In this document: positions 1-64,000 of the stretch, piece by piece
How positions within the stretch are numbered: position 1 is the stretch's first letter
How the letters are laid out: every line of letters begins with the position of its first letter
NCBI RefSeq assembly: GCF_040703125.1
Contig: NZ_CP160035.1
Span: 372,001-436,000 of the forward strand
Reading direction: 5' to 3'
DNA: 64,000 nt
Origin: Flavobacterium ovatum
Lineage (GTDB): Bacteria > Bacteroidota > Bacteroidia > Flavobacteriales > Flavobacteriaceae
The notes under the pieces: generated by a model
Seen by the model: the letters and a program-made list of their open reading frames with translations, nothing else
Database searches by the model: none
Told to the model about the DNA's origin: nothing
Made by a program: the position numbers and the translations under genes

Positions 1-123
1 GTCATTGCGAGCAGCGGGCGCCATCACGTACCGTATATAACACAATTATTATTTCACAAACTTTTCACTTTGCGGGCAAGAGCGGGACTCTTGCGCTAGC
101 TGGTGAGTAACAAAACGATGTCT
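1..123. other. Window edge, no gene seen
   Basis: No reading frame of credible length or composition is visible here. The stretch is richer in GC than its surroundings and resembles the dispersed intergenic repeats found elsewhere in the window. It could hold the 3' side of a gene outside the window, but nothing supports that directly. Confidence 0.4.
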
Positions 124-573
124 CTATTTTTTTATATAATAAGTGCTAATCTCATTTTCAAGTGCTTTTTTCTTTGCATAACTATCTATCAACCCTCCTC
201 TATCATCTATCTGAAGTATAAAACTTCCATCTTTATCATAAACAATATTCCAAATTAATCTAGTTTCATTATTTATTTTCCTCAATCGTAATTTCCAAAC
301 TTCACCGTTTTCAAATTTAATTTCATAAGTTCCACCAAAACTATTTTTAATAATGATGTTTTTTTCATCCAAGGATTTAACTTTCCCAGACTCTATCTTA
401 AAAAAATGGACTTTATTATTTTCAAACTTTACGTATTCAGCAAAGTCAATTAATGTATTATTATCCACAAGGGATTTTAATTTCCAATTCCCCTCAAAAT
501 ATTTTTGAAAATCATTTTGAGAATAAATATTAATAACATTTAAAAACACCATTACAATTAAATACTTTTTCAT
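124..573 (-). CDS. Small secreted protein, lipocalin-like appearance
   Basis: Function unknown. The start was chosen at the ATG ending at 573, because the first ~18 residues (MKKYLIVMVFLNVINIYS) then form a clean Sec signal peptide; an upstream in-frame Met at 609 would put a charged stretch before it. The mature ~130 residues hold a GNWKL motif near the N-terminus followed by alternating beta-type segments, which resembles small lipocalin-like proteins of Bacteroidota. That resemblance is weak and is an inference. The gene lies 45 bases downstream of the metH-type gene on the same strand but has its own -7 box (597-604), so it may be transcribed separately. Confidence 0.6.
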   Translation of the reverse strand: MKKYLIVMVFLNVINIYSQNDFQKYFEGNWKLKSLVDNNTLIDFAEYVKFENNKVHFFKIESGKVKSLDEKNIIIKNSFGGTYEIKFENGEVWKLRLRKINNETRLIWNIVYDKDGSFILQIDDRGGLIDSYAKKKALENEISTYYIKK

Positions 574-596
574 AAATAGATGATTTTTTTTTACAA

Positions 597-604
597 CAAA
601 AATA
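597..604 (-). promoter_or_regulatory. -7 promoter box for the small secreted protein
   Basis: The minus strand reads TATTTTTG, a full match to the TAnnTTTG box of Bacteroidota sigma-A promoters, 24 bases before the chosen start codon. No convincing TTG -33 element sits at the expected distance, so this is a moderate call. Confidence 0.45.
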
Positions 605-618
605 TTCAAATTACTTTT

Positions 619-1620
619 TTACATCACCGCCGTCGAAACCCTAGGCTTATACTCACTAGCTGCCTCCGCAATCAATCGAATGTGGTCTGGTGTTGTACCA
701 CAACAACCTCCGATGATATTTACCAAATTATCTTCGAGATAACCACGTATTTGTGCTTGCATTTCTGCTGGTGTTTCGTCGTATTCTCCAAAGGCGTTTG
801 GTAATCCTGCGTTTGGATGTGCGGATATATTGAAAGAGGTATTGTGAGACAAAGTCTGTAAATACGGTTTCAGCAAATCGGCTCCTAAGGCACAATTGAA
901 TCCTACGCTCAATAACGGGATGTGCGATACCGAAATCAAGAACGCTTCTACCGTTTGTCCAGAAAGTGTTCTTCCTGATGCATCGGTAATGGTTCCTGAA
1001 ACCATGATTGGAATATCAATTCCTCTTTCGGTTTTTACTTCTTCGATGGCGAAAAGTGCTGCTTTGGCGTTTAAAGTGTCAAAAATAGTTTCTACCAATA
1101 ATAAATCACTTCCTCCGTCGATTAAAGCTTCTACTTGTTGTTTGTAAGCAATGCGCAAATCATCAAAAGTTACGGCTCTATATCCTGGGTCGTTTACGTC
1201 TGGTGACATACTTGCCGTTCTGTTTGTTGGTCCGATTGAACCGGCTACAAAACGAGGTTTGGCTGGATTTTTGGCTGTGAATTCGTCGGCTACTTTGCGG
1301 GCAATTTTTGCCGACTCGTAGTTCAACTCATAGACCAAATCTTCCATGTGGTAATCTGCCATTCCGATGGTGGTTCCAGAGAAGGTATTGGTTTCTACAA
1401 TATCTGCTCCTGCTTCGTAATAGGCTGCGTGCACCTCCGCAATAGCTACAGGTTGTGTCAACGACAATAAATCGTTGTTTCCTTTTAAAGAATGTGGAAA
1501 ATCCTTGAAGCGCTCGCCTCTAAAATCTTCTTCGGAGAAGTTGTAGCGTTGCAACATGGTTCCCATAGCTCCATCGAGAACTAGGATTCTTTCTTTGATT
1601 GCTTGTTGTATTGTTGACAT
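619..1620 (-). CDS. metH: Homocysteine S-methyltransferase half of a split methionine synthase
   Basis: The product is 333 residues and matches the N-terminal homocysteine-binding TIM-barrel module of cobalamin-dependent MetH. The DGAMGT motif is at 16-21. The three zinc-binding cysteines are present: Cys243 in GFNCALG and Cys306/Cys307 in GGCCGTTP. There are no pterin, cobalamin or reactivation modules, which in the full enzyme occupy some 850 further residues. In Flavobacteria MetH is commonly split into two genes, so the partner is probably just left of this window. The start at 1620 (MSTIQQ) was chosen because upstream codons run into a repeat-like region. It transfers the methyl group to homocysteine and ends the sulfur route encoded upstream. 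Confidence 0.88.
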
Positions 1621-2076
1621 AACTTTATTTTTTACCGCAAAGGTTTTTTTGCCACGAAGGCTCGAAGACACTAAGCTTTATTTTTACTACCGCAAAGGCG
1701 CTAGGGCGCTATGCTTTTTTTGTTGACTTATATTTAGACGCGATGAATCGCGTCTCTACGGAATTTCCTAAAATGCAAAAATCTTTCTCTTTAGCCCCGA
1801 TAGAGCCGATATCCTTTTTGGTTTTTTCTTTAAAAAACAAAAAGATAAAGGCGAAAGCGGGAAACCAACTTCCTGAAAATGCCGAAATTACTGCTCCATA
1901 TTCTTTAAAATTTTGGAACTGCAAAGTAACGCAATACCCTTACCACTTGCAAGTGTATTTTTAAGTTTCTAAGTGACTAAGTTGCTAAGATTCTAAGTTC
2001 TCTAATAAACTAAAAAGGTTCTGAGTTACTAAAAAACTTAGTAACTCAGAACCTTAGTAACTCAGCAACTTTATTT
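1621..2076. repeat. Intergenic repeats and hairpins between metH and the FNR gene
   Basis: No gene is supported in this 456-base gap; two overlapping reading frames at 1709-1964 have no family-like features. It holds repeated ACCGCAAAGG-type units (1634-1705), a palindrome AGACGCGATGAATCGCGTCT at 1737-1756, and a run of AGTNACTNAG direct repeats from about 1965 to 2071 that includes a perfect hairpin. This is dispersed repeat material typical of the window. Confidence 0.7.
2015..2055 (-). terminator. Perfect 18-bp hairpin after the FNR gene
   Basis: The arms 2015-2032 and 2038-2055 are fully complementary (AAGGTTCTGAGTTACTAA and its reverse complement) around the 5-base loop AAAAC. The hairpin lies 21 bases past the FNR stop codon, and a T-rich stretch follows in the minus direction. 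It is built from the local AGTAACTCAG repeat, so repeat-derived structure and a working terminator cannot be told apart. Confidence 0.6.
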
Positions 2077-3129
2077 TTAATTAATCGCTTTTACTACTGC
2101 TTTTGGTGCTTCTTTACGAGTACCGTCAAATCCGTCTACACCTGATACAGTTGTGTATTTTAATACATAACGTTTTCCTGGATTGATGATTTGGTATGCC
2201 GCTTGACACATCAAAGTTGCTTCGTGGAAACCACAAAGAATCAACTTTAATTTCCCTGGATAGGTATTAATATCTCCAATGGCGAATATCCCCGGAATGT
2301 TAGTTTGGTAATCCAAAGCGTTGTTTACTTTGATAGCGTTTTTCTCAATTTCTAATCCCCAATCTCCGATTGGTCCTAACTTAGGCGTCAATCCAAAAAG
2401 TGGAATAAAGAAATCCGTTTCGATTTTACGATGTGCTCCGTTTTCGTCCAAATCAATAGACTCTACGTGCTCAGCTCCGTTGATTCCAACTACCTCGGCA
2501 GGTGTAATCATGCGGATTTTTCCAGCATCTTTTAATTCTTGTACTTTCTCTACAGAATCCAAAGCTCCTCTAAACTCGTTACGACGGTGAATCAAAGTTA
2601 CCTCTGAAGCCACATCGGTCAAGAAGATGCTCCAGTCCAAAGCTGAATCACCACCACCGGCGATAACTACACGTTTGTTTCTGAAATCTTCTGGGTTTTT
2701 GATGAAGTATTTTACACCTTTATTTTCGTAGAAATTGATTCCTTCGATTAATGGTTTTCTTGGTTCAAAACTTCCTAAACCACCAGCAATTGCAATTACT
2801 TTTGCGTGGAATTCTGTTCCTTCGTTTGACGTTACGATAAAAGTACCGTCTTCTTGCTTAACAATCGTTTCTGCACGTTCTCCTAAGGTAAAACCTGGCT
2901 CGAATTGCTTGATTTGCTCCATCAAATTATCTACTAAATCCCCAGCCAATACTTCTGGAAAACCTGGAATATCATAGATAGGTTTCTTAGGATATAATTC
3001 TGATAATTGTCCACCTGGCTGCGGTAAAGCATCTAGGATATGACATTTTAATTTTAATAAACCTGCTTCAAAAACGGTAAATAAGCCAGTTGGACCGGCT
3101 CCTATGATAAGGATATCTGTTTCAATCAT
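2077..3129 (-). CDS. Ferredoxin/flavodoxin--NADP+ reductase, thioredoxin-reductase-like type
   Basis: The 350-residue flavoprotein has an N-terminal FAD motif GAGPTG (10-15), the QPGGQLSELYP segment (37-47), an NAD(P)H-binding GGGDSA (158-163) and a C-terminal AIGDINTYPGKLKLI segment. The CxxC redox pair of true thioredoxin reductases is absent, which places it with the TrxR-like FNR family (YumC type). Its position directly after the siroheme synthase and sulfite reductase genes suggests it reduces ferredoxin for the six-electron reduction of sulfite. The gene is 233 bases from the upstream siroheme synthase, a gap filled by repeats, so a shared transcript is likely but not certain. Confidence 0.88.
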   Translation of the reverse strand: MIETDILIIGAGPTGLFTVFEAGLLKLKCHILDALPQPGGQLSELYPKKPIYDIPGFPEVLAGDLVDNLMEQIKQFEPGFTLGERAETIVKQEDGTFIVTSNEGTEFHAKVIAIAGGLGSFEPRKPLIEGINFYENKGVKYFIKNPEDFRNKRVVIAGGGDSALDWSIFLTDVASEVTLIHRRNEFRGALDSVEKVQELKDAGKIRMITPAEVVGINGAEHVESIDLDENGAHRKIETDFFIPLFGLTPKLGPIGDWGLEIEKNAIKVNNALDYQTNIPGIFAIGDINTYPGKLKLILCGFHEATLMCQAAYQIINPGKRYVLKYTTVSGVDGFDGTRKEAPKAVVKAIN

Positions 3130-3248
3130 TTTTACTTCCTTTGGGCTCTTGGCTGTTGGCTTAGAGTCTGTTATATGTTACTTTTTTTAATCTTATTTTC
3201 TTTGACAAATGAACCACTACTAATTTGAATTGGCAATGATATTTATCA

Positions 3249-3406
3249 GTCCATCGGGTTAAAATCCGACGCTATTCAATGAATTACTCCTTATTCTTCA
3301 AGGTCTCTGTAATCTCATTCATTTTTTGTCCATCGGGTTAAAACCCGACGCTATTCAATGAATTACTCTTTATTCTTCAAGGTCTCTGTAATCTCATTCA
3401 TTTTTT
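3249..3406. repeat. 79-bp tandem duplication overlapping the met8 3' end
   Basis: Bases 3249-3327 and 3328-3406 are the same 79-bp sequence with two differences (near 3265 and 3290). Each unit begins with a hairpin TCGGGTTAAAA(T/C)CCGA and ends with the last 12 codons and stop of the siroheme synthase gene. The outer copy therefore carries a detached second tail of the gene. The TCGGG hairpin recurs alone at 23419-23434. Confidence 0.92.
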
Positions 3407-3977
3407 GAACTTTCAATTCGAAATCCCCTTTCAAGGTCTTTCGATAATCGTTCAAGTTTTCGACCATTTGATTGATGTCTTCCGGTATAACTTCTTCAAA
3501 AAACTCCCTCAAACGTTTTGCCGTTGTTGGTGATTTTCCATTGGTCGAAATCGCAATTTTGACATTCCCTTTCGTTACGATTCCACCGAGGTAATAATCG
3601 CATAAATCGGGTGTGTCGGCAATGTTGCAAATCAAATATCTTTTTCGAGACAAATCATATACTCGTTTGTTGATTTTTAAATCATCCGTACAAGCAATGA
3701 CCATATTTCGTTTTTTCAACATTTTCTTTCTGAACCTTCTTTTGGTCAATTTTACAGAAGGATGATTTCCTGCTAAAGTGACAAGTTCCGGTAGAAATTT
3801 TGGTGCAACCACCTCAACATTGGCATTGGGACTTGATTTCAGTAAAAAAGACAGCTTTTCTAATCCTACATTTCCACCACCTACAATAAGTACACTTAGG
3901 TTATGTAACTTTAAGAATATTGGATACAATTCGTTTTGGCTATTGGCTATTTGCTCTTGGCTATTGTCTGTGTCCAT
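3363..3977 (-). CDS. Precorrin-2 dehydrogenase / sirohydrochlorin ferrochelatase (Met8-type)
   Basis: The 204-residue protein is a stand-alone version of the N-terminal module of CysG. It has an NAD-binding IVGGGNVG (31-38), ACTDDLKIN, CNIADTPDLCDYY and the KGNVKIAISTNGKSPTTAKRLRE region typical of the family. It oxidises precorrin-2 and inserts iron to give siroheme for the neighbouring sulfite reductase. No uroporphyrinogen methyltransferase lies nearby, so precorrin-2 must be supplied from elsewhere. Residues 3-15 are encoded by copies of the local AATAGCCAA repeat, and the conserved domain begins at about residue 16 (ELYPIF). A start further in would need a non-ATG codon. Confidence 0.88.
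   Translation of the reverse strand: MDTDNSQEQIANSQNELYPIFLKLHNLSVLIVGGGNVGLEKLSFLLKSSPNANVEVVAPKFLPELVTLAGNHPSVKLTKRRFRKKMLKKRNMVIACTDDLKINKRVYDLSRKRYLICNIADTPDLCDYYLGGIVTKGNVKIAISTNGKSPTTAKRLREFFEEVIPEDINQMVENLNDYRKTLKGDFELKVQKMNEITETLKNKE
3938..3977 (-). repeat. AATAGCCAA repeat inside the start of met8
   Basis: On the minus strand the first codons of the siroheme synthase contain AATAGCCAAGAGC and AATAGCCAATAGCCAAAACG. This is the same short-period repeat found in the leaders of the FNR (about 3140-3170), sulfite reductase (6098-6199) and metZ (13733-13785) genes. Here it is translated in frame. Confidence 0.8.
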
Positions 3978-4000
3978 GTTTATCTTTTTTTATTTCTAAA

Positions 4001-6091
4001 TTATGCTTTCGCTAAATCTGCTGCTCTGTAGGCTTCTAATTTCCCGAAAAACGAAATCGCTTCTTGAATATACTCTTTTGCAAAAGCTTCCGTTGGCTCG
4101 TTTTTGTTGATTCGGTATACTAATTCACTGAAAGTAGTTCCTAATTCAATTTTGTTTTCGGCTACAAAAACAGTATCAAATGCTTCGATGATTCCAGCGT
4201 GCGTATTTGTTTTTTGCTTTTCGGCTAATAATAAAGCTTTTGCTCCATTTGCAAATCCAGCATACGCTAAGTAAATAGCATCTGACCATTTTTTCTCTTC
4301 GAAAAGTTCTTGAGCAGCTGTAATTTTATCTTTAGCTTCGAATAATAAAGTCTGTACTAAGTCGATTACAACACCTGCACATTCTCCAACTCCAACTGCT
4401 TTCACATAGTTGTCAGCGTTACCCCAATCCACGAAATCAGCGTCGGTAAGATTGGTAACATCTGCTAATGGTTTCAAGAATTCGTAAAAATACTTTTCAC
4501 CTTTTGCATCATAATAATCCAAGAATTTAGTTCCGTTTGCATTTGCTTCGAAATCATTTAAGATATAACGCAATGCTTCCGGCCCCCTACGACTTGGGAT
4601 TTTGATTACTTTGTCAGAAAAACGACCACTTCCATTTCCTAAAATTCCACCACCTAATAATACTTGTAATGCTGGAGCAACTAATTTACCCGCATTGATT
4701 GACATTCCTTGGAATCCAATTTCAGACATATTGTGTTGACCACAAGCATTCATACAACCACTAATTTTGATAGTCAATTCTTTATTGCTGGCAAACTGTG
4801 GGTATTCTGCTTTTAAAACTCTTTCCAATTCGTCAGCGATACCTGTACTAGATGCGATTCCTAAGTTACAAGTGTCTGTACCAGGACAAGCTGTGATATC
4901 TCCGATAGTATCGTATCCTAAAGCAACCATGTCTAATTTGGCTAACTCTTGGTAGAAGAAAGGTAAATTTTCTTCTTTGATGTTACGAATAACAATGTTT
5001 TGACGTAATGAAAAACGCAATTCATTTGCTCCGTAGTTTTTAATCAAATCAGCTAATAATCTAGCTTTATCAGTATAAAAATCTCCTAAAAGTACTTTTA
5101 CTCCAATGGCAGCATATCCTGCTTGTTTTTGTGCAATTACATTGGATGCTTTCCAAGCTTCATAAGCTGCTGCATCATCAATAGTAACTGTTGGCACTTC
5201 TAATAAAGGCTCCGAAATGGCTCCTTCAAAAGCAGTAGTATCTATTTCGTAAGAATGAAAAGGCAATGCTTTTTTCTCCTCGTCTACCAAACGTAAAAAT
5301 TCATCACGACCTAAATCTTTGATTAAGAATTTTAAACGTGCTTTCAAACGTTTTGCTCTTTCACCATAACGGTCAAAAACTCTGATTACTCCTTCGGCAG
5401 TTGGGATAATTTGGTTTACAGGAACAAATTCAGACAACAATTCAGCATGAGCTGGTTGTGAGCCTAATCCACCACCTAACATGATTTTGAATCCTTTTTG
5501 TCCATCTACAATTTTAGGAATAAATCCTAAATCGTGTAAATAACTCAAAGCAGTATCTTTATCTGAAGATGAGAATGAAATTTTGAATTTACGTCCCATT
5601 TCTTGACAGATTGGGTTACGCAAAAGATATTGAAACAAAGCGTGAGCATACGGAGTTACATCAAATGGCTCATCTGCATCTACACCTGCTAATTCACTTC
5701 CTGTAATATTACGAACGGTGTTTCCACAAGCTTCTCTCAAAGTAATATCATCTTTGGCCAAATCTGCCCAAAGTTCTGGTGTTTTATCCAAGCTCACATA
5801 GTGAATTTGAATATCCTGACGGGTTGTAATATGTAAACGTCCAGTAGAATATTTATCTGAAACCTCAGTGATTCTTCTCAATTGTTCGCTGCTCACTTTA
5901 CCATAAGGCAATTTGATACGAATCATTTGCACTCCTTCTTGACGTTGACCGTAAATTCCACGTGCTAAACGAAGCGAACGAAAACGTTCATCATCGATTT
6001 GTCCCCCTTGGAAGGCATGTATCTTTTTCTCTAAATCGATAATCTCTTTTTGGACAATCGGATTTTCTATTTCTGTTCTAAAACTTTCCAT
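4001..6091 (-). CDS. Siroheme/4Fe-4S sulfite (or nitrite) reductase with C-terminal HEPN-like domain
   Basis: The 696-residue protein has the two-fold NiR/SiR repeat architecture. The cluster and siroheme ligands are Cys402 and Cys408 (CPGTDTC) and Cys446 and Cys450 (CMNAC). The GRLHITTRQDIQIH segment lies at 84-97. After about residue 570 there is an all-helical extension of about 125 residues with HEPN-like character (SDAIYLAYAGFANGAKALL). This extension is not needed for catalysis in the classical enzymes. The setting, between cysN and siroheme synthase, argues for sulfite rather than nitrite as substrate. Electrons probably come from ferredoxin via the nearby FNR, since no flavoprotein subunit is present. 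The met8 gene follows after 23 bases. Confidence 0.88.
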   Translation of the reverse strand: MESFRTEIENPIVQKEIIDLEKKIHAFQGGQIDDERFRSLRLARGIYGQRQEGVQMIRIKLPYGKVSSEQLRRITEVSDKYSTGRLHITTRQDIQIHYVSLDKTPELWADLAKDDITLREACGNTVRNITGSELAGVDADEPFDVTPYAHALFQYLLRNPICQEMGRKFKISFSSSDKDTALSYLHDLGFIPKIVDGQKGFKIMLGGGLGSQPAHAELLSEFVPVNQIIPTAEGVIRVFDRYGERAKRLKARLKFLIKDLGRDEFLRLVDEEKKALPFHSYEIDTTAFEGAISEPLLEVPTVTIDDAAAYEAWKASNVIAQKQAGYAAIGVKVLLGDFYTDKARLLADLIKNYGANELRFSLRQNIVIRNIKEENLPFFYQELAKLDMVALGYDTIGDITACPGTDTCNLGIASSTGIADELERVLKAEYPQFASNKELTIKISGCMNACGQHNMSEIGFQGMSINAGKLVAPALQVLLGGGILGNGSGRFSDKVIKIPSRRGPEALRYILNDFEANANGTKFLDYYDAKGEKYFYEFLKPLADVTNLTDADFVDWGNADNYVKAVGVGECAGVVIDLVQTLLFEAKDKITAAQELFEEKKWSDAIYLAYAGFANGAKALLLAEKQKTNTHAGIIEAFDTVFVAENKIELGTTFSELVYRINKNEPTEAFAKEYIQEAISFFGKLEAYRAADLAKA

Positions 6092-6097
6092 TTTTTA

Positions 6098-6199
6098 AAA
6101 GGCTTTTGGCGGTTGGCTATTGGCGGTTGGCGCTTAGCTTCTGGCTGTTTTTTTTTATTATTTCCTGCTAAAGGCCAAAAGCCAATAGCTAAAAGCTTA
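6098..6199. repeat. Inverted AGCCAAAAGC repeats between cysN and sulfite reductase
   Basis: Direct repeats of TTTTGGCTATTGGC and related units at 6103-6145 are followed by the inverted form GCCAAAAGCCAATAGC at 6171-6190. The region can fold into a long imperfect hairpin. It could act as an attenuator or processing signal, or be neutral repeat DNA. Confidence 0.7.
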
Positions 6200-7441
6200 T
6201 TTAATAAACCCTACTCCTGCTGTTGTATTCGTTGAAGCGTCAATTAAAATAAAAGCTCCATTTGATTTATTATCGTTATAAGCATCAAAATATAATGGTT
6301 TGCTTAATTTGATTACAACTTCACCAATCTCATTAATTGCTAATTGAGATGCTTCTTTTGTTCCTGTATAATCAGTTGCGATTACGTTATTTACACTATC
6401 AATTTTAGCTAAAACTCTATTAGAGTTGTGCTGAATTAAATATTTAGTTCCAGCAACTAGTTTTTTGCTGTCCATCCAACAAACTGTTGTAGTGATATCT
6501 TTTTCTACTTTCGGCAATTCATTCGATTTTACAATCATATCCCCTCTAGTTACATTGATGTCATTTTCTAACTCAAGAGTAACAGATGAACCTGCTGTAG
6601 CTTCGTCAAATTGTTGGTCAAAAAAGTGAATCTTGGTCACTTTAGATTCGGTTAAAGAAGGAAGAACTGTTACTGCATCTCCTACTTTGATGTTGTTTCC
6701 ATATAATTTACCCGCATACCCTCTAAAATCATGATATTGTTCAGTTTTTGGACGAATAACTGTTTGAACTGGGAAACGAGCCAATCCGTTATCGTATATA
6801 TCTTTTGATTCTAATTCTTCTAAATGCTGTAGAATAGTTTGTCCTGTATACCAAGGCATTTTCCCTAACGATTCCACAACGTTATCTCCAGTTAAGGCAC
6901 TCAACGGAATGTAACTTACGTTTTGTTCTTTGTAAGCACTTTTTTCATTTAAAGCTTGAAAATCTGCTTTTATTTTGTTGTAAACTTCTTCAGAATAATC
7001 AACTAAATCCATCTTGTTTACAGCAACGATCACATCTTTTACTCTCAATAAATTATTGATAAAAAAGTGACGGTAGGTTTGCTCAATTACTCCTTTACGA
7101 GCATCAATCAAAATGATAGATACTTGTGAAGTTGAAGCACCAGTTACCATGTTACGAGTATATTCTACGTGACCTGGAGTATCGGCAATGATGTAACTTT
7201 TCTTAGCTGTAGAAAAGTAGATATGTGCTACATCGATAGTAATTCCTTGTTCTCTCTCTGCAACTAATCCGTCGGTTGCTAATGAGAAATCTAAATAATC
7301 ATACCCTTTTGCTTTGCTACTTTTTTCAATTGCTTCCAATTTATCAGTAGTCAAGGATTGTGTATCATACAACAATCTTCCGATTAAGGTACTCTTTCCG
7401 TCATCAACACTTCCTGCCGTTGCTATTTTTAAAACTTCCAT
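6197..7441 (-). CDS. cysN: Sulfate adenylyltransferase subunit 1 (GTPase)
   Basis: The 414-residue protein is the GTP-hydrolysing subunit that drives APS formation from ATP and sulfate with CysD. It carries the P-loop GSVDDGKST (10-18), switch II DTPGHVEYTRNM, and NKMDLVDYS for guanine recognition, followed by EF-Tu-like beta-barrel domains. Its length is that of a stand-alone CysN, with no fused APS kinase. It is separated from cysD by a DUF2490 gene. Together with an APS-type CysH and the absence of cysC, this suggests that APS itself is reduced. Confidence 0.95.
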   Translation of the reverse strand: MEVLKIATAGSVDDGKSTLIGRLLYDTQSLTTDKLEAIEKSSKAKGYDYLDFSLATDGLVAEREQGITIDVAHIYFSTAKKSYIIADTPGHVEYTRNMVTGASTSQVSIILIDARKGVIEQTYRHFFINNLLRVKDVIVAVNKMDLVDYSEEVYNKIKADFQALNEKSAYKEQNVSYIPLSALTGDNVVESLGKMPWYTGQTILQHLEELESKDIYDNGLARFPVQTVIRPKTEQYHDFRGYAGKLYGNNIKVGDAVTVLPSLTESKVTKIHFFDQQFDEATAGSSVTLELENDINVTRGDMIVKSNELPKVEKDITTTVCWMDSKKLVAGTKYLIQHNSNRVLAKIDSVNNVIATDYTGTKEASQLAINEIGEVVIKLSKPLYFDAYNDNKSNGAFILIDASTNTTAGVGFIK

Positions 7442-7459
7442 TCTTATTTTTTGTTTAAG

Positions 7460-7495
7460 GTTTTAAGGTTTAAGGTTCTACTTAATCCTTAAAAC
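7460..7495 (-). terminator. Repeat-derived hairpin between DUF2490 and cysN
   Basis: GTTTTAAGG (7460-7468) and CCTTAAAAC (7487-7495) are complementary and lie in the 76-base gap. The 5' side is part of a TTTAAGG direct-repeat run. The structure is weak, and partial attenuation or no effect are both possible. Confidence 0.35.
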
Positions 7496-7517
7496 TTTTA
7501 ATTTTTTATATTTTATT

Positions 7518-8249
7518 TTAAATTTTCAACTTATGAAAAAAGCTGAATCTTATAATATCTCTATTGTAATAATCTACACCGTTGGATTTTTCCTGATAAC
7601 TGTTTAGATATCCCAATTCTAATGCTACTGCTGGACTTAATCCATATTGCAAAGCGGCATATATTCTATTCTGATCAAATGTATTCTTGATAATTTTGTT
7701 TCCTCCATTGATCAGTATTTCATCATAAACTATTCCTTTTAAATACTGCTTCTCTTTTTTCAGAATTGCATATTCAGCCTGAAACTTATATCTCAATCTT
7801 AGATAAAAAGAAGTTCCCCCTTCCAACCTATATTGAGATGCATTTCGAATCCAACGCTCTTCAACCTGATATCGATGACTCAAATTGATTTTACCCAAAC
7901 GTTGTTTTAGGGTAATATCTTGCTGACCTCTATATTCTTCTCCATGAAATGGCTTAATAACTTCAGGATCTTGTGTGGCTACTTGTGAATAAACGCCTCC
8001 AATCCCCCATTCTATTTTATCATTCCATTTCTGTCTTAACTGCACTCGAGCAAGAAATAGATTTTGTTCAACAGGCTTCGTAAATATTCTATTATCTAAA
8101 TCAGTTTGAATAGACCATTTCTCATTTAGCTCCAACTGATTATTGTATCTCGTCCATAACAGACTTTGATGATCTACATTTTTTTCAGTTTGCGCATTTG
8201 CAAATAGACCCAAAAGAAACAAGACAATTACTATCTTAGAAAACTGCAT
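7518..8249 (-). CDS. DUF2490 outer-membrane beta-barrel protein within the cys operon
   Basis: The start at 8249 gives MQFSKIVIVLFLLGLFANAQ, a clear signal peptide. The mature ~223 residues show alternating hydrophobic and aromatic strands (LLWTRYNNQLEL, WSIQTDLDNRIF, LARVQLRQKWN) ending in a C-terminal aromatic-rich strand, as in DUF2490 barrels. The longer frame up to 8387 lies inside cysD and is unlikely to be used. The start is one base after the cysD stop codon, so translation is probably coupled. The function of DUF2490 is unknown. Its place between the two sulfate adenylyltransferase subunits suggests a link to sulfur supply at the outer membrane, but that is inference. Confidence 0.82.
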   Translation of the reverse strand: MQFSKIVIVLFLLGLFANAQTEKNVDHQSLLWTRYNNQLELNEKWSIQTDLDNRIFTKPVEQNLFLARVQLRQKWNDKIEWGIGGVYSQVATQDPEVIKPFHGEEYRGQQDITLKQRLGKINLSHRYQVEERWIRNASQYRLEGGTSFYLRLRYKFQAEYAILKKEKQYLKGIVYDEILINGGNKIIKNTFDQNRIYAALQYGLSPAVALELGYLNSYQEKSNGVDYYNRDIIRFSFFHKLKI

Positions 8250-8250
8250 C

Positions 8251-9150
8251 CTAAAAGTACCCTTGTTGTTTTCTTTTCTCCATTGCTGCTTCAGAACGTT
8301 TATCATCAATTCTAGCACCTCTTTCTGAAATAGTCGATAATCTAATTTCTCCAACAACTTCTGAGATTGTAGCTGCATAAGAATCAACTGCTGCTGTACA
8401 ACTCATGTCTCCTACCGTTCTAAAACGAACAATTCTTTCTTGAATTTCTTCGTCTTCCTCTTGGTAAACGTGAGGAGAATGTGACCAGATCATTCCGTCT
8501 CTTAAAAATACTTTACGTTTGTGTGAAAAGTAAATTGATGGAATTTCGATTTGCTCTTGTTCGATATAACTCCAAACATCTAATTCTGTCCAGTTTGAAA
8601 TAGGGAACACACGTACGTTTTGTCCGTTTTCGATTTTACCATTCAATAAATCGAATAATTCAGGTCGTTGGTTTTTCTCATCCCATTGACCGAAATCATC
8701 ACGTACAGAAAAAATACGTTCTTTTGCTCTTGCTTTCTCTTCGTCACGACGTGCTCCACCAATACAAGCATCAAATTTAAATTCGTCGATAGCATCTAAT
8801 AAAGTAGTTGTTTGCAAACTGTTTCTACTAGAGTACTTTCCAGATTCTTCAACAACTTTTCCAGAATCAATAGCATCTTGTACATTACGTACAATTAGCT
8901 CTAATCCTAATTCTTTTACCAATCTATCTCTAAATTCGATAGTCTCAGGAAAATTATGTCCTGTATCAACATGTAACAATGGAAAAGGAATTTTAGCCGG
9001 GAAAAAAGCTTTTTGTGCTAATCTCACCAACGTAATTGAATCTTTTCCTCCAGAGAAAAGCAACACAGGCTTGTCAAATTGAGAAATTACTTCTCTAAAT
9101 ATGTAAATCGCTTCACTTTCTAAAGCATTTGTTTTTAAAACTGAACTCAT
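8251..9150 (-). CDS. cysD: Sulfate adenylyltransferase subunit 2
   Basis: The 299-residue protein is the catalytic subunit of ATP sulfurylase. The PP-loop SGGKDS is at 33-38, followed by HVDTGHNFPET, GGARRDEEKARAKERIFSVRD and the C-terminal RGARIDDKRSEAAMEKRKQQGYF tail seen in the family. It forms the CysDN complex with the product of cysN, making APS from sulfate. It lies 116 bases downstream of cysH, and the leader between them contains GTTTAAGG-type repeats. Confidence 0.96.
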   Translation of the reverse strand: MSSVLKTNALESEAIYIFREVISQFDKPVLLFSGGKDSITLVRLAQKAFFPAKIPFPLLHVDTGHNFPETIEFRDRLVKELGLELIVRNVQDAIDSGKVVEESGKYSSRNSLQTTTLLDAIDEFKFDACIGGARRDEEKARAKERIFSVRDDFGQWDEKNQRPELFDLLNGKIENGQNVRVFPISNWTELDVWSYIEQEQIEIPSIYFSHKRKVFLRDGMIWSHSPHVYQEEDEEIQERIVRFRTVGDMSCTAAVDSYAATISEVVGEIRLSTISERGARIDDKRSEAAMEKRKQQGYF

Positions 9151-9266
9151 TATTTTTTGTTTAAAAGTTTAAGGTTTAAAGTTTAAGGTTGTTGGAACTT
9201 GAACTAAAATCTTTCAACTATTATTATATTTCTATTCTCTCTATTCTATTTTCTCTTCTCTTTTTT

Positions 9267-9968
9267 CTATTTCGAATGCAATCCACATTCTTTATGGCTT
9301 TGTTCCCAGTACCATCTTCCTGCTCTTATGTCTTCACCTTCGGCGATGGCTCTTGTACAAGGTGCGCAACCAATGCTTACGAAACCTTTTTTGTGCAAAC
9401 TATTTTGTGGCACATTATTACTGTCAATGTATTTTTGAACTTCTTCCAATGACCATTTCAATAACGGATTGAATTTTATGATTTTAAAATTATCATCGTA
9501 TTCGAACAAATGCAAATCACTTCTGTTTTCAGATTGTTCTGCACGCAATCCCGTAATCCAAACATCATTTCCAGCTAAGGCTTTCTTTAATGGCACTACT
9601 TTTCGAATAAAACAACATTCTTTTCTGTTTTCAACGGATTCAAAAAAGCTGTTTGGCCCTTTTTTCTCTAATAATTCCTCAACTGCTTTCGCTTCTGGAA
9701 AATACACTTTGATAGGCATTTTATATTTCTTTTGAGTTCTATGAAAAACATCATAAGTCTCTTGAAACATTCGACCTGTATCTAATGTAAAGATTTTTAT
9801 AGCTGCTTCACTTTTTTCAATCAAATCAGTTATTACCTGGTCTTCTTGTCCAAAAGAAGTTGAAAAAACGACTTTGTCTTTATATTCAGCCGACAAAAAT
9901 ACAAAGGTTTCTTCAATAGAAAAATCTTTTGTCTTATCTAATAGCGTATTTATTATTGTTGCACTCAT
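9267..9968 (-). CDS. cysH: APS-type phosphoadenylyl/adenylyl-sulfate reductase
   Basis: The 233-residue enzyme reduces activated sulfate to sulfite. The PP-loop STSFGQEDQ is at 36-44. Cys118/Cys119 and Cys201/Cys204 form the CC...CxxC set that binds a 4Fe-4S cluster in adenylyl-sulfate reductases, and Cys228 in ECGLH is the catalytic cysteine. PAPS-specific enzymes lack the cluster cysteines, so APS is the likely substrate, in keeping with no cysC nearby. It is the first gene of the minus-strand sulfate operon, with a well-formed promoter (10024-10052). Confidence 0.95.
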   Translation of the reverse strand: MSATIINTLLDKTKDFSIEETFVFLSAEYKDKVVFSTSFGQEDQVITDLIEKSEAAIKIFTLDTGRMFQETYDVFHRTQKKYKMPIKVYFPEAKAVEELLEKKGPNSFFESVENRKECCFIRKVVPLKKALAGNDVWITGLRAEQSENRSDLHLFEYDDNFKIIKFNPLLKWSLEEVQKYIDSNNVPQNSLHKKGFVSIGCAPCTRAIAEGEDIRAGRWYWEQSHKECGLHSK

Positions 9969-9998
9969 TTCTTGTCTTATTTTAAAAAAACCTATTAC

Positions 9999-10014
9999 CC
10001 TATCGGTTTAGTAG
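9999..10014 (-). promoter_or_regulatory. Candidate operator in the cysH leader
   Basis: The minus strand reads CTACTAAACCGATAGG just downstream of the -7 box, overlapping the expected transcription start and early leader. It matches CTACTTCGCCTATAGG at 10192-10207 before the TSUP gene at 12 of 16 positions (CTACTnnnCCnATAGG). A repressor bound here would block cysH transcription. The neighbouring Rrf2 protein is the obvious candidate. Confidence 0.5.
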
Positions 10015-10023
10015 ATTACTGCG

Positions 10024-10052
10024 CAAAATTAATACTTATTTTCAAATTACAA
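10024..10052 (-). promoter_or_regulatory. cysH operon promoter
   Basis: On the minus strand TTG (10050-10052) is followed after 18 bases by TAATTTTG (10024-10031). This is a full match to the Bacteroidota TTG-N17-20-TAnnTTTG promoter. It lies 55 bases before the cysH start codon. Confidence 0.75.
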
Positions 10053-10191
10053 AACAATATTTACTTTTTTTTATCGATACACCTAATTCTAAATTACTCA
10101 AGACTAAAAAACACAAAGCCTTGACTACATTATACTTACCTACCCACCAAATACCAGAAACATTAAATTTATCCTAAAAAGCACATAAACC

Positions 10192-10207
10192 CTACTTCGC
10201 CTATAGG
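10192..10207 (+). promoter_or_regulatory. Candidate operator before the TSUP gene
   Basis: CTACTTCGCCTATAGG covers the place where the -33 element would be, 20 bases before the -7 box. It shares CTACTnnnCCnATAGG with the site in the cysH leader. The two genes are divergent and both serve sulfur metabolism. Confidence 0.45.
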
Positions 10208-10226
10208 ATAATTATAAAATAGTTGC

Positions 10227-10234
10227 TACTTTTG
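10227..10234 (+). promoter_or_regulatory. -7 box of the TSUP gene
   Basis: TACTTTTG matches TAnnTTTG and lies 20 bases before the start codon, with a TAAAAG ribosome site in between. No clear TTG -33 element is present, because the candidate operator occupies that position. Confidence 0.55.
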
Positions 10235-10253
10235 ACGCAAATATTTTTAAAAG

Positions 10254-11036
10254 ATGGATTTTCATATAGGTTTTATTATCGCCGGATTAGTAGTTGGCTT
10301 CGTAGTTGGTCTAACAGGCGTAGGTGGTGGTTCTTTGATGACACCAATTTTATTATGGTTTGGTATCCCTCCAACAACAGCTGTAGGAACCGATTTATTA
10401 TATGCTGCTTTTACCAAAATGGGTGGAATTTTTGTTCACCACAAGAAAAGCAACATCAATTGGAAAATCACGGGTTGGCTATCTTTGGGTAGTGTTCCTG
10501 CCGCATTGCTAACTTTGTGGATCTTGCATAGCATAAAAACAGATATCACTCACATTAATGCCGTAATAAAATACAGTTTAGGTTGGGCTTTACTTTTTAC
10601 TTCGATTGCTGTCGTATTCAAAAATAAAATCATGAAATTCTCCCAAAAACATTCAGGAGATAAATTTCATAGCGAAAGTACTACTCAAAACATGCTGACC
10701 ATTGCCATTGGTGTTTTACTAGGCGCAACTGTCACCTTAACCTCTATTGGAGCTGGTGCTTTAGGAACGGTTACTTTATTCTTTCTTTACCCATTATTAC
10801 CTACTCCAAAATTGGTAGGAACTGAGATTGCTCACGCGGTACCACTAACGTTGGTAGCAGGTTTAGGACACGCATCAATGGGAAATTTAGACTTAGGTTT
10901 ACTTGGTCAATTATTAATAGGTTCGCTACCAGGTATATTTTTAGGAAGTATGTTAAGCGGAAAAGTACCCGATTTGATTCTAAGAAACGCTATCGCTGGA
11001 ATGTTATTTTTTGTAGGTTACAAATTGATATTCTAA
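10254..11036 (+). CDS. TSUP (TauE/SafE) family sulfite/sulfonate transporter
   Basis: The 260-residue membrane protein has two related halves, each opening with a glycine-rich helix: GLVVGFVVGLTGVGGGSLMT near the N-terminus and GATVTLTSIGAGALGT in the second half. This is the hallmark of TauE/SafE permeases, with about eight membrane segments. Family members move sulfite, sulfonates, thiosulfate or other small anions. It is divergent from cysH and shares a promoter motif with it, so export of toxic sulfite or movement of sulfur anions during sulfate assimilation is likely. Convergent with the Rrf2 gene, with 3 bases between them. Confidence 0.88.
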   Translation: MDFHIGFIIAGLVVGFVVGLTGVGGGSLMTPILLWFGIPPTTAVGTDLLYAAFTKMGGIFVHHKKSNINWKITGWLSLGSVPAALLTLWILHSIKTDITHINAVIKYSLGWALLFTSIAVVFKNKIMKFSQKHSGDKFHSESTTQNMLTIAIGVLLGATVTLTSIGAGALGTVTLFFLYPLLPTPKLVGTEIAHAVPLTLVAGLGHASMGNLDLGLLGQLLIGSLPGIFLGSMLSGKVPDLILRNAIAGMLFFVGYKLIF

Positions 11037-11039
11037 GCT

Positions 11040-11450
11040 TTAAAAAGCGATATCAGCCAGTGAATTATTTTCTAAAATTTTTAAGGTATTATCACGAACC
11101 TCAGCCATTAACTTTCGCACAGCACAATTGACTTCATCTGTACAATCATCGCATTTTTCATAAAAGTTATGACTTGCACAAGGTAATAAAGCAATTGGCC
11201 CTTCGAGAATGCGATAAACGGTAGCCATATTGATTTCTTTTGGTTCTTTAATCAAATAATAACCACCACCTTTTCCTTTTTTGGCACCCAAAAAACCAGA
11301 ATGACGCAAAAGTAACAAGATACTCTCTAGAAATTTAATCGAAATATTCTCGCTCTTTGCAATATCAGCAATAGCAACTGGCGTTTGATCTTCTTGGCGA
11401 GCCAAAAAAGTCAACGCTTTGATTCCGTATTTTGTTTTTTTAGAAAGCAT
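11040..11450 (-). CDS. Rrf2-family regulator with four C-terminal cysteines
   Basis: The 136-residue protein opens with an Rrf2 winged helix-turn-helix (LSKKTKYGIKAL, IADIAKSENISIKFLESILLLLRHSGFL, KGKGGGYYL). It has Cys91, Cys100, Cys103 and Cys109 in the region where IscR holds its Fe-S ligands. The spacing (C-x8-C-x2-C-x5-C) differs from IscR, so the ligand (Fe-S cluster, another metal or a thiol switch) is open. Rrf2 members include CymR, which controls cysteine synthesis in Firmicutes. The place next to TSUP and cysH and the shared promoter motif suggest it governs sulfate assimilation here, which is inference. Confidence 0.88.
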   Translation of the reverse strand: MLSKKTKYGIKALTFLARQEDQTPVAIADIAKSENISIKFLESILLLLRHSGFLGAKKGKGGGYYLIKEPKEINMATVYRILEGPIALLPCASHNFYEKCDDCTDEVNCAVRKLMAEVRDNTLKILENNSLADIAF

Positions 11451-11460
11451 TATGATTTAT

Positions 11461-12544
11461 GATTGCAGATTAACGATTTTTGATATTTGATTTTGAGGGT
11501 AATAATACAATAGTACAAAATAAGAATTCAATTTGACTAAAATCAACCTGAGATTTATTTATTTTTATCATCTAAAAAACTTTTCGCATTCAAACCCGTT
11601 ACCACCTTTTTACCTGTTTTTGATTCTAATTCTTTTCGGGCGTTGCCAGCAATTTCACCGCCTTGCTTGGCTACAATTTTGCTTTCATCAAAATTTTCAG
11701 GATTGACAGCTTGCGAAATATCTTTGGTGGAAGCTTCTGCCAACATATTCAAAATTAATTCGGTGTTGGTCATGTTATCTCGAAGATTTTCTTTTTTCAA
11801 CCCTTTTAATACTTTATATTCTTTAGTCGTCTGACCTGACCAAGTTTTGGTGATTATATCGGTTAAACTTGCAAACTGTTGCCCTTCTTTCAATCCTAAC
11901 CTTTTCCATTCATCGGTCAATTCTTTGCGGATTTCAATACTTTTTAAGCGTTGATTAATCCAGTTTTCACTGTAACCAAGATTTAAGTATTGCTCTAAAG
12001 CTCTATCAATAGTAAGTTCTGGGTCTTGCATTTCGTCCAAACGCTCGGCAGCTACTTGTGCCAACCACAACTTAAAAGGCTCTGCTTTGGGCGAAGGAAT
12101 GGATTGTATGAGACGGAAAACATCCTGTATTTCAAGACAGTCAGTAGCATACTTCTTACCATCAGAGGCTTTAAATTTCAGTTGTACGATTTTATCGTAC
12201 AACTCACTTCCTTCCTTAGAAAGCTTCTTTTTCAAGTCCGTCCAATACCTTTTGGGAACACTACTTTCTGTTAAAGTCCCAATGATATCTATCACTGAGA
12301 AATACCATTGCTCCTCCTCTTCACTCCAAGACGTCCGAACATGCTTAGCTTCAAATAACTTTATATCATCCATAATCAAAGAATTATTTTTTAAAATCAA
12401 TTTTTAACTGCTTTCAATCCACTGTACTAATGTAGTAATTTTAGCAAAAAAACCAATCGTTTAAACTGTAATATTTGGCATGAAAACATAAAAAAACGAT
12501 TTTTAATATACAGAATTTGCAATCAAAAATCGTTAATCTACAAT
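11461..12544. repeat. Inverted 24-bp repeats flanking the Bro-N gene
   Basis: Bases 11461-11484 (GATTGCAGATTAACGATTTT and four more) recur in inverted orientation at 12521-12544 with one mismatch, about 1.06 kb apart, enclosing only the Bro-N gene. Similar units near 14373-14415 and 40160-40203 show that the sequence belongs to a wider intergenic repeat family, so the flanking position may be chance or may mark an insertion. Confidence 0.6.
11555..12373 (-). CDS. Bro-N domain protein, DinD-like architecture
   Basis: The start at 12373 (MDDIKLFEAKHVRTSW) was chosen over the upstream Met at 12400 because the family begins here. The 272-residue protein has an N-terminal Bro-N fold (WYFSVIDIIGTLTESSVPKR, CLEIQDVFRLIQSIPSP). 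It has a helical middle and a C-terminal part (NMTNTELILNMLAEAST, AGNARKELESKTGKKVV) that resembles DNA-damage-inducible protein D. Bro-N proteins occur in phage antirepressors and in chromosomal stress genes. It has no evident link to sulfur metabolism and sits between inverted repeats, so it may be an insertion into the island. Confidence 0.8.
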   Translation of the reverse strand: MDDIKLFEAKHVRTSWSEEEEQWYFSVIDIIGTLTESSVPKRYWTDLKKKLSKEGSELYDKIVQLKFKASDGKKYATDCLEIQDVFRLIQSIPSPKAEPFKLWLAQVAAERLDEMQDPELTIDRALEQYLNLGYSENWINQRLKSIEIRKELTDEWKRLGLKEGQQFASLTDIITKTWSGQTTKEYKVLKGLKKENLRDNMTNTELILNMLAEASTKDISQAVNPENFDESKIVAKQGGEIAGNARKELESKTGKKVVTGLNAKSFLDDKNK

Positions 12545-12553
12545 CTTAAATAT

Positions 12554-13726
12554 TTATGACAATGCTTGCTCTAAATCAGCAATTACATCCGCTACAGTTT
12601 CTAAACCTACAGAAACACGTACTAAACCATCTGTGATACTTACTTTCAAACGTTCGTCTACAGATAACTTACTATGCGTTGTAGACGCTGGATGTGTTAC
12701 AATAGTTCTTGTATCTCCCAAATTTGGCGAAAGCGAACATAATTTTATTTTATCTAAAAATGCTCTTCCTGCTTCAAGTCCACCTTTAATTTCAAAAGCT
12801 ACAATATTACCACCTGCTTTCATTTGTTTTTGGGCAATTGCATATTGTGGATGCGATTTCAAGAACGGGTATTTTACTTTATTAACATTAGGATGCTGTT
12901 CCAAAAACTCCGCTACTTTTAAGGCATTTTCACAATGTCTATCTAAACGAATCGACAATGTTTCTAAGCTTTTAGATAAAACCCAAGCATTAAAAGGCGA
13001 CAATGACGGTCCTGTAAGACGAGAAAACAAATAGATTTTCTGAATCAATTCAGCACTTCCTACTGTTACTCCACCTAAAACTCTTCCTTGTCCGTCCATC
13101 AATTTAGTAGCAGAATGAACTACTAAATGCGTTCCCCACTTGATAGGTTGCTGTAAATAAGGCGTTGCAAAACAGTTATCAATAATCAAAATTAAATTGT
13201 GCTTTTTGGCAATCGCTCCAAGCAATTCCAAATCGATAATATCTACCGCTGGATTGGTTGGTGATTCTGCAAAAAGAATTTTGGTATTGGGTTTAATACA
13301 ACTTTCAATCGTCTCCGGCTTATCGATATCAAAATAGGTCGTTTCTATACCCCATTTTGGAAAATAATTTATAAACAACGAATGCGTTGCTCCAAAAACA
13401 CTTCCTGCCGACACAATATGATCTCCAGATTGCAATAAAGCAGCCAAAGTGGAATACACCGCAGCCATACCTGATGCAAAAGCAAAACCAGATTCTGCAC
13501 CTTCCATTTTACAAACCTTTTCTACAAACTCGTTGTTGTTAGGGTTACTATAACGGCTGTATATATTTCTATCTTTTTCATCTGCAAATGAAGCACGCAT
13601 GTCTTCGGCATCTTCAAATACAAAACTAGAAGTTAAGTATAACGGTACTGAATGCTCTAAGTATTGTGTTCTATCTAACTGGGTACGTATTGCTTCGGTT
13701 TCAAAACCAAATTCTTGTTCGTTCAT
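12554..13726 (-). CDS. metZ: O-succinyl/acetylhomoserine sulfhydrylase-type PLP enzyme
   Basis: The 390-residue enzyme belongs to the Cys/Met-metabolism PLP family. Lys208 in HSATKLMDGQGR is the Schiff-base lysine. IYSRYSNPNN, ASGMAAVYSTL and the C-terminal STTHSKLS and GLVRVSVGLE segments are all present. It most likely joins sulfide with an activated homoserine to give homocysteine. The family also contains cystathionine gamma-synthases and lyases, and the exact substrate cannot be settled by eye. It follows the MetX-ThrA fusion and osmC on the same strand, and a second paralogue (metY) lies 6 kb upstream. Confidence 0.87.
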   Translation of the reverse strand: MNEQEFGFETEAIRTQLDRTQYLEHSVPLYLTSSFVFEDAEDMRASFADEKDRNIYSRYSNPNNNEFVEKVCKMEGAESGFAFASGMAAVYSTLAALLQSGDHIVSAGSVFGATHSLFINYFPKWGIETTYFDIDKPETIESCIKPNTKILFAESPTNPAVDIIDLELLGAIAKKHNLILIIDNCFATPYLQQPIKWGTHLVVHSATKLMDGQGRVLGGVTVGSAELIQKIYLFSRLTGPSLSPFNAWVLSKSLETLSIRLDRHCENALKVAEFLEQHPNVNKVKYPFLKSHPQYAIAQKQMKAGGNIVAFEIKGGLEAGRAFLDKIKLCSLSPNLGDTRTIVTHPASTTHSKLSVDERLKVSITDGLVRVSVGLETVADVIADLEQALS

Positions 13727-13853
13727 TTTATTTTAAGCTTTTGGCTATTAGCTTTTAGCTTTTGGCTAAATACTAATGGCTAGTTAAGAATTTATTTTGC
13801 TTTAAACCACAGCATAAATTCCTTGTATAATCTTATTATTTTATTCAAAAATA
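13727..13853. repeat. AGCCAAAAGC-type repeats upstream of metZ
   Basis: Bases 13733-13785 hold several copies of TTTTGGCTATTAGC-like units just before the metZ start. They are of the same family as those near FNR, met8 and sulfite reductase. Confidence 0.7.
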
Positions 13854-14285
13854 TTATTTCTCAAGAGCTACACCATTCAAAATCACTTGATAATGTACCG
13901 TAGCAGTCGGCTCTAAAGTTTTAGAAACCGAGCAATATTTTTCGAATGATAACTGTGCAGCTTTCGCAGCTTTATCTTCTTTTATGGTTCCTTCTAAAGA
14001 AAAAACCACATAAATATCCTTAAACGGATTAGCATCTCCTACTTTTTCTCTCTTTCCTTCAACCTCAGCTTTGAAAGAAGTGATTTCTTGACGTTGTTTT
14101 TTCAAAATCGAAATCATATCGATTCCACTACATCCGGCAACTCCCATCAATACCAACTCCATTGGGCTTGGCCCCATATCGTTACCCCCAAAATCAGGTC
14201 TTGCATCAATATTTACTAGGTGTCCACGGTCGTTTTTTAATTCGAAATGGAAGTTTTCGTTAACTCTGTTTAATGTAATTTTCAT
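13854..14285 (-). CDS. OsmC-family protein
   Basis: The start at 14285 (MKITLNRVNENFHFEL) was chosen; the frame upstream to 14324 adds 13 unlike residues. The 143-residue protein has the OsmC/YhfA pattern: PSPMELVLMGVAGCSGID holding the first active cysteine, and EKYCSVSKTL holding the second. Such proteins reduce organic hydroperoxides or bind thiol compounds using this cysteine pair. Its place between the MetX-ThrA fusion and metZ suggests a role in protecting or handling sulfur intermediates, which is inference. Confidence 0.88.
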   Translation of the reverse strand: MKITLNRVNENFHFELKNDRGHLVNIDARPDFGGNDMGPSPMELVLMGVAGCSGIDMISILKKQRQEITSFKAEVEGKREKVGDANPFKDIYVVFSLEGTIKEDKAAKAAQLSFEKYCSVSKTLEPTATVHYQVILNGVALEK

Positions 14286-14421
14286 TTTATATTTTTTTAG
14301 TACGCAGATGAAACAGATCTTCAAACGCGAATTTTACTTTATTTACTAAAAACTGAAAGTTTTATATTCAATCAATTTTAAATCTGAAATCGTTAATCCC
14401 TAATCAGCAATCTTAAATCTC

Positions 14422-17400
14422 CTAGCCTTTATCAGAAATTCTCAAAATATCTCCAAAAACACCTCTTGCAGTAACAGCCGAACCTGCTCCTGCTCCTTGA
14501 ATTACAATTGGTCGGTCTCCATACGATTCCGTGTATATCTCGAAAAAAGAATCCGATCCTTTCAATCCACCTAGCGCCGTATCCATTGGTACCGAAACTA
14601 ATTTTACTTCTAGATTCCCTTTGTCGTTTTGTAAATCTCCAGACAATTCGCCTATGTAACGCAATACATGATTTGGTTTTTGTTCTGATTTTATTTTATC
14701 GTAAATTGGGTCAAATTCTTTTAATTTCGTCAAGAAATCGGCTGCACTTCCTTCACGCAAATGTTCCGGAATTAAATTCTGAATTTGAACTTCGGCAAAC
14801 TCGTTTTGCAAATCTAATTCTCTAGCCAAAATTAATAATTTTCTACCTACATCATTTCCTCCTAAATCCTCTCTTGGATCTGGCTCTGTAAATCCGCTGT
14901 CAATTGCTTCTTTTAAAATATCACTAAAAGGCACATCTTTGGCAGAAAAATGATTAAATAAATAACTCAACGTTCCTGAGAATACCCCTTTAATCTTCGT
15001 GATATTTTCACCCGAAAGATGCAATAATTTAATCGTATCAATCAATGGTAATCCCGCACCTACGTTAGTTTCGTACAAATAACTTTTTTGGTGTTTTTCC
15101 AAAGTCGCACGAAGCTCTTTATAAAAATCGTATCCTAAAGTATTGGCTACTTTGTTGGACGAAATCAAATCGAAACCGTTTTCTGCTAGTGGAATATAAT
15201 TTTCGACAAAAGCACCACTTGCAGTGTTATCTACTGCAATAAGGTTGGCTAGATGGTTTTCTTTAGCGTAAGCGATGATATCATCGATAGTATAAATAGC
15301 ACCACTATTTTGAATTTCACTTTTCCAATTTGGCGAAATACCGTTGTTATTCAACAACACACTTTTGGAATTGGCAATGGCAAAAATATTCAATTTCACT
15401 CCTTTTCTTTTCTCGATAGCATCAGCAGATTCAAGGATTTGATTAATCAAAGTCCCCCCCACCAATCCATGTCCGAAAATAGCAATATTGATTTTTTTGG
15501 CTACTCCAAAAATTTCTCCGTGAATTACGTTCAACGCTTTTTTAAGTTCTGATTTTTGCACTACCAAACTCACGTTTTTACCTGTTACCGTATTGTTGAA
15601 CAAAATTGGCACAATATTATTGCGAATCAAAGCGGTATATGGCTTGTGAAACGTGCTCAAATCTTGACCAATTATCGAAATTACAGATACATTATCGGTA
15701 ACCGAAATTTTATTGACATCCTTAGAATAAAAATCATTTTCGAATTCTTTTTCTAATTCAATCATCGCTTTGGTAGCTTCATTAGCGTTTACAACCAAAC
15801 CAATTCCTCTTTCTGAAGAACCTTGCGAAATGATACTTACACTGATGTTATTATCTCCCATTACTCTAAAAATACGAGCATCAACACCTGTCTTTCCAAG
15901 TAATCCACGACCTTCAAGGTTTACCAAAGCTACATTTTCTAAAACAGAAAGTGTTTTGATTCCTTCTTTGGCAGACTTAGCCGTAATGAGCGTACCTACA
16001 TTTTCATTATTAAACGTATTCAAAATACGCAAAGGAATATTTTTTTCTAATAATGGAATAATGGTTTTGGCATGCAAAACATTAGCTCCAAAATTTGCCA
16101 TTTCATTGGCTTCATTATACGATAAATGTTCGATTTTCTTGGCATCCAACACCATTTCAGGGTTGGCAGTATATATACCGTCAACGTGTGTATAGTTTTG
16201 TAATTCCTCGGCATTGATGTAATTTGCAATCAATGAAGCGGTATAATTACTTCCGTTTCTACCTAGCGTAGTGGTTTCTTTTTTAGCATTCGAACCAATA
16301 AAACCAGTAATTACTAAAACCGAATCTTTATTTTCTTTAAAAATATGAATCACATTTTTTCTAGAAACAGCATCCAAAGGTTGTGCGTCACCAAAATTAG
16401 AATCGGTTACTATCAATTCTCTAGTATCGGCTAGTTTTGCTGGAATTCCTTTTTCGTTCAACAAAAACACTAATAATTTGGCAGCAAGTATTTCGCCTTG
16501 TGCCAATATTTGGTCTTGAATTTTAGCACTAAAATCACCAATCAAACTAACTCCTTCAAAAAGTTTGTCCAATTTATCAAATTCCTGTGAAAAATCAACA
16601 GCGTCAAAACCATCTTTTTGATAGGTTTTAAAACTTTCTAGTAAAGGCTTATAATTTCCGTTTTTGGCAGCAATCGTCAAAATATCATCCAACTCATCTG
16701 TCGCATTGCCTCTTGCTGAAACTACAATAGCAATTTTCTCTTCTTGCTTTATTTTACCAACAATAATATCCAAAACTTTATTGATACCTTCACCGTTGGC
16801 CAAAGATTTACCGCCAAATTTTACTATTTTCATCTGTTTTTTATTTTTGAAAACAACTTCTAATAAATTGTCTAGTTGTTCATATTCCATCAAAAAAGCA
16901 TCGTGCCCATGATGGGAATCAATCTCGCTGTAGAATACATTATTTTTAAATTTTTTAATCTCGTTGAATGTTTCTCTATTCTCTTTTGCTGTGAAAAACA
17001 AATCCGAATTGATTCCTACAATGTATATATTGGCATCCACTTTTGAAATAACCGACTCTAATGACTCACGGTTGCGCGTAATATCAATGGTTTTCAAAAG
17101 TTGGTTCATCATCTTATAGGCCGAAAGCTGAAAACGTTTTCCTAATTTCTCTCCGTGGTAGTTCAACCAACTTTCTACCTGAAACGTTTCTAGTTTCTCA
17201 GTAGTATGCCTATTGAATTTCTCTTTGAAAGATTCTGGGGTTCGGTAACACAACATGGCGTGAATACGAGCGTCCTCAATTGGTTTTTTAGAATTGTTAA
17301 GGATTTGTTCTTGCAAAAAACAATTGGCAATCAACCAATCCGTCGATTTCCAATCCGTAGCAATAGGAATAAAGTTTTGAGCCAATTTAGGTTCTAATGC

Positions 17401-17814
17401 CAAAATTTCCCAAGCAATTCCTCCTCCAACAGAACCTCCAATGAGTGCAAACAAATTATCTATTTCTAGAAACCGAAGGCCTTCGATAAAAATTCGAGCT
17501 ATATCTCTTGCTATAAAATCGTGATACTCCTCAATGATTGGAGAGTTGAATCCGTTTCCTGGCACATCAAAAGAAACAATGGTGTACTTTCGAATATCAA
17601 TCGTTTTATCTATTCCTACCAAATCATTCCACCAACCTGTTTCACCAATCACTTGTGAGTTACCCGTAAGAGCATGATTGATTAAAATTATGGGAGCAGA
17701 ATGCAAAGGCGCACCAAAAATCTGATACGAAAGGTCCAGAGCTGGGTATTTTGCACCGTTTTCGGTAACAAAATTAGATATAGTAAGATTTAATGGTTTT
17801 TTTTCCAACTTCAA
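14422..17814 (-). CDS. thrA: Three-function fusion: MetX-like acyltransferase, aspartokinase, homoserine dehydrogenase
   Basis: The 1130-residue protein joins three steps. Residues 1-325 form an alpha/beta hydrolase of the homoserine O-acetyltransferase family, with Ser128 in GGSVGG, Asp271 and His304 in HGHDAF as the likely catalytic triad. Residues 328 to about 770 form aspartokinase (KFGGKSLANGEG at 332) with ACT-type regulatory segments. From about 775 (IAIFGHGLVGG) to the end is homoserine dehydrogenase. It would phosphorylate aspartate, make homoserine and acylate it for metZ/metY. The start is a TTG, since no in-frame ATG precedes the conserved region. At the first junction, Met328 (ATG at 16833) follows AAATAAAAAACAG, which resembles a ribosome site, so a separate ThrA could also be made. 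A SAM-I riboswitch precedes the gene. Confidence 0.9.
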   Translation of the reverse strand: MKLEKKPLNLTISNFVTENGAKYPALDLSYQIFGAPLHSAPIILINHALTGNSQVIGETGWWNDLVGIDKTIDIRKYTIVSFDVPGNGFNSPIIEEYHDFIARDIARIFIEGLRFLEIDNLFALIGGSVGGGIAWEILALEPKLAQNFIPIATDWKSTDWLIANCFLQEQILNNSKKPIEDARIHAMLCYRTPESFKEKFNRHTTEKLETFQVESWLNYHGEKLGKRFQLSAYKMMNQLLKTIDITRNRESLESVISKVDANIYIVGINSDLFFTAKENRETFNEIKKFKNNVFYSEIDSHHGHDAFLMEYEQLDNLLEVVFKNKKQMKIVKFGGKSLANGEGINKVLDIIVGKIKQEEKIAIVVSARGNATDELDDILTIAAKNGNYKPLLESFKTYQKDGFDAVDFSQEFDKLDKLFEGVSLIGDFSAKIQDQILAQGEILAAKLLVFLLNEKGIPAKLADTRELIVTDSNFGDAQPLDAVSRKNVIHIFKENKDSVLVITGFIGSNAKKETTTLGRNGSNYTASLIANYINAEELQNYTHVDGIYTANPEMVLDAKKIEHLSYNEANEMANFGANVLHAKTIIPLLEKNIPLRILNTFNNENVGTLITAKSAKEGIKTLSVLENVALVNLEGRGLLGKTGVDARIFRVMGDNNISVSIISQGSSERGIGLVVNANEATKAMIELEKEFENDFYSKDVNKISVTDNVSVISIIGQDLSTFHKPYTALIRNNIVPILFNNTVTGKNVSLVVQKSELKKALNVIHGEIFGVAKKINIAIFGHGLVGGTLINQILESADAIEKRKGVKLNIFAIANSKSVLLNNNGISPNWKSEIQNSGAIYTIDDIIAYAKENHLANLIAVDNTASGAFVENYIPLAENGFDLISSNKVANTLGYDFYKELRATLEKHQKSYLYETNVGAGLPLIDTIKLLHLSGENITKIKGVFSGTLSYLFNHFSAKDVPFSDILKEAIDSGFTEPDPREDLGGNDVGRKLLILARELDLQNEFAEVQIQNLIPEHLREGSAADFLTKLKEFDPIYDKIKSEQKPNHVLRYIGELSGDLQNDKGNLEVKLVSVPMDTALGGLKGSDSFFEIYTESYGDRPIVIQGAGAGSAVTARGVFGDILRISDKG
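16831..16848 (-). promoter_or_regulatory. Possible internal ribosome site and start for ThrA
   Basis: On the minus strand the linker codons between the MetX-like and aspartokinase parts read AAATAAAAAACAG followed by ATG. TAAAA-type sites close to ATG are the usual initiation signal in this phylum. The linker looks like a former intergenic gap that came into frame. Confidence 0.4.
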
Positions 17815-17886
17815 ATCGTGTTAGTAATGATTTTTGTATGGAAATTTTATAAAGAAAGTGTAGCATAAACTAGAAGATTTTGCGTT

Positions 17887-18005
17887 GTTATCTTTCCGAG
17901 AAACCGAAATAAATTCAGCACAAGGTAGAATGCAGCACCTTCTTCGATGAATCGAAGGGTTGCTAAGGCGTCATCGGGTCTAATCCCTCGTCCTTTCTTT
18001 ATAAC
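17887..18005 (-). promoter_or_regulatory. SAM-I riboswitch upstream of metX-thrA
   Basis: The minus-strand RNA contains the SAM-I core in order: GACGAGGGAUUAGACCC, GAUGACGCCUUAGCAACC, a hairpin CUUCGAUUCAUCGAAG, AAGGUGCUGCAUUC, and GGAAAGAUAAC. P1 pairs GUUAU (18001-18005) with AUAAC (17887-17891). The 12-base segment 17993-18004, which overlaps the 5' P1 strand, is also perfectly complementary to 17847-17858 near the start codon. This provides a pairing that competes with P1. SAM is expected to lower expression of the fusion gene. Confidence 0.9.
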
Positions 18006-18035
18006 ATTTCAATACGTTTATGAACATTTAATATA

Positions 18036-18043
18036 CAAAGAAA
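18036..18043 (-). promoter_or_regulatory. Possible -7 box for the SAM-I leader
   Basis: The minus strand reads TTTCTTTG, one base from TAnnTTTG, with TTTGTTTG located 16-20 bases upstream as a -33 candidate. This would start the transcript just before the riboswitch. Confidence 0.4.
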
Positions 18044-18100
18044 CTACTAATTTTTTAAACAAACAAATTTTGCCGACTCAGATTTCAAACCCAAGTTGTG

Positions 18101-18156
18101 AGCAAATAAAAACGCAAGTACTAACTGAACAAAATCATTCAGAGATTACTTGCGTT
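18101..18156 (-). terminator. Terminator after the 66-residue ORF
   Basis: AACGCAAGTA (minus, 18147-18156) pairs with TACTTGCGTT (18111-18120), with an inner CTGAA/TTCAG helix. It is followed by TTTTTATTT on the minus strand. This separates the small ORF from the SAM-I leader. Confidence 0.8.
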
Positions 18157-18181
18157 ACAATCTAGTTTTTCAAAATACTTT

Positions 18182-18382
18182 CTATATAAATAGTGTTTCA
18201 TTTTCCTTAGAGTACATTAATAACAATGTGTTGACAACATTTTTTTGGTTTTTCAATTTGGCATTTAGTGTGATACCAAATCTAGTATTTGTTAACTCTT
18301 CAGTTGTTCCAGCTTCTATACGACTGCCTCTCCTGCCCCTTAATAAATTGATTGCTCTGGTAATGATTCTTCTTGTGTTCAT
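18182..18382 (-). CDS. Small basic protein of unknown function behind two attenuators
   Basis: The 66-residue frame is preceded by an A-rich stretch (AGTAAAAAAA) suitable for initiation and begins MNTRRIITRAINLLRGRRGS. It is arginine-rich at the N-terminus, has no signal peptide or membrane helix, and I do not recognise a family. The gene is bounded upstream by attenuator B and downstream by a strong terminator, so it forms its own unit within the methionine island. It may be a real small regulator, a remnant of a larger gene, or a spacer transcript with no protein product. The opposite strand here also has an open frame rich in Phe/Leu, which I regard as its shadow. Confidence 0.45.
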   Translation of the reverse strand: MNTRRIITRAINLLRGRRGSRIEAGTTEELTNTRFGITLNAKLKNQKNVVNTLLLMYSKENETLFI

Positions 18383-18465
18383 GATTTTTTTTTTTTACTT
18401 GTTTGACTTAATTTTTGTTTGTTTCTATTTTTGTTTGTTATTCTTTTACTCTTCCCAATTTACGA

Positions 18466-18502
18466 AAAAAAAACCCTTTTGGATTTGATACCAAAAGGGT
18501 TT
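18466..18502 (-). terminator. Attenuator terminator B
   Basis: A perfect 12-bp stem (AAACCCTTTTGG at 18471-18482 with 18491-18502) with loop TATCAAAT on the minus strand is followed by a run of T. Upstream on the RNA, UUGAUACCCAAAAG (18520-18535) can pair with CUUUUGGUAUCAA, which covers the 5' arm and loop, over 13 bp with one bulge. That pairing would prevent the terminator. Confidence 0.85.
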
Positions 18503-18531
18503 ACTATACTTATAAACGTTTCTTTTGGGTA

Positions 18532-18606
18532 TCAACAGACCAGCTTCTGTGCACAAAACACAGTAACGGATGATTTTTTATTATTTTTAGTACTAATTGT
18601 AATCAT
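18532..18606 (-). CDS. Leader peptide B (24 residues, Cys at 18 and at the last codon)
   Basis: A short frame begins ATG at 18606 and ends with Cys24 (TGT) and TGA at 18532-18534. Cys18 lies in VFCAQ and Cys24 in KLVC. The stop codon overlaps the 5' arm of the antiterminator. A ribosome finishing at the stop would hide that arm and favour termination, whereas one stalled at Cys18 would leave it free. This is the geometry of amino-acid attenuation responding to cysteine. No protein evidence is available, and the call rests on the RNA layout. Confidence 0.6.
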   Translation of the reverse strand: MITISTKNNKKSSVTVFCAQKLVC

Positions 18607-18642
18607 TGTATTTAATTTGAATTACTATTATTCGATTTCTAA

Positions 18643-18676
18643 CAAAAAAGCCTCCTGATTTCTCAGGAGGCTTTTG
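18643..18676 (-). terminator. Attenuator terminator A
   Basis: On the minus strand GCCTCCTGA (18663-18671) pairs with TCAGGAGGC (18650-18658) around GAAA, flanked by AAAA/TTTT and a T run. Its sequence, including ATAGCAAA just before and GAGAAAT in the loop region, is shared with terminator C before metY. Confidence 0.85.
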
Positions 18677-18706
18677 CTATATTTTAATCTTATTTGAATA
18701 TAAAAA

Positions 18707-18775
18707 TTAAGCATTCGCACTCCTGCGGATTTCCTTAGATTGAACCATTGATTTTTTACAAATAATAAAATTCAT
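18707..18775 (-). CDS. Leader peptide A (22 residues, Cys6 and Met10)
   Basis: The frame runs from ATG at 18775 to TAA at 18707-18709 and begins MNFIICKKSMVQ. It has the same length as leader C, the same Met10, and the same last codons (GCT TAA), though the rest has diverged. CAGGAG at codons 17-19 can pair with CUCCUG in the 5' arm of terminator A. A ribosome stalled at Cys6 or Met10 would leave that segment free. It has its own -7 box 20 bases upstream. Confidence 0.6.
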   Translation of the reverse strand: MNFIICKKSMVQSKEIRRSANA

Positions 18776-19041
18776 TTTTCTTTTCTTTTGTTCTGCAAAG
18801 ATATAAAACAATCTTTATTAGCAGCTATTATTTTTAAGAAAATTTGACCCAACTACACTAATTAACAGTTAATTGTGTTTTTTAACATCAAATTTCGATT
18901 CTCACTTTAAAAAACAAATCAATTAGGAGCTTTTTCTTCAAGTTCCTTTTAAAACTTCTCTATTCCACTCCTTTGATTTGACATTCCAAATGTACAACCA
19001 AAATCCATATTGGATGTTAAGGATGTTTTAAATTACCGTTA
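18776..19041. other. Gap between metY and leader A
   Basis: Apart from the -7 box of leader A near its left end, I see no gene, strong hairpin or known RNA in these 266 bases. A small repeated ATCCATATTGGATG-type palindrome at about 19002-19015 is the only other structure noted. Confidence 0.5.
18796..18803 (-). promoter_or_regulatory. -7 box before leader A
   Basis: The minus strand reads TATCTTTG, a full match to TAnnTTTG, 20 bases before the leader A start codon. A -33 TTG at the ideal distance is not evident. Confidence 0.6.
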
Positions 19042-20316
19042 TTATAAGGTATCAAACACCGCTTTCAAGTCCGCTTTCAAGTCTTCTATATCTTCTAGAC
19101 CTACTGAAAGACGGATTAAGTCTTTAGTAATCCCCGCGCCCAATTGTTGCTCTTCTGACAATTGCTGATGTGTTGTGCTTGATGGATGGATTATTAATGA
19201 CTTCGTATCTCCAATATTTGCTAACAAAGAGAACAATTTAGTATCATCAGCCACTTTTTTAGCCGCTTCAAATCCACCTTTTAGTCCAAAGGTTACTAAA
19301 CCATTTTGACCTTTTGGCAAATATTCTTTAGCTAAATCATAATATTTACTAGATTTCAATCCTGGATAGTTTACCCAAGCCACTTGGTCTTGCGATTCTA
19401 GCCATTCAGCCAATGCCAAACCATTTTCACTATGTCTTTGTACACGAACAGCCAATGTTTCCAATCCTTGAATAATTTGGAACGCATTCAACGGACTCAA
19501 AGCTGCACCATAATCACGCAAACCTTCAATTCTCACTTTGGCAATAAAAGCCGCAGCTCCTAGTGCATCGTGGTACACTAAACCGTGGTATCCTGCATTT
19601 GGCTCAGTAAACTCCGGAAAACGACCACTGCTCCAGTCAAAAGTTCCTGCATCAATAACAGCACCTCCTAGTGAAGTTCCGTTACCACATATATATTTTG
19701 TTAACGAGTGAATCACAATATTTGCTCCGTGCGCAATTGGATTCAATAAGTATGGTGAAGCCACCGTATTATCTACAACAAATGGTACTTTCAACTTTTT
19801 TGCTACCACAGCAATAGATTTCAAATCCAATACATCCAATTTTGGATTCCCTAAACTTTCTACAAAAATTACTTTGGTATTCTCATTAGCTGCTTTTTCA
19901 AAATTAGCAGCATCCGATGGATCAACGAAAGTCGTTGTGATTCCCAAACGTGGTAAAGTCGAGTTCAATAAATTAAAAGTTCCACCGTACAAACTACTAG
20001 ACGCAATAATATGGTCACCCGTTTTCAACATCGTCAATAGTGAAGTTGCAATCGCTGCGGTACCAGAAGCGGTAACTACTGCTGCAATTCCGCCTTCGAG
20101 CGCTGCCAAACGTTGCTCCAAAATATCATTGGTAGGGTTGTTCAAACGCGTATAAATGTACCCTGACTCTGCCAAACCGAATAAATTAGCTGCATGCTCC
20201 GAATTGTTAAAAACATACGAAGACGTTTGGTAAATAGGCACCGCTCTTGTTCCTGCGTGTTGCGTTACATCGTGTCCTGCGTGAAGTGCATTGGTTTCAA
20301 ATTTTAAAGTGCTCAT
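19042..20316 (-). CDS. metY: O-acetylhomoserine sulfhydrylase (aminocarboxypropyltransferase)
   Basis: The 424-residue length and pattern fit the MetY branch of the PLP-dependent Cys/Met enzymes. Lys207 in HSLTKYICGNG is the PLP lysine. YTRLNNPTND, ASGTAAIATSL, DNTVASPYL and the branch-typical FTEPNAGYHGLVYHD segment are present, with HPSSTTHQQLS at the C-terminus. It makes homocysteine from O-acetylhomoserine and sulfide. It would take its acylated homoserine from the MetX-like domain of the fusion protein downstream. Expression is probably limited by the leader C attenuator just upstream. Confidence 0.94.
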   Translation of the reverse strand: MSTLKFETNALHAGHDVTQHAGTRAVPIYQTSSYVFNNSEHAANLFGLAESGYIYTRLNNPTNDILEQRLAALEGGIAAVVTASGTAAIATSLLTMLKTGDHIIASSSLYGGTFNLLNSTLPRLGITTTFVDPSDAANFEKAANENTKVIFVESLGNPKLDVLDLKSIAVVAKKLKVPFVVDNTVASPYLLNPIAHGANIVIHSLTKYICGNGTSLGGAVIDAGTFDWSSGRFPEFTEPNAGYHGLVYHDALGAAAFIAKVRIEGLRDYGAALSPLNAFQIIQGLETLAVRVQRHSENGLALAEWLESQDQVAWVNYPGLKSSKYYDLAKEYLPKGQNGLVTFGLKGGFEAAKKVADDTKLFSLLANIGDTKSLIIHPSSTTHQQLSEEQQLGAGITKDLIRLSVGLEDIEDLKADLKAVFDTL

Positions 20317-20346
20317 GTTTATTGTTTTATTTATTAAAATTGTGGT

Positions 20347-20381
20347 TAAAAAAAAAGCCTTCCAATTTCTCGGGAGGCTTT
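20347..20381 (-). terminator. Attenuator terminator C before metY
   Basis: On the minus strand AAGCCTCCC (20372-20380) pairs imperfectly with GGAAGGCTT (20355-20363), followed by nine T. It lies 31 bases before the metY start. CGGG in leader C codons 17-18 can pair with CCCG in the 5' arm, the counterpart of CAGGAG:CUCCUG in attenuator A. Confidence 0.75.
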
Positions 20382-20402
20382 GCTATATAAGTGAATCTCA
20401 GT

Positions 20403-20471
20403 TTAAGCAATAGTGTACCCGCAGAAAAATTTCCGTTTGGTCATGCACATGTTAAACTTGTTTGATTTCAT
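20403..20471 (-). CDS. Leader peptide C upstream of metY (22 residues, Met-Cys-Met)
   Basis: The frame runs from ATG at 20471 to TAA at 20403-20405. Residues 8-10 are Met-Cys-Met and residue 17 is Cys (KFFCGY). It ends GCT TAA like leader A. Met10 is 20-24 bases before the putative antiterminator strand in both leaders. Low charged Met-tRNA or Cys-tRNA could stall ribosomes at 8-10 and allow read-through into metY. This is inferred from layout and similarity between the two leaders. Confidence 0.65.
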   Translation of the reverse strand: MKSNKFNMCMTKRKFFCGYTIA

Positions 20472-20558
20472 TTTTTTATTTTCGAACTCAAATTTCCTAA
20501 ACTATTTTCAATTATCCAAATGATTTTGGATTTATTAACAATTTCCCTGATTTTATTC

Positions 20559-20675
20559 AGGAGCAGAAGTATTTCGTTTTAATCAACATCCCTCCTGCTC
20601 CCGACACTTCGGGATGCGGTATCCTCTTGCCTTGGCTATCGCCAGGCAAGATGATACCGCTACGATCAGGGCTAT
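20559..20675. repeat. Dispersed structured repeat, copy 1
   Basis: It begins AGGAGCAGAA and ends ACGATCAGGGCTAT, with CTGCTCC pairing back to GGAGCAG and an inner hairpin CTTGCCTTGGCTATCGCCAG(GCAAG). A second copy lies at 51950-52054. Arm differences between the copies are partly compensatory, which supports folding of the element as RNA or DNA. Confidence 0.8.
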
Positions 20676-20833
20676 TTTTGATGACTTGGGTTTTAATTAC
20701 ATTTTGTAGGAAAGCATTAATATATTTGAGGGAAAGTATTTAGACTAATTTATGTAACGCATACAAAAATAAATTACCTAACCTATCCTCATTATATCAG
20801 ACATAATACTAATCAATAAAAACATTGCTTTAA

Positions 20834-21232
20834 AGTCCCAGAAATATTATCCTAGAAAACAAATTTTTAAATATTTTAAAATCATCTAAACTTAATCTGA
20901 CTAATCTTTATATATCACCAGAATCTGGCACAGCAATAGATAAATCTATAACCGAAATTAAACCTAAAGATTTTTTAAGATTTGCTAAACAAAACTTTAA
21001 AGAAGGTAGTAAAAAAGGTTTAATTAATAGTCTAACAAATTCTAAAAGAGCAATTGACTGTCAGGTAGATAACACCTTAGATATTTTAGGAATAAAATCT
21101 GATAATTTCAACATTGAATTCAAAGATTACGCAAAACTATTTGAAATCGAAGAGGACATCCCGATTAAACTTAGCATCCCTCTTACACACATAAAGAATT
21201 TCCATAATATAATTCACAACAACCTATTTTAG
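20834..21232 (+). pseudogene. 5'-truncated remnant of an unrecognised protein
   Basis: After a TAA at 20831-20833 a frame of 132 codons stays open to TAG at 21230-21232 but contains no ATG. The translation reads like real coding sequence, with phrases such as TNLYISPESGTAIDKSITE, NSKRAIDCQVDNTLDILGI and HIKNFHNIIHNNLF. The RAIDCQVD pattern occurs in some hypothetical proteins of defence-like or HEPN-like character, but I cannot name a family. It appears to be the C-terminal part of a gene whose front was lost. Dispersed repeat copy 1 lies 158 bases upstream and could mark the deletion. Confidence 0.65.
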
Positions 21233-21240
21233 TCAAAAAA

Positions 21241-21300
21241 AAATGCTGATAAATTTGGAGGAATCCGTTAAAGATCTTTTCCAAACTCACCAGCATTTAC
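21241..21300. terminator. Long hairpin between the remnant and the OYE gene
   Basis: Bases 21241-21259 (AAATGCTGATAAATTTGGA) pair with 21280-21298 with three non-Watson-Crick positions. It lies 20 bases past the OYE gene stop on the minus strand and 9 bases past the remnant stop on the plus strand, so it can end transcription in either direction. Confidence 0.65.
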
Positions 21301-21319
21301 AAGGCGTAGTTGTTTTTAT

Positions 21320-22420
21320 TTATTTCGAAATTGCTGGATAATCTGTATACCCTTTTTCTCCTGCAGTGTAAAACGTATCTGCATCCCATTCTACCAACTC
21401 TAAATTCTGCGCAAAACGTGCTACTAATCCTGGATTCGAAATAAACGGTTTTCCAAAAGCTACTAAATCGGCATCACCCTCTTCAATTACTTTATTTGCT
21501 TTTTCTTGATCAAATGCAGCATTAATTATTAATGTCCCATTGTATAAAGGCCGGAAATGCTTCGCAATTTCAGTGACTGCAAAAGGCACTTCAGAAACAT
21601 CGGTAAAAGGTTCCGATAAATGAACGTATGCTAAATTGTAATCGTTTAGTTTTTTGACAATGTATTCGAATGTTGGAATAGTTTCTTCATCAACTTCCAT
21701 TCCGAACATACCATGGCAAGACGGATTAAAACGCGCGCCTATTTTTTGCTGTGGGATCACTTCTTTCATTGCGTCTAGAACTTCAAAGAAGAAACGGGCT
21801 CTATTTTCGATACTTCCACCATATTCATCCGTTCTAGTATTAGAACATCCGTTGAAGAATTGTTGAAATAAATACCCGTTGGAAGAATGAATTTCAACGC
21901 CGTCAAAACCAGCTTTGATTGCATTTTCTCCTGCTTTTTGAAAATCTTTGACTGTTCTTTTAATATCTTCAATGGACATTTCCTTTGGCGTCACGGTATC
22001 TTTAAAACCATTATAAGTAAATGATTTTGCCTCAGGATTGATTGCTGAAGCAGATACTGGCAAAGCACCATTATGGAAATCTGGATGTGACATACGGCCA
22101 ACATGCCATAATTGAATAAATATTTTACCTCCTTGATCGTGCACACGTTTGGTTACTTTTCCCCAACCTTCCACTTGTGCATCAGTATAAATTCCGGGAG
22201 TATTAATATATCCTATAGCTTCTGCTGAAACTTGAGATCCTTCCGTAATAATTAAACCCGCTGAAGCGCGTTGCTCATAATACAATCCTTGTAATTCATC
22301 TGTTGCTACATTGCCACCATTAGCAGCTCTACTGCGCGTCATGGGCGCCATAACCACTCTGTTTTTTAAGCTAAGATTATTATTATTATTATATGGTGTC
22401 AATACATTTTGTGTACTCAT
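21320..22420 (-). CDS. Old-yellow-enzyme family alkene reductase
   Basis: The 366-residue FMN protein matches the NemA/OYE group: VVMAPMTRSRA near the start, QLWHVGRMSHPDF, DGVEIHSSNGYLFQQFFNGCSNTRTDEYGGSIENR in the middle, and AFGKPFISNPGLVARF near the end. Such enzymes reduce activated C=C bonds or nitro groups with NAD(P)H and often answer electrophile stress. It lies 57 bases downstream of a Crp/Fnr-type regulator on the same strand, which may control it. Confidence 0.93.
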   Translation of the reverse strand: MSTQNVLTPYNNNNNLSLKNRVVMAPMTRSRAANGGNVATDELQGLYYEQRASAGLIITEGSQVSAEAIGYINTPGIYTDAQVEGWGKVTKRVHDQGGKIFIQLWHVGRMSHPDFHNGALPVSASAINPEAKSFTYNGFKDTVTPKEMSIEDIKRTVKDFQKAGENAIKAGFDGVEIHSSNGYLFQQFFNGCSNTRTDEYGGSIENRARFFFEVLDAMKEVIPQQKIGARFNPSCHGMFGMEVDEETIPTFEYIVKKLNDYNLAYVHLSEPFTDVSEVPFAVTEIAKHFRPLYNGTLIINAAFDQEKANKVIEEGDADLVAFGKPFISNPGLVARFAQNLELVEWDADTFYTAGEKGYTDYPAISK

Positions 22421-22477
22421 GTTGTCTTATTTATTTATTACTATTAAAAACAAAATTAAATAATCCAAAAGCGAATT

Positions 22478-23080
22478 CTATTGACCTTTATCAATTAAGA
22501 GCGATTTAACTTTTAGTTTTTTCCTAACTCGACTTAAATTTTCGGGAGAAACGCCCAAATAATTGGCAATATCATAATTAGCAACTCTATTTTCTATATT
22601 GGGATACGAGTTACAGAATTCAATATATCGTTGTTGTGTATTTTTTTCCTGAGCAGATAAAATGCGCTTGCGCTGAGAAATAAAAGCTTCGGTTACTAAA
22701 ATCCTGAAGTAGCGTTCGAAAATGGGTGCATTTTTGAAAACTTCGTTGAGACTATCACTATTTATGGATAACAATTGAGCATCTTCGATGGCTTCAATAT
22801 AAATACTAGAAGACCCTTCATTGTAAAACGCATCAAAATCACCAACCCACCAATTTTCTATGGCAAACTGAATGATGTGCTTATTGCCTTTTATATCCAT
22901 ATAATAGGCTTTTAAACATCCTTTGACCACAAAATATTCTTCTTTAACAGGAGTGTCTGGTTGCAGCAAAAACGATCCTTTTACAATTGTTATTTCTTTC
23001 AACATTCCATTAAACAATGCTATATCATTCTCTGTAGGATTGATGTGGTTATTTACGTGATTGATTATAGATTGATGCAT
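22478..23080 (-). CDS. Crp/Fnr-family transcription regulator
   Basis: The 200-residue protein has an N-terminal cyclic-nucleotide-binding type beta-roll (GSFLLQPDTPVKEEYFVVKGCLKAYY, AIENWWVGDFDAFYN). Its C-terminal helix-turn-helix is VANYDIANYLGVSPENLSRVRKKL. The cAMP-contact residues of E. coli CRP are not evident, as is usual in this Bacteroidota subgroup, so the ligand is unknown. It precedes the OYE gene on the same strand, and a palindrome ATACCATAGGTAT lies 35 bases upstream of its start. Confidence 0.9.
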   Translation of the reverse strand: MHQSIINHVNNHINPTENDIALFNGMLKEITIVKGSFLLQPDTPVKEEYFVVKGCLKAYYMDIKGNKHIIQFAIENWWVGDFDAFYNEGSSSIYIEAIEDAQLLSINSDSLNEVFKNAPIFERYFRILVTEAFISQRKRILSAQEKNTQQRYIEFCNSYPNIENRVANYDIANYLGVSPENLSRVRKKLKVKSLLIDKGQ

Positions 23081-23114
23081 TTTACAAATATGATAAAATG
23101 ATTCGCTTTTTACA

Positions 23115-23127
23115 ATACCATAGGTAT
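23115..23127. promoter_or_regulatory. Palindrome upstream of the Crp/Fnr-type gene
   Basis: ATACC-ATA-GGTAT is an inverted repeat 35-47 bases before the regulator start. It could be an autoregulatory operator. It is short, so chance occurrence is possible. Confidence 0.35.
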
Positions 23128-23418
23128 GATTTCTTATTTTAGGACGTTTTTAAGCGTAATAAAAAAAAGGAATGCAGTTGAAACGGATGCGCTAGCGAAA
23201 GACGCTGAAAAAAATCATTTCTTTATTTTCTATTATTGCGATTAAAAAAAAGACTAACGCTAAATGCCTCCTAATAAACACCCAGCTTTTGGATCAAGTA
23301 ATAATAATAGAATTAGGCTTTAGCTCGATTTATTGTGGTGCAAATCTATTATGGTTTACTCCAGATATTTGTTTGTTTTTTTTAGCTAAAGCCACCTCAT
23401 AATTAAACTTTGTAGACA

Positions 23419-23434
23419 TCGGGATAAATCCCGA
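23419..23434. repeat. TCGGG hairpin, third copy
   Basis: TCGGGATAAATCCCGA followed by CGCAATTCAA matches the hairpin and flank TCGGGTTAAAACCCGACGCT of the 79-bp duplication at 3249-3406. It is a small dispersed hairpin family. Confidence 0.75.
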
Positions 23435-23617
23435 CGCAATTCAAATTATTACCACCAAAAATCCTTGAGACCACTAATCAACTTCAAAAAATATCTTTTA
23501 GATATAAAATAGGAAATCTGTACCAATCTGCGTGAGTGATAGTAGTGAAAAGCCCGCAAGCCAGTGGAGCGATAGCGGAACTAGTTGAGGACTTGTAACG
23601 AATAGCACGACAGCAGT

Positions 23618-23661
23618 CCCAAAATGAGCCTCTCTGCGCAAACAGAATGGCTCATTTTGGG
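23618..23661. terminator. Strong hairpin in the repeat region
   Basis: CCCAAAATGAGCC (23618-23630) pairs perfectly with GGCTCATTTTGGG (23649-23661) over an 18-base loop. No T run follows closely in either direction, so it may be a repeat structure rather than an intrinsic terminator. Confidence 0.45.
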
Positions 23662-23764
23662 AATGGTGACACGCCCAAAGAATGGTAAAGACTCTTTATA
23701 ATGTGATTGTTGTTTTTAATTTAAAAAATAAGTTAAGATTAATTTCCAATTCAAAATGGTTTCA

Positions 23765-23772
23765 TACCTTTG
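23765..23772 (+). promoter_or_regulatory. -7 box of metK
   Basis: TACCTTTG matches TAnnTTTG and would start the transcript about 13 bases before the riboswitch stem P1. Confidence 0.65.
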
Positions 23773-23784
23773 CACCTCAAAATA

Positions 23785-23903
23785 CAAGAGGAAAAATTTG
23801 AACTGATTGCAACCTCTTCATAATGAACCTAGTTGATTATGAGTACCAAAGATTATTTGGTAGAAAAAATGCTAAAGCAGATACTCTCCTTTAGTCCTTT
23901 TTT
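23785..23903 (+). promoter_or_regulatory. SAM-II riboswitch (long-loop form) upstream of metK
   Basis: P1 pairs AAGAGG (23786-23791) with CCTCTT (23813-23818). Its loop ATTTGAACTGATTGCA and the downstream AAAATGCTAAAGCAG (23866-23880) are the conserved SAM-II parts. Between them sit two extra hairpins, CATAAT/ATTATG (23819-23841) and TACCAAA/TTTGGTA (23844-23862), as in the long-loop SAM-II variant described from Bacteroidota. CTAAAG (23872-23877) can pair instead with CTTTAG (23889-23894) before a T-rich run, a possible expression platform. SAM would reduce production of its own synthetase. Confidence 0.78.
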
Positions 23904-23945
23904 GCAATTATTTTTCCTCGCTTAATTTATAAAAAATTATATATT

Positions 23946-25196
23946 ATGGCTTATTTATTTACGTCAGAATCTGTGAGCGAAGGACATCCAGATAAGATTG
24001 CAGACCAAATTTCAGACGCATTAATTGACAACTTTTTGGCTTTTGATGCTGATTCAAAAGTAGCTTGTGAGACTCTTGTAACTACTGGTCAGGTGATTCT
24101 TGCTGGTGAAGTGAAGTCAAACACTTACCTTGATGTGCAACAAATTACGCGTGATGTAATTAGAAGAATTGGTTACACGAAGAGCGAATACATGTTTGAA
24201 GCGAATTCTTGTGGTATCCTATCAGCTATTCACGAGCAATCTGCAGAAATCAACCAAGGTGTTGACCGTTCTAGCCCTGAAGAGCAAGGTGCGGGTGACC
24301 AAGGGATGATGTTTGGGTATGCTACTAACGAAACGGATAACTTCATGCCATTGGCTTTGGATTTATCTCATAAATTATTGCTTGAACTAGCTTTACTTAG
24401 ACGTGAGAACAAGGAAATTCCTTATTTACGTCCTGATGCTAAATCACAAGTGACTTTAGAATACAGTGATGACAATGTGCCTGTGCGTATTGAAGCGATT
24501 GTAATCTCGACTCAACATGACGATTTTGATGAAGAAGCGACTATGCTTGCTAAAATCAAAAAAGATATTGTGGAGATCTTGATTCCTAGAATCATTGCAA
24601 AAAACCCAAAACATGCTCATTTATTTAATGATAAAATCCAATACCACATTAACCCAACTGGAAAATTTGTGATTGGAGGTCCTCATGGTGATACTGGCTT
24701 GACTGGTAGAAAAATCATTGTGGATACTTATGGTGGTAAAGGTGCTCACGGTGGTGGTGCTTTCTCTGGAAAAGATCCAAGTAAAGTAGACAGAAGTGCA
24801 GCTTATGCTACACGTCATATTGCTAAAAACTTAGTAGCTGCAGGTGTAGCTGATGAGATTTTGGTTCAAGTTTCATACGCTATTGGTGTAGCACAACCTA
24901 TGGGGATCTTTATTGAGACTTATGGTAAAGCTAAAGTAAACTTAACAGACGGTGAAATTGCCAAAAAAGTAGAAGCTATTTTTGATATGCGTCCTTACTT
25001 TATTGAGCAACGTTTGAAATTAAGAAACCCAATCTACAGCGAAACTGCTGCTTACGGACACATGGGACGTACACCTGAAACGGTTACTAAAACTTTCTCT
25101 GCTCCTGGTGGACTTACGAAAACAGTAGAAGTAGAATTGTTTACTTGGGAAAAATTGGATTTTGTTGATCAAGTAAAAGCAGCTTTCGGATTGTAA
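23946..25196 (+). CDS. metK: S-adenosylmethionine synthetase
   Basis: The 416-residue enzyme makes SAM from methionine and [13 protein letters not shown] (11-20), [29 protein letters not shown] and [19 protein letters not shown] are the family signatures. Length is slightly above the usual ~385-400 because of an inserted segment after [16 protein letters not shown], as in other Bacteroidota. It stands alone on the plus strand behind a SAM-responsive leader and ends in a strong terminator. Confidence 0.98.
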
Positions 25197-25219
25197 AATT
25201 CGAAGCTAACACATATCAC

Positions 25220-25256
25220 AAAGGCTGTCTTAATTGTAAGACAGCCTTTTTTTTGT
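25220..25256 (+). terminator. metK terminator
   Basis: AAAGGCTGTCTTA pairs with TAAGACAGCCTTT around a 4-base loop, followed by a run of T, 24 bases after the metK stop. Confidence 0.92.
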
Positions 25257-25272
25257 AGATACAATCGCAAAA

Positions 25273-25306
25273 AAAAGAGTCGTTTCTAGATAGAAACGAC
25301 TCTTTT
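25273..25306. terminator. Bidirectional hairpin after metK
   Basis: AAAAGAGTCGTTTC pairs with GAAACGACTCTTTT across TAGATA. It suits termination of the minus-strand barrel pseudogene that ends at 25328. Confidence 0.8.
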
Positions 25307-25327
25307 ACTATTTTTGAAATATGGTAA

Positions 25328-25822
25328 TTACAATTTGTATGTAATTCCGATTTTACCACCGCTAGTAACATTACCACCACCGAATTGTAAATTAATTCCA
25401 AATCTGTCTGTAAAGAAATAACGACCACCAATTTGCAATCCTAATCCTAAATTTTCAGCACCATTATAAATCTTGTTTAACACCATTATATTTTGATGAC
25501 CAGTTGTAATAATTCAAGTTTGCACCTGCATAAAAATCCCATTCACTAGGAATGTTAAGCACTTCGTTAAAATGATAATTACCATTGGCTTGAATCCCCA
25601 AGATAGAGCTTTTAAAACCACCTGTAGTGTAAGACTGATAAGACAACTCACCTTCAACTGTGAAATTAGGAGCAACTCCAAAATCAAGACCTACATAAAC
25701 AGGTGTTCCCCAACCTGAACTACCAAATCCAGCGTTTAATTGTACCCACCTTGTTCCAAAGGGGCTTGTGCATTTGCAAAACCAAAAGCAAGTACAGCTA
25801 ATAAAAGAGCAATTTTTTTCAT
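25328..25822 (-). pseudogene. Outer-membrane beta-barrel gene with two frameshifts
   Basis: Reading from ATG at 25822 gives a signal peptide (KKIALLLAVLAFGFANAQ), then the frame breaks at a run of four C. A second frame continues with QLNAGFGSSGWGTPVYVGL through WDFYAGANLNYYNW and breaks at a run of three A. The third frame ends GGGNVTSGGKIGITYKL and TAA. Restoring one C and removing one A would yield a continuous barrel protein of about 165 residues. Both lesions are single-base changes in homopolymers, so sequencing error is as likely as true decay. Confidence 0.8.
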
Positions 25823-25907
25823 AATTAAAAATTTAAAATAGTTTAAATAAATTTACCCGGAAAAAGTAGTATTTTTCTTTTGTAATATTACCTTTTAATC
25901 AAAAAAA

Positions 25908-28595
25908 TTACAAATTATACTTCATCGAAAAGATGATATACCTTGGTTGTACTGTATACTGTGCTGTTCTAGTAGAAAACTGTGAAAAACTATCATCATT
26001 CAACGATTGTGTATTCAAGATATTGGTCGCCGAAATCTTGTACTCCATCTTTGAATTTTTCTTTTGATATATTAAACTAGCACTCAAAAAATCGTACTCG
26101 TTATGTACTGTATTAGTTTTATTTTTATAATTGTAAAACTCATATTCCGACACAAAAGAGAAAGCATTCAAGAAATAGTAATCCAATTTCAAAAAGGGTT
26201 TGTCTGTATAAAAAGTAGCGCCACTATACTCATTGATCGTATAACTATAACCTGCTTCCAAATTCGGCAGATTTTTATAATTTGTTGATGCCTTGAAAGT
26301 ATAGCTTTGGGTCAAACTCTCGGTTGTAGCCAATACATTATTTTGAATATTATTGAATTTAGACCAATTGATACTAGTGCTAAAGCTTGCTTTGTAATTC
26401 TTCAAAAACGAACGACCATAACTTCCCATTCCAGATAATGTTTCATCTGCCAAATCAGAATTATAAGGTGACGATGTTTGATTAATTCCCGTAAAAACAG
26501 AACGAGTCTTTACCGCATCCATCTTTTTAGAATAAGAAGCATTCGCAAAAATATTTTCGAAATTAAACATATTGTATTTGAAATAGCGCAATGAATGCAC
26601 TTGTGAAGTTGCATTTTCTAATGCTCTGTTTCCTGTTGACAAGCTATTATAATTATTAAAAACGTTTCCTGCTACCAACTTATTAATATCGGTAAAACTG
26701 TTGGTCAATGAATAATTATAGGTAAGTGTTTGTGATTTTTTAATTTGAAACAAGGCATAGAAATCAGGCAATACTCGAGCGAAATCTTGCTGATAATCTG
26801 ATCCTAGTTGTGTATTGGTCATGTCATAATAATGCAAACTAACTCCAGGACTGAAAGTGAATTTACCGGTCAGAATTTTATAATGTAATCCTAAATAAAC
26901 ATCATTAAAATTGTAGTTCACCTGATTATTTAAAGAACTAGCATTCAAATCATTCACCGATTGATTATCTAATATTTGAAAAATATGAGAGTTGAAATTT
27001 TGATTCGAATAGGTATCACCCAAAGTCACATTGATGTTACTGGTTTTGGTTAACATATAATAGTAATCCAGTTTCGCATCAATTTTATTGGTTTTTACAA
27101 AGCGATTTTGATTCAAATCATTTCGCTGTTGACCGGAAACGTAATCTATTAAATTGAAAGGTTGAGTTTGCAAATTGGCATTATAAAAAGGATTCTCTTC
27201 TTGAAATAAATGTTGCGCCTCAAAAGCAAAAATATTTTTCTCGTTCTTAGTATAATACAAGTTTAGATTTTGATTAAAAGAAACTGGAGTTTGCTTTTTA
27301 TTAGTAAAAATATCCTCCGTTGTACTAACTGAATTCTCAATTGACTCTCTATTGAGTGATGATAATTCATCCTGATCAGAAATCTTAGTCAACACATCAT
27401 AATCAAACTGTAATTTAGTGTTTGGCTTATAACTCGAACTCAATTTAAAAAGTCCGAAGTTACTTTTTTGAGCCGATACTTCTTGACTATTTTGCTGATC
27501 ACCAGAACCCAAAATCGTAGTTTGTGATTTGGTTTCCATATCAGTATTAGACGAAGATAGAATTCCAAAACCACTTACATTCCATGCTTTATTGATGCTG
27601 TATGAAAAATTGGTTGCTCCAAATTTGGTCTCAATATCCTTGGCTCTATTATTTCGCAAACCCGAAATCCCCAAATCATTTGACGAAACGTCAAAACTAC
27701 TACCTCCTTTTCGAGAAACACCTCTAAAACCTCCTGTAAATTTGTAATAATCCTGAGTCGTCAATGGCAATTCGCCAATATTATTAAAATTGGTAATCAA
27801 ATTGATACTGTATTTTGGACTGTAATAAAACAATTTTGGGTTTATAAGATAACGGCTTTCTTCATGCCCTACGCCAATTCCAGCCGTAACATCCCCAAAC
27901 CAGAAATTTTTCTTTCCCGATTTAAGTTTGATATTCATGGCCACATTTTCTTCGTTGTTCTCTACACCTTTCAGCGCTCCAACTTCACTAAAGTTCCGCA
28001 ACACCTGAATCTTATCAATCGCATCAGCGGGAATATTTTTCACTCCCAACTTAGTATCACCATCAAAAAAGTCTTTTCCTTCAACCATCAATTTGGTTAC
28101 TTTCTTCCCCTCAACTTCTACTTCTCCATCAGCATTTACCTCTACTCCTGGAAGTTTTTTCAAAACATCTTCCAGTTTTCGTTCTGTACCTGACTTAAAA
28201 GAATCTGCGTTATAAACGATGGTGTCTCCTTTTATAGAAACAGGCATTTCTCGAATAATCTCGACGCCATCAAGTTCAATTCCTCCTTCTTCGAGTGTTA
28301 TGTTTCTACTTATATTTTCTTGAGCAGTAATGATCTCTACTGTCTTACTTTTCATTCCCAAATAACTCACATTAATACTATAATGTATACCCGACTTCAA
28401 GGACAGGCTGTACTTCCCTTTATCATTGGTAATCGCATAAGAATCCATTGCTTTGGTATCAAGATTGACCGCCATCACATTGGCCATTTCAATCGCTTTA
28501 CCTTTTTCGTCAACAATATTTCCTTCCATTTTCAAAGATTGTCCTACTGTGATTAACGAGAACAAGAACAAGGCAACTATATAAATTTTTTTCAT
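25908..28595 (-). CDS. TonB-receptor-like outer-membrane protein with carboxypeptidase regulatory domain
   Basis: The 895-residue protein has a signal peptide (1-20), a carboxypeptidase-like beta-sandwich (about 22-105, GNIVDEKGKAIEMANV and YLGMKSKTVEI), a plug-like domain (KLPGVEVNADGEVEVEGKKV, KVTKLMVEGKDFFDGD) and a long beta-barrel. It fits the outer-membrane barrel family related to SusC/TonB receptors but shorter than SusC and without a SusD partner. A TonB box is not obvious. It is the second gene after a GLPGLI protein (31-base gap), an arrangement common in Flavobacteria. The substrate is unknown. Confidence 0.88.
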   Translation of the reverse strand: MKKIYIVALFLFSLITVGQSLKMEGNIVDEKGKAIEMANVMAVNLDTKAMDSYAITNDKGKYSLSLKSGIHYSINVSYLGMKSKTVEIITAQENISRNITLEEGGIELDGVEIIREMPVSIKGDTIVYNADSFKSGTERKLEDVLKKLPGVEVNADGEVEVEGKKVTKLMVEGKDFFDGDTKLGVKNIPADAIDKIQVLRNFSEVGALKGVENNEENVAMNIKLKSGKKNFWFGDVTAGIGVGHEESRYLINPKLFYYSPKYSINLITNFNNIGELPLTTQDYYKFTGGFRGVSRKGGSSFDVSSNDLGISGLRNNRAKDIETKFGATNFSYSINKAWNVSGFGILSSSNTDMETKSQTTILGSGDQQNSQEVSAQKSNFGLFKLSSSYKPNTKLQFDYDVLTKISDQDELSSLNRESIENSVSTTEDIFTNKKQTPVSFNQNLNLYYTKNEKNIFAFEAQHLFQEENPFYNANLQTQPFNLIDYVSGQQRNDLNQNRFVKTNKIDAKLDYYYMLTKTSNINVTLGDTYSNQNFNSHIFQILDNQSVNDLNASSLNNQVNYNFNDVYLGLHYKILTGKFTFSPGVSLHYYDMTNTQLGSDYQQDFARVLPDFYALFQIKKSQTLTYNYSLTNSFTDINKLVAGNVFNNYNSLSTGNRALENATSQVHSLRYFKYNMFNFENIFANASYSKKMDAVKTRSVFTGINQTSSPYNSDLADETLSGMGSYGRSFLKNYKASFSTSINWSKFNNIQNNVLATTESLTQSYTFKASTNYKNLPNLEAGYSYTINEYSGATFYTDKPFLKLDYYFLNAFSFVSEYEFYNYKNKTNTVHNEYDFLSASLIYQKKNSKMEYKISATNILNTQSLNDDSFSQFSTRTAQYTVQPRYIIFSMKYNL

Positions 28596-28626
28596 GTAGT
28601 AATTTTAAAATACAATTAATAACAAA

Positions 28627-29541
28627 TTAACGTCCACCTCTATTTCCACCTCCTCCAGGACCACCTTGAGGCCTAGAGTTTGCATCGCGATATTCTTTTA
28701 TCTTCTTTTCGACCGTTTCGTCATACTCCTTTTGGCCAATCACTTTTCCAGAAGTAGCAGGTTTAATTACAGCCTTTTCTTTTGGATTCAAAACCACTTT
28801 AGAACACAACATCACAGTTTTCCCGTCATTGATTTCCAAAATCAAACCAGGCAACCCCCAATATTTATCAGGCCCTTGATTCACTGGGATTTCTGGAGTG
28901 TACCAAGCCGTCACCACACGCTCTGTTGGTGCTTTTATATTATCCAGCAAGTTTGTTTTCTTGTCTTTCTCTTTTTCTTTTTCTGCGGCATCCTCTTTTC
29001 TCTTTTCCTCGTCCGATCTTGGCCTAAAGCTTCCTATATCGGTTTCTTTTATGTCAACAACAGCAGTGGCTTTAAAACAATTATAACCGCCAATCACTCT
29101 CGTTTCTCCCTCCATTTTCCAATTCAATTTAGTCAAAGAATCTTTTACCAAAAAGGCCTTCCCCATAAACTCCTTATCAACAGTATAGGTTTTATCCTTT
29201 ACATTTTTGTAAAAAGTCCCGCCAGTACCCATCATCGAACCCATCATTCTCATCCTACCATCACCACCTTGTCCTGGTGCTTCCAGCTTTTCTTCTTCTT
29301 TATAGATCGAACCGGTTTTATCAAAGTTGAGGATAAAAGTCTTCTCAAACATCGATTTCATACGCTCCTCTATTTGCTTTTGACGATCGGGCGTCATGTT
29401 TTTATCGTTTTTAAAACGATCGGTCATATCCGCCGAACTCGTTTTCGACTGATAAATCGCCATTCCTTGAAACTCCTGAGCCTGTGAATTCAAACCCAAT
29501 GCGAGTCCTAAAACCACTAAAAAACCTTTTCTATTCCTCAT
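28627..29541 (-). CDS. GLPGLI-family secreted protein
   Basis: The 304-residue protein has a signal peptide (about 1-22) and the family's name motif GLPGLI at 229-234 preceded by YTPEIPVNQGPDKYW. A Lys/Glu-rich charged segment lies at about 178-196, and the C-terminus is a low-complexity Gly/Arg tail (GGPGGGGNRGGR). The molecular role of GLPGLI proteins is unknown, but they are regularly paired with receptor-like outer-membrane proteins, as here. Confidence 0.93.
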   Translation of the reverse strand: MRNRKGFLVVLGLALGLNSQAQEFQGMAIYQSKTSSADMTDRFKNDKNMTPDRQKQIEERMKSMFEKTFILNFDKTGSIYKEEEKLEAPGQGGDGRMRMMGSMMGTGGTFYKNVKDKTYTVDKEFMGKAFLVKDSLTKLNWKMEGETRVIGGYNCFKATAVVDIKETDIGSFRPRSDEEKRKEDAAEKEKEKDKKTNLLDNIKAPTERVVTAWYTPEIPVNQGPDKYWGLPGLILEINDGKTVMLCSKVVLNPKEKAVIKPATSGKVIGQKEYDETVEKKIKEYRDANSRPQGGPGGGGNRGGR

Positions 29542-29591
29542 TATATATACTTTTAAATTATTTTCAATTATTCAATACTAGTCCATAATTT

Positions 29592-29720
29592 TGGGCGTGA
29601 CCTGCAAAAAAACAGGGTCGGGCTCCCGAAGCTTCTGGACGTTGGAAGTACTCGACAAGTTCCGCTATCGCTACACTTGTCTGTGGGCTTTTTTCCCGCA
29701 GCTTCGGGACTATCCCTCGC
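29592..29720. repeat. Dispersed repeat upstream of the 29780 gene
   Basis: This GC-rich stretch contains AAGTTCCGCTATCGCT (29657-29672) and GGGCTTTTTTCCCGC. The core matches, in inverse orientation, the repeat at 23540-23600. The reading frame continues upstream through it, but that extension is repeat DNA rather than gene. Confidence 0.65.
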
Positions 29721-29779
29721 GCAAAACGCTACTCATTTCCATAATTACGATTCCGTTTTTTTTCGTAATTTGCAGCACT

Positions 29780-30568
29780 ATGAAAAACGTTTTTGCATTC
29801 TTACTTTTCAGTTTTCTTTCGATTCAAGCGCAAAACATCAAAATTGTAGCTTCCAAAATTAATTCTCTCCCTTTCGAAGATAAAAATTTTGTGGGACGTG
29901 ATTTCTACGGTTACAATTATTTTGATGATCAAGCTGTTTTTTCAAAAACTAAAAGAAAAGAACATTGGGAATATAAAAATGTTTCTCTTGGTCACTTAAC
30001 CAAAATCGACCTCAACAATCCCTTAAAAATTGTTCTTTTTTACCAAGATTTCAATGCCGTTGTCCTTTTAGACAATCAACTCAGCGAAACTCAAAAAATT
30101 CTTTTTTTTCAATCTGAACTACCTATTAGCGTAAAAGCAACTGGAATTGCGGCACAAAATCAATTATGGGTTTACAATAATCTAAACCAACAAATAGGAC
30201 TTTATAATTACCTCAACAATACGTACAAGACCATTTCAATCCCATTTCCAGATAACATCCAGTTTTACCAAACGGATTTCAATCACTTCTATTGGATAGA
30301 CGATAAAAACATAGCGTTCGTGTGCAATCTTTTTGGAAAAATCACAACTTTATTCCAAATCCCAAAATATGATTGGATTGAGTTCATCAACGAACAACAA
30401 TATATCTATTCAAAAGACCATCAGTTTTACTTACTGGATAATAGTCAAAATAAAAAATACGAAATTGAGATTGTGGAAAAAACGTTTCAAAAATGCTATT
30501 ACAAAGACCAAATTTTATCTATTTTTACCACAGAAGGAATTACAAATTATAAAATCATAACACCGTAA
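29780..30568 (+). CDS. Secreted protein of unknown function, coupled to the dNK gene
   Basis: The start at 29780 (MKNVFAFLLFSFLSIQAQ) gives a clear signal peptide; the open frame further upstream is a dispersed repeat. The 262-residue product shows repeated beta-strand stretches with aromatic residues (FNHFYWIDDKNIAFVCNLFGKI, EQQYIYSKDHQFYLLD), which would suit a beta-propeller-like fold. This is an impression only. Its stop codon overlaps the ATG of the deoxynucleoside kinase gene by one base (TAATG), so the two are co-translated. Confidence 0.8.
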   Translation: MKNVFAFLLFSFLSIQAQNIKIVASKINSLPFEDKNFVGRDFYGYNYFDDQAVFSKTKRKEHWEYKNVSLGHLTKIDLNNPLKIVLFYQDFNAVVLLDNQLSETQKILFFQSELPISVKATGIAAQNQLWVYNNLNQQIGLYNYLNNTYKTISIPFPDNIQFYQTDFNHFYWIDDKNIAFVCNLFGKITTLFQIPKYDWIEFINEQQYIYSKDHQFYLLDNSQNKKYEIEIVEKTFQKCYYKDQILSIFTTEGITNYKIITP

Positions 30569-31182
30569 TGCACATAGCAGTAGCAGGAAATATAGGTTCA
30601 GGAAAAACGACATTAACGGAATTACTCTCCAAACATTTCAAATGGGAACCTCATTATGAAGAGGTAGTGGACAATCCTTATTTGGATGATTTCTATCACC
30701 AAATGGAGCGTTGGTCCTTCAATTTGCAAATTTATTTCTTGAACAGTCGCTTCCGTCAAGTAAATCAAATTCGCGAAAGCGGGAAAAAAGTGATTCAAGA
30801 TCGTACTATTTATGAGGATGCACATATTTTTGCTCCCAACTTATTTGCTATGGGTTTAATGACTCATCGCGATTATGACAATTATTCTTCCCTCTTTGAA
30901 TTGATGGAATCCACAGTAAAAGCACCCGATTTATTAATCTACCTAAGAAGTTCTATACCTAATCTAGTAGGACAAATTCATAAAAGAGGACGTGAATACG
31001 AGTCTACAATTTCGATCGACTATCTAAGCCGACTGAACGAACGTTATGAAGCTTGGGTTCATACCTACGACCGCGGAAAACTAATGATTATTGATGTAGA
31101 CAACATCAACTTTGTAGACAACCCCGAAGATTTAGGAAATATCATCAATCGTATTGATGCTGAATTGAACGGATTGTTTTAA
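30568..31182 (+). CDS. Deoxynucleoside kinase
   Basis: The 204-residue protein phosphorylates deoxynucleosides in nucleotide salvage. The P-loop GNIGSGKT is at 7-14, and RWSFNLQIYFLNSRF and DRTIYEDAHIF carry the substrate-site and DRS-like motifs. The LID-type segment IHKRGREYESTISIDYLSRLNERYEAW follows. The exact base preference cannot be read from sequence. Confidence 0.93.
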   Translation: MHIAVAGNIGSGKTTLTELLSKHFKWEPHYEEVVDNPYLDDFYHQMERWSFNLQIYFLNSRFRQVNQIRESGKKVIQDRTIYEDAHIFAPNLFAMGLMTHRDYDNYSSLFELMESTVKAPDLLIYLRSSIPNLVGQIHKRGREYESTISIDYLSRLNERYEAWVHTYDRGKLMIIDVDNINFVDNPEDLGNIINRIDAELNGLF

Positions 31183-31199
31183 AGATAAAAAATAGCATT

Positions 31200-31240
31200 A
31201 AAAAAGGCTGATTAAGAAAATTTCTTAATCAGCCTTTTCA
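31200..31240. terminator. Bidirectional terminator between dNK and PL7 genes
   Basis: AAAAGGCTGATTAAGAAA pairs with TTTCTTAATCAGCCTTTT, flanked by A and T runs. It ends both convergent genes. Confidence 0.92.
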
Positions 31241-31255
31241 TTTATAAAATCTGGA

Positions 31256-32017
31256 TTAGTTGTCCCAAACTAAACTATTATAAGTCATAGTAGCGGTTCC
31301 TGTAGATTGACAATACACCCCTGTTTTAAAATAATAGGCATTATCAAAACCAGCCCCCCAAGCATCTTCAATATAAAAGGTGCGCTTTTCAACATTTACG
31401 GTAGCACTGATGTATTTATCGCCTTTAAGTTCCAACACAATGCTCAATGATTTATCAGCAGGTAAACTGGTTGTAAAAGCACCATTACTGGTCAAATTAG
31501 TTCCTTTTACTGGTTCCTTATTTACTTTATAATAAATTGTATTTCCACTAACAGAAACTCGTAAAATAGGCAATTCAGCATTTTGATTGTGCAATTGTGC
31601 CACCGTAACTTCTCCTGAAGGCTGACTCACTAAATTGGCGCTAATCGTCATTTTCCTAACAGAGGTTTTATCAAAATTATCTGTTCGTCTAAGCTCTGTT
31701 CGTGTTGAAGAGCCACCGTTATTATAAAGAGTCATTTTATCACTACTTAAATAAAAAAAGTACGAGGAATAAGTAGATAAATTGGTAACATCAGCACTTA
31801 GGTAATCGCTTTGTAATTTGCATTTTGCCAAAGCACTTTTAAATAAGCTACTAGAACTTGGAGCACTATAGATGATACCACCGTCATCAATTTTAACTCC
31901 AGCACTTGATATCACTGTGTCTTTTTCGTTATCATTCGTACATGAAAAAGCACAAAACAACATAGAAAAATTCAAGACTACTGATGCTATTTTTAAAATT
32001 CGAAAGTATTTAATCAT
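31256..32017 (-). CDS. Polysaccharide lyase family 7 (alginate lyase) lipoprotein
   Basis: The 253-residue protein has a lipoprotein signal (lipobox ending AFSC, Cys26) followed by TNDNEKD, an acidic stretch like the surface-export signal of Bacteroidota lipoproteins. The PL7 jelly-roll motifs are RTELR (106-110), QLH (141-143) and YFKTGVYCQ (229-237). These correspond to R(S/T)EL(R), Q(I/V)H and YFKxGxYxQ in known alginate lyases. Leu in the middle motif is unusual. It cleaves alginate by beta-elimination. No SusCD pair or other lyase is nearby. Confidence 0.88.
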   Translation of the reverse strand: MIKYFRILKIASVVLNFSMLFCAFSCTNDNEKDTVISSAGVKIDDGGIIYSAPSSSSLFKSALAKCKLQSDYLSADVTNLSTYSSYFFYLSSDKMTLYNNGGSSTRTELRRTDNFDKTSVRKMTISANLVSQPSGEVTVAQLHNQNAELPILRVSVSGNTIYYKVNKEPVKGTNLTSNGAFTTSLPADKSLSIVLELKGDKYISATVNVEKRTFYIEDAWGAGFDNAYYFKTGVYCQSTGTATMTYNSLVWDN

Positions 32018-32160
32018 TTTTAAGTTATGGGTTGGTTGGCTTTATTGTCGGTTTTTTGGTTAACCAATTTACAATACAAACATAAATATAATTTCAAAAC
32101 TACTAGCATTAAAACATAACAAACACACTATTAACCCACTAAAACAATAGATCACTTACA

Positions 32161-32198
32161 AAAAAGGAAGGTCTCGAATTATCAAGACCTTCCTTTTT
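32161..32198 (-). terminator. Terminator of hppA
   Basis: AAAAAGGAAGGTCT pairs with AGACCTTCCTTTTT around a 10-base loop, 26 bases past the hppA stop codon. Confidence 0.9.
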
Positions 32199-32223
32199 AA
32201 AAATTAAAATATTATTTACTTTA

Positions 32224-34704
32224 TTATTTTGTAGAGGAACAGCAGGACTTTTTACCATCCATTGCCATGAACTTCCCTTCGGCATCATAATGTGACATGC
32301 ACATATCTTTTCCTTCTTTGGAACATCCTAAAGAATCGCACATTTGCGCACATTCCTCTTTAGTCATTTTTGCACATTTACTCATATCACATTTTCCTGT
32401 CATAGCAACGACCTTATCTTTAGCGCAGCATTTCATGGTACAGCCTTTTTCGGCACATTCGTGTTTAGACATCGATATACATTTGCCCGAAGCATCACAA
32501 CAAGAAGCGATATCAGATGAAATGGTATGGGAACCATTACCTAAAATTGGTGCCATTACCAGTCCAATCAAGCAAGTCAGTTTAATCAAAATATTCATCG
32601 AAGGTCCAGAAGTATCTTTAAAAGGATCCCCAACAGTATCACCAGTAACAGCCGCTTTGTGCGCATCGGAACCTTTATAGGTCATTTCGCCATTAATCAT
32701 TACTCCAGCTTCAAAAGATTTTTTGGCGTTGTCCCAAGCACCTCCAGCATTATTTTGAAACACCGCCCATAGCACACCCGAAACGGTTACTCCAGCCATA
32801 TAACCACCAAGCATTTCGGCAATTAATTGATTATTATCTCCATAAATTATTTTCCCTAAAAGTAAAATAGCTATTGGAAAACCAATCGTTAATGCACCCG
32901 GCAACATCATTTCTTTCAATGCGGCTTTAGTCGAAATATCCACGCATTTTGCATATTCAGGTTTTCCAGTTCCTTCCATAATACCTGGAATTTCTTTAAA
33001 CTGGCGACGTACTTCATACACCATTTCCATTGCTGCCTTTCCAACAGAGTTCATCGCCAATGCCGAAAACACCACCGGAATCATTCCTCCCACAAACAAC
33101 ATGGCTAAAACAGGTGCTTTAAAAATATTAATTCCATCAATTCCTGTAAAAGTTACGTAAGCAGCAAACAACGCCAAGGAAGTTAAAGCAGCCGAAGCAA
33201 TAGCAAAACCTTTTCCAGTCGCTGCTGTTGTATTCCCAACTGAGTCTAATATATCAGTTCTAGTACGCACTTCTTTAGGTAATTCACTCATTTCTGCAAT
33301 TCCACCTGCATTATCAGAGATTGGACCAAAAGCATCAATAGCTAATTGCATGGCTGTAGTCGCCATCATTGCAGATGCTGCCAAAGCAACACCGTAAAAT
33401 CCTGCTAAGGCATAAGTAGACCAAATAGCAGCAGCAAAAAGTAAAATAGTTGGAAAAGTCGAAATCATTCCCGTAGCCAAACCTGCAATTACATTAGTTC
33501 CAGCCCCTGTACTTGATTTTTGTACAATAGCCATAACGGGTTTAGTCCCTAAACCAGTATAATATTCAGTAACCGAAGAAATTGCACCACCGACAAAAAG
33601 ACCTATCAAAGTAGCATAAAATACTCTCATTGAAGAAATATCTTGAATACCCTCACCAAAAAACTCCATTTTCATCGTTGTTGGCAACATATATTGAACT
33701 AAGAAATAACAAGAAATAGCCGTTAATAAAATTGAAACCCAATTCCCAATGTTTAATGCTTTTTGTACTTGTGCTTCTTTAGCATTATCATCTGTTATTT
33801 TAACTAACAACGTTCCAATGATCGAAAACAGTATTCCAAAACCTGCAATTGACATTGGTAATAATACTGGACCAATACCTCCAAAGGCATCTTGAATAGC
33901 ACCTCCCATATCTTTGATAACATAGTTACCTAATACCATTGCCGCCAAAACAGTCGCCACATACGAGCCAAATAAATCAGCTCCCATTCCTGCTACATCA
34001 CCCACATTATCGCCTACATTATCTGCAATAGTAGCAGGATTACGAGGGTCATCCTCAGGAATACCTGCTTCAATTTTACCTACTAAATCAGCTCCTACAT
34101 CAGCAGCTTTAGTATAAATACCCCCACCGACACGAGCAAATAAAGCGATTGACTCAGCTCCTAAAGAAAAGCCCGCTAAAGTTTCTAAAACAATAGTCAT
34201 GTCTTCTGTTGAAGTCCAAGTCCCATTCATAAAATAGTGGAAGAAGAAAATAAAGAATCCTGTTAATCCTAAAACTGCAAGTCCTGCGACACCCAATCCC
34301 ATCACAGTACCACCACTAAAAGAAACTTTTAAAGCTTGAGGTAAACTAGTACGTGCCGCTTGAGTAGTTCTTACATTTGTTTTGGTGGCAATTTTCATTC
34401 CCATGTTCCCTGCAAGTGCAGAAAAGAAAGCTCCAAAAATAAAGGCAACCACAATTAAAATATGAGTGGTTGGTATAAAAAAAGAAATTCCAGCCAAAAC
34501 AAGACTGGCTCCAATTACAAAAAAAGTTAACAACCTATATTCAGCTTTAAGAAAAGCTAATGCCCCTTCATATATATAATCCGAAATGGCAACCATTTTT
34601 CCATCACCAGCATCTTGTTTTAATACCCACGCTCTTTTGACTCCCATAAACAGAAGTCCTATTATTGCCATTACTATTGGCAAATAAATCATAAATGCAT
34701 TCAT
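32224..34704 (-). CDS. hppA: Membrane ion-translocating pyrophosphatase with Cys-rich tail
   Basis: The 826-residue protein couples PPi hydrolysis to export of H+ and/or Na+. The core has about 16 membrane helices and the substrate motifs [31 protein letters not shown] and DNAGGIAEM. Ala in [10 protein letters not shown] at the position that sets potassium dependence points to a K+-dependent enzyme. After the last helix (about 715) residues 734-826 form a tail with 15 cysteines and repeated [ST]K-x-ECA units, which is not part of the normal family. The tail may bind metal or form disulfides. A soluble pyrophosphatase gene lies upstream. Confidence 0.93.
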
Positions 34705-34756
34705 AAATCGGTTCGGTTATTTGTTAATACTAAATTGTGTTCCGAACGAATTTAAC

Positions 34757-34794
34757 GAAAAAAGCAATACTCTATTAAGAATATTGCTTTTTTA
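34757..34794. terminator. Hairpin between ppa and hppA
   Basis: AAAAAGCAATA pairs with TATTGCTTTTTT across a 12-base loop with T runs on both sides. It should separate ppa and hppA transcripts. Confidence 0.85.
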
Positions 34795-34814
34795 TTTATT
34801 GTTTAAAGAGAAAT

Positions 34815-35348
34815 TTACAATTTTATAGTAAATAGCCCTTCTGGTTTGTTTGGTATATCGTTGAAACGATCTTGACATTCCTTGATGATTGCAAATGCTT
34901 CTGTTACATCTCCCCATCCACCAACATCAACTTTTTTGTTTTCTAAATCTTTATACACTTGAAAGAAATGCTCAATTTCTTTTACTAAGTGTGGATTCAT
35001 ATCAGATAGGTTTTCAAGTGAATTCCAAATTGGATCTGAAACGGGTACACAGATTACTTTTTCATCTGGTCCTTTATCATCTGCCATATGGAAAACTCCA
35101 ATTGGCTTAACTTCCATTACACATCCAGGGAATGTAGGCTCGTTTACCAAAACCAATACATCTAATGGATCTCCATCAAGTGCTAAAGTTTGAGGAATAA
35201 AACCATAATCTGCTGGATACATCATTGAAGAAAAAAGCATTCTATCAAAACGCATTCTTTTCAACTCGAAATCATATTCGTACTTATTTCTACTTCCTCT
35301 TGGAATTTCGATTAATACATCGAAAGTGGTTATTTTGTCTTGAGTCAT
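34815..35348 (-). CDS. ppa: Inorganic pyrophosphatase, family I
   Basis: The 177-residue cytoplasmic enzyme hydrolyses PPi. EIPRGSRNKYEYD near the start, YPADYGFIPQTLALDGDPLDVLVL and the VGGWGD segment carry the Mg-binding aspartates of family I. It is immediately upstream of the membrane pyrophosphatase gene, so two ways of using PPi are encoded side by side. Confidence 0.96.
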   Translation of the reverse strand: MTQDKITTFDVLIEIPRGSRNKYEYDFELKRMRFDRMLFSSMMYPADYGFIPQTLALDGDPLDVLVLVNEPTFPGCVMEVKPIGVFHMADDKGPDEKVICVPVSDPIWNSLENLSDMNPHLVKEIEHFFQVYKDLENKKVDVGGWGDVTEAFAIIKECQDRFNDIPNKPEGLFTIKL

Positions 35349-35503
35349 TTTTTATTTATTTCTAAGGTTTTTTTATGCTGTTGCAAAAGTAATTAAAAAC
35401 ATTTTTAATCCAAGAATTATCGCATTTTAAAACACTCAATCCTATAGAGTTTAGCTACATAGTTAAAACGACGAGTAGTTACAGTAGAAAAAAATCATTT
35501 TTA

Positions 35504-37999
35504 TTAGAAATAAAACCCTAATGATCCTTTTACAGAGAATTTCTGAGCATCTGGCGTATTTAGATAATTCCCTCTCCAAGCAAAATCAATTCGAAACACT
35601 TTAAAAATATTTCCAATACCAGCGCTATATTCCCAGTACCCATTTTCAGGAGCTACATATACTAACCCCGAAGCATTGATTGCCTTGTTTTCATCTGTAA
35701 TAGAACCATATACTGTTTTGACGCCTATTATTTCACGCCAATTTAATTTTCTCATAAACGGAATTCGACCAAATAATCGTCCGCCAAAATTATGATTCCA
35801 CTGAATGGTTGCGTATTGATCCGTTACGAATTCGTAAAAATTCAAGTTACTAAAGGTGTTTTCAATTGTAAAATAACTTTGATTTCCGGGAATAACATTC
35901 ATTAATCCAAGTGGAATTTGTCCAAAAGTCTTCCCTAATTCAACTATAATATTACTTCGTCCTAAAGGCCCTATAATAATTGGTTGCTTGTAATATAGTT
36001 GCACCTTATCATAATCAAAATCACTGTTCAGCATTCCTTTTAAACCATGATTATAATTAACATAAAAACGACTATACGGACTGTCAACCTGACTCCTTTC
36101 AACACCATAACCAATTGATTTTCTATTAGGTGCAAATTCAACTTGCAAACTAACTTCAGATTGTCTCACCTCACTTTTTGTAGTGGTATGACTAGCATCT
36201 ATATAATAATCTAAACTAAATGTATTGGAAGCCGATTCTAAAGTACGGTAGGAGAATCCTGTTTGAAAAGTCAAATTCTTAATAGGTTCAATCTCAACTG
36301 CAACATTAGTCAAATTGATATTCGTTAACTTACCATTTGAGCTTGTATTAAATAAAGATGAAGAAGCAAAACTCCTACCTAAAACATCACTTGTACTGGT
36401 CAAACTCGCGCCAATTTGCTCTACATCGCGCCTGTTCCCTCCTGATATAATAATTCTTTTTTTCTTATCTACCATCCATTTTCCCGAAACACCATATTTG
36501 AACTTATCATCACCCAGTCCATAGGCAGTATAACCTTGTAACCTCCAGGCATCATTACGCCCAAAATAAGTTCGCCCACCTACTCGTAAACGAACACCTT
36601 CAACTGAATTATATCCAAAAGTAGAAAATATAGGGCCGTAGTCTATATTCCCAAACCGAATATAACCACTTCCTAAAATAGTAACTAAGTCATAAATTCG
36701 CTGAAACTTCTTTACGGTTTGCAAGGTATCTAGCATTTTATAAATCCCTTTTTCGTCTTTGTTTAAGTTTTCAAATCGATTTTCTTTCCAGTAGGTTTCG
36801 GATTTATTATAGACCTCATTATCAATATAATTAACCTCTTCTTTATATAAACTATTTGGTTTTTCAATATTAAATTGATGGTTTTGATACAAAGTCGTAC
36901 GCTTTCCATACATTCCTTTAGATTCTTCTTTTTTATTTAAAGCAAAATCAGACATCATATAGTCACGCGTCAATAAAAAGACAGAATCATTTTGAACCTC
37001 AAATTCTTGTTCTATATAAATATCTTTTATCCAGTTAATATTAGCACTTTTAGTAACTGCCATACTAATTTTATTTATGGCAAAAGTGGTATCACTCACC
37101 CAAAAATCTCCTTTAAAAGTCAATTCATTCTTTCGACGTGGATAAAACAATACATTATAACACCATTTTTTATTTATAAAAGCACTATCTCGAAGCACGT
37201 AATTGTAAACATCAATACCTGTCTTTGATAATGGACTAGTAAAACTTTTATCAAAAAAAGTTAAATGATTACTGTAAATATCATAATCTGAATACAAATC
37301 ATTTACAAATGATAAAATTTGTTGGTTATCATTAAATCCAGAACTTTTATTCCCTTTTAGTTTTTCCTTTACTTTACCAATTTTGTTATTTCCATAAACA
37401 TCATAAAGTGATTCATTTATAAAAATAGGCAAATAGGTTTTACCTGTGACTCTTGAAGTATCAACATGATTAAAGATAAATTCCATTCCCTTGAAGAATT
37501 TTCTTTTCATAAAAGCGCTATCAATGGTATTCATGTCAAACTCTATTTTCTCATATTTTTCCATTTGATAATAATCAAATTGAGCCAGTCCATTTTTGCG
37601 CTTTCTTTCCCAAATTTTTCTAAGAATATCTAGTGCTGGATTGTTCTTTTTAGAAGTTTTCCCAGCATATATCAGCACTTCTTTGAGGTTTTCAGCCGAT
37701 TTAACAATTACTTTAAAATTATAATTAATAGCCTTAGGAAGCACAACAACTCTATCTGAGTACCCTACAGAAGTTATAATAATCGCATTATAAACATTTG
37801 CAGATTCAATATAAAATCGGCCGTCTTCATTAGACATAGTTCCTACATTGGAATTTTTGAAAACAATATTTGCAAAAGGAACAGGTTGATTGGAATCATC
37901 ATATACCACTCCACTTACTTTTGTTTGGGATAAAATAAAATTAGTAATCCCAAAGAAAACTAATAAAGTAACCCATATCTTATTTCTCATAATTTTCAT
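35504..37999 (-). CDS. DUF5686 outer-membrane protein with carboxypeptidase regulatory domain
   Basis: The 831-residue protein has a signal peptide (about 1-25), a carboxypeptidase-like beta-sandwich (26-110, GVVYDDSNQPVPFANIVFKN, SVGYSDRVVVLPKA) and then the DUF5686 region. That region opens with ALDILRKIWERKRKNGL and ends in a long beta-barrel. Two Met codons compete: residue 1 at 37999 and residue 4 at 37990. The second has a better-spaced TAAA. Function is unknown. A terminator for the upstream pdhB gene ends only 9 bases before the start, so it needs its own promoter or read-through. Confidence 0.87.
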   Translation of the reverse strand: MKIMRNKIWVTLLVFFGITNFILSQTKVSGVVYDDSNQPVPFANIVFKNSNVGTMSNEDGRFYIESANVYNAIIITSVGYSDRVVVLPKAINYNFKVIVKSAENLKEVLIYAGKTSKKNNPALDILRKIWERKRKNGLAQFDYYQMEKYEKIEFDMNTIDSAFMKRKFFKGMEFIFNHVDTSRVTGKTYLPIFINESLYDVYGNNKIGKVKEKLKGNKSSGFNDNQQILSFVNDLYSDYDIYSNHLTFFDKSFTSPLSKTGIDVYNYVLRDSAFINKKWCYNVLFYPRRKNELTFKGDFWVSDTTFAINKISMAVTKSANINWIKDIYIEQEFEVQNDSVFLLTRDYMMSDFALNKKEESKGMYGKRTTLYQNHQFNIEKPNSLYKEEVNYIDNEVYNKSETYWKENRFENLNKDEKGIYKMLDTLQTVKKFQRIYDLVTILGSGYIRFGNIDYGPIFSTFGYNSVEGVRLRVGGRTYFGRNDAWRLQGYTAYGLGDDKFKYGVSGKWMVDKKKRIIISGGNRRDVEQIGASLTSTSDVLGRSFASSSLFNTSSNGKLTNINLTNVAVEIEPIKNLTFQTGFSYRTLESASNTFSLDYYIDASHTTTKSEVRQSEVSLQVEFAPNRKSIGYGVERSQVDSPYSRFYVNYNHGLKGMLNSDFDYDKVQLYYKQPIIIGPLGRSNIIVELGKTFGQIPLGLMNVIPGNQSYFTIENTFSNLNFYEFVTDQYATIQWNHNFGGRLFGRIPFMRKLNWREIIGVKTVYGSITDENKAINASGLVYVAPENGYWEYSAGIGNIFKVFRIDFAWRGNYLNTPDAQKFSVKGSLGFYF

Positions 38000-38002
38000 T
38001 TA

Positions 38003-38037
38003 AAAAAAAAACTTCACCATACAAACGCATGATGAAG
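38003..38037 (-). terminator. Terminator between pdhB and DUF5686 gene
   Basis: On the minus strand CTTCATCAT (38029-38037) pairs with ATGGTGAAG (38012-38020) with one G-U pair, followed by ten T directly before the DUF5686 start region. Confidence 0.85.
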
Positions 38038-38060
38038 CCTTAATAGTATTTGTATTAAAA

Positions 38061-39038
38061 TTATTTATTCAATACTTTCTTAACCGCTTTTACAACATCA
38101 CCTGCATTTGGCAACCATTCTGCCAACAAAACTGGAGAATATGGCGCTGGTGTATCAGCTGTAGTAATTCTTTGGATTGGAGCATCTAAATGATCAAATG
38201 CACGCTCTTGAACTAAATAAGTAATTTCAGAAGAAACACTTGCAAAAGGCCAAGCTTCTTCAAGAATCACTAATCTATTTGTTTTTTTAACCGAAGCTAA
38301 AATAGCATCAATATCTAATGGACGAACAGTTCTTAAATCAATAATTTCACAAGAAATACCTGCTGCAGCTAATTCATCAGCTGCAATAAAAGCTTCTTTG
38401 ATGATTTTTCCAAAAGAAACGATAGTTACATCTGTTCCTTCACGTTTGATATCAGCAACTCCAATTGGAATTACATACTCTCCCTCAGGAACCTCACCTT
38501 TATCACCATACATTTGCTCAGATTCCATGAAAATAACTGGATCATTATCACGAATAGCTGCTTTCAACAAACCTTTTGCATCATAAGGCGTAGATGGAAC
38601 TACCACCTTTAGACCTGGAGTATTAGCAAACCAGTTTTCTAAAGCTTGTGAGTGAGTTGCTCCTAATTGCCCTGCAGAAGCAGTTGGGCCACGAAAAACG
38701 ATTGGCACATTGAATTGCCCACCTGTCATTTGACGCATTTTAGCAGCATTATTTATAATTTGGTCAATACCTACTAAACAAAAGTTGAAAGTCATATACT
38801 CTACAATTGGACGACATCCGTTCATTGCTGAACCTACTGCAATACCTGTAAAACCTAACTCTGCAATTGGAGTATCAATTACTCTTTTTTCTCCAAATTC
38901 TGCAAGCATACCTTTAGAAGCTTTGTAAGCACCATTGTATTCGGCAACTTCCTCTCCCATTAAGTACACAGACTCATCATGACGCATTTCTTCACTCATT
39001 GCTTCACAAATAGCCTCTCTAAATTGTATCGTTCTCAT
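38061..39038 (-). CDS. pdhB: Pyruvate dehydrogenase E1 component, beta subunit
   Basis: The 325-residue protein is the beta half of the heterotetrameric E1 enzyme: IQFREAICEAMSEEMRHDE at the start, DTPIAELGFTGIAVGSAM, PIVFRGPTASAGQLGATHSQ and EAWPFASVSSEITYLVQE further on. With the alpha subunit it decarboxylates pyruvate using thiamine diphosphate for acetyl-CoA synthesis. The alpha subunit gene is not in the window. It is divergent from etfB. Confidence 0.95.
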   Translation of the reverse strand: MRTIQFREAICEAMSEEMRHDESVYLMGEEVAEYNGAYKASKGMLAEFGEKRVIDTPIAELGFTGIAVGSAMNGCRPIVEYMTFNFCLVGIDQIINNAAKMRQMTGGQFNVPIVFRGPTASAGQLGATHSQALENWFANTPGLKVVVPSTPYDAKGLLKAAIRDNDPVIFMESEQMYGDKGEVPEGEYVIPIGVADIKREGTDVTIVSFGKIIKEAFIAADELAAAGISCEIIDLRTVRPLDIDAILASVKKTNRLVILEEAWPFASVSSEITYLVQERAFDHLDAPIQRITTADTPAPYSPVLLAEWLPNAGDVVKAVKKVLNK

Positions 39039-39070
39039 ATTATATCTTGTATATGTATATTTTCGAAAAG

Positions 39071-39078
39071 CAAAAATA
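39071..39078 (-). promoter_or_regulatory. -7 box of pdhB
   Basis: The minus strand reads TATTTTTG, a full match to TAnnTTTG, 32 bases before the pdhB start. The -33 element is not clear. Confidence 0.5.
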
Positions 39079-39380
39079 AATATTTAAAATCACTTAACAC
39101 ATCATTTCCATTAAAATAATGATGCATAAATTCTAGTTATTTGTTATATCTTGATATAATTCTTTCCCAGGAATTAACTTTGCTTCATTTTTTCAATCAC
39201 ATTTCGAAAAAATTTATTATGCATGCATAACAAATTATTTCATTTTTTATTCTAAATTTGTATTTAAGAACAAGAAATACAAACAGCCGTCAATACAAAT
39301 AAACAAGTCTAAAATTCAAATTAAACACGAATTAAACCTTGAAAATGACGCACCGCCATAAAAACAATAAATATCAACAT
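39079..39380. promoter_or_regulatory. Divergent pdhB/etfB control region
   Basis: This stretch holds no gene. It contains a perfect 14-bp palindrome TTATGCATGCATAA (39217-39230) located 22 bases before a -7 box TAAATTTG (39253-39260) directed at etfB. A related half ATGCATAA occurs at about 39122. The palindrome is a candidate operator for a dimeric regulator of the etf genes. Confidence 0.5.
39253..39260 (+). promoter_or_regulatory. -7 box of etfBA
   Basis: TAAATTTG matches TAnnTTTG 120 bases before the chosen etfB start, which leaves a long leader. Confidence 0.55.
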
Positions 39381-40127
39381 ATGAAAATATTAGTTTGCAT
39401 CAGTCACGTTCCTGATACTACCTCAAAGATTAACTTCACCAATAATGATTCAGAATTTGACACTAATGGAGTACAATTTGTTATCAATCCAAATGACGAG
39501 TTCGGACTTACTCGTGCTATTTGGTTCCAAGAGAAGCAAGGAGCAACCGTTACTGTCGTAAGTGTTGGTGGCCCTGAAACAGAACCAACACTTAGAAAAG
39601 CATTAGCAATAGGTGCAAATGATGCTATTCGTGTTAACGCAACACCTACTGACGGCTTTTTTGTGGCTAAACAATTGACTGAGATAGTAAAAAACGGAGG
39701 CTACGACTTGGTTATTGCTGGAAAAGAATCTTTAGATTATAACGGCGGGATGGTTCCTGGAATGATTGCCGCACTAACCAATTCAAACTTCATCAATTCC
39801 TGTACTGAAATCAACATTGAAGGAACAAACGTAAAAGCAGTTCGCGAAATCGACGGCGGAAAAGAAACCGTTTCTACTACTTTACCATTAATAATTGGTG
39901 GTCAAAAAGGACTAGTAGAAGAAAAAGATTTACGCATCCCAAACATGAGAGGGATTATGACCGCAAGATCTAAACCACTTACTATTGTAGAGCCTACTGA
40001 TGCTCCTACGAATACAAAGGCCGTTAAATTTGAAAAACCAGCTCCAAAATCAGCAGTAAGACTAGTTGCAGCAGACAACCTAGACGAATTAATCAATTTA
40101 CTACACAACGAAGCAAAGGTAATCTAG
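39381..40127 (+). CDS. etfB: Electron transfer flavoprotein, beta subunit
   Basis: The start at 39381 (MKILVCISHVPDTTSKINF) matches the family and has an ATATCAAC leader; the open frame upstream adds 14 unlike residues. The 248-residue subunit shows NPNDEFGLTRAI, VVSVGGPETEPTLRKALAIGANDAIRV, VIAGKESLDYNGGMVPGM and VREIDGGKETV. With EtfA it carries electrons from acyl-CoA and other dehydrogenases to the quinone pool. etfA follows after 76 bases containing AATCTAAAATC repeats. Confidence 0.95.
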   Translation: MKILVCISHVPDTTSKINFTNNDSEFDTNGVQFVINPNDEFGLTRAIWFQEKQGATVTVVSVGGPETEPTLRKALAIGANDAIRVNATPTDGFFVAKQLTEIVKNGGYDLVIAGKESLDYNGGMVPGMIAALTNSNFINSCTEINIEGTNVKAVREIDGGKETVSTTLPLIIGGQKGLVEEKDLRIPNMRGIMTARSKPLTIVEPTDAPTNTKAVKFEKPAPKSAVRLVAADNLDELINLLHNEAKVI

Positions 40128-40203
40128 TCGTCAGTATACAATCGCAGTTTTCGATTTTAAAAATCTGAGATCTGAATTCGTTAATCTAAAATCTAAAATC
40201 ATC

Positions 40204-41166
40204 ATGTCAATATTAATATACGCAGAATCAGCAGAAGGTAAATTCAAAAAAGTAGCTTTTGAATTAGCTTCATACGCAAAAAAAATAGCCGAATCATTAG
40301 GAACAACAGTTACTGCTTTAGCTTTTAACACAACTGACGCCTCTGAACTATCTAAATACGGAGTGGATAAAGTATTAAAAGTAAACGACAGCAAACTAGC
40401 CAACTTTACAGCTAAAGCTTATGCAGATGTAATACAACAAGCTGCCAAAAAAGAAAACACGAAAGTAGTTTTGCTTTCTTCAAGCACCAACAGCACTTAC
40501 CTTGCCTCACTTGTAACCGTTTCACTGGAAGCAGGATACGCATCTAACGTAGTTGGACTCCCCTTGAGTACATCACCTTTCCAAGTAAAAAGAAACGCTT
40601 TTTCAAACAAAGCATTCAATATTACAGAAATTAGTACTGAAGTAAAAGTACTTGGATTAGCCAAAAATTCCTTTGGAATCATAGAATCTAGCTCTTCACT
40701 AACGGAAGAAGATTTTACTCCTACGCTTTCTGATAATGATTTCAATATCAAAATTGAATCTACAGAAAAAGTATCTGGAAAAGTATCTATTGCTGATGCT
40801 GATATTGTAGTTTCTGGAGGAAGAGGATTAAAAGGACCTGAAAATTGGGGATTAATAGAAGATTTGGCTACAGTTCTAGGGGCAGCAACTGCTTGTTCAA
40901 AACCCGTTTCCGACTTAGGATGGAGACCTCATGGAGAACATGTAGGCCAAACAGGAAAACCAGTTGCGGCAAATTTATACATTGCTATTGGAATCTCTGG
41001 AGCAATACAACATATTGCAGGGATCAACTCATCTAAAGTAAAAGTAGTTATCAATACAGATCCTGAAGCACCTTTCTTCAAAGTTGCAGATTATGGTGTA
41101 GTAGGAGATGCATTTGAAGTAGTCCCTCAATTAATTGAAAAACTTAAAGCATTTAAAGGTCAATAA
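40204..41166 (+). CDS. etfA: Electron transfer flavoprotein, alpha subunit
   Basis: The 320-residue subunit binds FAD in its C-terminal domain: VVSGGRGLKGPENWGLIEDLA, LGWRPHGEHVGQTGKPVAANLYIAIGISGAIQHIAGI and NTDPEAPFFKVADYGVVGDAFEVVP. It pairs with EtfB encoded just upstream. A terminator follows. Confidence 0.96.
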   Translation: MSILIYAESAEGKFKKVAFELASYAKKIAESLGTTVTALAFNTTDASELSKYGVDKVLKVNDSKLANFTAKAYADVIQQAAKKENTKVVLLSSSTNSTYLASLVTVSLEAGYASNVVGLPLSTSPFQVKRNAFSNKAFNITEISTEVKVLGLAKNSFGIIESSSSLTEEDFTPTLSDNDFNIKIESTEKVSGKVSIADADIVVSGGRGLKGPENWGLIEDLATVLGAATACSKPVSDLGWRPHGEHVGQTGKPVAANLYIAIGISGAIQHIAGINSSKVKVVINTDPEAPFFKVADYGVVGDAFEVVPQLIEKLKAFKGQ

Positions 41167-41194
41167 ACCTATAAATCTTTAGCAAACACAACAA

Positions 41195-41234
41195 TAAAGA
41201 GCTATTATAATTCAATTTATAGTAGCTCTTTATT
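41195..41234 (+). terminator. etfBA terminator
   Basis: AAAGAGCTA (41196-41204) pairs with TAGCTCTTT (41223-41231), followed by a T-rich run, 29 bases past the etfA stop. Confidence 0.88.
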
Positions 41235-41320
41235 TATTTTACATTCCTATTATTTTTAATTTAATACGCTAGTTTACTTTTGAAGCTAACAAAAGATTTT
41301 GTTTCTTTGTAAGCTAATCA

Positions 41321-41352
41321 TTCCCTTTATTTGTACTTTGCAAATAAGGGAA
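41321..41352. promoter_or_regulatory. Inverted repeat before the bifunctional nuclease gene
   Basis: TTCCCTTTATTTG and CAAATAAGGGAA form an imperfect inverted repeat around TACTTTG, about 60 bases before the start codon. The centre resembles a promoter -7 box with one base missing, so this could be an operator overlapping a promoter. Confidence 0.4.
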
Positions 41353-41410
41353 ACTGGTTCCAAAATAATTCTTTGATTTTAGCATCTAAAATCTAAAACC
41401 TAAAATTAAC

Positions 41411-42040
41411 ATGAGTTTAGTTAAACTATCCATAAAAGGAATTTCATACAGCCAAACTCAAAACGGAGCATATGCTTTGATTTTGAATGAAGTTGACGGA
41501 GAGAGAAAACTACCTATTGTCATAGGTGCGTTTGAAGCACAATCTATTGCCATTGCTTTAGAAAAAGAAATCAAACCTCCACGCCCATTAACACACGACT
41601 TATTTAAAAATTTTGCAGAACGTTTTGATATTACAGTAAAACAGGTCATCATACATAAATTAGTCGATGGCGTATTTTACTCAAGTATCATTTGTGAAAG
41701 AGATAAAATTGAAGAAATTATTGACGCTAGAACATCTGATGCTATAGCGCTTGCACTGCGTTTCAACGCACCTATTTTTACTTACAAAAATATTCTTGAC
41801 AAGGCTGGTATTTATTTAAAAGCCAACCCACAGGACACTGATAAAGACTCACAAGAAATTGACGATATTCTTTCTAATCCTGAAACTTTTGGAAACATAG
41901 ACGAAAGTGAAACCTCAGGACGCCCTTATATCAAGCATAGTCTTCAAGAATTAACAGAACTTCTTGAGCAAGCCGTTAGTCATGAAGATTATGAAAAGGC
42001 AGCAAAAATCAGAGACGAAATTTCAAAAAGAGAGTCCTAA
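41411..42040 (+). CDS. Bifunctional nuclease (DUF151) family protein with UVR motif
   Basis: The 209-residue protein has the BFN/DUF151 domain (about 1-130: LPIVIGAFEAQSIAIALEKE, RPLTHDLFKNFAERF, ARTSDAIALALRFNAPIFT). A C-terminal UvrB/UvrC-type helix hairpin (ELTELLEQAVSHEDYEKAAKIRDEI) spans about 180-206. The family is widespread, and some members were reported to cut DNA and RNA. Its cellular role in Bacteroidota is unsettled. Confidence 0.9.
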   Translation: MSLVKLSIKGISYSQTQNGAYALILNEVDGERKLPIVIGAFEAQSIAIALEKEIKPPRPLTHDLFKNFAERFDITVKQVIIHKLVDGVFYSSIICERDKIEEIIDARTSDAIALALRFNAPIFTYKNILDKAGIYLKANPQDTDKDSQEIDDILSNPETFGNIDESETSGRPYIKHSLQELTELLEQAVSHEDYEKAAKIRDEISKRES

Positions 42041-42095
42041 AAACAAACTTGTTTTTAACGTTATTTGAAAATTAATTCACAAATTACCATTCCAG

Positions 42096-42920
42096 ATGAA
42101 ACAATATTTAGATTTAGTACAACACGTAATGGAAAACGGTTGCCAGAAAGGAGACCGAACAGGAACAGGAACCAAGAGTGTATTTGGCCACCAAATGCGT
42201 TTTGATTTGAACGAAGGTTTTCCGATGGTTACCACCAAGAAATTACACCTTAAATCTATAATTTATGAATTATTATGGTTTTTAAAAGGGGACACAAATA
42301 TTGAATACCTTCAAAAAAATGGAGTAAAAATATGGGATGCTTGGGCAGATGAAAATGGAGATTTAGGCCCAGTTTACGGCCATCAATGGCGCAATTGGAA
42401 CAGCGAAGAAATAGATCAAATAAAAGATCTAATCAACGAGTTAAAAACAAATCCAAATAGCCGAAGAATGATCGTTTCAGCATGGAATCCATCCGTACTT
42501 CCTGACACTAGTAAATCGTTTTCAGAAAATGTAGCAAATAACAAAGCAGCTTTACCTCCTTGTCACGCTTTTTTCCAGTTTTATGTAGCTGACGGAAAAT
42601 TATCTTGTCAATTATACCAACGTAGTGCTGATATTTTCTTGGGAGTACCCTTTAACATTGCGTCATACGCATTATTAACCATGATGATTGCACAAGTATG
42701 TAACCTAGGCTTAGGCGAGTTCATACATACGTTTGGAGATGCACACATCTACAACAACCATTTTGAACAGCTTGAATTACAATTATCACGGGAACCAAGA
42801 GCATTACCTAAAATGATATTGAATCCCGAGATAAAGGATATTTTTGATTTCGATTATGAAGACTTCACCTTAGTAGACTATGAACCACACGCTGGAATCA
42901 AAGGAAATGTAGCGGTATAA
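42096..42920 (+). CDS. thyA: Thymidylate synthase
   Basis: The 274-residue enzyme converts dUMP to dTMP with methylene-tetrahydrofolate. [52 protein letters not shown] (catalytic Cys) and [13 protein letters not shown] are present. An insertion (about residues 132-148, [17 protein letters not shown]) before the catalytic loop is seen in this group. Dihydrofolate reductase, which recycles the folate product, lies 0.9 kb downstream. Confidence 0.97.
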
Positions 42921-42921
42921 A

Positions 42922-43218
42922 TTAAACTGCTACAACTCCGTTTTGCGTTCCTGAAAATTCATTCCATTTGAAAGAATCAGCTTCAGTATCGTTTACATAC
43001 TCACCATCAATCACATATTTGAACTCATAAGAAGCATCCTTTGCTAATTCAACAACCCCTTTAAAAGTTCCGTTTTTTAACTTATTCAAAACTCCCTCTT
43101 CGATACTCCAATTGTTAAAATCACCCACTACAGACGCATTAACTGCATCTTTAGCCTCGATAGAAAAAGTAACTTTACAAACTGGTTTTGACTTTATAAA
43201 TTGTTTCTTAATTGACAT
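42922..43218 (-). CDS. Small CBM48/early-set (glycogen-binding-like) domain protein
   Basis: The start at 43218 (MSIKKQFIKSKPVCKVTF) was chosen because the domain and an A/T-rich initiation region begin there. The 98-residue protein is a single immunoglobulin-like early-set domain: VNASVVGDFNNWSIEEGVLNKL, YEFKYVIDGEYVNDTEAD, as in isoamylase and AMPK-beta glycogen-binding domains. Stand-alone forms are common in Flavobacteria and have no defined function. It converges on thyA with one base between stops. Confidence 0.88.
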   Translation of the reverse strand: MSIKKQFIKSKPVCKVTFSIEAKDAVNASVVGDFNNWSIEEGVLNKLKNGTFKGVVELAKDASYEFKYVIDGEYVNDTEADSFKWNEFSGTQNGVVAV

Positions 43219-43454
43219 AACTATTTCATTTTTAATATTATGTGACAAAGAAAATAAAATATATTGAACTTTAAACAAAAAAAAAAAGTTTTACCATAAT
43301 AGCACTTAACTTGTTAATTTTTAACAAATTCAACAATATTAACAGCATTAAATTTAACATGTAAAAAAAGAAAACGTTTTCTAATTAATTATTAAACACT
43401 CAAAACAATAATTTTACAAATTAAATTTTATCTTTATCTTTTAAATTTTAACTT

Positions 43455-43793
43455 ATGGAAAGAGAACAACACGAATTATATGAATATGCACGAAGAAGAA
43501 TCAAACAAAAAAAAAGACTCTACTTTCATTTTGTCCTACTAATTTCCATAACTCTTTTTATCTTTTTGTCAACCAAAATAATGACGCTTGACATTAATCC
43601 AAACTGGCTCATTTTAGGGGTTACAATTTGGGCATTTATTTTCATCCTTCACTTTATAAAAGTTTACATAACAGACCGTTTTATGAATAAAGATTGGGAA
43701 AGAGAACAAATTAATCGATTAGTTTCTTTGCAAGAAAAAAAAATAGCCGAATTAAAAACTAAAACAAGCGAAGATCCTACTTCAATAAAATAA
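43455..43793 (+). CDS. 2TM-domain protein
   Basis: The 112-residue protein has a short charged N-terminus (EYARRRIKQKKRLYFHF), two membrane helices (about 25-41 and 52-70) and a charged C-terminal segment with DRFMNKDWEREQI, the usual 2TM-family end. Its role is unknown; in related proteins the domain precedes LytTR regulators or stands alone. folA follows 6 bases later, so the two are probably co-transcribed. Confidence 0.87.
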   Translation: MEREQHELYEYARRRIKQKKRLYFHFVLLISITLFIFLSTKIMTLDINPNWLILGVTIWAFIFILHFIKVYITDRFMNKDWEREQINRLVSLQEKKIAELKTKTSEDPTSIK

Positions 43794-43799
43794 AAACAA

Positions 43800-44282
43800 A
43801 TGATTATAATGATTGCTGCCACCGCAGAAAACAACGAGTTAGGAAAAAACAATGAACTGATATGGCATTTACCAGATGACTTTAAGAGATTTAAGGCTAT
43901 CACAACAGGTCATCATATCATCATGGGACGAAAAACATTTGAAAGTTTTCCTAAACCACTACCTAATAGAACACATATTGTAATAAGTCGCCAAAAAGAT
44001 TATGCTTCCCAAGGATGTACGGTAGTCAATAGCTTAGAAGAAGCATTATCTGCTTGTCCAAAAGACGAAGATGTATTTATAATAGGAGGTGGAGAAATAT
44101 ACCAATTAGCTCTTCCACATTCAGATAAGATAGAATTAACCAGGGTACACCATACCTTTGAAGCTGATGCTTTCTTCCCAGAAATCAAACCAGAAGAATG
44201 GGAGCTTACAGAATCCGAATTTCACTCAAAAGATGAAAAACACCTTTTTGATTACTCCTTTCTAACTTATTCTAAAAAATAA
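43800..44282 (+). CDS. folA: Dihydrofolate reductase
   Basis: The 160-residue enzyme reduces dihydrofolate. LIWHLPDDFKRFKAITTGHHIIMGRKTFESFPKPLPNR and FIIGGGEIYQLALPHSDKIELTRVHHTF are diagnostic. A second ATG at residue 4 could also be used. It completes the thymidylate cycle with thyA upstream. Confidence 0.97.
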   Translation: MIIMIAATAENNELGKNNELIWHLPDDFKRFKAITTGHHIIMGRKTFESFPKPLPNRTHIVISRQKDYASQGCTVVNSLEEALSACPKDEDVFIIGGGEIYQLALPHSDKIELTRVHHTFEADAFFPEIKPEEWELTESEFHSKDEKHLFDYSFLTYSKK

Positions 44283-44283
44283 A

Positions 44284-44312
44284 AACACCTCAGTAAACCT
44301 GAGGTGTTCTTT
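44284..44312 (+). terminator. folA terminator
   Basis: AACACCTCAG pairs with CTGAGGTGTT around TAAAC, followed by CTTTTTT. Confidence 0.92.
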
Positions 44313-44337
44313 TTTACAATGATTAGGAAAAAACCGC

Positions 44338-44655
44338 CTATTCCTGAAGTAGAATTTGACAACTTAATATAAAAATTACAAACGTCAACATAGCTCCAGT
44401 AATGAAGATAATGACATTTGATGTCTTTTGAGAATACATCTCAAAATAGCCTTTAATACCAAATACCACGAAGGCACTAAAGACATAGAAAATTAAAATT
44501 TCCAAAAACAAATTTAATCCTAAGAACGTATTTTGCGTTAATAACAAACTACTGTTTAATAAAACAGCACCGTCAAAACTAACAACAAGTACAAACGATA
44601 TAATTAGCGCAAAAATTAACCATTTGAATTGGCTTGTTAATTCCTTTATAATCAT
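44338..44655 (-). CDS. Small integral membrane protein, unknown function
   Basis: The start at 44655 (MIIKELTSQFKW) was chosen, since the upstream frame to 44772 is unlike protein and the new start is followed directly by the first hydrophobic helix. The 105-residue product has three predicted membrane segments (about 13-35, 44-67, 78-100) and a Tyr/Phe-rich centre. No family is recognised. It resembles short membrane proteins annotated only as hypothetical in Flavobacteria. Confidence 0.7.
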   Translation of the reverse strand: MIIKELTSQFKWLIFALIISFVLVVSFDGAVLLNSSLLLTQNTFLGLNLFLEILIFYVFSAFVVFGIKGYFEMYSQKTSNVIIFITGAMLTFVIFILSCQILLQE

Positions 44656-45013
44656 TGACGATAAATATTTAATATTTATAATGTAAATTTCGACATTATA
44701 TCCAGAACATACAATACCCACTTTTAGTGATATTTCAATTTTAACACAAACCGCTAAACACTTGATTGACAATACACTAATAGAAACTCCCGTTTCGATA
44801 AAGAAAACTCAACTACATTTCAAAAGCAATAGTTACCCTATTTTAAAAAACCTTGCATCAAACCTAAGCGTCTAAAAATAATCGCTCGTGAAATTGTAAT
44901 TGCCTTTTTAAACCAAAGTATTCCAAACAAAATCAACTATTTTATTTCAATTTACTATTCTGGATTAAAGTTCGAATGAGATTGTATTATATTTGTGCAA
45001 AATTAAAAACAAA
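44656..45013. other. Divergent gap before ubiE
   Basis: I see no gene here. The right end holds a -7 box TATATTTG (44988-44995) for ubiE. The remaining ~330 bases are AT-rich without strong hairpins or repeats. Confidence 0.55.
44988..44995 (+). promoter_or_regulatory. -7 box of ubiE-porT
   Basis: TATATTTG matches TAnnTTTG 19 bases before the ubiE start codon. Confidence 0.6.
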
Positions 45014-45745
45014 ATGTCAAAAAACATCACCCCATATAAAGACTCCACATTAAGTAAAAAAGAACAGGTAGCAAAAATGTTCGATACCATATCAGGAAAT
45101 TATGATAATTTGAATCGTGTTATTTCCTTTGGAATCGATGTAAAATGGCGTAAGAAAGTTTTAGACATCGTTAAAAAATCAAATCCTACTAACATTCTTG
45201 ATATCGCTACCGGTACAGGAGACTTAGCAATCTTATTAGCACAAACGAAAGCTGAAAAAATAATAGGTCTAGATATTTCAGCTGGGATGCTTGAAGTAGG
45301 CAAAACTAAAATTGCCGCCAAGAACCTTTCAAAAACCATCGAAATGGTTTTAGCCGACTCAGAAAACATGCCATTTGAAGATAATTTCTTTGACGCAATA
45401 ACTGTCGCTTTTGGAGTACGTAATTTTGAACATCTGGAGAAAGGGTTATCCGAAATTTTAAGAGTACTAAAGCCCAACGGTATATTTGTAATTTTAGAAA
45501 CATCAATCCCTGAAAAAACTCCATATAAACAAGGATACAACTTTTACAGCAAAAATATTTTACCCATAATTGGGAAATTATTTTCAAAAGATGATGCCGC
45601 CTACGGATACTTATCTGAATCGGCTTCACAATTCCCTTATGGTGAAGCGCTAAACAATATTTTAAGAAAAATTGGGTTTATAGAGGTAAAGGCAATGCCG
45701 CAAACATTTGGAGTAGCAACTATTTATTCAGCTTCTAAAAAATAA
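45014..45745 (+). CDS. ubiE: Demethylmenaquinone methyltransferase
   Basis: The start at 45014 ([11 protein letters not shown]) was chosen because AAAACAAA precedes it and the family begins there. The 243-residue SAM-dependent enzyme carries [27 protein letters not shown] (family signature 1), [12 protein letters not shown] (SAM motif) and the [20 protein letters not shown] segment. It performs the last methylation in menaquinone synthesis. porT follows after 25 bases. Confidence 0.95.
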
Positions 45746-45770
45746 CATTGAACACTCACTAAGCATTCTT

Positions 45771-46481
45771 ATGAAAAAAATTGCTCCATTTCTGATTTTA
45801 CTCATGCTATCGTTTACGGGAATGGCTCAATCTGGAACAAATATATTTGGAAAAGATCCTATTATTCATTTGGAAAATTTCCAAAAACAGAGAGTTCATT
45901 TTGGCTATTATTTAGGCTTCAATAGTTTTGATTTCAAAATTGACTACAAAGATTTACAAGCTACTGATATTGTAGTTAAAAAAACAACTGGTTTTAATGT
46001 GGGTATCGTTGCCGATTTAAAACTGCAAGAACACATTGATTTACGTTTTGAACCAGGCTTGTATTATGCAAAAAGGGATTTATCTTTTCCTGGCTTTACC
46101 AATCAAGTAGATATCCTTAGAGAAGTTAGCAGTACTTATATTCATTTTCCTTTACTTTTAAAATTCTCATCTCTTAGAACTGGAAATATTCGTCCTTATT
46201 TAGTGGGTGGTATTTCTTCGACATTGAATTTATCAGGAAATTCAAAGACAAAAGATGATAATTATGAACAAAAATTCAGAGTTAAGCCTTGGTCTTCGAG
46301 TTATGAGATTGGATTTGGAATTGACATATTCTCTGAATATTTTATTTTTTCCCCTTCTATAAGAGGTCTTTTTGGAATAACGGACGAATTAATAAGAGAC
46401 AATAACCCTAATAGCCCATGGACAGGAAATATTGATTCCATGAAAAGTAGAGCCATTTTAATCAACTTTACTTTTCATTAA
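45771..46481 (+). CDS. porT: PorT-family outer-membrane beta-barrel, T9SS component
   Basis: The 236-residue protein has a signal peptide (1-19) and a beta-barrel with the PorT pattern: KQRVHFGYYLGFNSFDFKI, HIDLRFEPGLYYAKRDLSF, VSSTYIHFPLLLKFSS, RPYLVGGISSTLNLSG and a last strand ending INFTFH. PorT (SprT in F. johnsoniae) is needed for type IX secretion and gliding, and as far as I recall lies next to ubiE in related genomes, as here. No other T9SS gene is in the window. Confidence 0.85.
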   Translation: MKKIAPFLILLMLSFTGMAQSGTNIFGKDPIIHLENFQKQRVHFGYYLGFNSFDFKIDYKDLQATDIVVKKTTGFNVGIVADLKLQEHIDLRFEPGLYYAKRDLSFPGFTNQVDILREVSSTYIHFPLLLKFSSLRTGNIRPYLVGGISSTLNLSGNSKTKDDNYEQKFRVKPWSSSYEIGFGIDIFSEYFIFSPSIRGLFGITDELIRDNNPNSPWTGNIDSMKSRAILINFTFH

Positions 46482-46487
46482 AACAAA

Positions 46488-47210
46488 TCACCTCCTGAAT
46501 TCACTCAAAATAATCGCTGTAGCCGTTGCTACATTTAAACTTTCAGTAATTTGTAAAGCTCCAAAACGAGGAATTGAAAGCCTTTGAGTAATTATTTTTT
46601 CTAAATCTTCAGAAATTCCGTTAGCTTCATTACCCATGATGATAATTCCTTCTTGAGGTAAAGAATACTTATAAATATTTTCCCCATCCATAAAAGTCCC
46701 AAAAATAGTTTTATTAGTTTGACTCAAGTAAGTATTCAAACTCACATAATTCACATTCACTCTCGCAATTGAACCCATAGTAGCTTGAACTACTTTTGAA
46801 TTGTAAATATCTACCGTCTCATTGCTACACAACAACTGCTTTATACCAAACCAATCACACAAACGGAGAATTGTCCCCATATTTCCTGGATCTCGAATAG
46901 AATCCAATGCTAAGATTAATCCTGAATCAATAATAGGTTTTTCTTCTGGAATTTTAAAAACCGCCAAACAACTATTAGGAGTCGCGAGAGCTGTTATTTT
47001 TTTTAAATCAGCTTCTTGCGTAATCGTTTTGCTTGCTACAGCAACGTCTGGAAAATCATTTTTTGTAGTAAACAAATGAACCAATTCAAAATTAGAGTTT
47101 AGCAATTCTTGAATACCTTTTACGCCTTCGGCAAAAAACATTTGATGCGCAACCCTATACTTTTTTTGCTGTAAACTAGTTATAAGTTTTATTTGGTTTT
47201 TACTAACCAT
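46488..47210 (-). CDS. TrmH/SpoU-family RNA methyltransferase
   Basis: The 240-residue protein has the N-terminal substrate-binding domain and a C-terminal SPOUT fold with all three motifs: LDSIRDPGNMGTILRLCDWFG, IIIMGNEANGIS and LSIPRFGALQITESLNVATATAIILSE. It 2'-O-methylates a ribose in rRNA or tRNA using SAM. The exact RNA target is not evident. It is divergent from tamL. Confidence 0.93.
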   Translation of the reverse strand: MVSKNQIKLITSLQQKKYRVAHQMFFAEGVKGIQELLNSNFELVHLFTTKNDFPDVAVASKTITQEADLKKITALATPNSCLAVFKIPEEKPIIDSGLILALDSIRDPGNMGTILRLCDWFGIKQLLCSNETVDIYNSKVVQATMGSIARVNVNYVSLNTYLSQTNKTIFGTFMDGENIYKYSLPQEGIIIMGNEANGISEDLEKIITQRLSIPRFGALQITESLNVATATAIILSEFRR

Positions 47211-47219
47211 AAAAATATG

Positions 47220-47227
47220 TACTTTTG
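47220..47227 (+). promoter_or_regulatory. -7 box of tamL
   Basis: TACTTTTG matches TAnnTTTG 21 bases before the TTG start of tamL. Confidence 0.55.
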
Positions 47228-47248
47228 AATTAAATATTATTAGAACAC

Positions 47249-49801
47249 TTGAAAAAAATTTCTACAAAAATATCAATTATTATTCTAATAGGAATAATTA
47301 TATCTGCTTGTAACGCTGAAAAAAGAGTTCCAGAGGGGAAACACCTACTTACAAAGAACAAAATCACAGTAAACGGAAAACGCACTAATGAAGAAAATGT
47401 AACCAATCAACTGTACCAAAAACCAAATAGTACCTTACTAGGATTCCGATTACGTTTGAATTTATACAATTTAGCCAACCTAAATCCTGACTCGACTTAT
47501 CAAGCAAAATTCATTGCTGACCCGAAAAAATACGAACGTAAATCAAAATGGCTATCCGCAAAACAAGTAAACCGATTAGGTAAATCTTTTTGGTACCATG
47601 GCATTCATGATTTTTTAAAAAAAACAGGCGAACCACCGGTTATTATTGACACTTCTAAATCAAAAAAATCTGTTTCAAGACTCAAATCCTATTATTTTAA
47701 CGACGGATATTTTAATATAAAAGCAGACTATCAATTTGACACCCTTAAAAAGAAAAGAGCACAAATTCGTTACAAAATAGTCACAGGAAAACCATATTTA
47801 CTAGACACCATAAGAACTACTATTGCTACACCTGTACTCGATTCGCTGTATGAAGCAACTAAAAACCTAAGTGTTTTAAAATCGGGCAAGCAATTTAAAA
47901 CTGAAAATTTTGAAGAAGAGAAAAACCGTATCAACACAAATTTCAGAAATAATGGTATTTACCATTTTCAACCTACATACATCAACTTTGACATCGATAC
48001 CATTCAAAAAGTAAACAAGGCTAATGTAAATCTTATTATCAATAATTATTCGTATCAAGACAAAGATTCTACCAGAACAAAACCGTTTAAAAGATTTACA
48101 ATCAGCGAAGTAAACGTCTATACTGATTACACAGCAACCAATAGTAACACTCCTATAAAAGACAGCACGACCTATAAAAACTTTAATCTATACAGCCACG
48201 AAAAATTAAAATATAAACCATACGCTATCACAGATGCTATCTTTATTAATAAAGGCGGTTATTTTGCAGACAATAAAACGGTATTAACAACACGTTATTT
48301 AAGTAACTTAAAAGTTTTCAACTACCCTATTATTCAATACGAAATAGATAAAAGAGACACTACCTATAGTTCATTGATCACTAAAATATATTTAACTCCA
48401 CGAAAAAAATATAGTTTTGGAGCATCATTTGACGTCACACATTCTAACATCCAAGACATTGGTATCGCTTTTAGCCCAGCAATAACGATACGAAATATAT
48501 TTAAAGGGGCTGAGACGCTTGAAATTTCAGCGAGAGGAAATATTGGGTCTTCTAAAGATTTAGCCAATCCTAACAATCAGTTTTTCAATGTATCTGAATA
48601 CGGTTTAGATTTAAAATTAAATTTCCCGAGAATATCTTTCCCCTTTGATACTGAAAAAATCATTCCTAAAAGCATGATTCCATCCACATTGATCACCACT
48701 GGTTTTTCGAGACAAACCAATATTGGTCTTGACAAAGAGAATTTCACAGGGGCATTCTCCTATAATTGGACCCCAAAGAAAAATAACAGTGTAAAATTTG
48801 ACTTACTCAACGCTCAATTTATCAGGAATTTGAATATTGAAAATTATTTTAATGTTTACAGCTCTTCCTACGATGCTTTGAATAAAATTGGACAAACATA
48901 TAGCACTAATTCATCTTATTTTAATTCTGGCGATCTGAAAATTGAAGAAGGCACTAAAGGGTTTACCTCTGATGTACTTTCAGGAAACACTGCATTAATC
49001 GAAACTGACACGGATTACAAATCCGTAAAGAGCATCGAGGAAAGAAGGGTAAGGCTCACGGAAAATGATTTCATACTGTCTACCAGTTTTACTTTTTCAA
49101 AAACAACAAAAACTGACCTTCAAGACAATACTTTTTACCTTTTTAAAACAAAATTAGAATCGGCAGGTTCTTTATTATCATTGTTTTCAAGAGCTACGAA
49201 ATTACCAACCAATTCAAATGGAAACTACGAATTATTCAACCTAGAATATTCTGAATATGTAAAAACTGAATTTGACTATATTAAACATTGGGATTTAACC
49301 AAGGAAAAAGTATTAGCCGTACGTTCCTTTTTTGGCATAGCCTTACCATTTGGCAATGCAGATTATATTCCGTTTTCTCGAAGTTATTTTGCTGGAGGTT
49401 CCAATGACAACAGAGCATGGCAAGCCTATAGTTTAGGACCTGGAAGCAGTGACTCGACCAATGACTTTAATGAAGCGAATATGAAAATTGCCTTGAGTGC
49501 CGAATTTCGATTCAAAATTCTTGGAGATCTAAAAGGAGCTTTATTTGCTGATGCTGGAAATATTTGGAATGTCTTAGACAGAGAAACAGACGATAAATAT
49601 ATTTTCAAAAACTTCAATAGTTTACAAGACATGGCTTTGGGAACTGGATTTGGATTAAGATACGATTTAAGCTTCTTTATTGTTCGATTTGATTTTGGGT
49701 TCAAAACCTACAATCCTGCCAATGAAATAGGCGAAAAATGGTTTAAAGAACTTAATATTTCCAAGTCTGTATTAAATTTTGGTATAAATTACCCTTTCTA
49801 A
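47249..49801 (+). CDS. tamL: TamL/BamA-family outer-membrane lipoprotein
   Basis: The 850-residue protein is of the Omp85 superfamily and has a lipoprotein signal (IIISAC, Cys21), which marks the Bacteroidota TamL type. POTRA-like repeats (about 30-300) precede a C-terminal beta-barrel that ends FGLRYDLSFFIVRFDFGFKTYNP...FGINYPF, with the FRFKILGDLKGALFADAGNIW barrel-loop region. The start is TTG at 47249; no in-frame ATG is available ahead of the signal peptide. It is expected to act with TamB-like protein in outer-membrane assembly. Confidence 0.9.
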   Translation: MKKISTKISIIILIGIIISACNAEKRVPEGKHLLTKNKITVNGKRTNEENVTNQLYQKPNSTLLGFRLRLNLYNLANLNPDSTYQAKFIADPKKYERKSKWLSAKQVNRLGKSFWYHGIHDFLKKTGEPPVIIDTSKSKKSVSRLKSYYFNDGYFNIKADYQFDTLKKKRAQIRYKIVTGKPYLLDTIRTTIATPVLDSLYEATKNLSVLKSGKQFKTENFEEEKNRINTNFRNNGIYHFQPTYINFDIDTIQKVNKANVNLIINNYSYQDKDSTRTKPFKRFTISEVNVYTDYTATNSNTPIKDSTTYKNFNLYSHEKLKYKPYAITDAIFINKGGYFADNKTVLTTRYLSNLKVFNYPIIQYEIDKRDTTYSSLITKIYLTPRKKYSFGASFDVTHSNIQDIGIAFSPAITIRNIFKGAETLEISARGNIGSSKDLANPNNQFFNVSEYGLDLKLNFPRISFPFDTEKIIPKSMIPSTLITTGFSRQTNIGLDKENFTGAFSYNWTPKKNNSVKFDLLNAQFIRNLNIENYFNVYSSSYDALNKIGQTYSTNSSYFNSGDLKIEEGTKGFTSDVLSGNTALIETDTDYKSVKSIEERRVRLTENDFILSTSFTFSKTTKTDLQDNTFYLFKTKLESAGSLLSLFSRATKLPTNSNGNYELFNLEYSEYVKTEFDYIKHWDLTKEKVLAVRSFFGIALPFGNADYIPFSRSYFAGGSNDNRAWQAYSLGPGSSDSTNDFNEANMKIALSAEFRFKILGDLKGALFADAGNIWNVLDRETDDKYIFKNFNSLQDMALGTGFGLRYDLSFFIVRFDFGFKTYNPANEIGEKWFKELNISKSVLNFGINYPF

Positions 49802-49865
49802 TCCTATTTAATTCTTATTTTTGCAATCTTAAACTAAGAACTAAGAATAACTAAAAACAATTAAA

Positions 49866-50933
49866 ATGGCACACAACATCAAACCGGGCGTAGCTACAGG
49901 AGATCAAGTTCAAGAAATTTTCAACTATGCAAAAGAAAAAGGATTTGCTCTTCCCGCAGTAAACGTAACGGGTTCAAGTACTATCAACGGAGTTCTTGAA
50001 ACTGCAGCTAAATTAAACGCTCCAGTAATTATTCAGTTCTCAAACGGTGGAGCTCAATTCAACGCTGGTAAAGGATTATCTAATGCAGGTGAAAAATCAG
50101 CTATCGCAGGTGGTATCGCAGGTGCAAAACATGTTCATGCTCTTGCAGCAGCTTACGGAGCAACTGTAATTTTACATACTGACCACTGTGCAAAAAAATT
50201 ATTGCCTTGGATTGACGGTTTATTAGATGCATCAGAAGAACATTTTGCTGCAACTGGAAAACCATTATTTAGTTCTCATATGATTGATTTATCTGAAGAA
50301 CCAATCGAAGAAAACATCGAAATCTGTAAAGGATACCTAGCTCGTATGAGTAAAATGGGAATGACTTTAGAGATTGAATTAGGAATCACTGGTGGTGAAG
50401 AAGATGGTGTTGACAACTCTGACGTTGATAGCTCTAAATTATACACACAACCAGAAGAAGTAGCTTTTGCTTACGAAGAATTATCTAAAGTAAGTCCTAA
50501 GTTCACTATTGCTGCAGCTTTTGGAAACGTTCACGGTGTTTACAAGCCAGGGAACGTAAAATTAACTCCAAAAATTCTTAAAAATTCTCAAGAATTTGTA
50601 CAAAAGAAATTCAACACGGGAGACAATCCAGTTGATTTCGTTTTCCACGGTGGATCTGGATCTACAGTTGAAGAAATCAGAGAAGGAATTAGCTACGGTG
50701 TTATCAAAATGAATATTGATACTGACTTACAATTTGCTTACACAGAAGGTATCCGTGACTATATGGTTAAAAACATCGACTATTTGAAAACTCAAATTGG
50801 AAACCCAGAAGGTGGAGATGTTCCTAACAAAAAATACTACGACCCAAGAAAATGGATTCGTGAAAGTGAAGTAACATTCAACACAAGATTAGAGCAAGCA
50901 TTTGCTGACTTGAACAACGTGAACACACTATAA
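49866..50933 (+). CDS. fbaA: Class II fructose-bisphosphate aldolase
   Basis: The 355-residue zinc enzyme interconverts fructose-1,6-bisphosphate with triose phosphates. ALPAVNVTGSSTINGVLETA, VILHTDHCAKKLLPWIDGLL (zinc His), LEIELGITGGEEDG, AAFGNVHGVYKPGNVKL and FVFHGGSGSTVEEIREGISYGVIKMNIDTD are the family features. It is a central glycolytic gene. Its length is that of the E. coli FbaA group. Confidence 0.97.
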   Translation: MAHNIKPGVATGDQVQEIFNYAKEKGFALPAVNVTGSSTINGVLETAAKLNAPVIIQFSNGGAQFNAGKGLSNAGEKSAIAGGIAGAKHVHALAAAYGATVILHTDHCAKKLLPWIDGLLDASEEHFAATGKPLFSSHMIDLSEEPIEENIEICKGYLARMSKMGMTLEIELGITGGEEDGVDNSDVDSSKLYTQPEEVAFAYEELSKVSPKFTIAAAFGNVHGVYKPGNVKLTPKILKNSQEFVQKKFNTGDNPVDFVFHGGSGSTVEEIREGISYGVIKMNIDTDLQFAYTEGIRDYMVKNIDYLKTQIGNPEGGDVPNKKYYDPRKWIRESEVTFNTRLEQAFADLNNVNTL

Positions 50934-50945
50934 AAATTATGAATT

Positions 50946-50989
50946 ATGAGTTGTGAATAATTAGTTTACTCACTAATTTCACAACTCAT
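50946..50989 (+). terminator. Repeat-derived hairpin between fbaA and accD
   Basis: ATGAGTTGTGAA (50946-50957) and TTCACAACTCAT (50978-50989) pair around an inner TTAGT/ACTAA helix. The 3' arm runs into AACTCATAACTTATA direct repeats up to the accD ribosome site. It may end fbaA transcripts, though no T run follows. Confidence 0.5.
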
Positions 50990-51021
50990 AACTTATAACT
51001 CATAACTCATAACTTATAGAT

Positions 51022-51876
51022 ATGGCTTGGTTTAAACGACAAGAAAAGGGAATCACTACTGCTACCGAAGACAAAATGGATGTCCCAAAAGGACTTTGGT
51101 ACAAATCTCCTACTGGAAAAATCATTGATGCTGAAGAATTAGAACGCAATCTTTTCGTAAGCCCTGAAGATGGTTTCCACGTAAGAATTGGTAGTGCAAC
51201 GTATTTTGAAATTTTGTTTGACAACAATGAATTTGTTGAATTGGACAAAAACTTAACTTCTAAAGACCCTTTGAACTTTGTTGACACAAAGAAATATTCA
51301 GACCGTCTGAAACAAGTTATGGAAAAAACTCAACTAAAAGACGCAGTACGTACTGGTGTTGGAAAATCAAAAGGTAAAGAATTAGTCATTTGTTGCATGG
51401 ATTTTGCCTTTATCGGTGGATCTATGGGAGCTGTTGTGGGCGAAAAAATCTCTAGAGGAATTGACCACGCTATCAAAAACAAATTACCATTCGTGATGAT
51501 ATCCAAATCAGGAGGTGCTCGTATGATGGAAGCCGCTTATTCTTTAATGCAATTAGCTAAAACATCAGTAAAGTTAGCGCAATTAGCAGAAGCCAAATTG
51601 CCTTACATCTCTTTATGTACAGATCCTACAACCGGAGGAACCACTGCTTCATACGCCATGCTAGGAGATATCAATATCGGTGAGCCTGGTGCATTAATTG
51701 GTTTCGCAGGACCTCGTGTGGTGCGTGACACCACTGGTAAAGACTTACCAGAAGGTTTCCAAACAGCAGAGTTTCTATTAGAACACGGTTTCTTAGACTT
51801 TATAACCGCCAGAAAAGATTTAAAAGACAAGATTAACTTGTACATCGATTTAATTCAAAACATCGATATTAGATAA
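51022..51876 (+). CDS. accD: Acetyl-CoA carboxylase carboxyltransferase beta subunit without zinc ribbon
   Basis: The 284-residue protein has the carboxyltransferase fold ([83 protein letters not shown]). In E. coli AccD the N-terminal zinc ribbon has two Cys-x2-Cys pairs. Here the matching segments are [12 protein letters not shown] and [13 protein letters not shown], with no cysteines at all, so zinc cannot be bound in the usual way. Related Flavobacteria share this form. It makes malonyl-CoA together with AccA. Confidence 0.94.
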
Positions 51877-51880
51877 ATGA

Positions 51881-51908
51881 AAATCCCGAGCAATCGGGAT
51901 TTTTTTTG
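51881..51908 (+). terminator. accD terminator
   Basis: AATCCCGA pairs with TCGGGATT around GCAA, followed by eight T. Confidence 0.92.
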
Positions 51909-51949
51909 CATTATACTCTCCCACAAACAGCATCTATTTATTTTTCATT

Positions 51950-52054
51950 AGGAGCAGAACGATTCCGTTTTTCAAGAACACCCCTCCTGCTCTACGCTAT
52001 CTCTCTTGCATTGGCTATCGCCATACAAGAGGATGCCGCTACGATCAGGGCTAT
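51950..52054. repeat. Dispersed structured repeat, copy 2
   Basis: It shares its ends (AGGAGCAGAA and ACGATCAGGGCTAT) and two hairpins with copy 1 at 20559-20675. Inner stem CTTGCATTGGC/GCCATACAAG differs from copy 1 in ways that largely keep pairing. It lies between the accD terminator and the ABC permease gene. Confidence 0.8.
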
Positions 52055-52181
52055 TAATTACATCCATTTTCCAGAAGATATTTTGTAAAAATATCTTATT
52101 ATATATGAGTAACTCTGAAATAAACATTCGTAAACACACCCAATCTCACGGATGTTGTCACGTCCCAAAATAGATTTACAA
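52055..52181. other. Gap after the repeat
   Basis: No gene, strong hairpin or known element is visible between the repeat and the permease stop. Confidence 0.5.
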
Positions 52182-53432
52182 TTACATTCCCGTTCTAATC
52201 GCTTCTACAGGGTCTAATCTGGAAGCGGTTATTGCTGGGACAATTCCAGCAATTAAACCAATGATCGCTGCTAAAAATGTCCCCAGAAAAACATTCCCAT
52301 AACTCAATACAAATTCAAAATCGGCCATATTGGTCGCTACGATAGACATTATAAAAACCAATACTAAACCAATAATTCCCCCAATCACAGAAAGAATCAC
52401 GGATTCAAACAAAAACTGAAATAAAATAAACCGATTTTTTGCGCCCAGTGATTTTTGAATTCCAATTAAATTGGTTCTTTCTTTTACAGAAACAAACATG
52501 ATATTGGCAATTCCAAAACCACCCACTAGCAATGAAAACCCACTGATAATCCAACCCATCACATTCATTTGACTAATAATCCCATCAATAAGATTGGTGA
52601 ATCCTGAGAAAATATTGATAAAAAAATTATCAATTTGCCCATCTTTCATCCCTCTAAAATCTCTTAATTTCCCTTTGAGTTCGGCTTGGTAAGCATCCAT
52701 ATCTACTCCGTTTTTAGGTTTTAGAATAATTACAGGAGTCATGGCATCATTATTATCGCCGTACATTCTTCGTAAAAAATTAACTGGCAAAAAAACCGAA
52801 GTATCATTACTGTCCCCGAACAAACCTGCTCCTTTTTTTTTCAAAACACCAATCACGGTAAATCGTTGACCATATAACCGAATGTTTTCACCTATTGGAT
52901 CTTGGCTATCAAAAAGAGTGTTTGCTATTTCATAACCCAAAACAATTACCGCTTTACCTGAATTGGATTCGGACTCATTATAAAAACGTCCTTTTTCAAA
53001 CTCTAATCCTTGGATATTGATAAACTCACCTGAAACAGGTACAATATTCACATCACTAACCGTCTTATCTTCATGTTTGAGCATTTCTCTATTGACAAAC
53101 AATTGATACCCTACTTCTTCCGTATTGTTTAAGGAACTTTTTAAATAAATATACTCATCATATTTCACATTAGGAAACTGCTCTCTTTTCCATTGTGGAA
53201 TTTCCGACGGACCAAAAGAAAATCGCATCAAATAAATAGTGTTTTTATCTAAATTACTCAAATCACTGGTGATTTTTCGATCCAAAGAATCCACAGCAGC
53301 CAAAACTGCAATAATAGAAAAAATACCAATAGTCACGCCCAACAATGACAACAAAGTTCGCAACTTATTATTGGTCAACGCATGTAAGGCAAAAGCAAAG
53401 CTCTCTTTTAATAATCTGAGATATAAACGCAT
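52182..53432 (-). CDS. MacB/FtsX-type ABC transporter permease
   Basis: The 416-residue protein has the MacB layout: an N-terminal membrane helix (about 22-48, LRTLLSLLGVTIGIFSIIAVLAAVDSL), a periplasmic core domain (about 50-270), and three C-terminal helices with GGFGIANIMFVSVKERTNLIGIQKSLGAKN and ITASRLDPVEAIR. Such permeases use ATP hydrolysis to drive transport or signalling across the envelope rather than classical import. No ATPase gene is adjacent. It is divergent from purH. Confidence 0.92.
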   Translation of the reverse strand: MRLYLRLLKESFAFALHALTNNKLRTLLSLLGVTIGIFSIIAVLAAVDSLDRKITSDLSNLDKNTIYLMRFSFGPSEIPQWKREQFPNVKYDEYIYLKSSLNNTEEVGYQLFVNREMLKHEDKTVSDVNIVPVSGEFINIQGLEFEKGRFYNESESNSGKAVIVLGYEIANTLFDSQDPIGENIRLYGQRFTVIGVLKKKGAGLFGDSNDTSVFLPVNFLRRMYGDNNDAMTPVIILKPKNGVDMDAYQAELKGKLRDFRGMKDGQIDNFFINIFSGFTNLIDGIISQMNVMGWIISGFSLLVGGFGIANIMFVSVKERTNLIGIQKSLGAKNRFILFQFLFESVILSVIGGIIGLVLVFIMSIVATNMADFEFVLSYGNVFLGTFLAAIIGLIAGIVPAITASRLDPVEAIRTGM

Positions 53433-53600
53433 TATTTCATGAATTTTGAATCAAGTAAAATTCCTAAATTTATTTTCAAAAACCTAACAATTTTAAACAA
53501 CTGCTTCATTCTGAAAGGCTTTTTTAATAAAATAACGTCAAATATTGCCTATTTCCAAATTATCTCTTTTTGAAATAGCTTAATTTTCAGTTTAAAAAAC

Positions 53601-53608
53601 TATTTTTG
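53601..53608 (+). promoter_or_regulatory. -7 box of purH
   Basis: TATTTTTG matches TAnnTTTG 22 bases before the purH start codon. Confidence 0.55.
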
Positions 53609-53630
53609 CACTTTCAAATTATAACACAAG

Positions 53631-55157
53631 ATGAGCACAACAAAAACAATACAATCGGCATTAATTTCAGTTTTTTCTAAAGAAGGTCTAGAGCCTATCG
53701 TAAGACAACTACACAGTCAAAACGTAACCTTATATTCTACAGGAGGCACAGAAGACTTTATTAAAAACTTAGGGATTCCTGTTGTACCAGTTGAAGATGT
53801 GACTTCTTATCCATCTATTTTAGGAGGAAGAGTAAAAACATTACACCCTAAAGTTTTTGGAGGTATTTTGAACCGTCAAGACCATGAAGGAGACGTTCAA
53901 CAAATGGTAGAATACAATATCCCGCAACTTGACTTGGTAATTGTAGACTTATATCCTTTTGAAAAAACTGTAGCCTCAGGAGCTAGTGAAGCAGATATCA
54001 TTGAGAAAATTGATATTGGTGGAATCTCATTGATTCGTGCCGCTGCAAAAAACTTCAAAGACACTGTAATCGTTGCTTCTGTTGATGATTATAGTTCGTT
54101 TTTAGATTTAATCACTAAACAAGACGGAGCGACAACTATTGAAGATAGAAAATTATTGGCTTCAAAAGCATTTCACGTATCTTCTCACTATGATGGCGCC
54201 ATCTTTAACTATTTCAACACTGACGAAACTTTCTACAAAGAAAGCATTTCAAATGGTCAAATATTGCGTTATGGAGAAAACCCACACCAAAAAGGATTCT
54301 TTTTTGGAGATTTCGAAGCAATGTTTACCAAATTACACGGTAAAGAATTATCATACAACAACTTATTAGACGTAGATGCTGCAGTGAATTTGATTACCGA
54401 ATTCAAAAATGATGGACCTACATTTGCAATATTAAAACACAATAACGCTTGTGGCCTAGCTTCGAGAGATACTATTGAAGAAGCATACAATGCGGCTTTA
54501 GCATGTGACCCAACTTCAGCATTTGGTGGTGTATTAATTGCCAACAAAACAATTGACGTGGCTACCGCTATTGAAATCAACAAATTATTCTGTGAAGTAG
54601 TAATAGCTCCATTATATGATTATGAAGCTTTAGCCATTTTACAAGAAAAGAAAAACAGAATTATCTTAATCCAAAACGAGGTAGAATTACCAAACCGTCA
54701 AGTAAGAACTTGCTTAAACGGATTATTAATTCAAGATAGAAACGACATCACAGACAATAAAGAAGACTTAAAGACCGTTACTGTTACAGCCCCAACAGAA
54801 AAAGAGGTTGAAGATTTAATCTTTGCTTCTAAGATTTGTAAAAACACTAAGTCGAATACGATTGTTTTTGCTAAAAACGGTACATTGATTTCATCAGGAA
54901 CAGGTCAAACTTCAAGAGTCGATGCTCTGCTTCAAGCAATTGAAAAAGCAAAACATTTTGGATTTGATTTGACAGGAGCTTCAATGGCTAGTGATGCCTT
55001 TTTTCCATTCCCTGACTGTGTAGCTCTTGCAAAAGAGGTTGGAATTACAGCCGTTATTCAGCCTGGAGGATCCATAAAAGACGGATTGAGTATCAACTAT
55101 TGCAATGAAAATAATTTGGCAATGGTATTTACAGGAACACGTCATTTCAAACATTAA
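53631..55157 (+). CDS. purH: Bifunctional AICAR transformylase / IMP cyclohydrolase
   Basis: The 508-residue enzyme carries out the last two steps of IMP synthesis. The N-terminal MGS-like cyclohydrolase domain (SVFSKEGLEPIVRQL, YSTGGTEDFIKNLGIPV, GRVKTLHPKVFGGIL) is followed by the transformylase domain (LRYGENPHQKGFF, FAILKHNNACGLA, SDAFFPFPD). Gene order places it 53 bases before mreB, which has its own promoter. Confidence 0.97.
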   Translation: MSTTKTIQSALISVFSKEGLEPIVRQLHSQNVTLYSTGGTEDFIKNLGIPVVPVEDVTSYPSILGGRVKTLHPKVFGGILNRQDHEGDVQQMVEYNIPQLDLVIVDLYPFEKTVASGASEADIIEKIDIGGISLIRAAAKNFKDTVIVASVDDYSSFLDLITKQDGATTIEDRKLLASKAFHVSSHYDGAIFNYFNTDETFYKESISNGQILRYGENPHQKGFFFGDFEAMFTKLHGKELSYNNLLDVDAAVNLITEFKNDGPTFAILKHNNACGLASRDTIEEAYNAALACDPTSAFGGVLIANKTIDVATAIEINKLFCEVVIAPLYDYEALAILQEKKNRIILIQNEVELPNRQVRTCLNGLLIQDRNDITDNKEDLKTVTVTAPTEKEVEDLIFASKICKNTKSNTIVFAKNGTLISSGTGQTSRVDALLQAIEKAKHFGFDLTGASMASDAFFPFPDCVALAKEVGITAVIQPGGSIKDGLSINYCNENNLAMVFTGTRHFKH

Positions 55158-55163
55158 TTTGTT

Positions 55164-55171
55164 TAACTTTG
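55164..55171 (+). promoter_or_regulatory. -7 box of the mre cluster
   Basis: TAACTTTG matches TAnnTTTG 39 bases before the mreB start codon. It would drive mreBCD-pbp2-rodA separately from purH. Confidence 0.55.
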
Positions 55172-55210
55172 TGCGCAATTATATTTATAACTTTTAACCC
55201 AAAATAATTT

Positions 55211-56239
55211 ATGGGATTTTTTGATTTCATGACTGAGGATATCGCGATAGACCTTGGTACCGCTAATACCTTAATTATTCATAATGACAAAGTCGTTATT
55301 GATAGCCCATCCATAGTTGCTCGCGATAGAATTTCAGGCAAAATTATTGCTGTTGGGAAAGAAGCCAACTTGATGCAAGGTAAGACGCATGAAAACATTA
55401 AAACAATTAGACCTCTAAAAGACGGTGTAATTGCTGATTTTGATGCTTCAGAAAAAATGATCAGTATGTTCATCAGAAGCATTCCCGCTTTAAAGAAGAG
55501 AATGTTTACTCCTGCCTTACGTATGGTAGTATGTATTCCATCTGGAATTACTGAGGTGGAAATGAGAGCTGTAAAAGAATCTTGCGAAAGAGTAAACGGA
55601 AAAGAAGTTTACTTAATCCACGAACCTATGGCCGCTGCAATTGGTATTGGAATTGATATTATGCAACCAAAAGGAAATATGATTGTTGATATCGGTGGAG
55701 GAACTACTGAAATTGCAGTTATTGCTTTAGGAGGAATTGTATGTGATAAATCTGTAAAAATTGCAGGTGACGTTTTTACAAACGATATCGTTTATTATAT
55801 GCGCACCCAACATAATCTATTTGTAGGTGAAAGCACTGCTGAAAAAATAAAAATTCAAATAGGAGCTGCTATCGAAGACTTAGAAACTCCTCCTGAAGAT
55901 ATGTCTGTTCAAGGTAGAGATTTACTTACCGGAAAACCTAAGCAAGTAGAAGTATCTTATAGAGAAATTGCTAAAGCACTAGACAAATCAATCCAACGTA
56001 TAGAGGATGCTGTAATGGAAACATTATCTCAAACACCTCCAGAATTAGCAGCAGATATCTATAATACTGGCATCTACTTAGCAGGTGGGGGATCTATGTT
56101 GAGAGGATTAGACAAAAGAATCTCTCAAAAAACAGATTTACCTGTTTATATTGCTGAAGATCCATTAAGAGCTGTTGTTCGTGGAACTGGAATGGCACTT
56201 AAAAATTTAGCTAGATTTAAAAGCATCTTAATCAAATAA
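55211..56239 (+). CDS. mreB: Rod shape-determining actin homologue MreB
   Basis: The 342-residue protein forms membrane-bound filaments that direct cell-wall elongation. DLGTANTLI and VVDSPSIVARD (phosphate 1), IHEPMAAAIG, MIVDIGGGTTEIAVIALGG (phosphate 2) and GIYLAGGGSMLRGLDK (adenosine site) are in order. The N-terminus GFFDFMTEDIAIDLG fits a membrane-touching loop. It heads the rod cluster. Confidence 0.98.
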   Translation: MGFFDFMTEDIAIDLGTANTLIIHNDKVVIDSPSIVARDRISGKIIAVGKEANLMQGKTHENIKTIRPLKDGVIADFDASEKMISMFIRSIPALKKRMFTPALRMVVCIPSGITEVEMRAVKESCERVNGKEVYLIHEPMAAAIGIGIDIMQPKGNMIVDIGGGTTEIAVIALGGIVCDKSVKIAGDVFTNDIVYYMRTQHNLFVGESTAEKIKIQIGAAIEDLETPPEDMSVQGRDLLTGKPKQVEVSYREIAKALDKSIQRIEDAVMETLSQTPPELAADIYNTGIYLAGGGSMLRGLDKRISQKTDLPVYIAEDPLRAVVRGTGMALKNLARFKSILIK

Positions 56240-56337
56240 GATTTCCTTATATGTATCTGAATTTTTATTTAACTTATCTAAGCTATCAATAATTCAGATA
56301 CTTACGCCAATTTTGAAACACATAATCAAATAAGAGA

Positions 56338-57165
56338 ATGCAGCAAATATTTAATTTTATATTCAAAAACAGTAATCGACTACTGTTTTTGCTGTTATTA
56401 TGCATTTCGTTATTGCTTACAATACAATCGCATTCATTCCACAAGAGCAGAATCATTAGCTCCGCTAATTACGTAAGTGGTGGTGTGTATGAAAAAATAA
56501 ATAATATAAGTGAATATTTGAATTTAAAAACTCAAAATGAAGCTTTGGCACTTGAAAATGCTCGACTGAAAAGCATTTTATTTAAAACCAAAGACACTTC
56601 TGAAATTAGAAAGATAGAAAGTCTTAAAGGGGTTGCTCCTGATGACATTCTTGTTTCAAAAGTGATTCACAACTCGTACAACGCTCATGAAAACTTCATC
56701 ACTTTAAATTCAGGCTCCCTAGAAGGAATTGAATCTGATATGGGAGTAATCAACAATTTAGGAATTATTGGAATCGTTGACAAAACTTCACCTAACTACG
56801 CAACTGTTGTTAGTCTTTTAAATATCAAATCTCAAATTAATGCTAAGATTAAGAAGTCTAACCATTTTGGCTCACTAGTTTGGAATGGGAAAAGCACTGG
56901 ATTCGTTCAACTTATTGACGTACCTAGATTGGCATCAGTTAGAAAAGGAGACACTATCGTAACAGGTGGACAATCTGTAATCTTTCCAGAAAACATTAAT
57001 ATTGGTACTATTGACAAAATCTACATTGACAATAAAACCAATTATTACACTTTGAATATCAAACTTTTTAATGATATGACTAATTTAGGTCATGTATATA
57101 TTATAAAAAGCAAGTATAGAGACGAATTGAATAATCTAGAAAAACAAAATAAAAAAGATGAATAG
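56338..57165 (+). CDS. mreC: Rod shape-determining protein MreC
   Basis: The 275-residue protein has one N-terminal membrane helix (about 12-30), a coiled coil (NEALALENARLKSILF) and the double beta-barrel MreC domain (ITLNSGSLEGIESDMGVINNLGIIGIV, GKSTGFVQLIDVPRLASVRKGDTIVTGG). It links MreB to the periplasmic wall enzymes. It overlaps mreD by 8 bases. Confidence 0.95.
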   Translation: MQQIFNFIFKNSNRLLFLLLLCISLLLTIQSHSFHKSRIISSANYVSGGVYEKINNISEYLNLKTQNEALALENARLKSILFKTKDTSEIRKIESLKGVAPDDILVSKVIHNSYNAHENFITLNSGSLEGIESDMGVINNLGIIGIVDKTSPNYATVVSLLNIKSQINAKIKKSNHFGSLVWNGKSTGFVQLIDVPRLASVRKGDTIVTGGQSVIFPENINIGTIDKIYIDNKTNYYTLNIKLFNDMTNLGHVYIIKSKYRDELNNLEKQNKKDE

Positions 57166-57664
57166 CACTTTGTTAGTCAATGTTTTTCGGTTTATACTAT
57201 TATTAACCGTTCAAATAGTCATTTTCAATAATATGACTTTTTTGGGGTTCATTTTGCCACTTCCATATATATTGTTTATATTACTATATCCAGTAAATGG
57301 AAATAAATCAGGTCTATTAATTTCTAGTTTCCTATTAGGATTAACCATGGATTTTTTCTCAAACTCTGGCGGAATACACGCTACAGCTTGTTTAGTTTTA
57401 GCCAATTTTAGACCATCAATTTTTAAATTCTCATTTGGTATCAGTTATGAATATCAAACTATTAAAATAAATGACTCCTTAACGCCTGAAAGATTTTCAT
57501 TTATATTGCTTGCTGTATTAATACATCATATAACAATGTTTATACTAGAAGCTTTTCAGGTAAATTTTTTCTGGGATATCTTGATTCGAACACTGTTAAG
57601 TTCTGTATTCACTGTACTCAGTTGTATTATTATAATCTATCTTATTAAGCCAAACAAAAGATGA
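57158..57664 (+). CDS. mreD: Rod shape-determining protein MreD
   Basis: The 168-residue membrane protein has about five or six hydrophobic helices with the family's LPLPYILFILLYPV and FLLGLTMDFFSNSGGIHATACLVLA segments. MreD sequences are weakly conserved, and its place between mreC and pbp2 makes the call firm. It overlaps both neighbours (8 and 4 bases), a sign of translational coupling. Confidence 0.93.
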   Translation: MNSTLLVNVFRFILLLTVQIVIFNNMTFLGFILPLPYILFILLYPVNGNKSGLLISSFLLGLTMDFFSNSGGIHATACLVLANFRPSIFKFSFGISYEYQTIKINDSLTPERFSFILLAVLIHHITMFILEAFQVNFFWDILIRTLLSSVFTVLSCIIIIYLIKPNKR

Positions 57665-59586
57665 GAAAACTCCTGCTGCCTACTTTAATTATCATTGCAG
57701 CATCATTGCTACTAATTCGAATATTTTATTTGCAAGTCATCAACGATACTTTCAAATTAAAATCAGACAATAACGCAATAAAAATTAAATACGACTACCC
57801 AGAACGAGGATATATTTTTGATCGAAATGGTAAATTACTAGTTGCGAACCAAGCTTCTTATGATATCATGGTAATTCCTAGAGAATTAAAAAACATTGAT
57901 ACCTTAGAATTCTGTCAACTTCTTAATATTACAAAAGAAGATTATATAAAGAAAATTGAAAAAGCTAAAGTCTATAGCCCAAGGCTTCCGTCTGTTTTTT
58001 TACCACAGTTAAACAAAAGTGAATTTGCCGCCTTTCAGGAAAAAATACGAAAATTTGAAGGTTTCTATTTTCAAAAACGATCTTTACGCGACTATGAAGT
58101 CGATTTTGGAGCCAACATTTTTGGCTTTATCACACAAGTAAACGAAAGACTTATTGAAAAAAATCCTTATTACAACAGTGGAGATTTAATAGGTCGACAA
58201 GGGGTTGAAGAAAGTTATGAAGAAATTTTACGAGGAATTAAAGGTATAAAATACATTCAAAAAGACAAATACAACCGAGAAATTGGATCATATAAAGAAG
58301 GCAAATACGATACTATTGCAGTTCAAGGCGAAGATATTAACCTAACAATTGATGCCGAGATCCAAAGGTACGGCGAACAATTAATGGCCAATAAACGAGG
58401 GGGAATCGTAGCTATAGAACCTAAAACGGGTGAAATTTTGGCATTGGTTACCGCGCCATCCTACGACCCATCCATTCTAGTAGGAAGACAACGTTCTAAA
58501 AACTACACTTTACTGTATCATGATTCGATAGCAAAACCACTATACGACAGAGGATTACTAGCAGAATATCCTCCTGGCTCTCCTTTTAAAATTTTAACAG
58601 GACTAGTTGCACTGCAAGAAGAAGTTATTGACGAGCAAACTACATTTGTTTGCCACCATGGATTTAGTTATGCCCCTGGAAGATTTATGAAATGTCATGG
58701 ATCAGGACCACACCAACTGAATAATGGGATATATAATTCATGTAATACTTATTTTGCGAATGTTTATTTACGCATAATCGGAAAATACAAAAGTACACCT
58801 TATGCTGTAGATGCTTGGAGTAATCACCTTAAAAGTTTTGGACTTGGACAATTTATGGGCTATGATTTACCTACTGGTAAAAGAGGAAAAATCCCAGACT
58901 CTAAAACGTACAAGAAAATTTACCCTGATTGGAACTATAGTGGAAAAACTATTATTTCTAACTCTATAGGACAAGGTGAAGTTCTAATGACTCCAATACA
59001 GTTAGCTAATATGATTGCAACAGTAGCTAATGAAGGTTATTATTACACACCTCATATTATAAAAAAAATAAAGGGATCGTCAATTGACAAAAAATTCACT
59101 ACTAAGCATGTTACAACAGTTGATAAAAAATACTTCAAGCCTATGATTCAAGGATTATTTGATGTTTACAACTTTGGAACTGCAAGCTCTTTAAGAGTAG
59201 AAGGAATAGATATATGTGGAAAAACCGGAACTGCGGAAAACTTTGCTAAGATTGGCGGAAAAAGAGTTCAGTTAAAAGATCACTCTATATTTGTTGCGTT
59301 TGCTCCAAAAGACAATCCAAAAATTGCTATCGCTATTCTGGTAGAAAATGGTGGATTCGGATCAACTATTGCAGGGCCAATTGCCAGTTTAATGATTGAA
59401 AAATACCTTAGAAAAAAAATTACTAGGGTCGATCTAGAGAAAAGAGTTCTTGGAATTAGCTTAAAAGATCAATATGCCAAGTTAGGCGGAATGAAGGAAT
59501 CCGAGGCTATTGAATCTTCCCCAAGTGATTCTATAGCCAAAAAAGAGACAATAAAAGTAAAAGTCGATTCGACTAAAGAAAATTAA
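57661..59586 (+). CDS. mrdA: Penicillin-binding protein 2 (elongation transpeptidase)
   Basis: The 641-residue class B PBP has an N-terminal membrane anchor (about 4-24), the dimerisation domain (YPERGYIFDRNGKLLVANQASYD, GRQGVEESYEEILRG) and the transpeptidase domain. Active-site motifs are SPFK (in YPPGSPFKILTG), SCN and KTG (CGKTGTAEN). Proline in the SxxK motif replaces the more usual Thr. It cross-links peptidoglycan in the elongasome with RodA encoded next. Confidence 0.96.
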   Translation: MRKLLLPTLIIIAASLLLIRIFYLQVINDTFKLKSDNNAIKIKYDYPERGYIFDRNGKLLVANQASYDIMVIPRELKNIDTLEFCQLLNITKEDYIKKIEKAKVYSPRLPSVFLPQLNKSEFAAFQEKIRKFEGFYFQKRSLRDYEVDFGANIFGFITQVNERLIEKNPYYNSGDLIGRQGVEESYEEILRGIKGIKYIQKDKYNREIGSYKEGKYDTIAVQGEDINLTIDAEIQRYGEQLMANKRGGIVAIEPKTGEILALVTAPSYDPSILVGRQRSKNYTLLYHDSIAKPLYDRGLLAEYPPGSPFKILTGLVALQEEVIDEQTTFVCHHGFSYAPGRFMKCHGSGPHQLNNGIYNSCNTYFANVYLRIIGKYKSTPYAVDAWSNHLKSFGLGQFMGYDLPTGKRGKIPDSKTYKKIYPDWNYSGKTIISNSIGQGEVLMTPIQLANMIATVANEGYYYTPHIIKKIKGSSIDKKFTTKHVTTVDKKYFKPMIQGLFDVYNFGTASSLRVEGIDICGKTGTAENFAKIGGKRVQLKDHSIFVAFAPKDNPKIAIAILVENGGFGSTIAGPIASLMIEKYLRKKITRVDLEKRVLGISLKDQYAKLGGMKESEAIESSPSDSIAKKETIKVKVDSTKEN

Positions 59587-59601
59587 CTAGAGATTATTAC
59601 A

Positions 59602-60837
59602 ATGAAAAATCAAAGTATAAAGAAAAATCTCGATTGGAGCTGTGTTATCATTTATGGTGCTTTAGTAATACTAGGATGGCTAAATATCTATTCATCATCA
59701 CTTTCATCTCCCGACAACACTTATCAAAAACAATTGATATTCATCATACTGACTATTCCATTGATTTTCATCATACTTGCCATAGACGGAAAGATGTATG
59801 AAAAATATGCGAGTATTATCTTTATGATTTCCTTATTGTCACTTGCCGGATTATTTGTCGCAGGTAAAACCATTGCAGGACAGCGCTGCTGGTATGCGAT
59901 TGGAAGTTTCACACTACAACCTTCAGAGTTTGCCAAAGCAGCAACCTCATTAGCCATCGCAAAATATTTGAGCGATTCACAAATTAACCTGAAAGAAATC
60001 AATAGACAAATACAAGTATTGGCAATTGTCTTCTTACCCGTACTTCTTATCTTACCACAACCTGACCCAGGAAGTGCACTTATTTATAGTATTTTCTTTA
60101 TTGTATTATACAGAGAAGGATTGCCTGCTTGGTATGTTTGGACAGGGTTTATTACAATTGTATTATTCGTTTTAACTTTGGTTATCGAACCACAATATGT
60201 CATTTTAGGAGCATTAGCTACTCTAATTTTAATCTATTTTAAATCGCGACTAGGAGACAGAAACATTATCGTAAGCAGCTTATTATTTGTAGCCATGTCT
60301 GGGTTTGTTCTATCGGTTAACTATGTTTTTAACAATGTTTTCAAACAGCATCACCGCGATCGATTTAATATCTTATTAGGAAAAACTGTCGATTTAAAAG
60401 GCGTCGGATATAACACCAATCAATCTGAAATTGCGATAGGTTCTGGCGGATGGTTTGGAAAAGGTTTTTTGGAAGGTACGCAAACTAAAGGTGGATTTGT
60501 ACCGGAACAACATACTGATTACATTTTCACTACTGTTGGAGAGGAATGGGGGTTTCTAGGCTCTCTTACTGTGATTGCTTTATTCGTTGGCTTATTCCTT
60601 AGAGTTATTTATTTGGCCGAAAGGCAAAAAACTAAATTCAGTAGGGTTTACGGCTATTGTGTTGCGGGTATATTATTCATTCACTTCTTTGTGAATCTTG
60701 CGATGGTCATTGGTATATTCCCAACCATCGGAGTTCCTTTGCCCTTCTTTTCATATGGAGGTTCTGGACTTTGGGGATTCACTATTTTACTTTTTATTTT
60801 CTTAAAAATGGATGCCAATAAAGTTAATGAATGGTAG
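59602..60837 (+). CDS. rodA: Peptidoglycan glycosyltransferase RodA
   Basis: The 411-residue SEDS protein has about ten membrane helices. SFTLQPSEFAKAATSLAIA, PQPDPGSALIYS, GFVPEQHTDYIFTTVGEEWGFLGS and FPTIGVPLPFFSYGGSGLWGF are the conserved SEDS motifs. It polymerises glycan strands together with PBP2. It ends 4 bases before the convergent nuclease gene. Confidence 0.97.
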   Translation: MKNQSIKKNLDWSCVIIYGALVILGWLNIYSSSLSSPDNTYQKQLIFIILTIPLIFIILAIDGKMYEKYASIIFMISLLSLAGLFVAGKTIAGQRCWYAIGSFTLQPSEFAKAATSLAIAKYLSDSQINLKEINRQIQVLAIVFLPVLLILPQPDPGSALIYSIFFIVLYREGLPAWYVWTGFITIVLFVLTLVIEPQYVILGALATLILIYFKSRLGDRNIIVSSLLFVAMSGFVLSVNYVFNNVFKQHHRDRFNILLGKTVDLKGVGYNTNQSEIAIGSGGWFGKGFLEGTQTKGGFVPEQHTDYIFTTVGEEWGFLGSLTVIALFVGLFLRVIYLAERQKTKFSRVYGYCVAGILFIHFFVNLAMVIGIFPTIGVPLPFFSYGGSGLWGFTILLFIFLKMDANKVNEW

Positions 60838-60841
60838 GCTT

Positions 60842-61729
60842 TTAATTAGAAATCCAAAACTTATAATCTGTATTTTTTTCTAAAGTATTTTCGAGTTTAT
60901 CTTCAAGTTTTGGGAAAAAGTCAATTCCAGTAATCTTTTCTATAGAATCAACCGAAACAACGTATTCGTACAGCGCTTTGTTACTTTTTTCATTAGGTAA
61001 TAGAAAAGCAATCATTTTAGGTTGACTATTTTTATCACTTTTAAAGATGATTTTATAGAAATAATTAGGAACGACTACCTTTTCACTACCAATTGTTCGG
61101 TTACTATTATCCAACACTCCTCCAGTAATTATGATAATCCTATTGTATCTACTAGCCCAATAGCGTACTTTTTGTTCTAATCTATTCCAAATCCCTCCGT
61201 TAAACTCATGCAATTGTGGTGATATATTCGAGGTATAAAAAGTATCATTATAAGCATCTTGATTAAAATCCATATCACCAGCAGGACACAAATGACCTTT
61301 ATCATAGCCCGATTTTTTATAATTCCTCCAACTAGCAGAACCAGTTATAACCAATGGATCTTCAATGAAATAAGGTCTTTTAAAGTCATTGTTTTTTAAA
61401 TATTCTTTCTTTAATTGATAAGCTAACCATTCCGCTTGCTCTGCTTTTTCATCGTAAGACAATGTATAATACTCATGCTTAACGATTTGGTTTTTAGAAG
61501 GTTTTGGAAGATAATAATTCCATCCTTCTTTATCGATGGAGTTAGCTGAAACATCCTGCTCTAACCCCGTATTATCCAAAGTTGTTTCCTCGATATTCAA
61601 AACTGTATTTCCGTTCGATTTTGAATCAATTTTACAAGAGTAACTTATTAAACAAATAAAAACGCTCCAAAAAAACAAGAAGAGTTTTTGGAGCGTTTTA
61701 AAAATTATAGACTTATTGGTATTCTGCAT
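60842..61729 (-). CDS. DNA/RNA non-specific endonuclease, lipoprotein
   Basis: The 295-residue protein has a lipoprotein-type signal (LISYSC, Cys32) and a beta-beta-alpha-metal nuclease domain. YDKGHLCPAGD is the DRGH-type motif with Lys for Arg, followed by FYTSNISPQLHEFNGGIWNRLEQKVRYWA with the Mg-binding Asn. It would degrade nucleic acids at the cell envelope, for nutrition or defence. It lies 10 bases downstream of the protease gene and is probably co-transcribed with it. Confidence 0.9.
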   Translation of the reverse strand: MQNTNKSIIFKTLQKLFLFFWSVFICLISYSCKIDSKSNGNTVLNIEETTLDNTGLEQDVSANSIDKEGWNYYLPKPSKNQIVKHEYYTLSYDEKAEQAEWLAYQLKKEYLKNNDFKRPYFIEDPLVITGSASWRNYKKSGYDKGHLCPAGDMDFNQDAYNDTFYTSNISPQLHEFNGGIWNRLEQKVRYWASRYNRIIIITGGVLDNSNRTIGSEKVVVPNYFYKIIFKSDKNSQPKMIAFLLPNEKSNKALYEYVVSVDSIEKITGIDFFPKLEDKLENTLEKNTDYKFWISN

Positions 61730-61739
61730 TCAAATTGAA

Positions 61740-63980
61740 TTACGATTTTACTAATTTATCTTTTTTTTGAGATGTATTTTGTTTTGAAACAGGCTTTGTT
61801 TGTAAATCATCCAACACATTTAATGCTTCTTCCACATAAATGTCCTTAGACAATGATTCATGCCATCTGTCTCTTTTCTCTTTTAATATATTATCCTTCT
61901 TGGTTTCATCCAACTCATAAGGCAAAGAGGTAAATTGTAAATTATTTTTATACTGAGAAATCGGTTTGTATTTTTTAGCCTTCTCCTCAATATCTTTCTG
62001 GGCTAGTCTGAATTTATCTAGATTCAAACTATACGTATTCTCTACGCTTCTACTATCTATCCATTTAGCATTTTCATCAATTAATTTAAATTGCTCACTA
62101 GAATCAATACGTTTTTTACTATTTAAGATTGCTTTATTGAAATTCTCGTTTTTGTTCCAAACGGTGTATTCAGCAGCATCAATTTTATCCCATGGCATTG
62201 CATTTTCTACATCACGCTCCCCCATTTTCAAATAAGAATATCGATCTGGCATTACAACATCGCTACTAACTCCTTCCAATTGTGTAGAACCTCCATTGAT
62301 TCTATAAAACTTTTGAGTAGTCGTCTTAAGCGCTCCTAAATCCCCAACAGCACTATTGCGTACAAATTGGTTTAAGTCAATCACATTTTGAACAGTTCCT
62401 TTACCATAGGTTTGTTTACTACCAATGATAACTCCTCTTTTATAGTCTTGAATGGCTGCAGCCAAAATTTCAGATGCCGAAGCCGAAAAGCTATTAACCA
62501 TAATAACTAATGGTCCATCCCATTCTATTTTTTTATCACGATCAAACAGCACTTCTTTTTTCCTACCAGCAGATTTAATTTGGACAATTGGGCCTTCATT
62601 AATAAATAAACCCGCAATATCCACTACCGTTGACAATGACCCACCACCATCATCACGAACATCAAGAACAATTCCATCGACTCCAACTTTCTTTAAACGT
62701 TCAACCTCTAGTGCAATATCTTTTCCAGCGTCTCTTCCGTTTTTATCTTCAAAGTCAATATAGAATTTAGGTAAATAAATAACTCCGTAATTCAGACCAT
62801 TTTTATTTACAATGCTTGATTTCACATAGGTCTCTTCAATTTCAACAATATCTCTAATAATTGAAATTACAGTAATTGTTCCGTCAACTTTTTTTACCGT
62901 TAAACGTACCTCAGTGCCTTTAGGACCTTTAATTTTCTTCACCACATCATCTAGACGCATCCCTACCACATCTACAGGATCAGCAGTTCCTTGTGCCACT
63001 TTCATCACTACATCACCGGCTTCTAACTGTTTACCTCTCCATGCTGGCCCACCTGATATCAATTCAGAAATTTCAGTGAAATCATTTTTCTTTTGAAGAC
63101 GAGCACCTATCCCTTCTAACTTTCCACTCATACTAACGTCAAAACGTTCTTTTTCATCAGGAGCAAAATAATTAGTATGGGGATCAAAACGAGCAGTAAT
63201 CGAATTAATATAAACTGAAAACCAGTCATTTCTATTCAAATCTCCCATAAAACTAAAGTACTCATCTAGTGATTTTTTAGAACTTTCTCTTGTTTCTTTT
63301 TCTAGTTCTTGAACTGATTTAGGTTCATCATTGTCTTTAACTTCTGTTTTTTTGATTTTTGGAGTTACTTCAATAGTAACAGGATTCCCTTCTTCAATAT
63401 CATCAGTAGAAGAAACATCTTCTACAATTCCTTTGGCTTTGTTTTCTTGTACCTTCAGTCGATCTGTCAATGAAGAAAGCGCTGACAACTTAATTTGTTT
63501 GCGCCATTTTTCATTTAATTCTGCACTATTTTTTGCGTATGGAGCTTTTTCATAATCTGTATTAAAGCTTTCGTCAATAGTAAAATCGAATGGTTTTGCT
63601 AAAATCGATTTGTAGATATCTTTACTTTCACCCATTCTTTTCATCAATCTTTCATAGGTCAATGTAAAAAACGTCAAATCTTTGTTTAAAATTTGATTGT
63701 CAATTTCAGTCTCATATTTTGAAAATTCATCAATATCAGATTGCAAGAAAAAACGCTTAGAAGGGTCTAGCGCCTGAACATAATCCTTATAAACACCTTT
63801 TGAAAAAGTATCATCAATAGCGGCTGGACTATAATGTCCTTTTTCTATTACAAATGTTAATAATTCCAAAAGAAGCTTGTCCTTATCAGGGTCTGATTCG
63901 TTTTTATAGTTGCTATTAAAGGCAAACAATGTTATTGAAAGAACAACAATTGTAAGAAGTATTTTATAATGTCTTTTCAT
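61740..63980 (-). CDS. prc: Tail-specific (carboxy-terminal processing) protease, S41 family
   Basis: The 746-residue protein is a Prc/Tsp-type periplasmic protease: signal-anchor (about 5-22), N-terminal helical domain (LLTFVIEKGHYSPAAIDDTFSKGVYKDYVQALDP), PDZ domain (ISGGPAWRGKQLEAGDVVMKVAQG), and the S41 core with catalytic Ser in NSFSASASEIL and Lys in SKQTYGKGTVQ. It degrades or processes envelope proteins from their C-terminus. It starts 20 bases from the window end, so its promoter lies outside. Confidence 0.95.
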   Translation of the reverse strand: MKRHYKILLTIVVLSITLFAFNSNYKNESDPDKDKLLLELLTFVIEKGHYSPAAIDDTFSKGVYKDYVQALDPSKRFFLQSDIDEFSKYETEIDNQILNKDLTFFTLTYERLMKRMGESKDIYKSILAKPFDFTIDESFNTDYEKAPYAKNSAELNEKWRKQIKLSALSSLTDRLKVQENKAKGIVEDVSSTDDIEEGNPVTIEVTPKIKKTEVKDNDEPKSVQELEKETRESSKKSLDEYFSFMGDLNRNDWFSVYINSITARFDPHTNYFAPDEKERFDVSMSGKLEGIGARLQKKNDFTEISELISGGPAWRGKQLEAGDVVMKVAQGTADPVDVVGMRLDDVVKKIKGPKGTEVRLTVKKVDGTITVISIIRDIVEIEETYVKSSIVNKNGLNYGVIYLPKFYIDFEDKNGRDAGKDIALEVERLKKVGVDGIVLDVRDDGGGSLSTVVDIAGLFINEGPIVQIKSAGRKKEVLFDRDKKIEWDGPLVIMVNSFSASASEILAAAIQDYKRGVIIGSKQTYGKGTVQNVIDLNQFVRNSAVGDLGALKTTTQKFYRINGGSTQLEGVSSDVVMPDRYSYLKMGERDVENAMPWDKIDAAEYTVWNKNENFNKAILNSKKRIDSSEQFKLIDENAKWIDSRSVENTYSLNLDKFRLAQKDIEEKAKKYKPISQYKNNLQFTSLPYELDETKKDNILKEKRDRWHESLSKDIYVEEALNVLDDLQTKPVSKQNTSQKKDKLVKS

Positions 63981-64000
63981 AAAGTTAATTATAGCATTCA

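Follow-up and report, generated by a model that had tools for sequence, protein, structure and literature searches.

Layout of the leader B locus

In the 64,000-nucleotide stretch of Flavobacterium ovatum DNA analysed here (the window), a short cysteine-containing leader frame, leader B, lies between metY and a small gene of unassigned family, with a SAM-I riboswitch and a metX fusion beyond it. All features of the leader B element are on the minus strand. The region contains the following features, given in window coordinates with the basis for each.

20471-20403, minus: class I leader of metY, MKSNKFNMCMTKRKFFCGYTIA (Cys9, Cys17); R2 match of 75.2 bits, itself a row of A2
20381-20348, minus: terminator behind the metY leader; rank 3 of 16 for alternative pairing
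20316-19042, minus: metY, O-acetylhomoserine sulfhydrylase (TIGR01326); profile match
18796-18803, minus: promoter-like box TATCTTTG, 20 bases before the first leader frame; putative promoter
18775-18707, minus: first leader frame (class I), MNFIICKKSMVQSKEIRRSANA, 22 codons with one Cys (codon 6); sequence and R2 match
18675-18644, minus: first intrinsic terminator (GCCTCC type); the preceding leader region offers a pairing partner for its 5' arm
18606-18532, minus: leader peptide B (class II), 24 codons plus stop; homologues and the coding signature of relatives
18535-18522, minus: segment A, UUGAUACCCAAAAG, the antiterminator 5' strand; contains the stop codon
18517-18499, minus: spacer hairpin P1, enclosed by the antiterminator; RNAfold, and covariation of the equivalent hairpin in relatives
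18497-18485, minus: segment B, 5' arm and loop of the terminator, partner of A; computed folds
18502-18471, minus: intrinsic terminator of leader B, 12 bp with a loop of 8; fold and covariation
18465-18473, minus: U-tract, nine T; sequence
18382-18182, minus: 66-aa small protein with the C-terminus MYSKENETLFI; no known family
18156-18111, minus: probable terminator of the small gene, a hairpin (-19.4 kcal/mol) with a T run behind it; fold
18007-17885, minus: SAM-I riboswitch (RF00162) upstream of metX; Rfam
17814-14422, minus: MetX fused in one frame to a bifunctional aspartokinase/homoserine dehydrogenase, 1130 aa; profile match

Read directly, leader B encodes MITISTKNNKKSSVTVFCAQKLVC, with cysteines at Cys18 and Cys24, and the frame closes TGT-TGA. 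Segment A, at the stop region, forms a 13-bp helix with segment B in which one base is bulged. The terminator has 11 bp at 18501-18472 in RNAfold and 12 bp with an extra A-U pair. RNAfold assigns -14.1 kcal/mol to the fold from A to B versus -15.5 kcal/mol to the terminator, and the optimum for the whole stretch (-16.4) contains the A:B helix. Each of these parts had been described in the original prediction, namely the 24-codon frame with its two cysteines, the 13-bp pairing with one bulge and the 12-bp terminator, and all were reproduced. Absent from it were the strand, the upstream leader and terminator (18775-18644) and the hairpin between A and B (18517-18499). No Rfam family matches above its gathering score over 18466-18606.

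The promoter-like box, which we take to be of the Bacteroidota TAnnTTTG type, lies about 190 bases from leader B. The R2 match to the first leader covers 18758-18644 (88.2 bits; the sequence is itself a row of A2), and the end of the first terminator is 37 bases upstream of leader B in the same direction. Leader B would be the second of two attenuators in series, both of which must be passed before transcription can continue. The class I leader in front of metY is probably the peptide A of the original prediction. Across the genus, the class I model R2 has hits at E <= 1e-3 in 159 of 199 Flavobacterium genomes, and plain terminators occur among its weaker hits; some loci carry class II without a recognised class I (for example L039, L046 and L049).

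The window holds other RNA elements and a regulator. A SAM-II riboswitch (23782-23885, plus) precedes a frame that by eye resembles S-adenosylmethionine synthetase, and two Flavo-1 RNAs lie at 1789-1868 (plus) and 51979-52056 (minus). An Rrf2-family regulator (11040-11450, minus) is encoded near the cys genes; below superfamily level its top named hit is CymR, which scores under the cut-off, and it is a possible second layer of cysteine control. We saw no leader by eye before the window's own cysH (10253-9969), where the sole R2 match is on the opposite strand with E 8.8.

Conservation and alternative pairing of the class II element

A covariance model of the class II element, R1, matches 77 of 199 Flavobacterium genomes at E <= 1e-4, once in each and twice in G019, although R1 was built from 40 sequences of the same genomes that it then matches. 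Twelve loci matched by R1 fall outside those 40 sequences, and in these the element stands before metY (L181-L183, L185-L187, L189-L192, L194 and L195). A second R1 match in the window's own genome, at 767684, is a plain terminator by eye. Searched alone, the leader peptide gives matches at E <= 10 in 46 of the 199 genomes, mostly at chance level; eight of these matches, among them the one in the window, sit directly before a hit to the small gene. A pattern search of small-gene loci, which skipped those lacking a CTTTTGG-type terminator and gave no leader for L101 and L108, returned 53 loci with a Cys-containing frame and such a terminator. Most of the 53 close GTC TGT TGA and retain both A and B; in one, L052, the UGA is lost and the frame stops two codons later.

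An exact pattern search of named genomes found 82 stretches. Among the 80 listed, the small gene comes next in 73, and in six of the other seven the sequence ends within 330 bases; the titles are all Flavobacterium except for one Flavobacteriaceae bacterium and one [Flexibacter] strain. In viral contigs a pattern matched 25 stretches, none encoding a relative. An Rfam scan of 12 related loci yielded SAM and SAM-II only. One of the two class II copies in G019 (L195, near 2402-2495) has a frame that stops where L041 has Cys, and is possibly a decayed copy.

We also examined whether the pairing of A with B stands out in the window. A simple rule found 16 terminator-like hairpins, and the 58 bases upstream of each were tested against its 5' arm and loop. 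The strongest alternative pairings are those at 18501 (-14.1), 18673 (-13.8) and 20380 (-11.7), against a median of -5.05, and these three are exactly the terminators behind leader frames, although the ranking used no leader-frame information. Among relatives, cognate A:B pairs average -10.8 kcal/mol versus -9.7 kcal/mol for swapped ones, and none of 5000 permutations is as low (70 unique pairs; the two L195 elements were skipped, and relatedness among sequences was retained). An earlier run with 45 pairs gave 6 of 2000 permutations. Shuffled A pairs far more weakly with B (-5.0 kcal/mol).

Covariation could be followed more fully in the terminator and P1 than in the antiterminator. In the terminator and P1, changes occur on both sides in 12 of 14 pairs (all 83 rows); no shuffle of 500 reaches four of the five covariation measures and 5 of 500 reach the fifth, in an alignment that was fitted to the structure being counted. 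Slid partners score below the true pairs, and for P1 74.7% of cells hold a pair. In A:B, covariation is limited because the core, CCAAAAG, shows almost no variation; by eye a mismatch adjoins the core in L042, L043, L048, L055 and L063. The covariation proposed as a check of both helices is seen for the terminator, with P1 in addition, and only to a limited extent for A:B.

The original prediction was to be judged by whether relatives keep the short frame and the alternative helix. Both are kept, as is the terminator, and cysteine is enriched in the 79 related leaders described below, so the prediction stands on this point. The same observations bear on the reading that the locus is an ordinary terminator beside a chance frame with no regulation. 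Beyond the genus this reading has something to draw on: across 249 family genomes R1 is strong in Flavobacterium only, and while 36 of them give an R1 match at E <= 0.01, only the window's genome and G060, of the same genus, fall below 8e-5; the weak matches outside the genus, among those listed, are plain terminators by eye. Within the genus, conservation, the top-ranked alternative pairing, cysteine enrichment, covariation, the preference of A for its cognate B and the coding signature all speak against it, and we regard it as highly improbable.

Leader codons and ribosome position

The leader set comprises the 79 of 83 R1 matches with E <= 1.6e-5 (four with E of 6e-4 to 9e-4 were dropped), of which 77 are unique. 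Coding was assessed in two clades of relatives, the window's own clade being too small and lying outside them. In the first (27 sequences, aligned by counting codons from the stop), the synonymous fraction of single-base codon differences is 0.48 in frame versus 0.24 and 0.12 out of frame; in the second (13 sequences) it is 0.36 versus 0.15 and 0.16. This signature indicates that the leader frame is very likely translated.

Cysteine makes up 8.6% of residues in the relatives' leaders versus 0.64% in window proteins (17 proteins, 6888 residues), a 13-fold enrichment, with 194 cysteines observed and 14 expected. Methionine is enriched as well (9.7% versus 1.4% in the 17 window proteins), so cysteine need not be the sole signal. 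Counted back from the stop, the 77 unique leaders have Cys at codon -1 in 62, at -3 in 31 and at -5 in 54, and more rarely at -6 (2), -7 (8) and -11 (22). The last Cys before UGA is the best conserved residue, ending 64 of the 79 leaders, and is the only one retained in the close relative L032. Three of the 79 elements (L101, L108 and one L195 copy) have no Cys in the chosen frame.

The downstream edge of a ribosome lies about 12 bases past its A-site codon. With this footprint, a stall at codon -5 or earlier would free all of A and one at -3 would free its core, while one at -1 would hide A. Cysteine occurs at or upstream of -3 in 73 of the 77 leaders, and 62 of the 77 also carry Cys at -1, where A would be hidden. 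In the window's leader only Cys18, at -7, could free A, since a ribosome at Cys24 would cover it. The proposal that a terminating ribosome hides the arm and a stalled one frees it would fit Cys18 and fail for Cys24.

Codon hunger leaves the role of the best conserved cysteine, at -1, unexplained. Its position beside UGA could instead point to a nascent peptide that arrests the ribosome in the manner of TnaC or Erm leaders, with cysteine or another ligand acting near the conserved VC-stop end in place of hungry Cys codons. Arrest at the stop would, however, cover A and favour termination, and apart from its final two residues the peptide differs greatly from clade to clade, with shifting Cys positions. 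Leaders of other pathways, described next, carry Met, Ile/Val or Asn codons in place of Cys, as codon sensing predicts. We therefore consider peptide arrest improbable and return to sensing through the codons themselves.

To survey these leaders, we fetched 40 further class I matches, hand-picked from the ranked R2 list. Genes were named by eye, and one representative each of CysH, CysD, CysE, CysK, MetH, IlvE, IlvD, AsnA, MetY and OsmC was matched by profile search. The first 20 stand before metY (six, in L230 behind another frame), OsmC/metX (five), cysHDN (three), ilvE-ilvD (two), cysE-cysK (one) and a TonB-type receptor (one), with one on a cut contig and one without a leader. The second 20 stand before metY (nine), OsmC (four), metH, cysE-cysK, ilvE-ilvD and asnA (one each), and three are without a leader.

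Codon content was tabulated for 47 leaders chosen by eye, leaving out those before OsmC/metX. Leaders of cysHDN contain 14.5% Cys and 7.3% Met, those of cysE-cysK 23.3% Cys and 11.6% Met, those of metY 13.2% Cys and 19.5% Met, and those of metH 2.1% Cys and 25.5% Met; in ilvE-ilvD leaders Ile and Val together reach 43.9% and Met is the start only. The cysHDN leaders (four loci including L197) carry CCC or VCCAC, the metH leader has Met runs, the asnA leader Asn, and the metY leaders both Cys and Met. In L358 and L365, which represent a second type of metY, the leader instead has Met runs and is low in Cys. In OsmC/metX leaders from other clades Cys is often less frequent, as in L350 and L357. 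Judged by the tabulated compositions, leader codon content follows the pathway of the gene behind, which is the strongest reason for reading the codons as the sensor.

Several individual leaders deserve mention. Runs of Met codons (MMMAMMMMNMMM) precede the second metY-type gene and metH in L358, L365 and L348, which are candidate methionine-codon attenuators. Ile/Val-rich leaders precede genes of ilvE-ilvD type in L352, L236, L237, L218 and L219, with three in series in L352 and L236. An Asn-rich leader, NNFSANNNLNN, stands before asnA in L361, and a frame INNNNNFNN before unnamed frames in L244.

Four-segment attenuators of the trp type have a protector hairpin in the leader frame. One candidate here, P0 (18563-18547), is a hairpin in the coding region around a Cys codon, and on inspection by eye it seemed persuasive in several clades. 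In 61 sequences, however, the 30 bases preceding the stop region have a mean z of -0.29 against dinucleotide shuffles. No protector hairpin in the leader frame is supported by this analysis, and P0 was dropped as a protector or pause hairpin on the same ground. Segment A would consequently be free also without a ribosome, as a general brake would have it, in which any slow or absent leader translation opens the antiterminator and cysteine plays no special part. The 13-fold enrichment of cysteine and the matching of codons to pathways are hard to reconcile with such a brake, and we give it very little credence.

Taken together, these results make it very probable that leader B controls transcription as a three-segment attenuator, mediated by the ribosome and sensing through its Cys codons, and that it is the second of two in series. 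When Cys-tRNA is plentiful, the ribosome would reach UGA and cover A, the terminator would form and transcription would stop in vivo near 18466, the predicted boundary of the short transcript. When Cys-tRNA is scarce, the ribosome would wait at Cys18 and leave A exposed; A would then pair with B around the small hairpin P1, and RNA polymerase would read on. From its sequence, leader B looks like a conserved Flavobacterium switch that would turn its gene on at cysteine shortage.

Downstream genes and relation to known attenuators

The first gene that RNA polymerase would reach in this genome encodes the 66-aa protein and has a probable terminator of its own behind it. Elsewhere in Flavobacterium there are genomes in which the element stands before metY, with the small gene after that. 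The 66-aa gene occurs in 78 of 199 Flavobacterium genomes, and its product matches no Pfam or NCBIfam family. Its predicted structure is not interpretable (mean pLDDT 65, pTM 0.28). The last eleven residues are nearly invariant and their codons vary synonymously; the rows were picked by a pattern that fixed Y, S and N and limited several others, so the conservation of M, L and F is the independent part. Class I and class II leaders followed by the 66-aa gene are found in the window and in relatives such as L032-L034, L036-L038 and L042, whereas in loci of the metY type the small gene comes after metY, as observed in L181-L183, L185-L187 and L190. L184 and L188 have short frames (105 aa in L184) downstream of the class II element and ahead of the small gene; these resemble the first part of MetY but fall short of the complete protein, and may be shrunken metY copies. 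More distant versions of the small protein, ending ENExLFI, lie behind a leader tandem in L198, L213, L214 and L232, the first three before OsmC.

The attenuator could be real and yet have the metX-aspartokinase fusion as its main target, reached by read-through of the small gene's hairpin, with the small frame incidental. A SAM-I riboswitch comes next in 12 of 12 loci scanned, with metX frames behind, and 17 of 77 loci lack a downstream hairpin of -8 kcal/mol or better. In the other 60, a hairpin of that strength and a T run lie within 150 bases past the small gene (versus 61 of 231 shuffles). A conserved promoter-like block, seen by eye with no control, stands before SAM-I; synonymous changes keep the C-terminus of the small protein; and the element precedes metY in 12 fetched loci. 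On this evidence metX is an unlikely, though credible, main target. The nearest target of leader B in this genome is probably the 66-aa protein, as it is the next gene and its own hairpin precedes the promoter-like block, SAM-I and metX. The sulfur genes foreseen as the target therefore do not come first here, where the small gene does, but they do in the 12 relatives with metY directly behind the element.

In the trp, his and ilv attenuators, a short translated frame with codons of the pathway precedes an intrinsic terminator and a mutually exclusive antiterminator. Leader B shares all three elements. Unlike them, it has no supported 1:2 protector hairpin, the antiterminator strand includes the stop codon of the frame, a second attenuator stands in series with it, and it would read Cys and perhaps Met. 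The SAM-I and SAM-II riboswitches of the cluster likewise control sulfur amino-acid genes through RNA, whereas leader B has a coding part and matches no Rfam family.

Leaderless short frames with polycysteine tracts reportedly act as attenuators in mycobacteria, in work ascribed to Canestrari and colleagues in 2020. Cys leaders had been predicted earlier for mycobacterial cys operons, where the sections available to us report no conserved terminator hairpins (PMC1262725). Going by those sections, both systems place Cys codons close to the stop codon of a short frame ahead of sulfur genes. Here, however, both an intrinsic terminator and an antiterminator are conserved, and most leaders of class II have alternating Cys codons and no runs of them. 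The uORFC-8-2 motif of Rhodobacterales cysS is predicted to act by ribosome-mediated attenuation with conserved Cys codons and an intrinsic terminator (PMC8632094); as presented in the accessible part of that paper, it is alphaproteobacterial, stands before a Cys-tRNA synthetase gene and has two tandem Cys codons in its first stem, an RNA unlike leader B. In the same genus as leader B, Flavobacterium psychrophilum shows clues for leader-peptide attenuation before amino-acid operons, and the attenuation section of that paper names no Cys or Met leaders (PMC9723704). In the same phylum, long 5' UTRs of Bacteroides thetaiotaomicron contain short frames that have been likened to the leader peptides of attenuators, for which the passages available state no amino-acid signal or sulfur gene (PMC7366714). 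Tandem attenuators, with two short frames and stem-loops in one leader, are described in the accessible text for Salmonella mgtCBR (PMC3641672), a layout common to both systems, although that operon serves a Mg transporter and not amino-acid biosynthesis.

A literature search that reached few subscription journals and no supplements found no Cys or Met leader attenuator for Flavobacterium or other Bacteroidota, and we accordingly count leader B as a new form of known attenuation. Leader attenuation itself is textbook; what is new is the combination of a three-segment, serial design with Cys and Met sensing in a sulfur regulon. The original statement that no attenuator of this kind was known for sulfur genes in Flavobacteria is narrowed by the mycobacterial Cys leaders, the Rhodobacterales cysS prediction and the F. 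psychrophilum clues.

A wider picture is possible, though we offer it tentatively. Flavobacteriaceae may possess a modular sulfur amino-acid regulon of serial leader-peptide attenuators, in which the downstream gene determines whether the sensor codons are Cys, Met or a mixture and two termination decisions are multiplied. In this lineage the pair would command a new 66-aa protein with the almost invariant MYSKENETLFI tail. This protein would act on the pathway once cysteine runs short, perhaps with its C-terminal Ile docked in a sulfhydrylase, much as the C-terminal tail of CysE docks in CysK. The CysE of one cysE-cysK operon ends in Ile and that of the window's genome in Lys, and docking is kept as an idea only. 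If the wider picture is true, Bacteroidota would sense cysteine and methionine with ribosomes and hairpins, beside SAM riboswitches. The serial layout and the pathway-matched codon swaps would offer a natural test of how attenuator specificity and dynamic range evolve, and an uncharacterised small protein would be indicated as an output of cysteine shortage.
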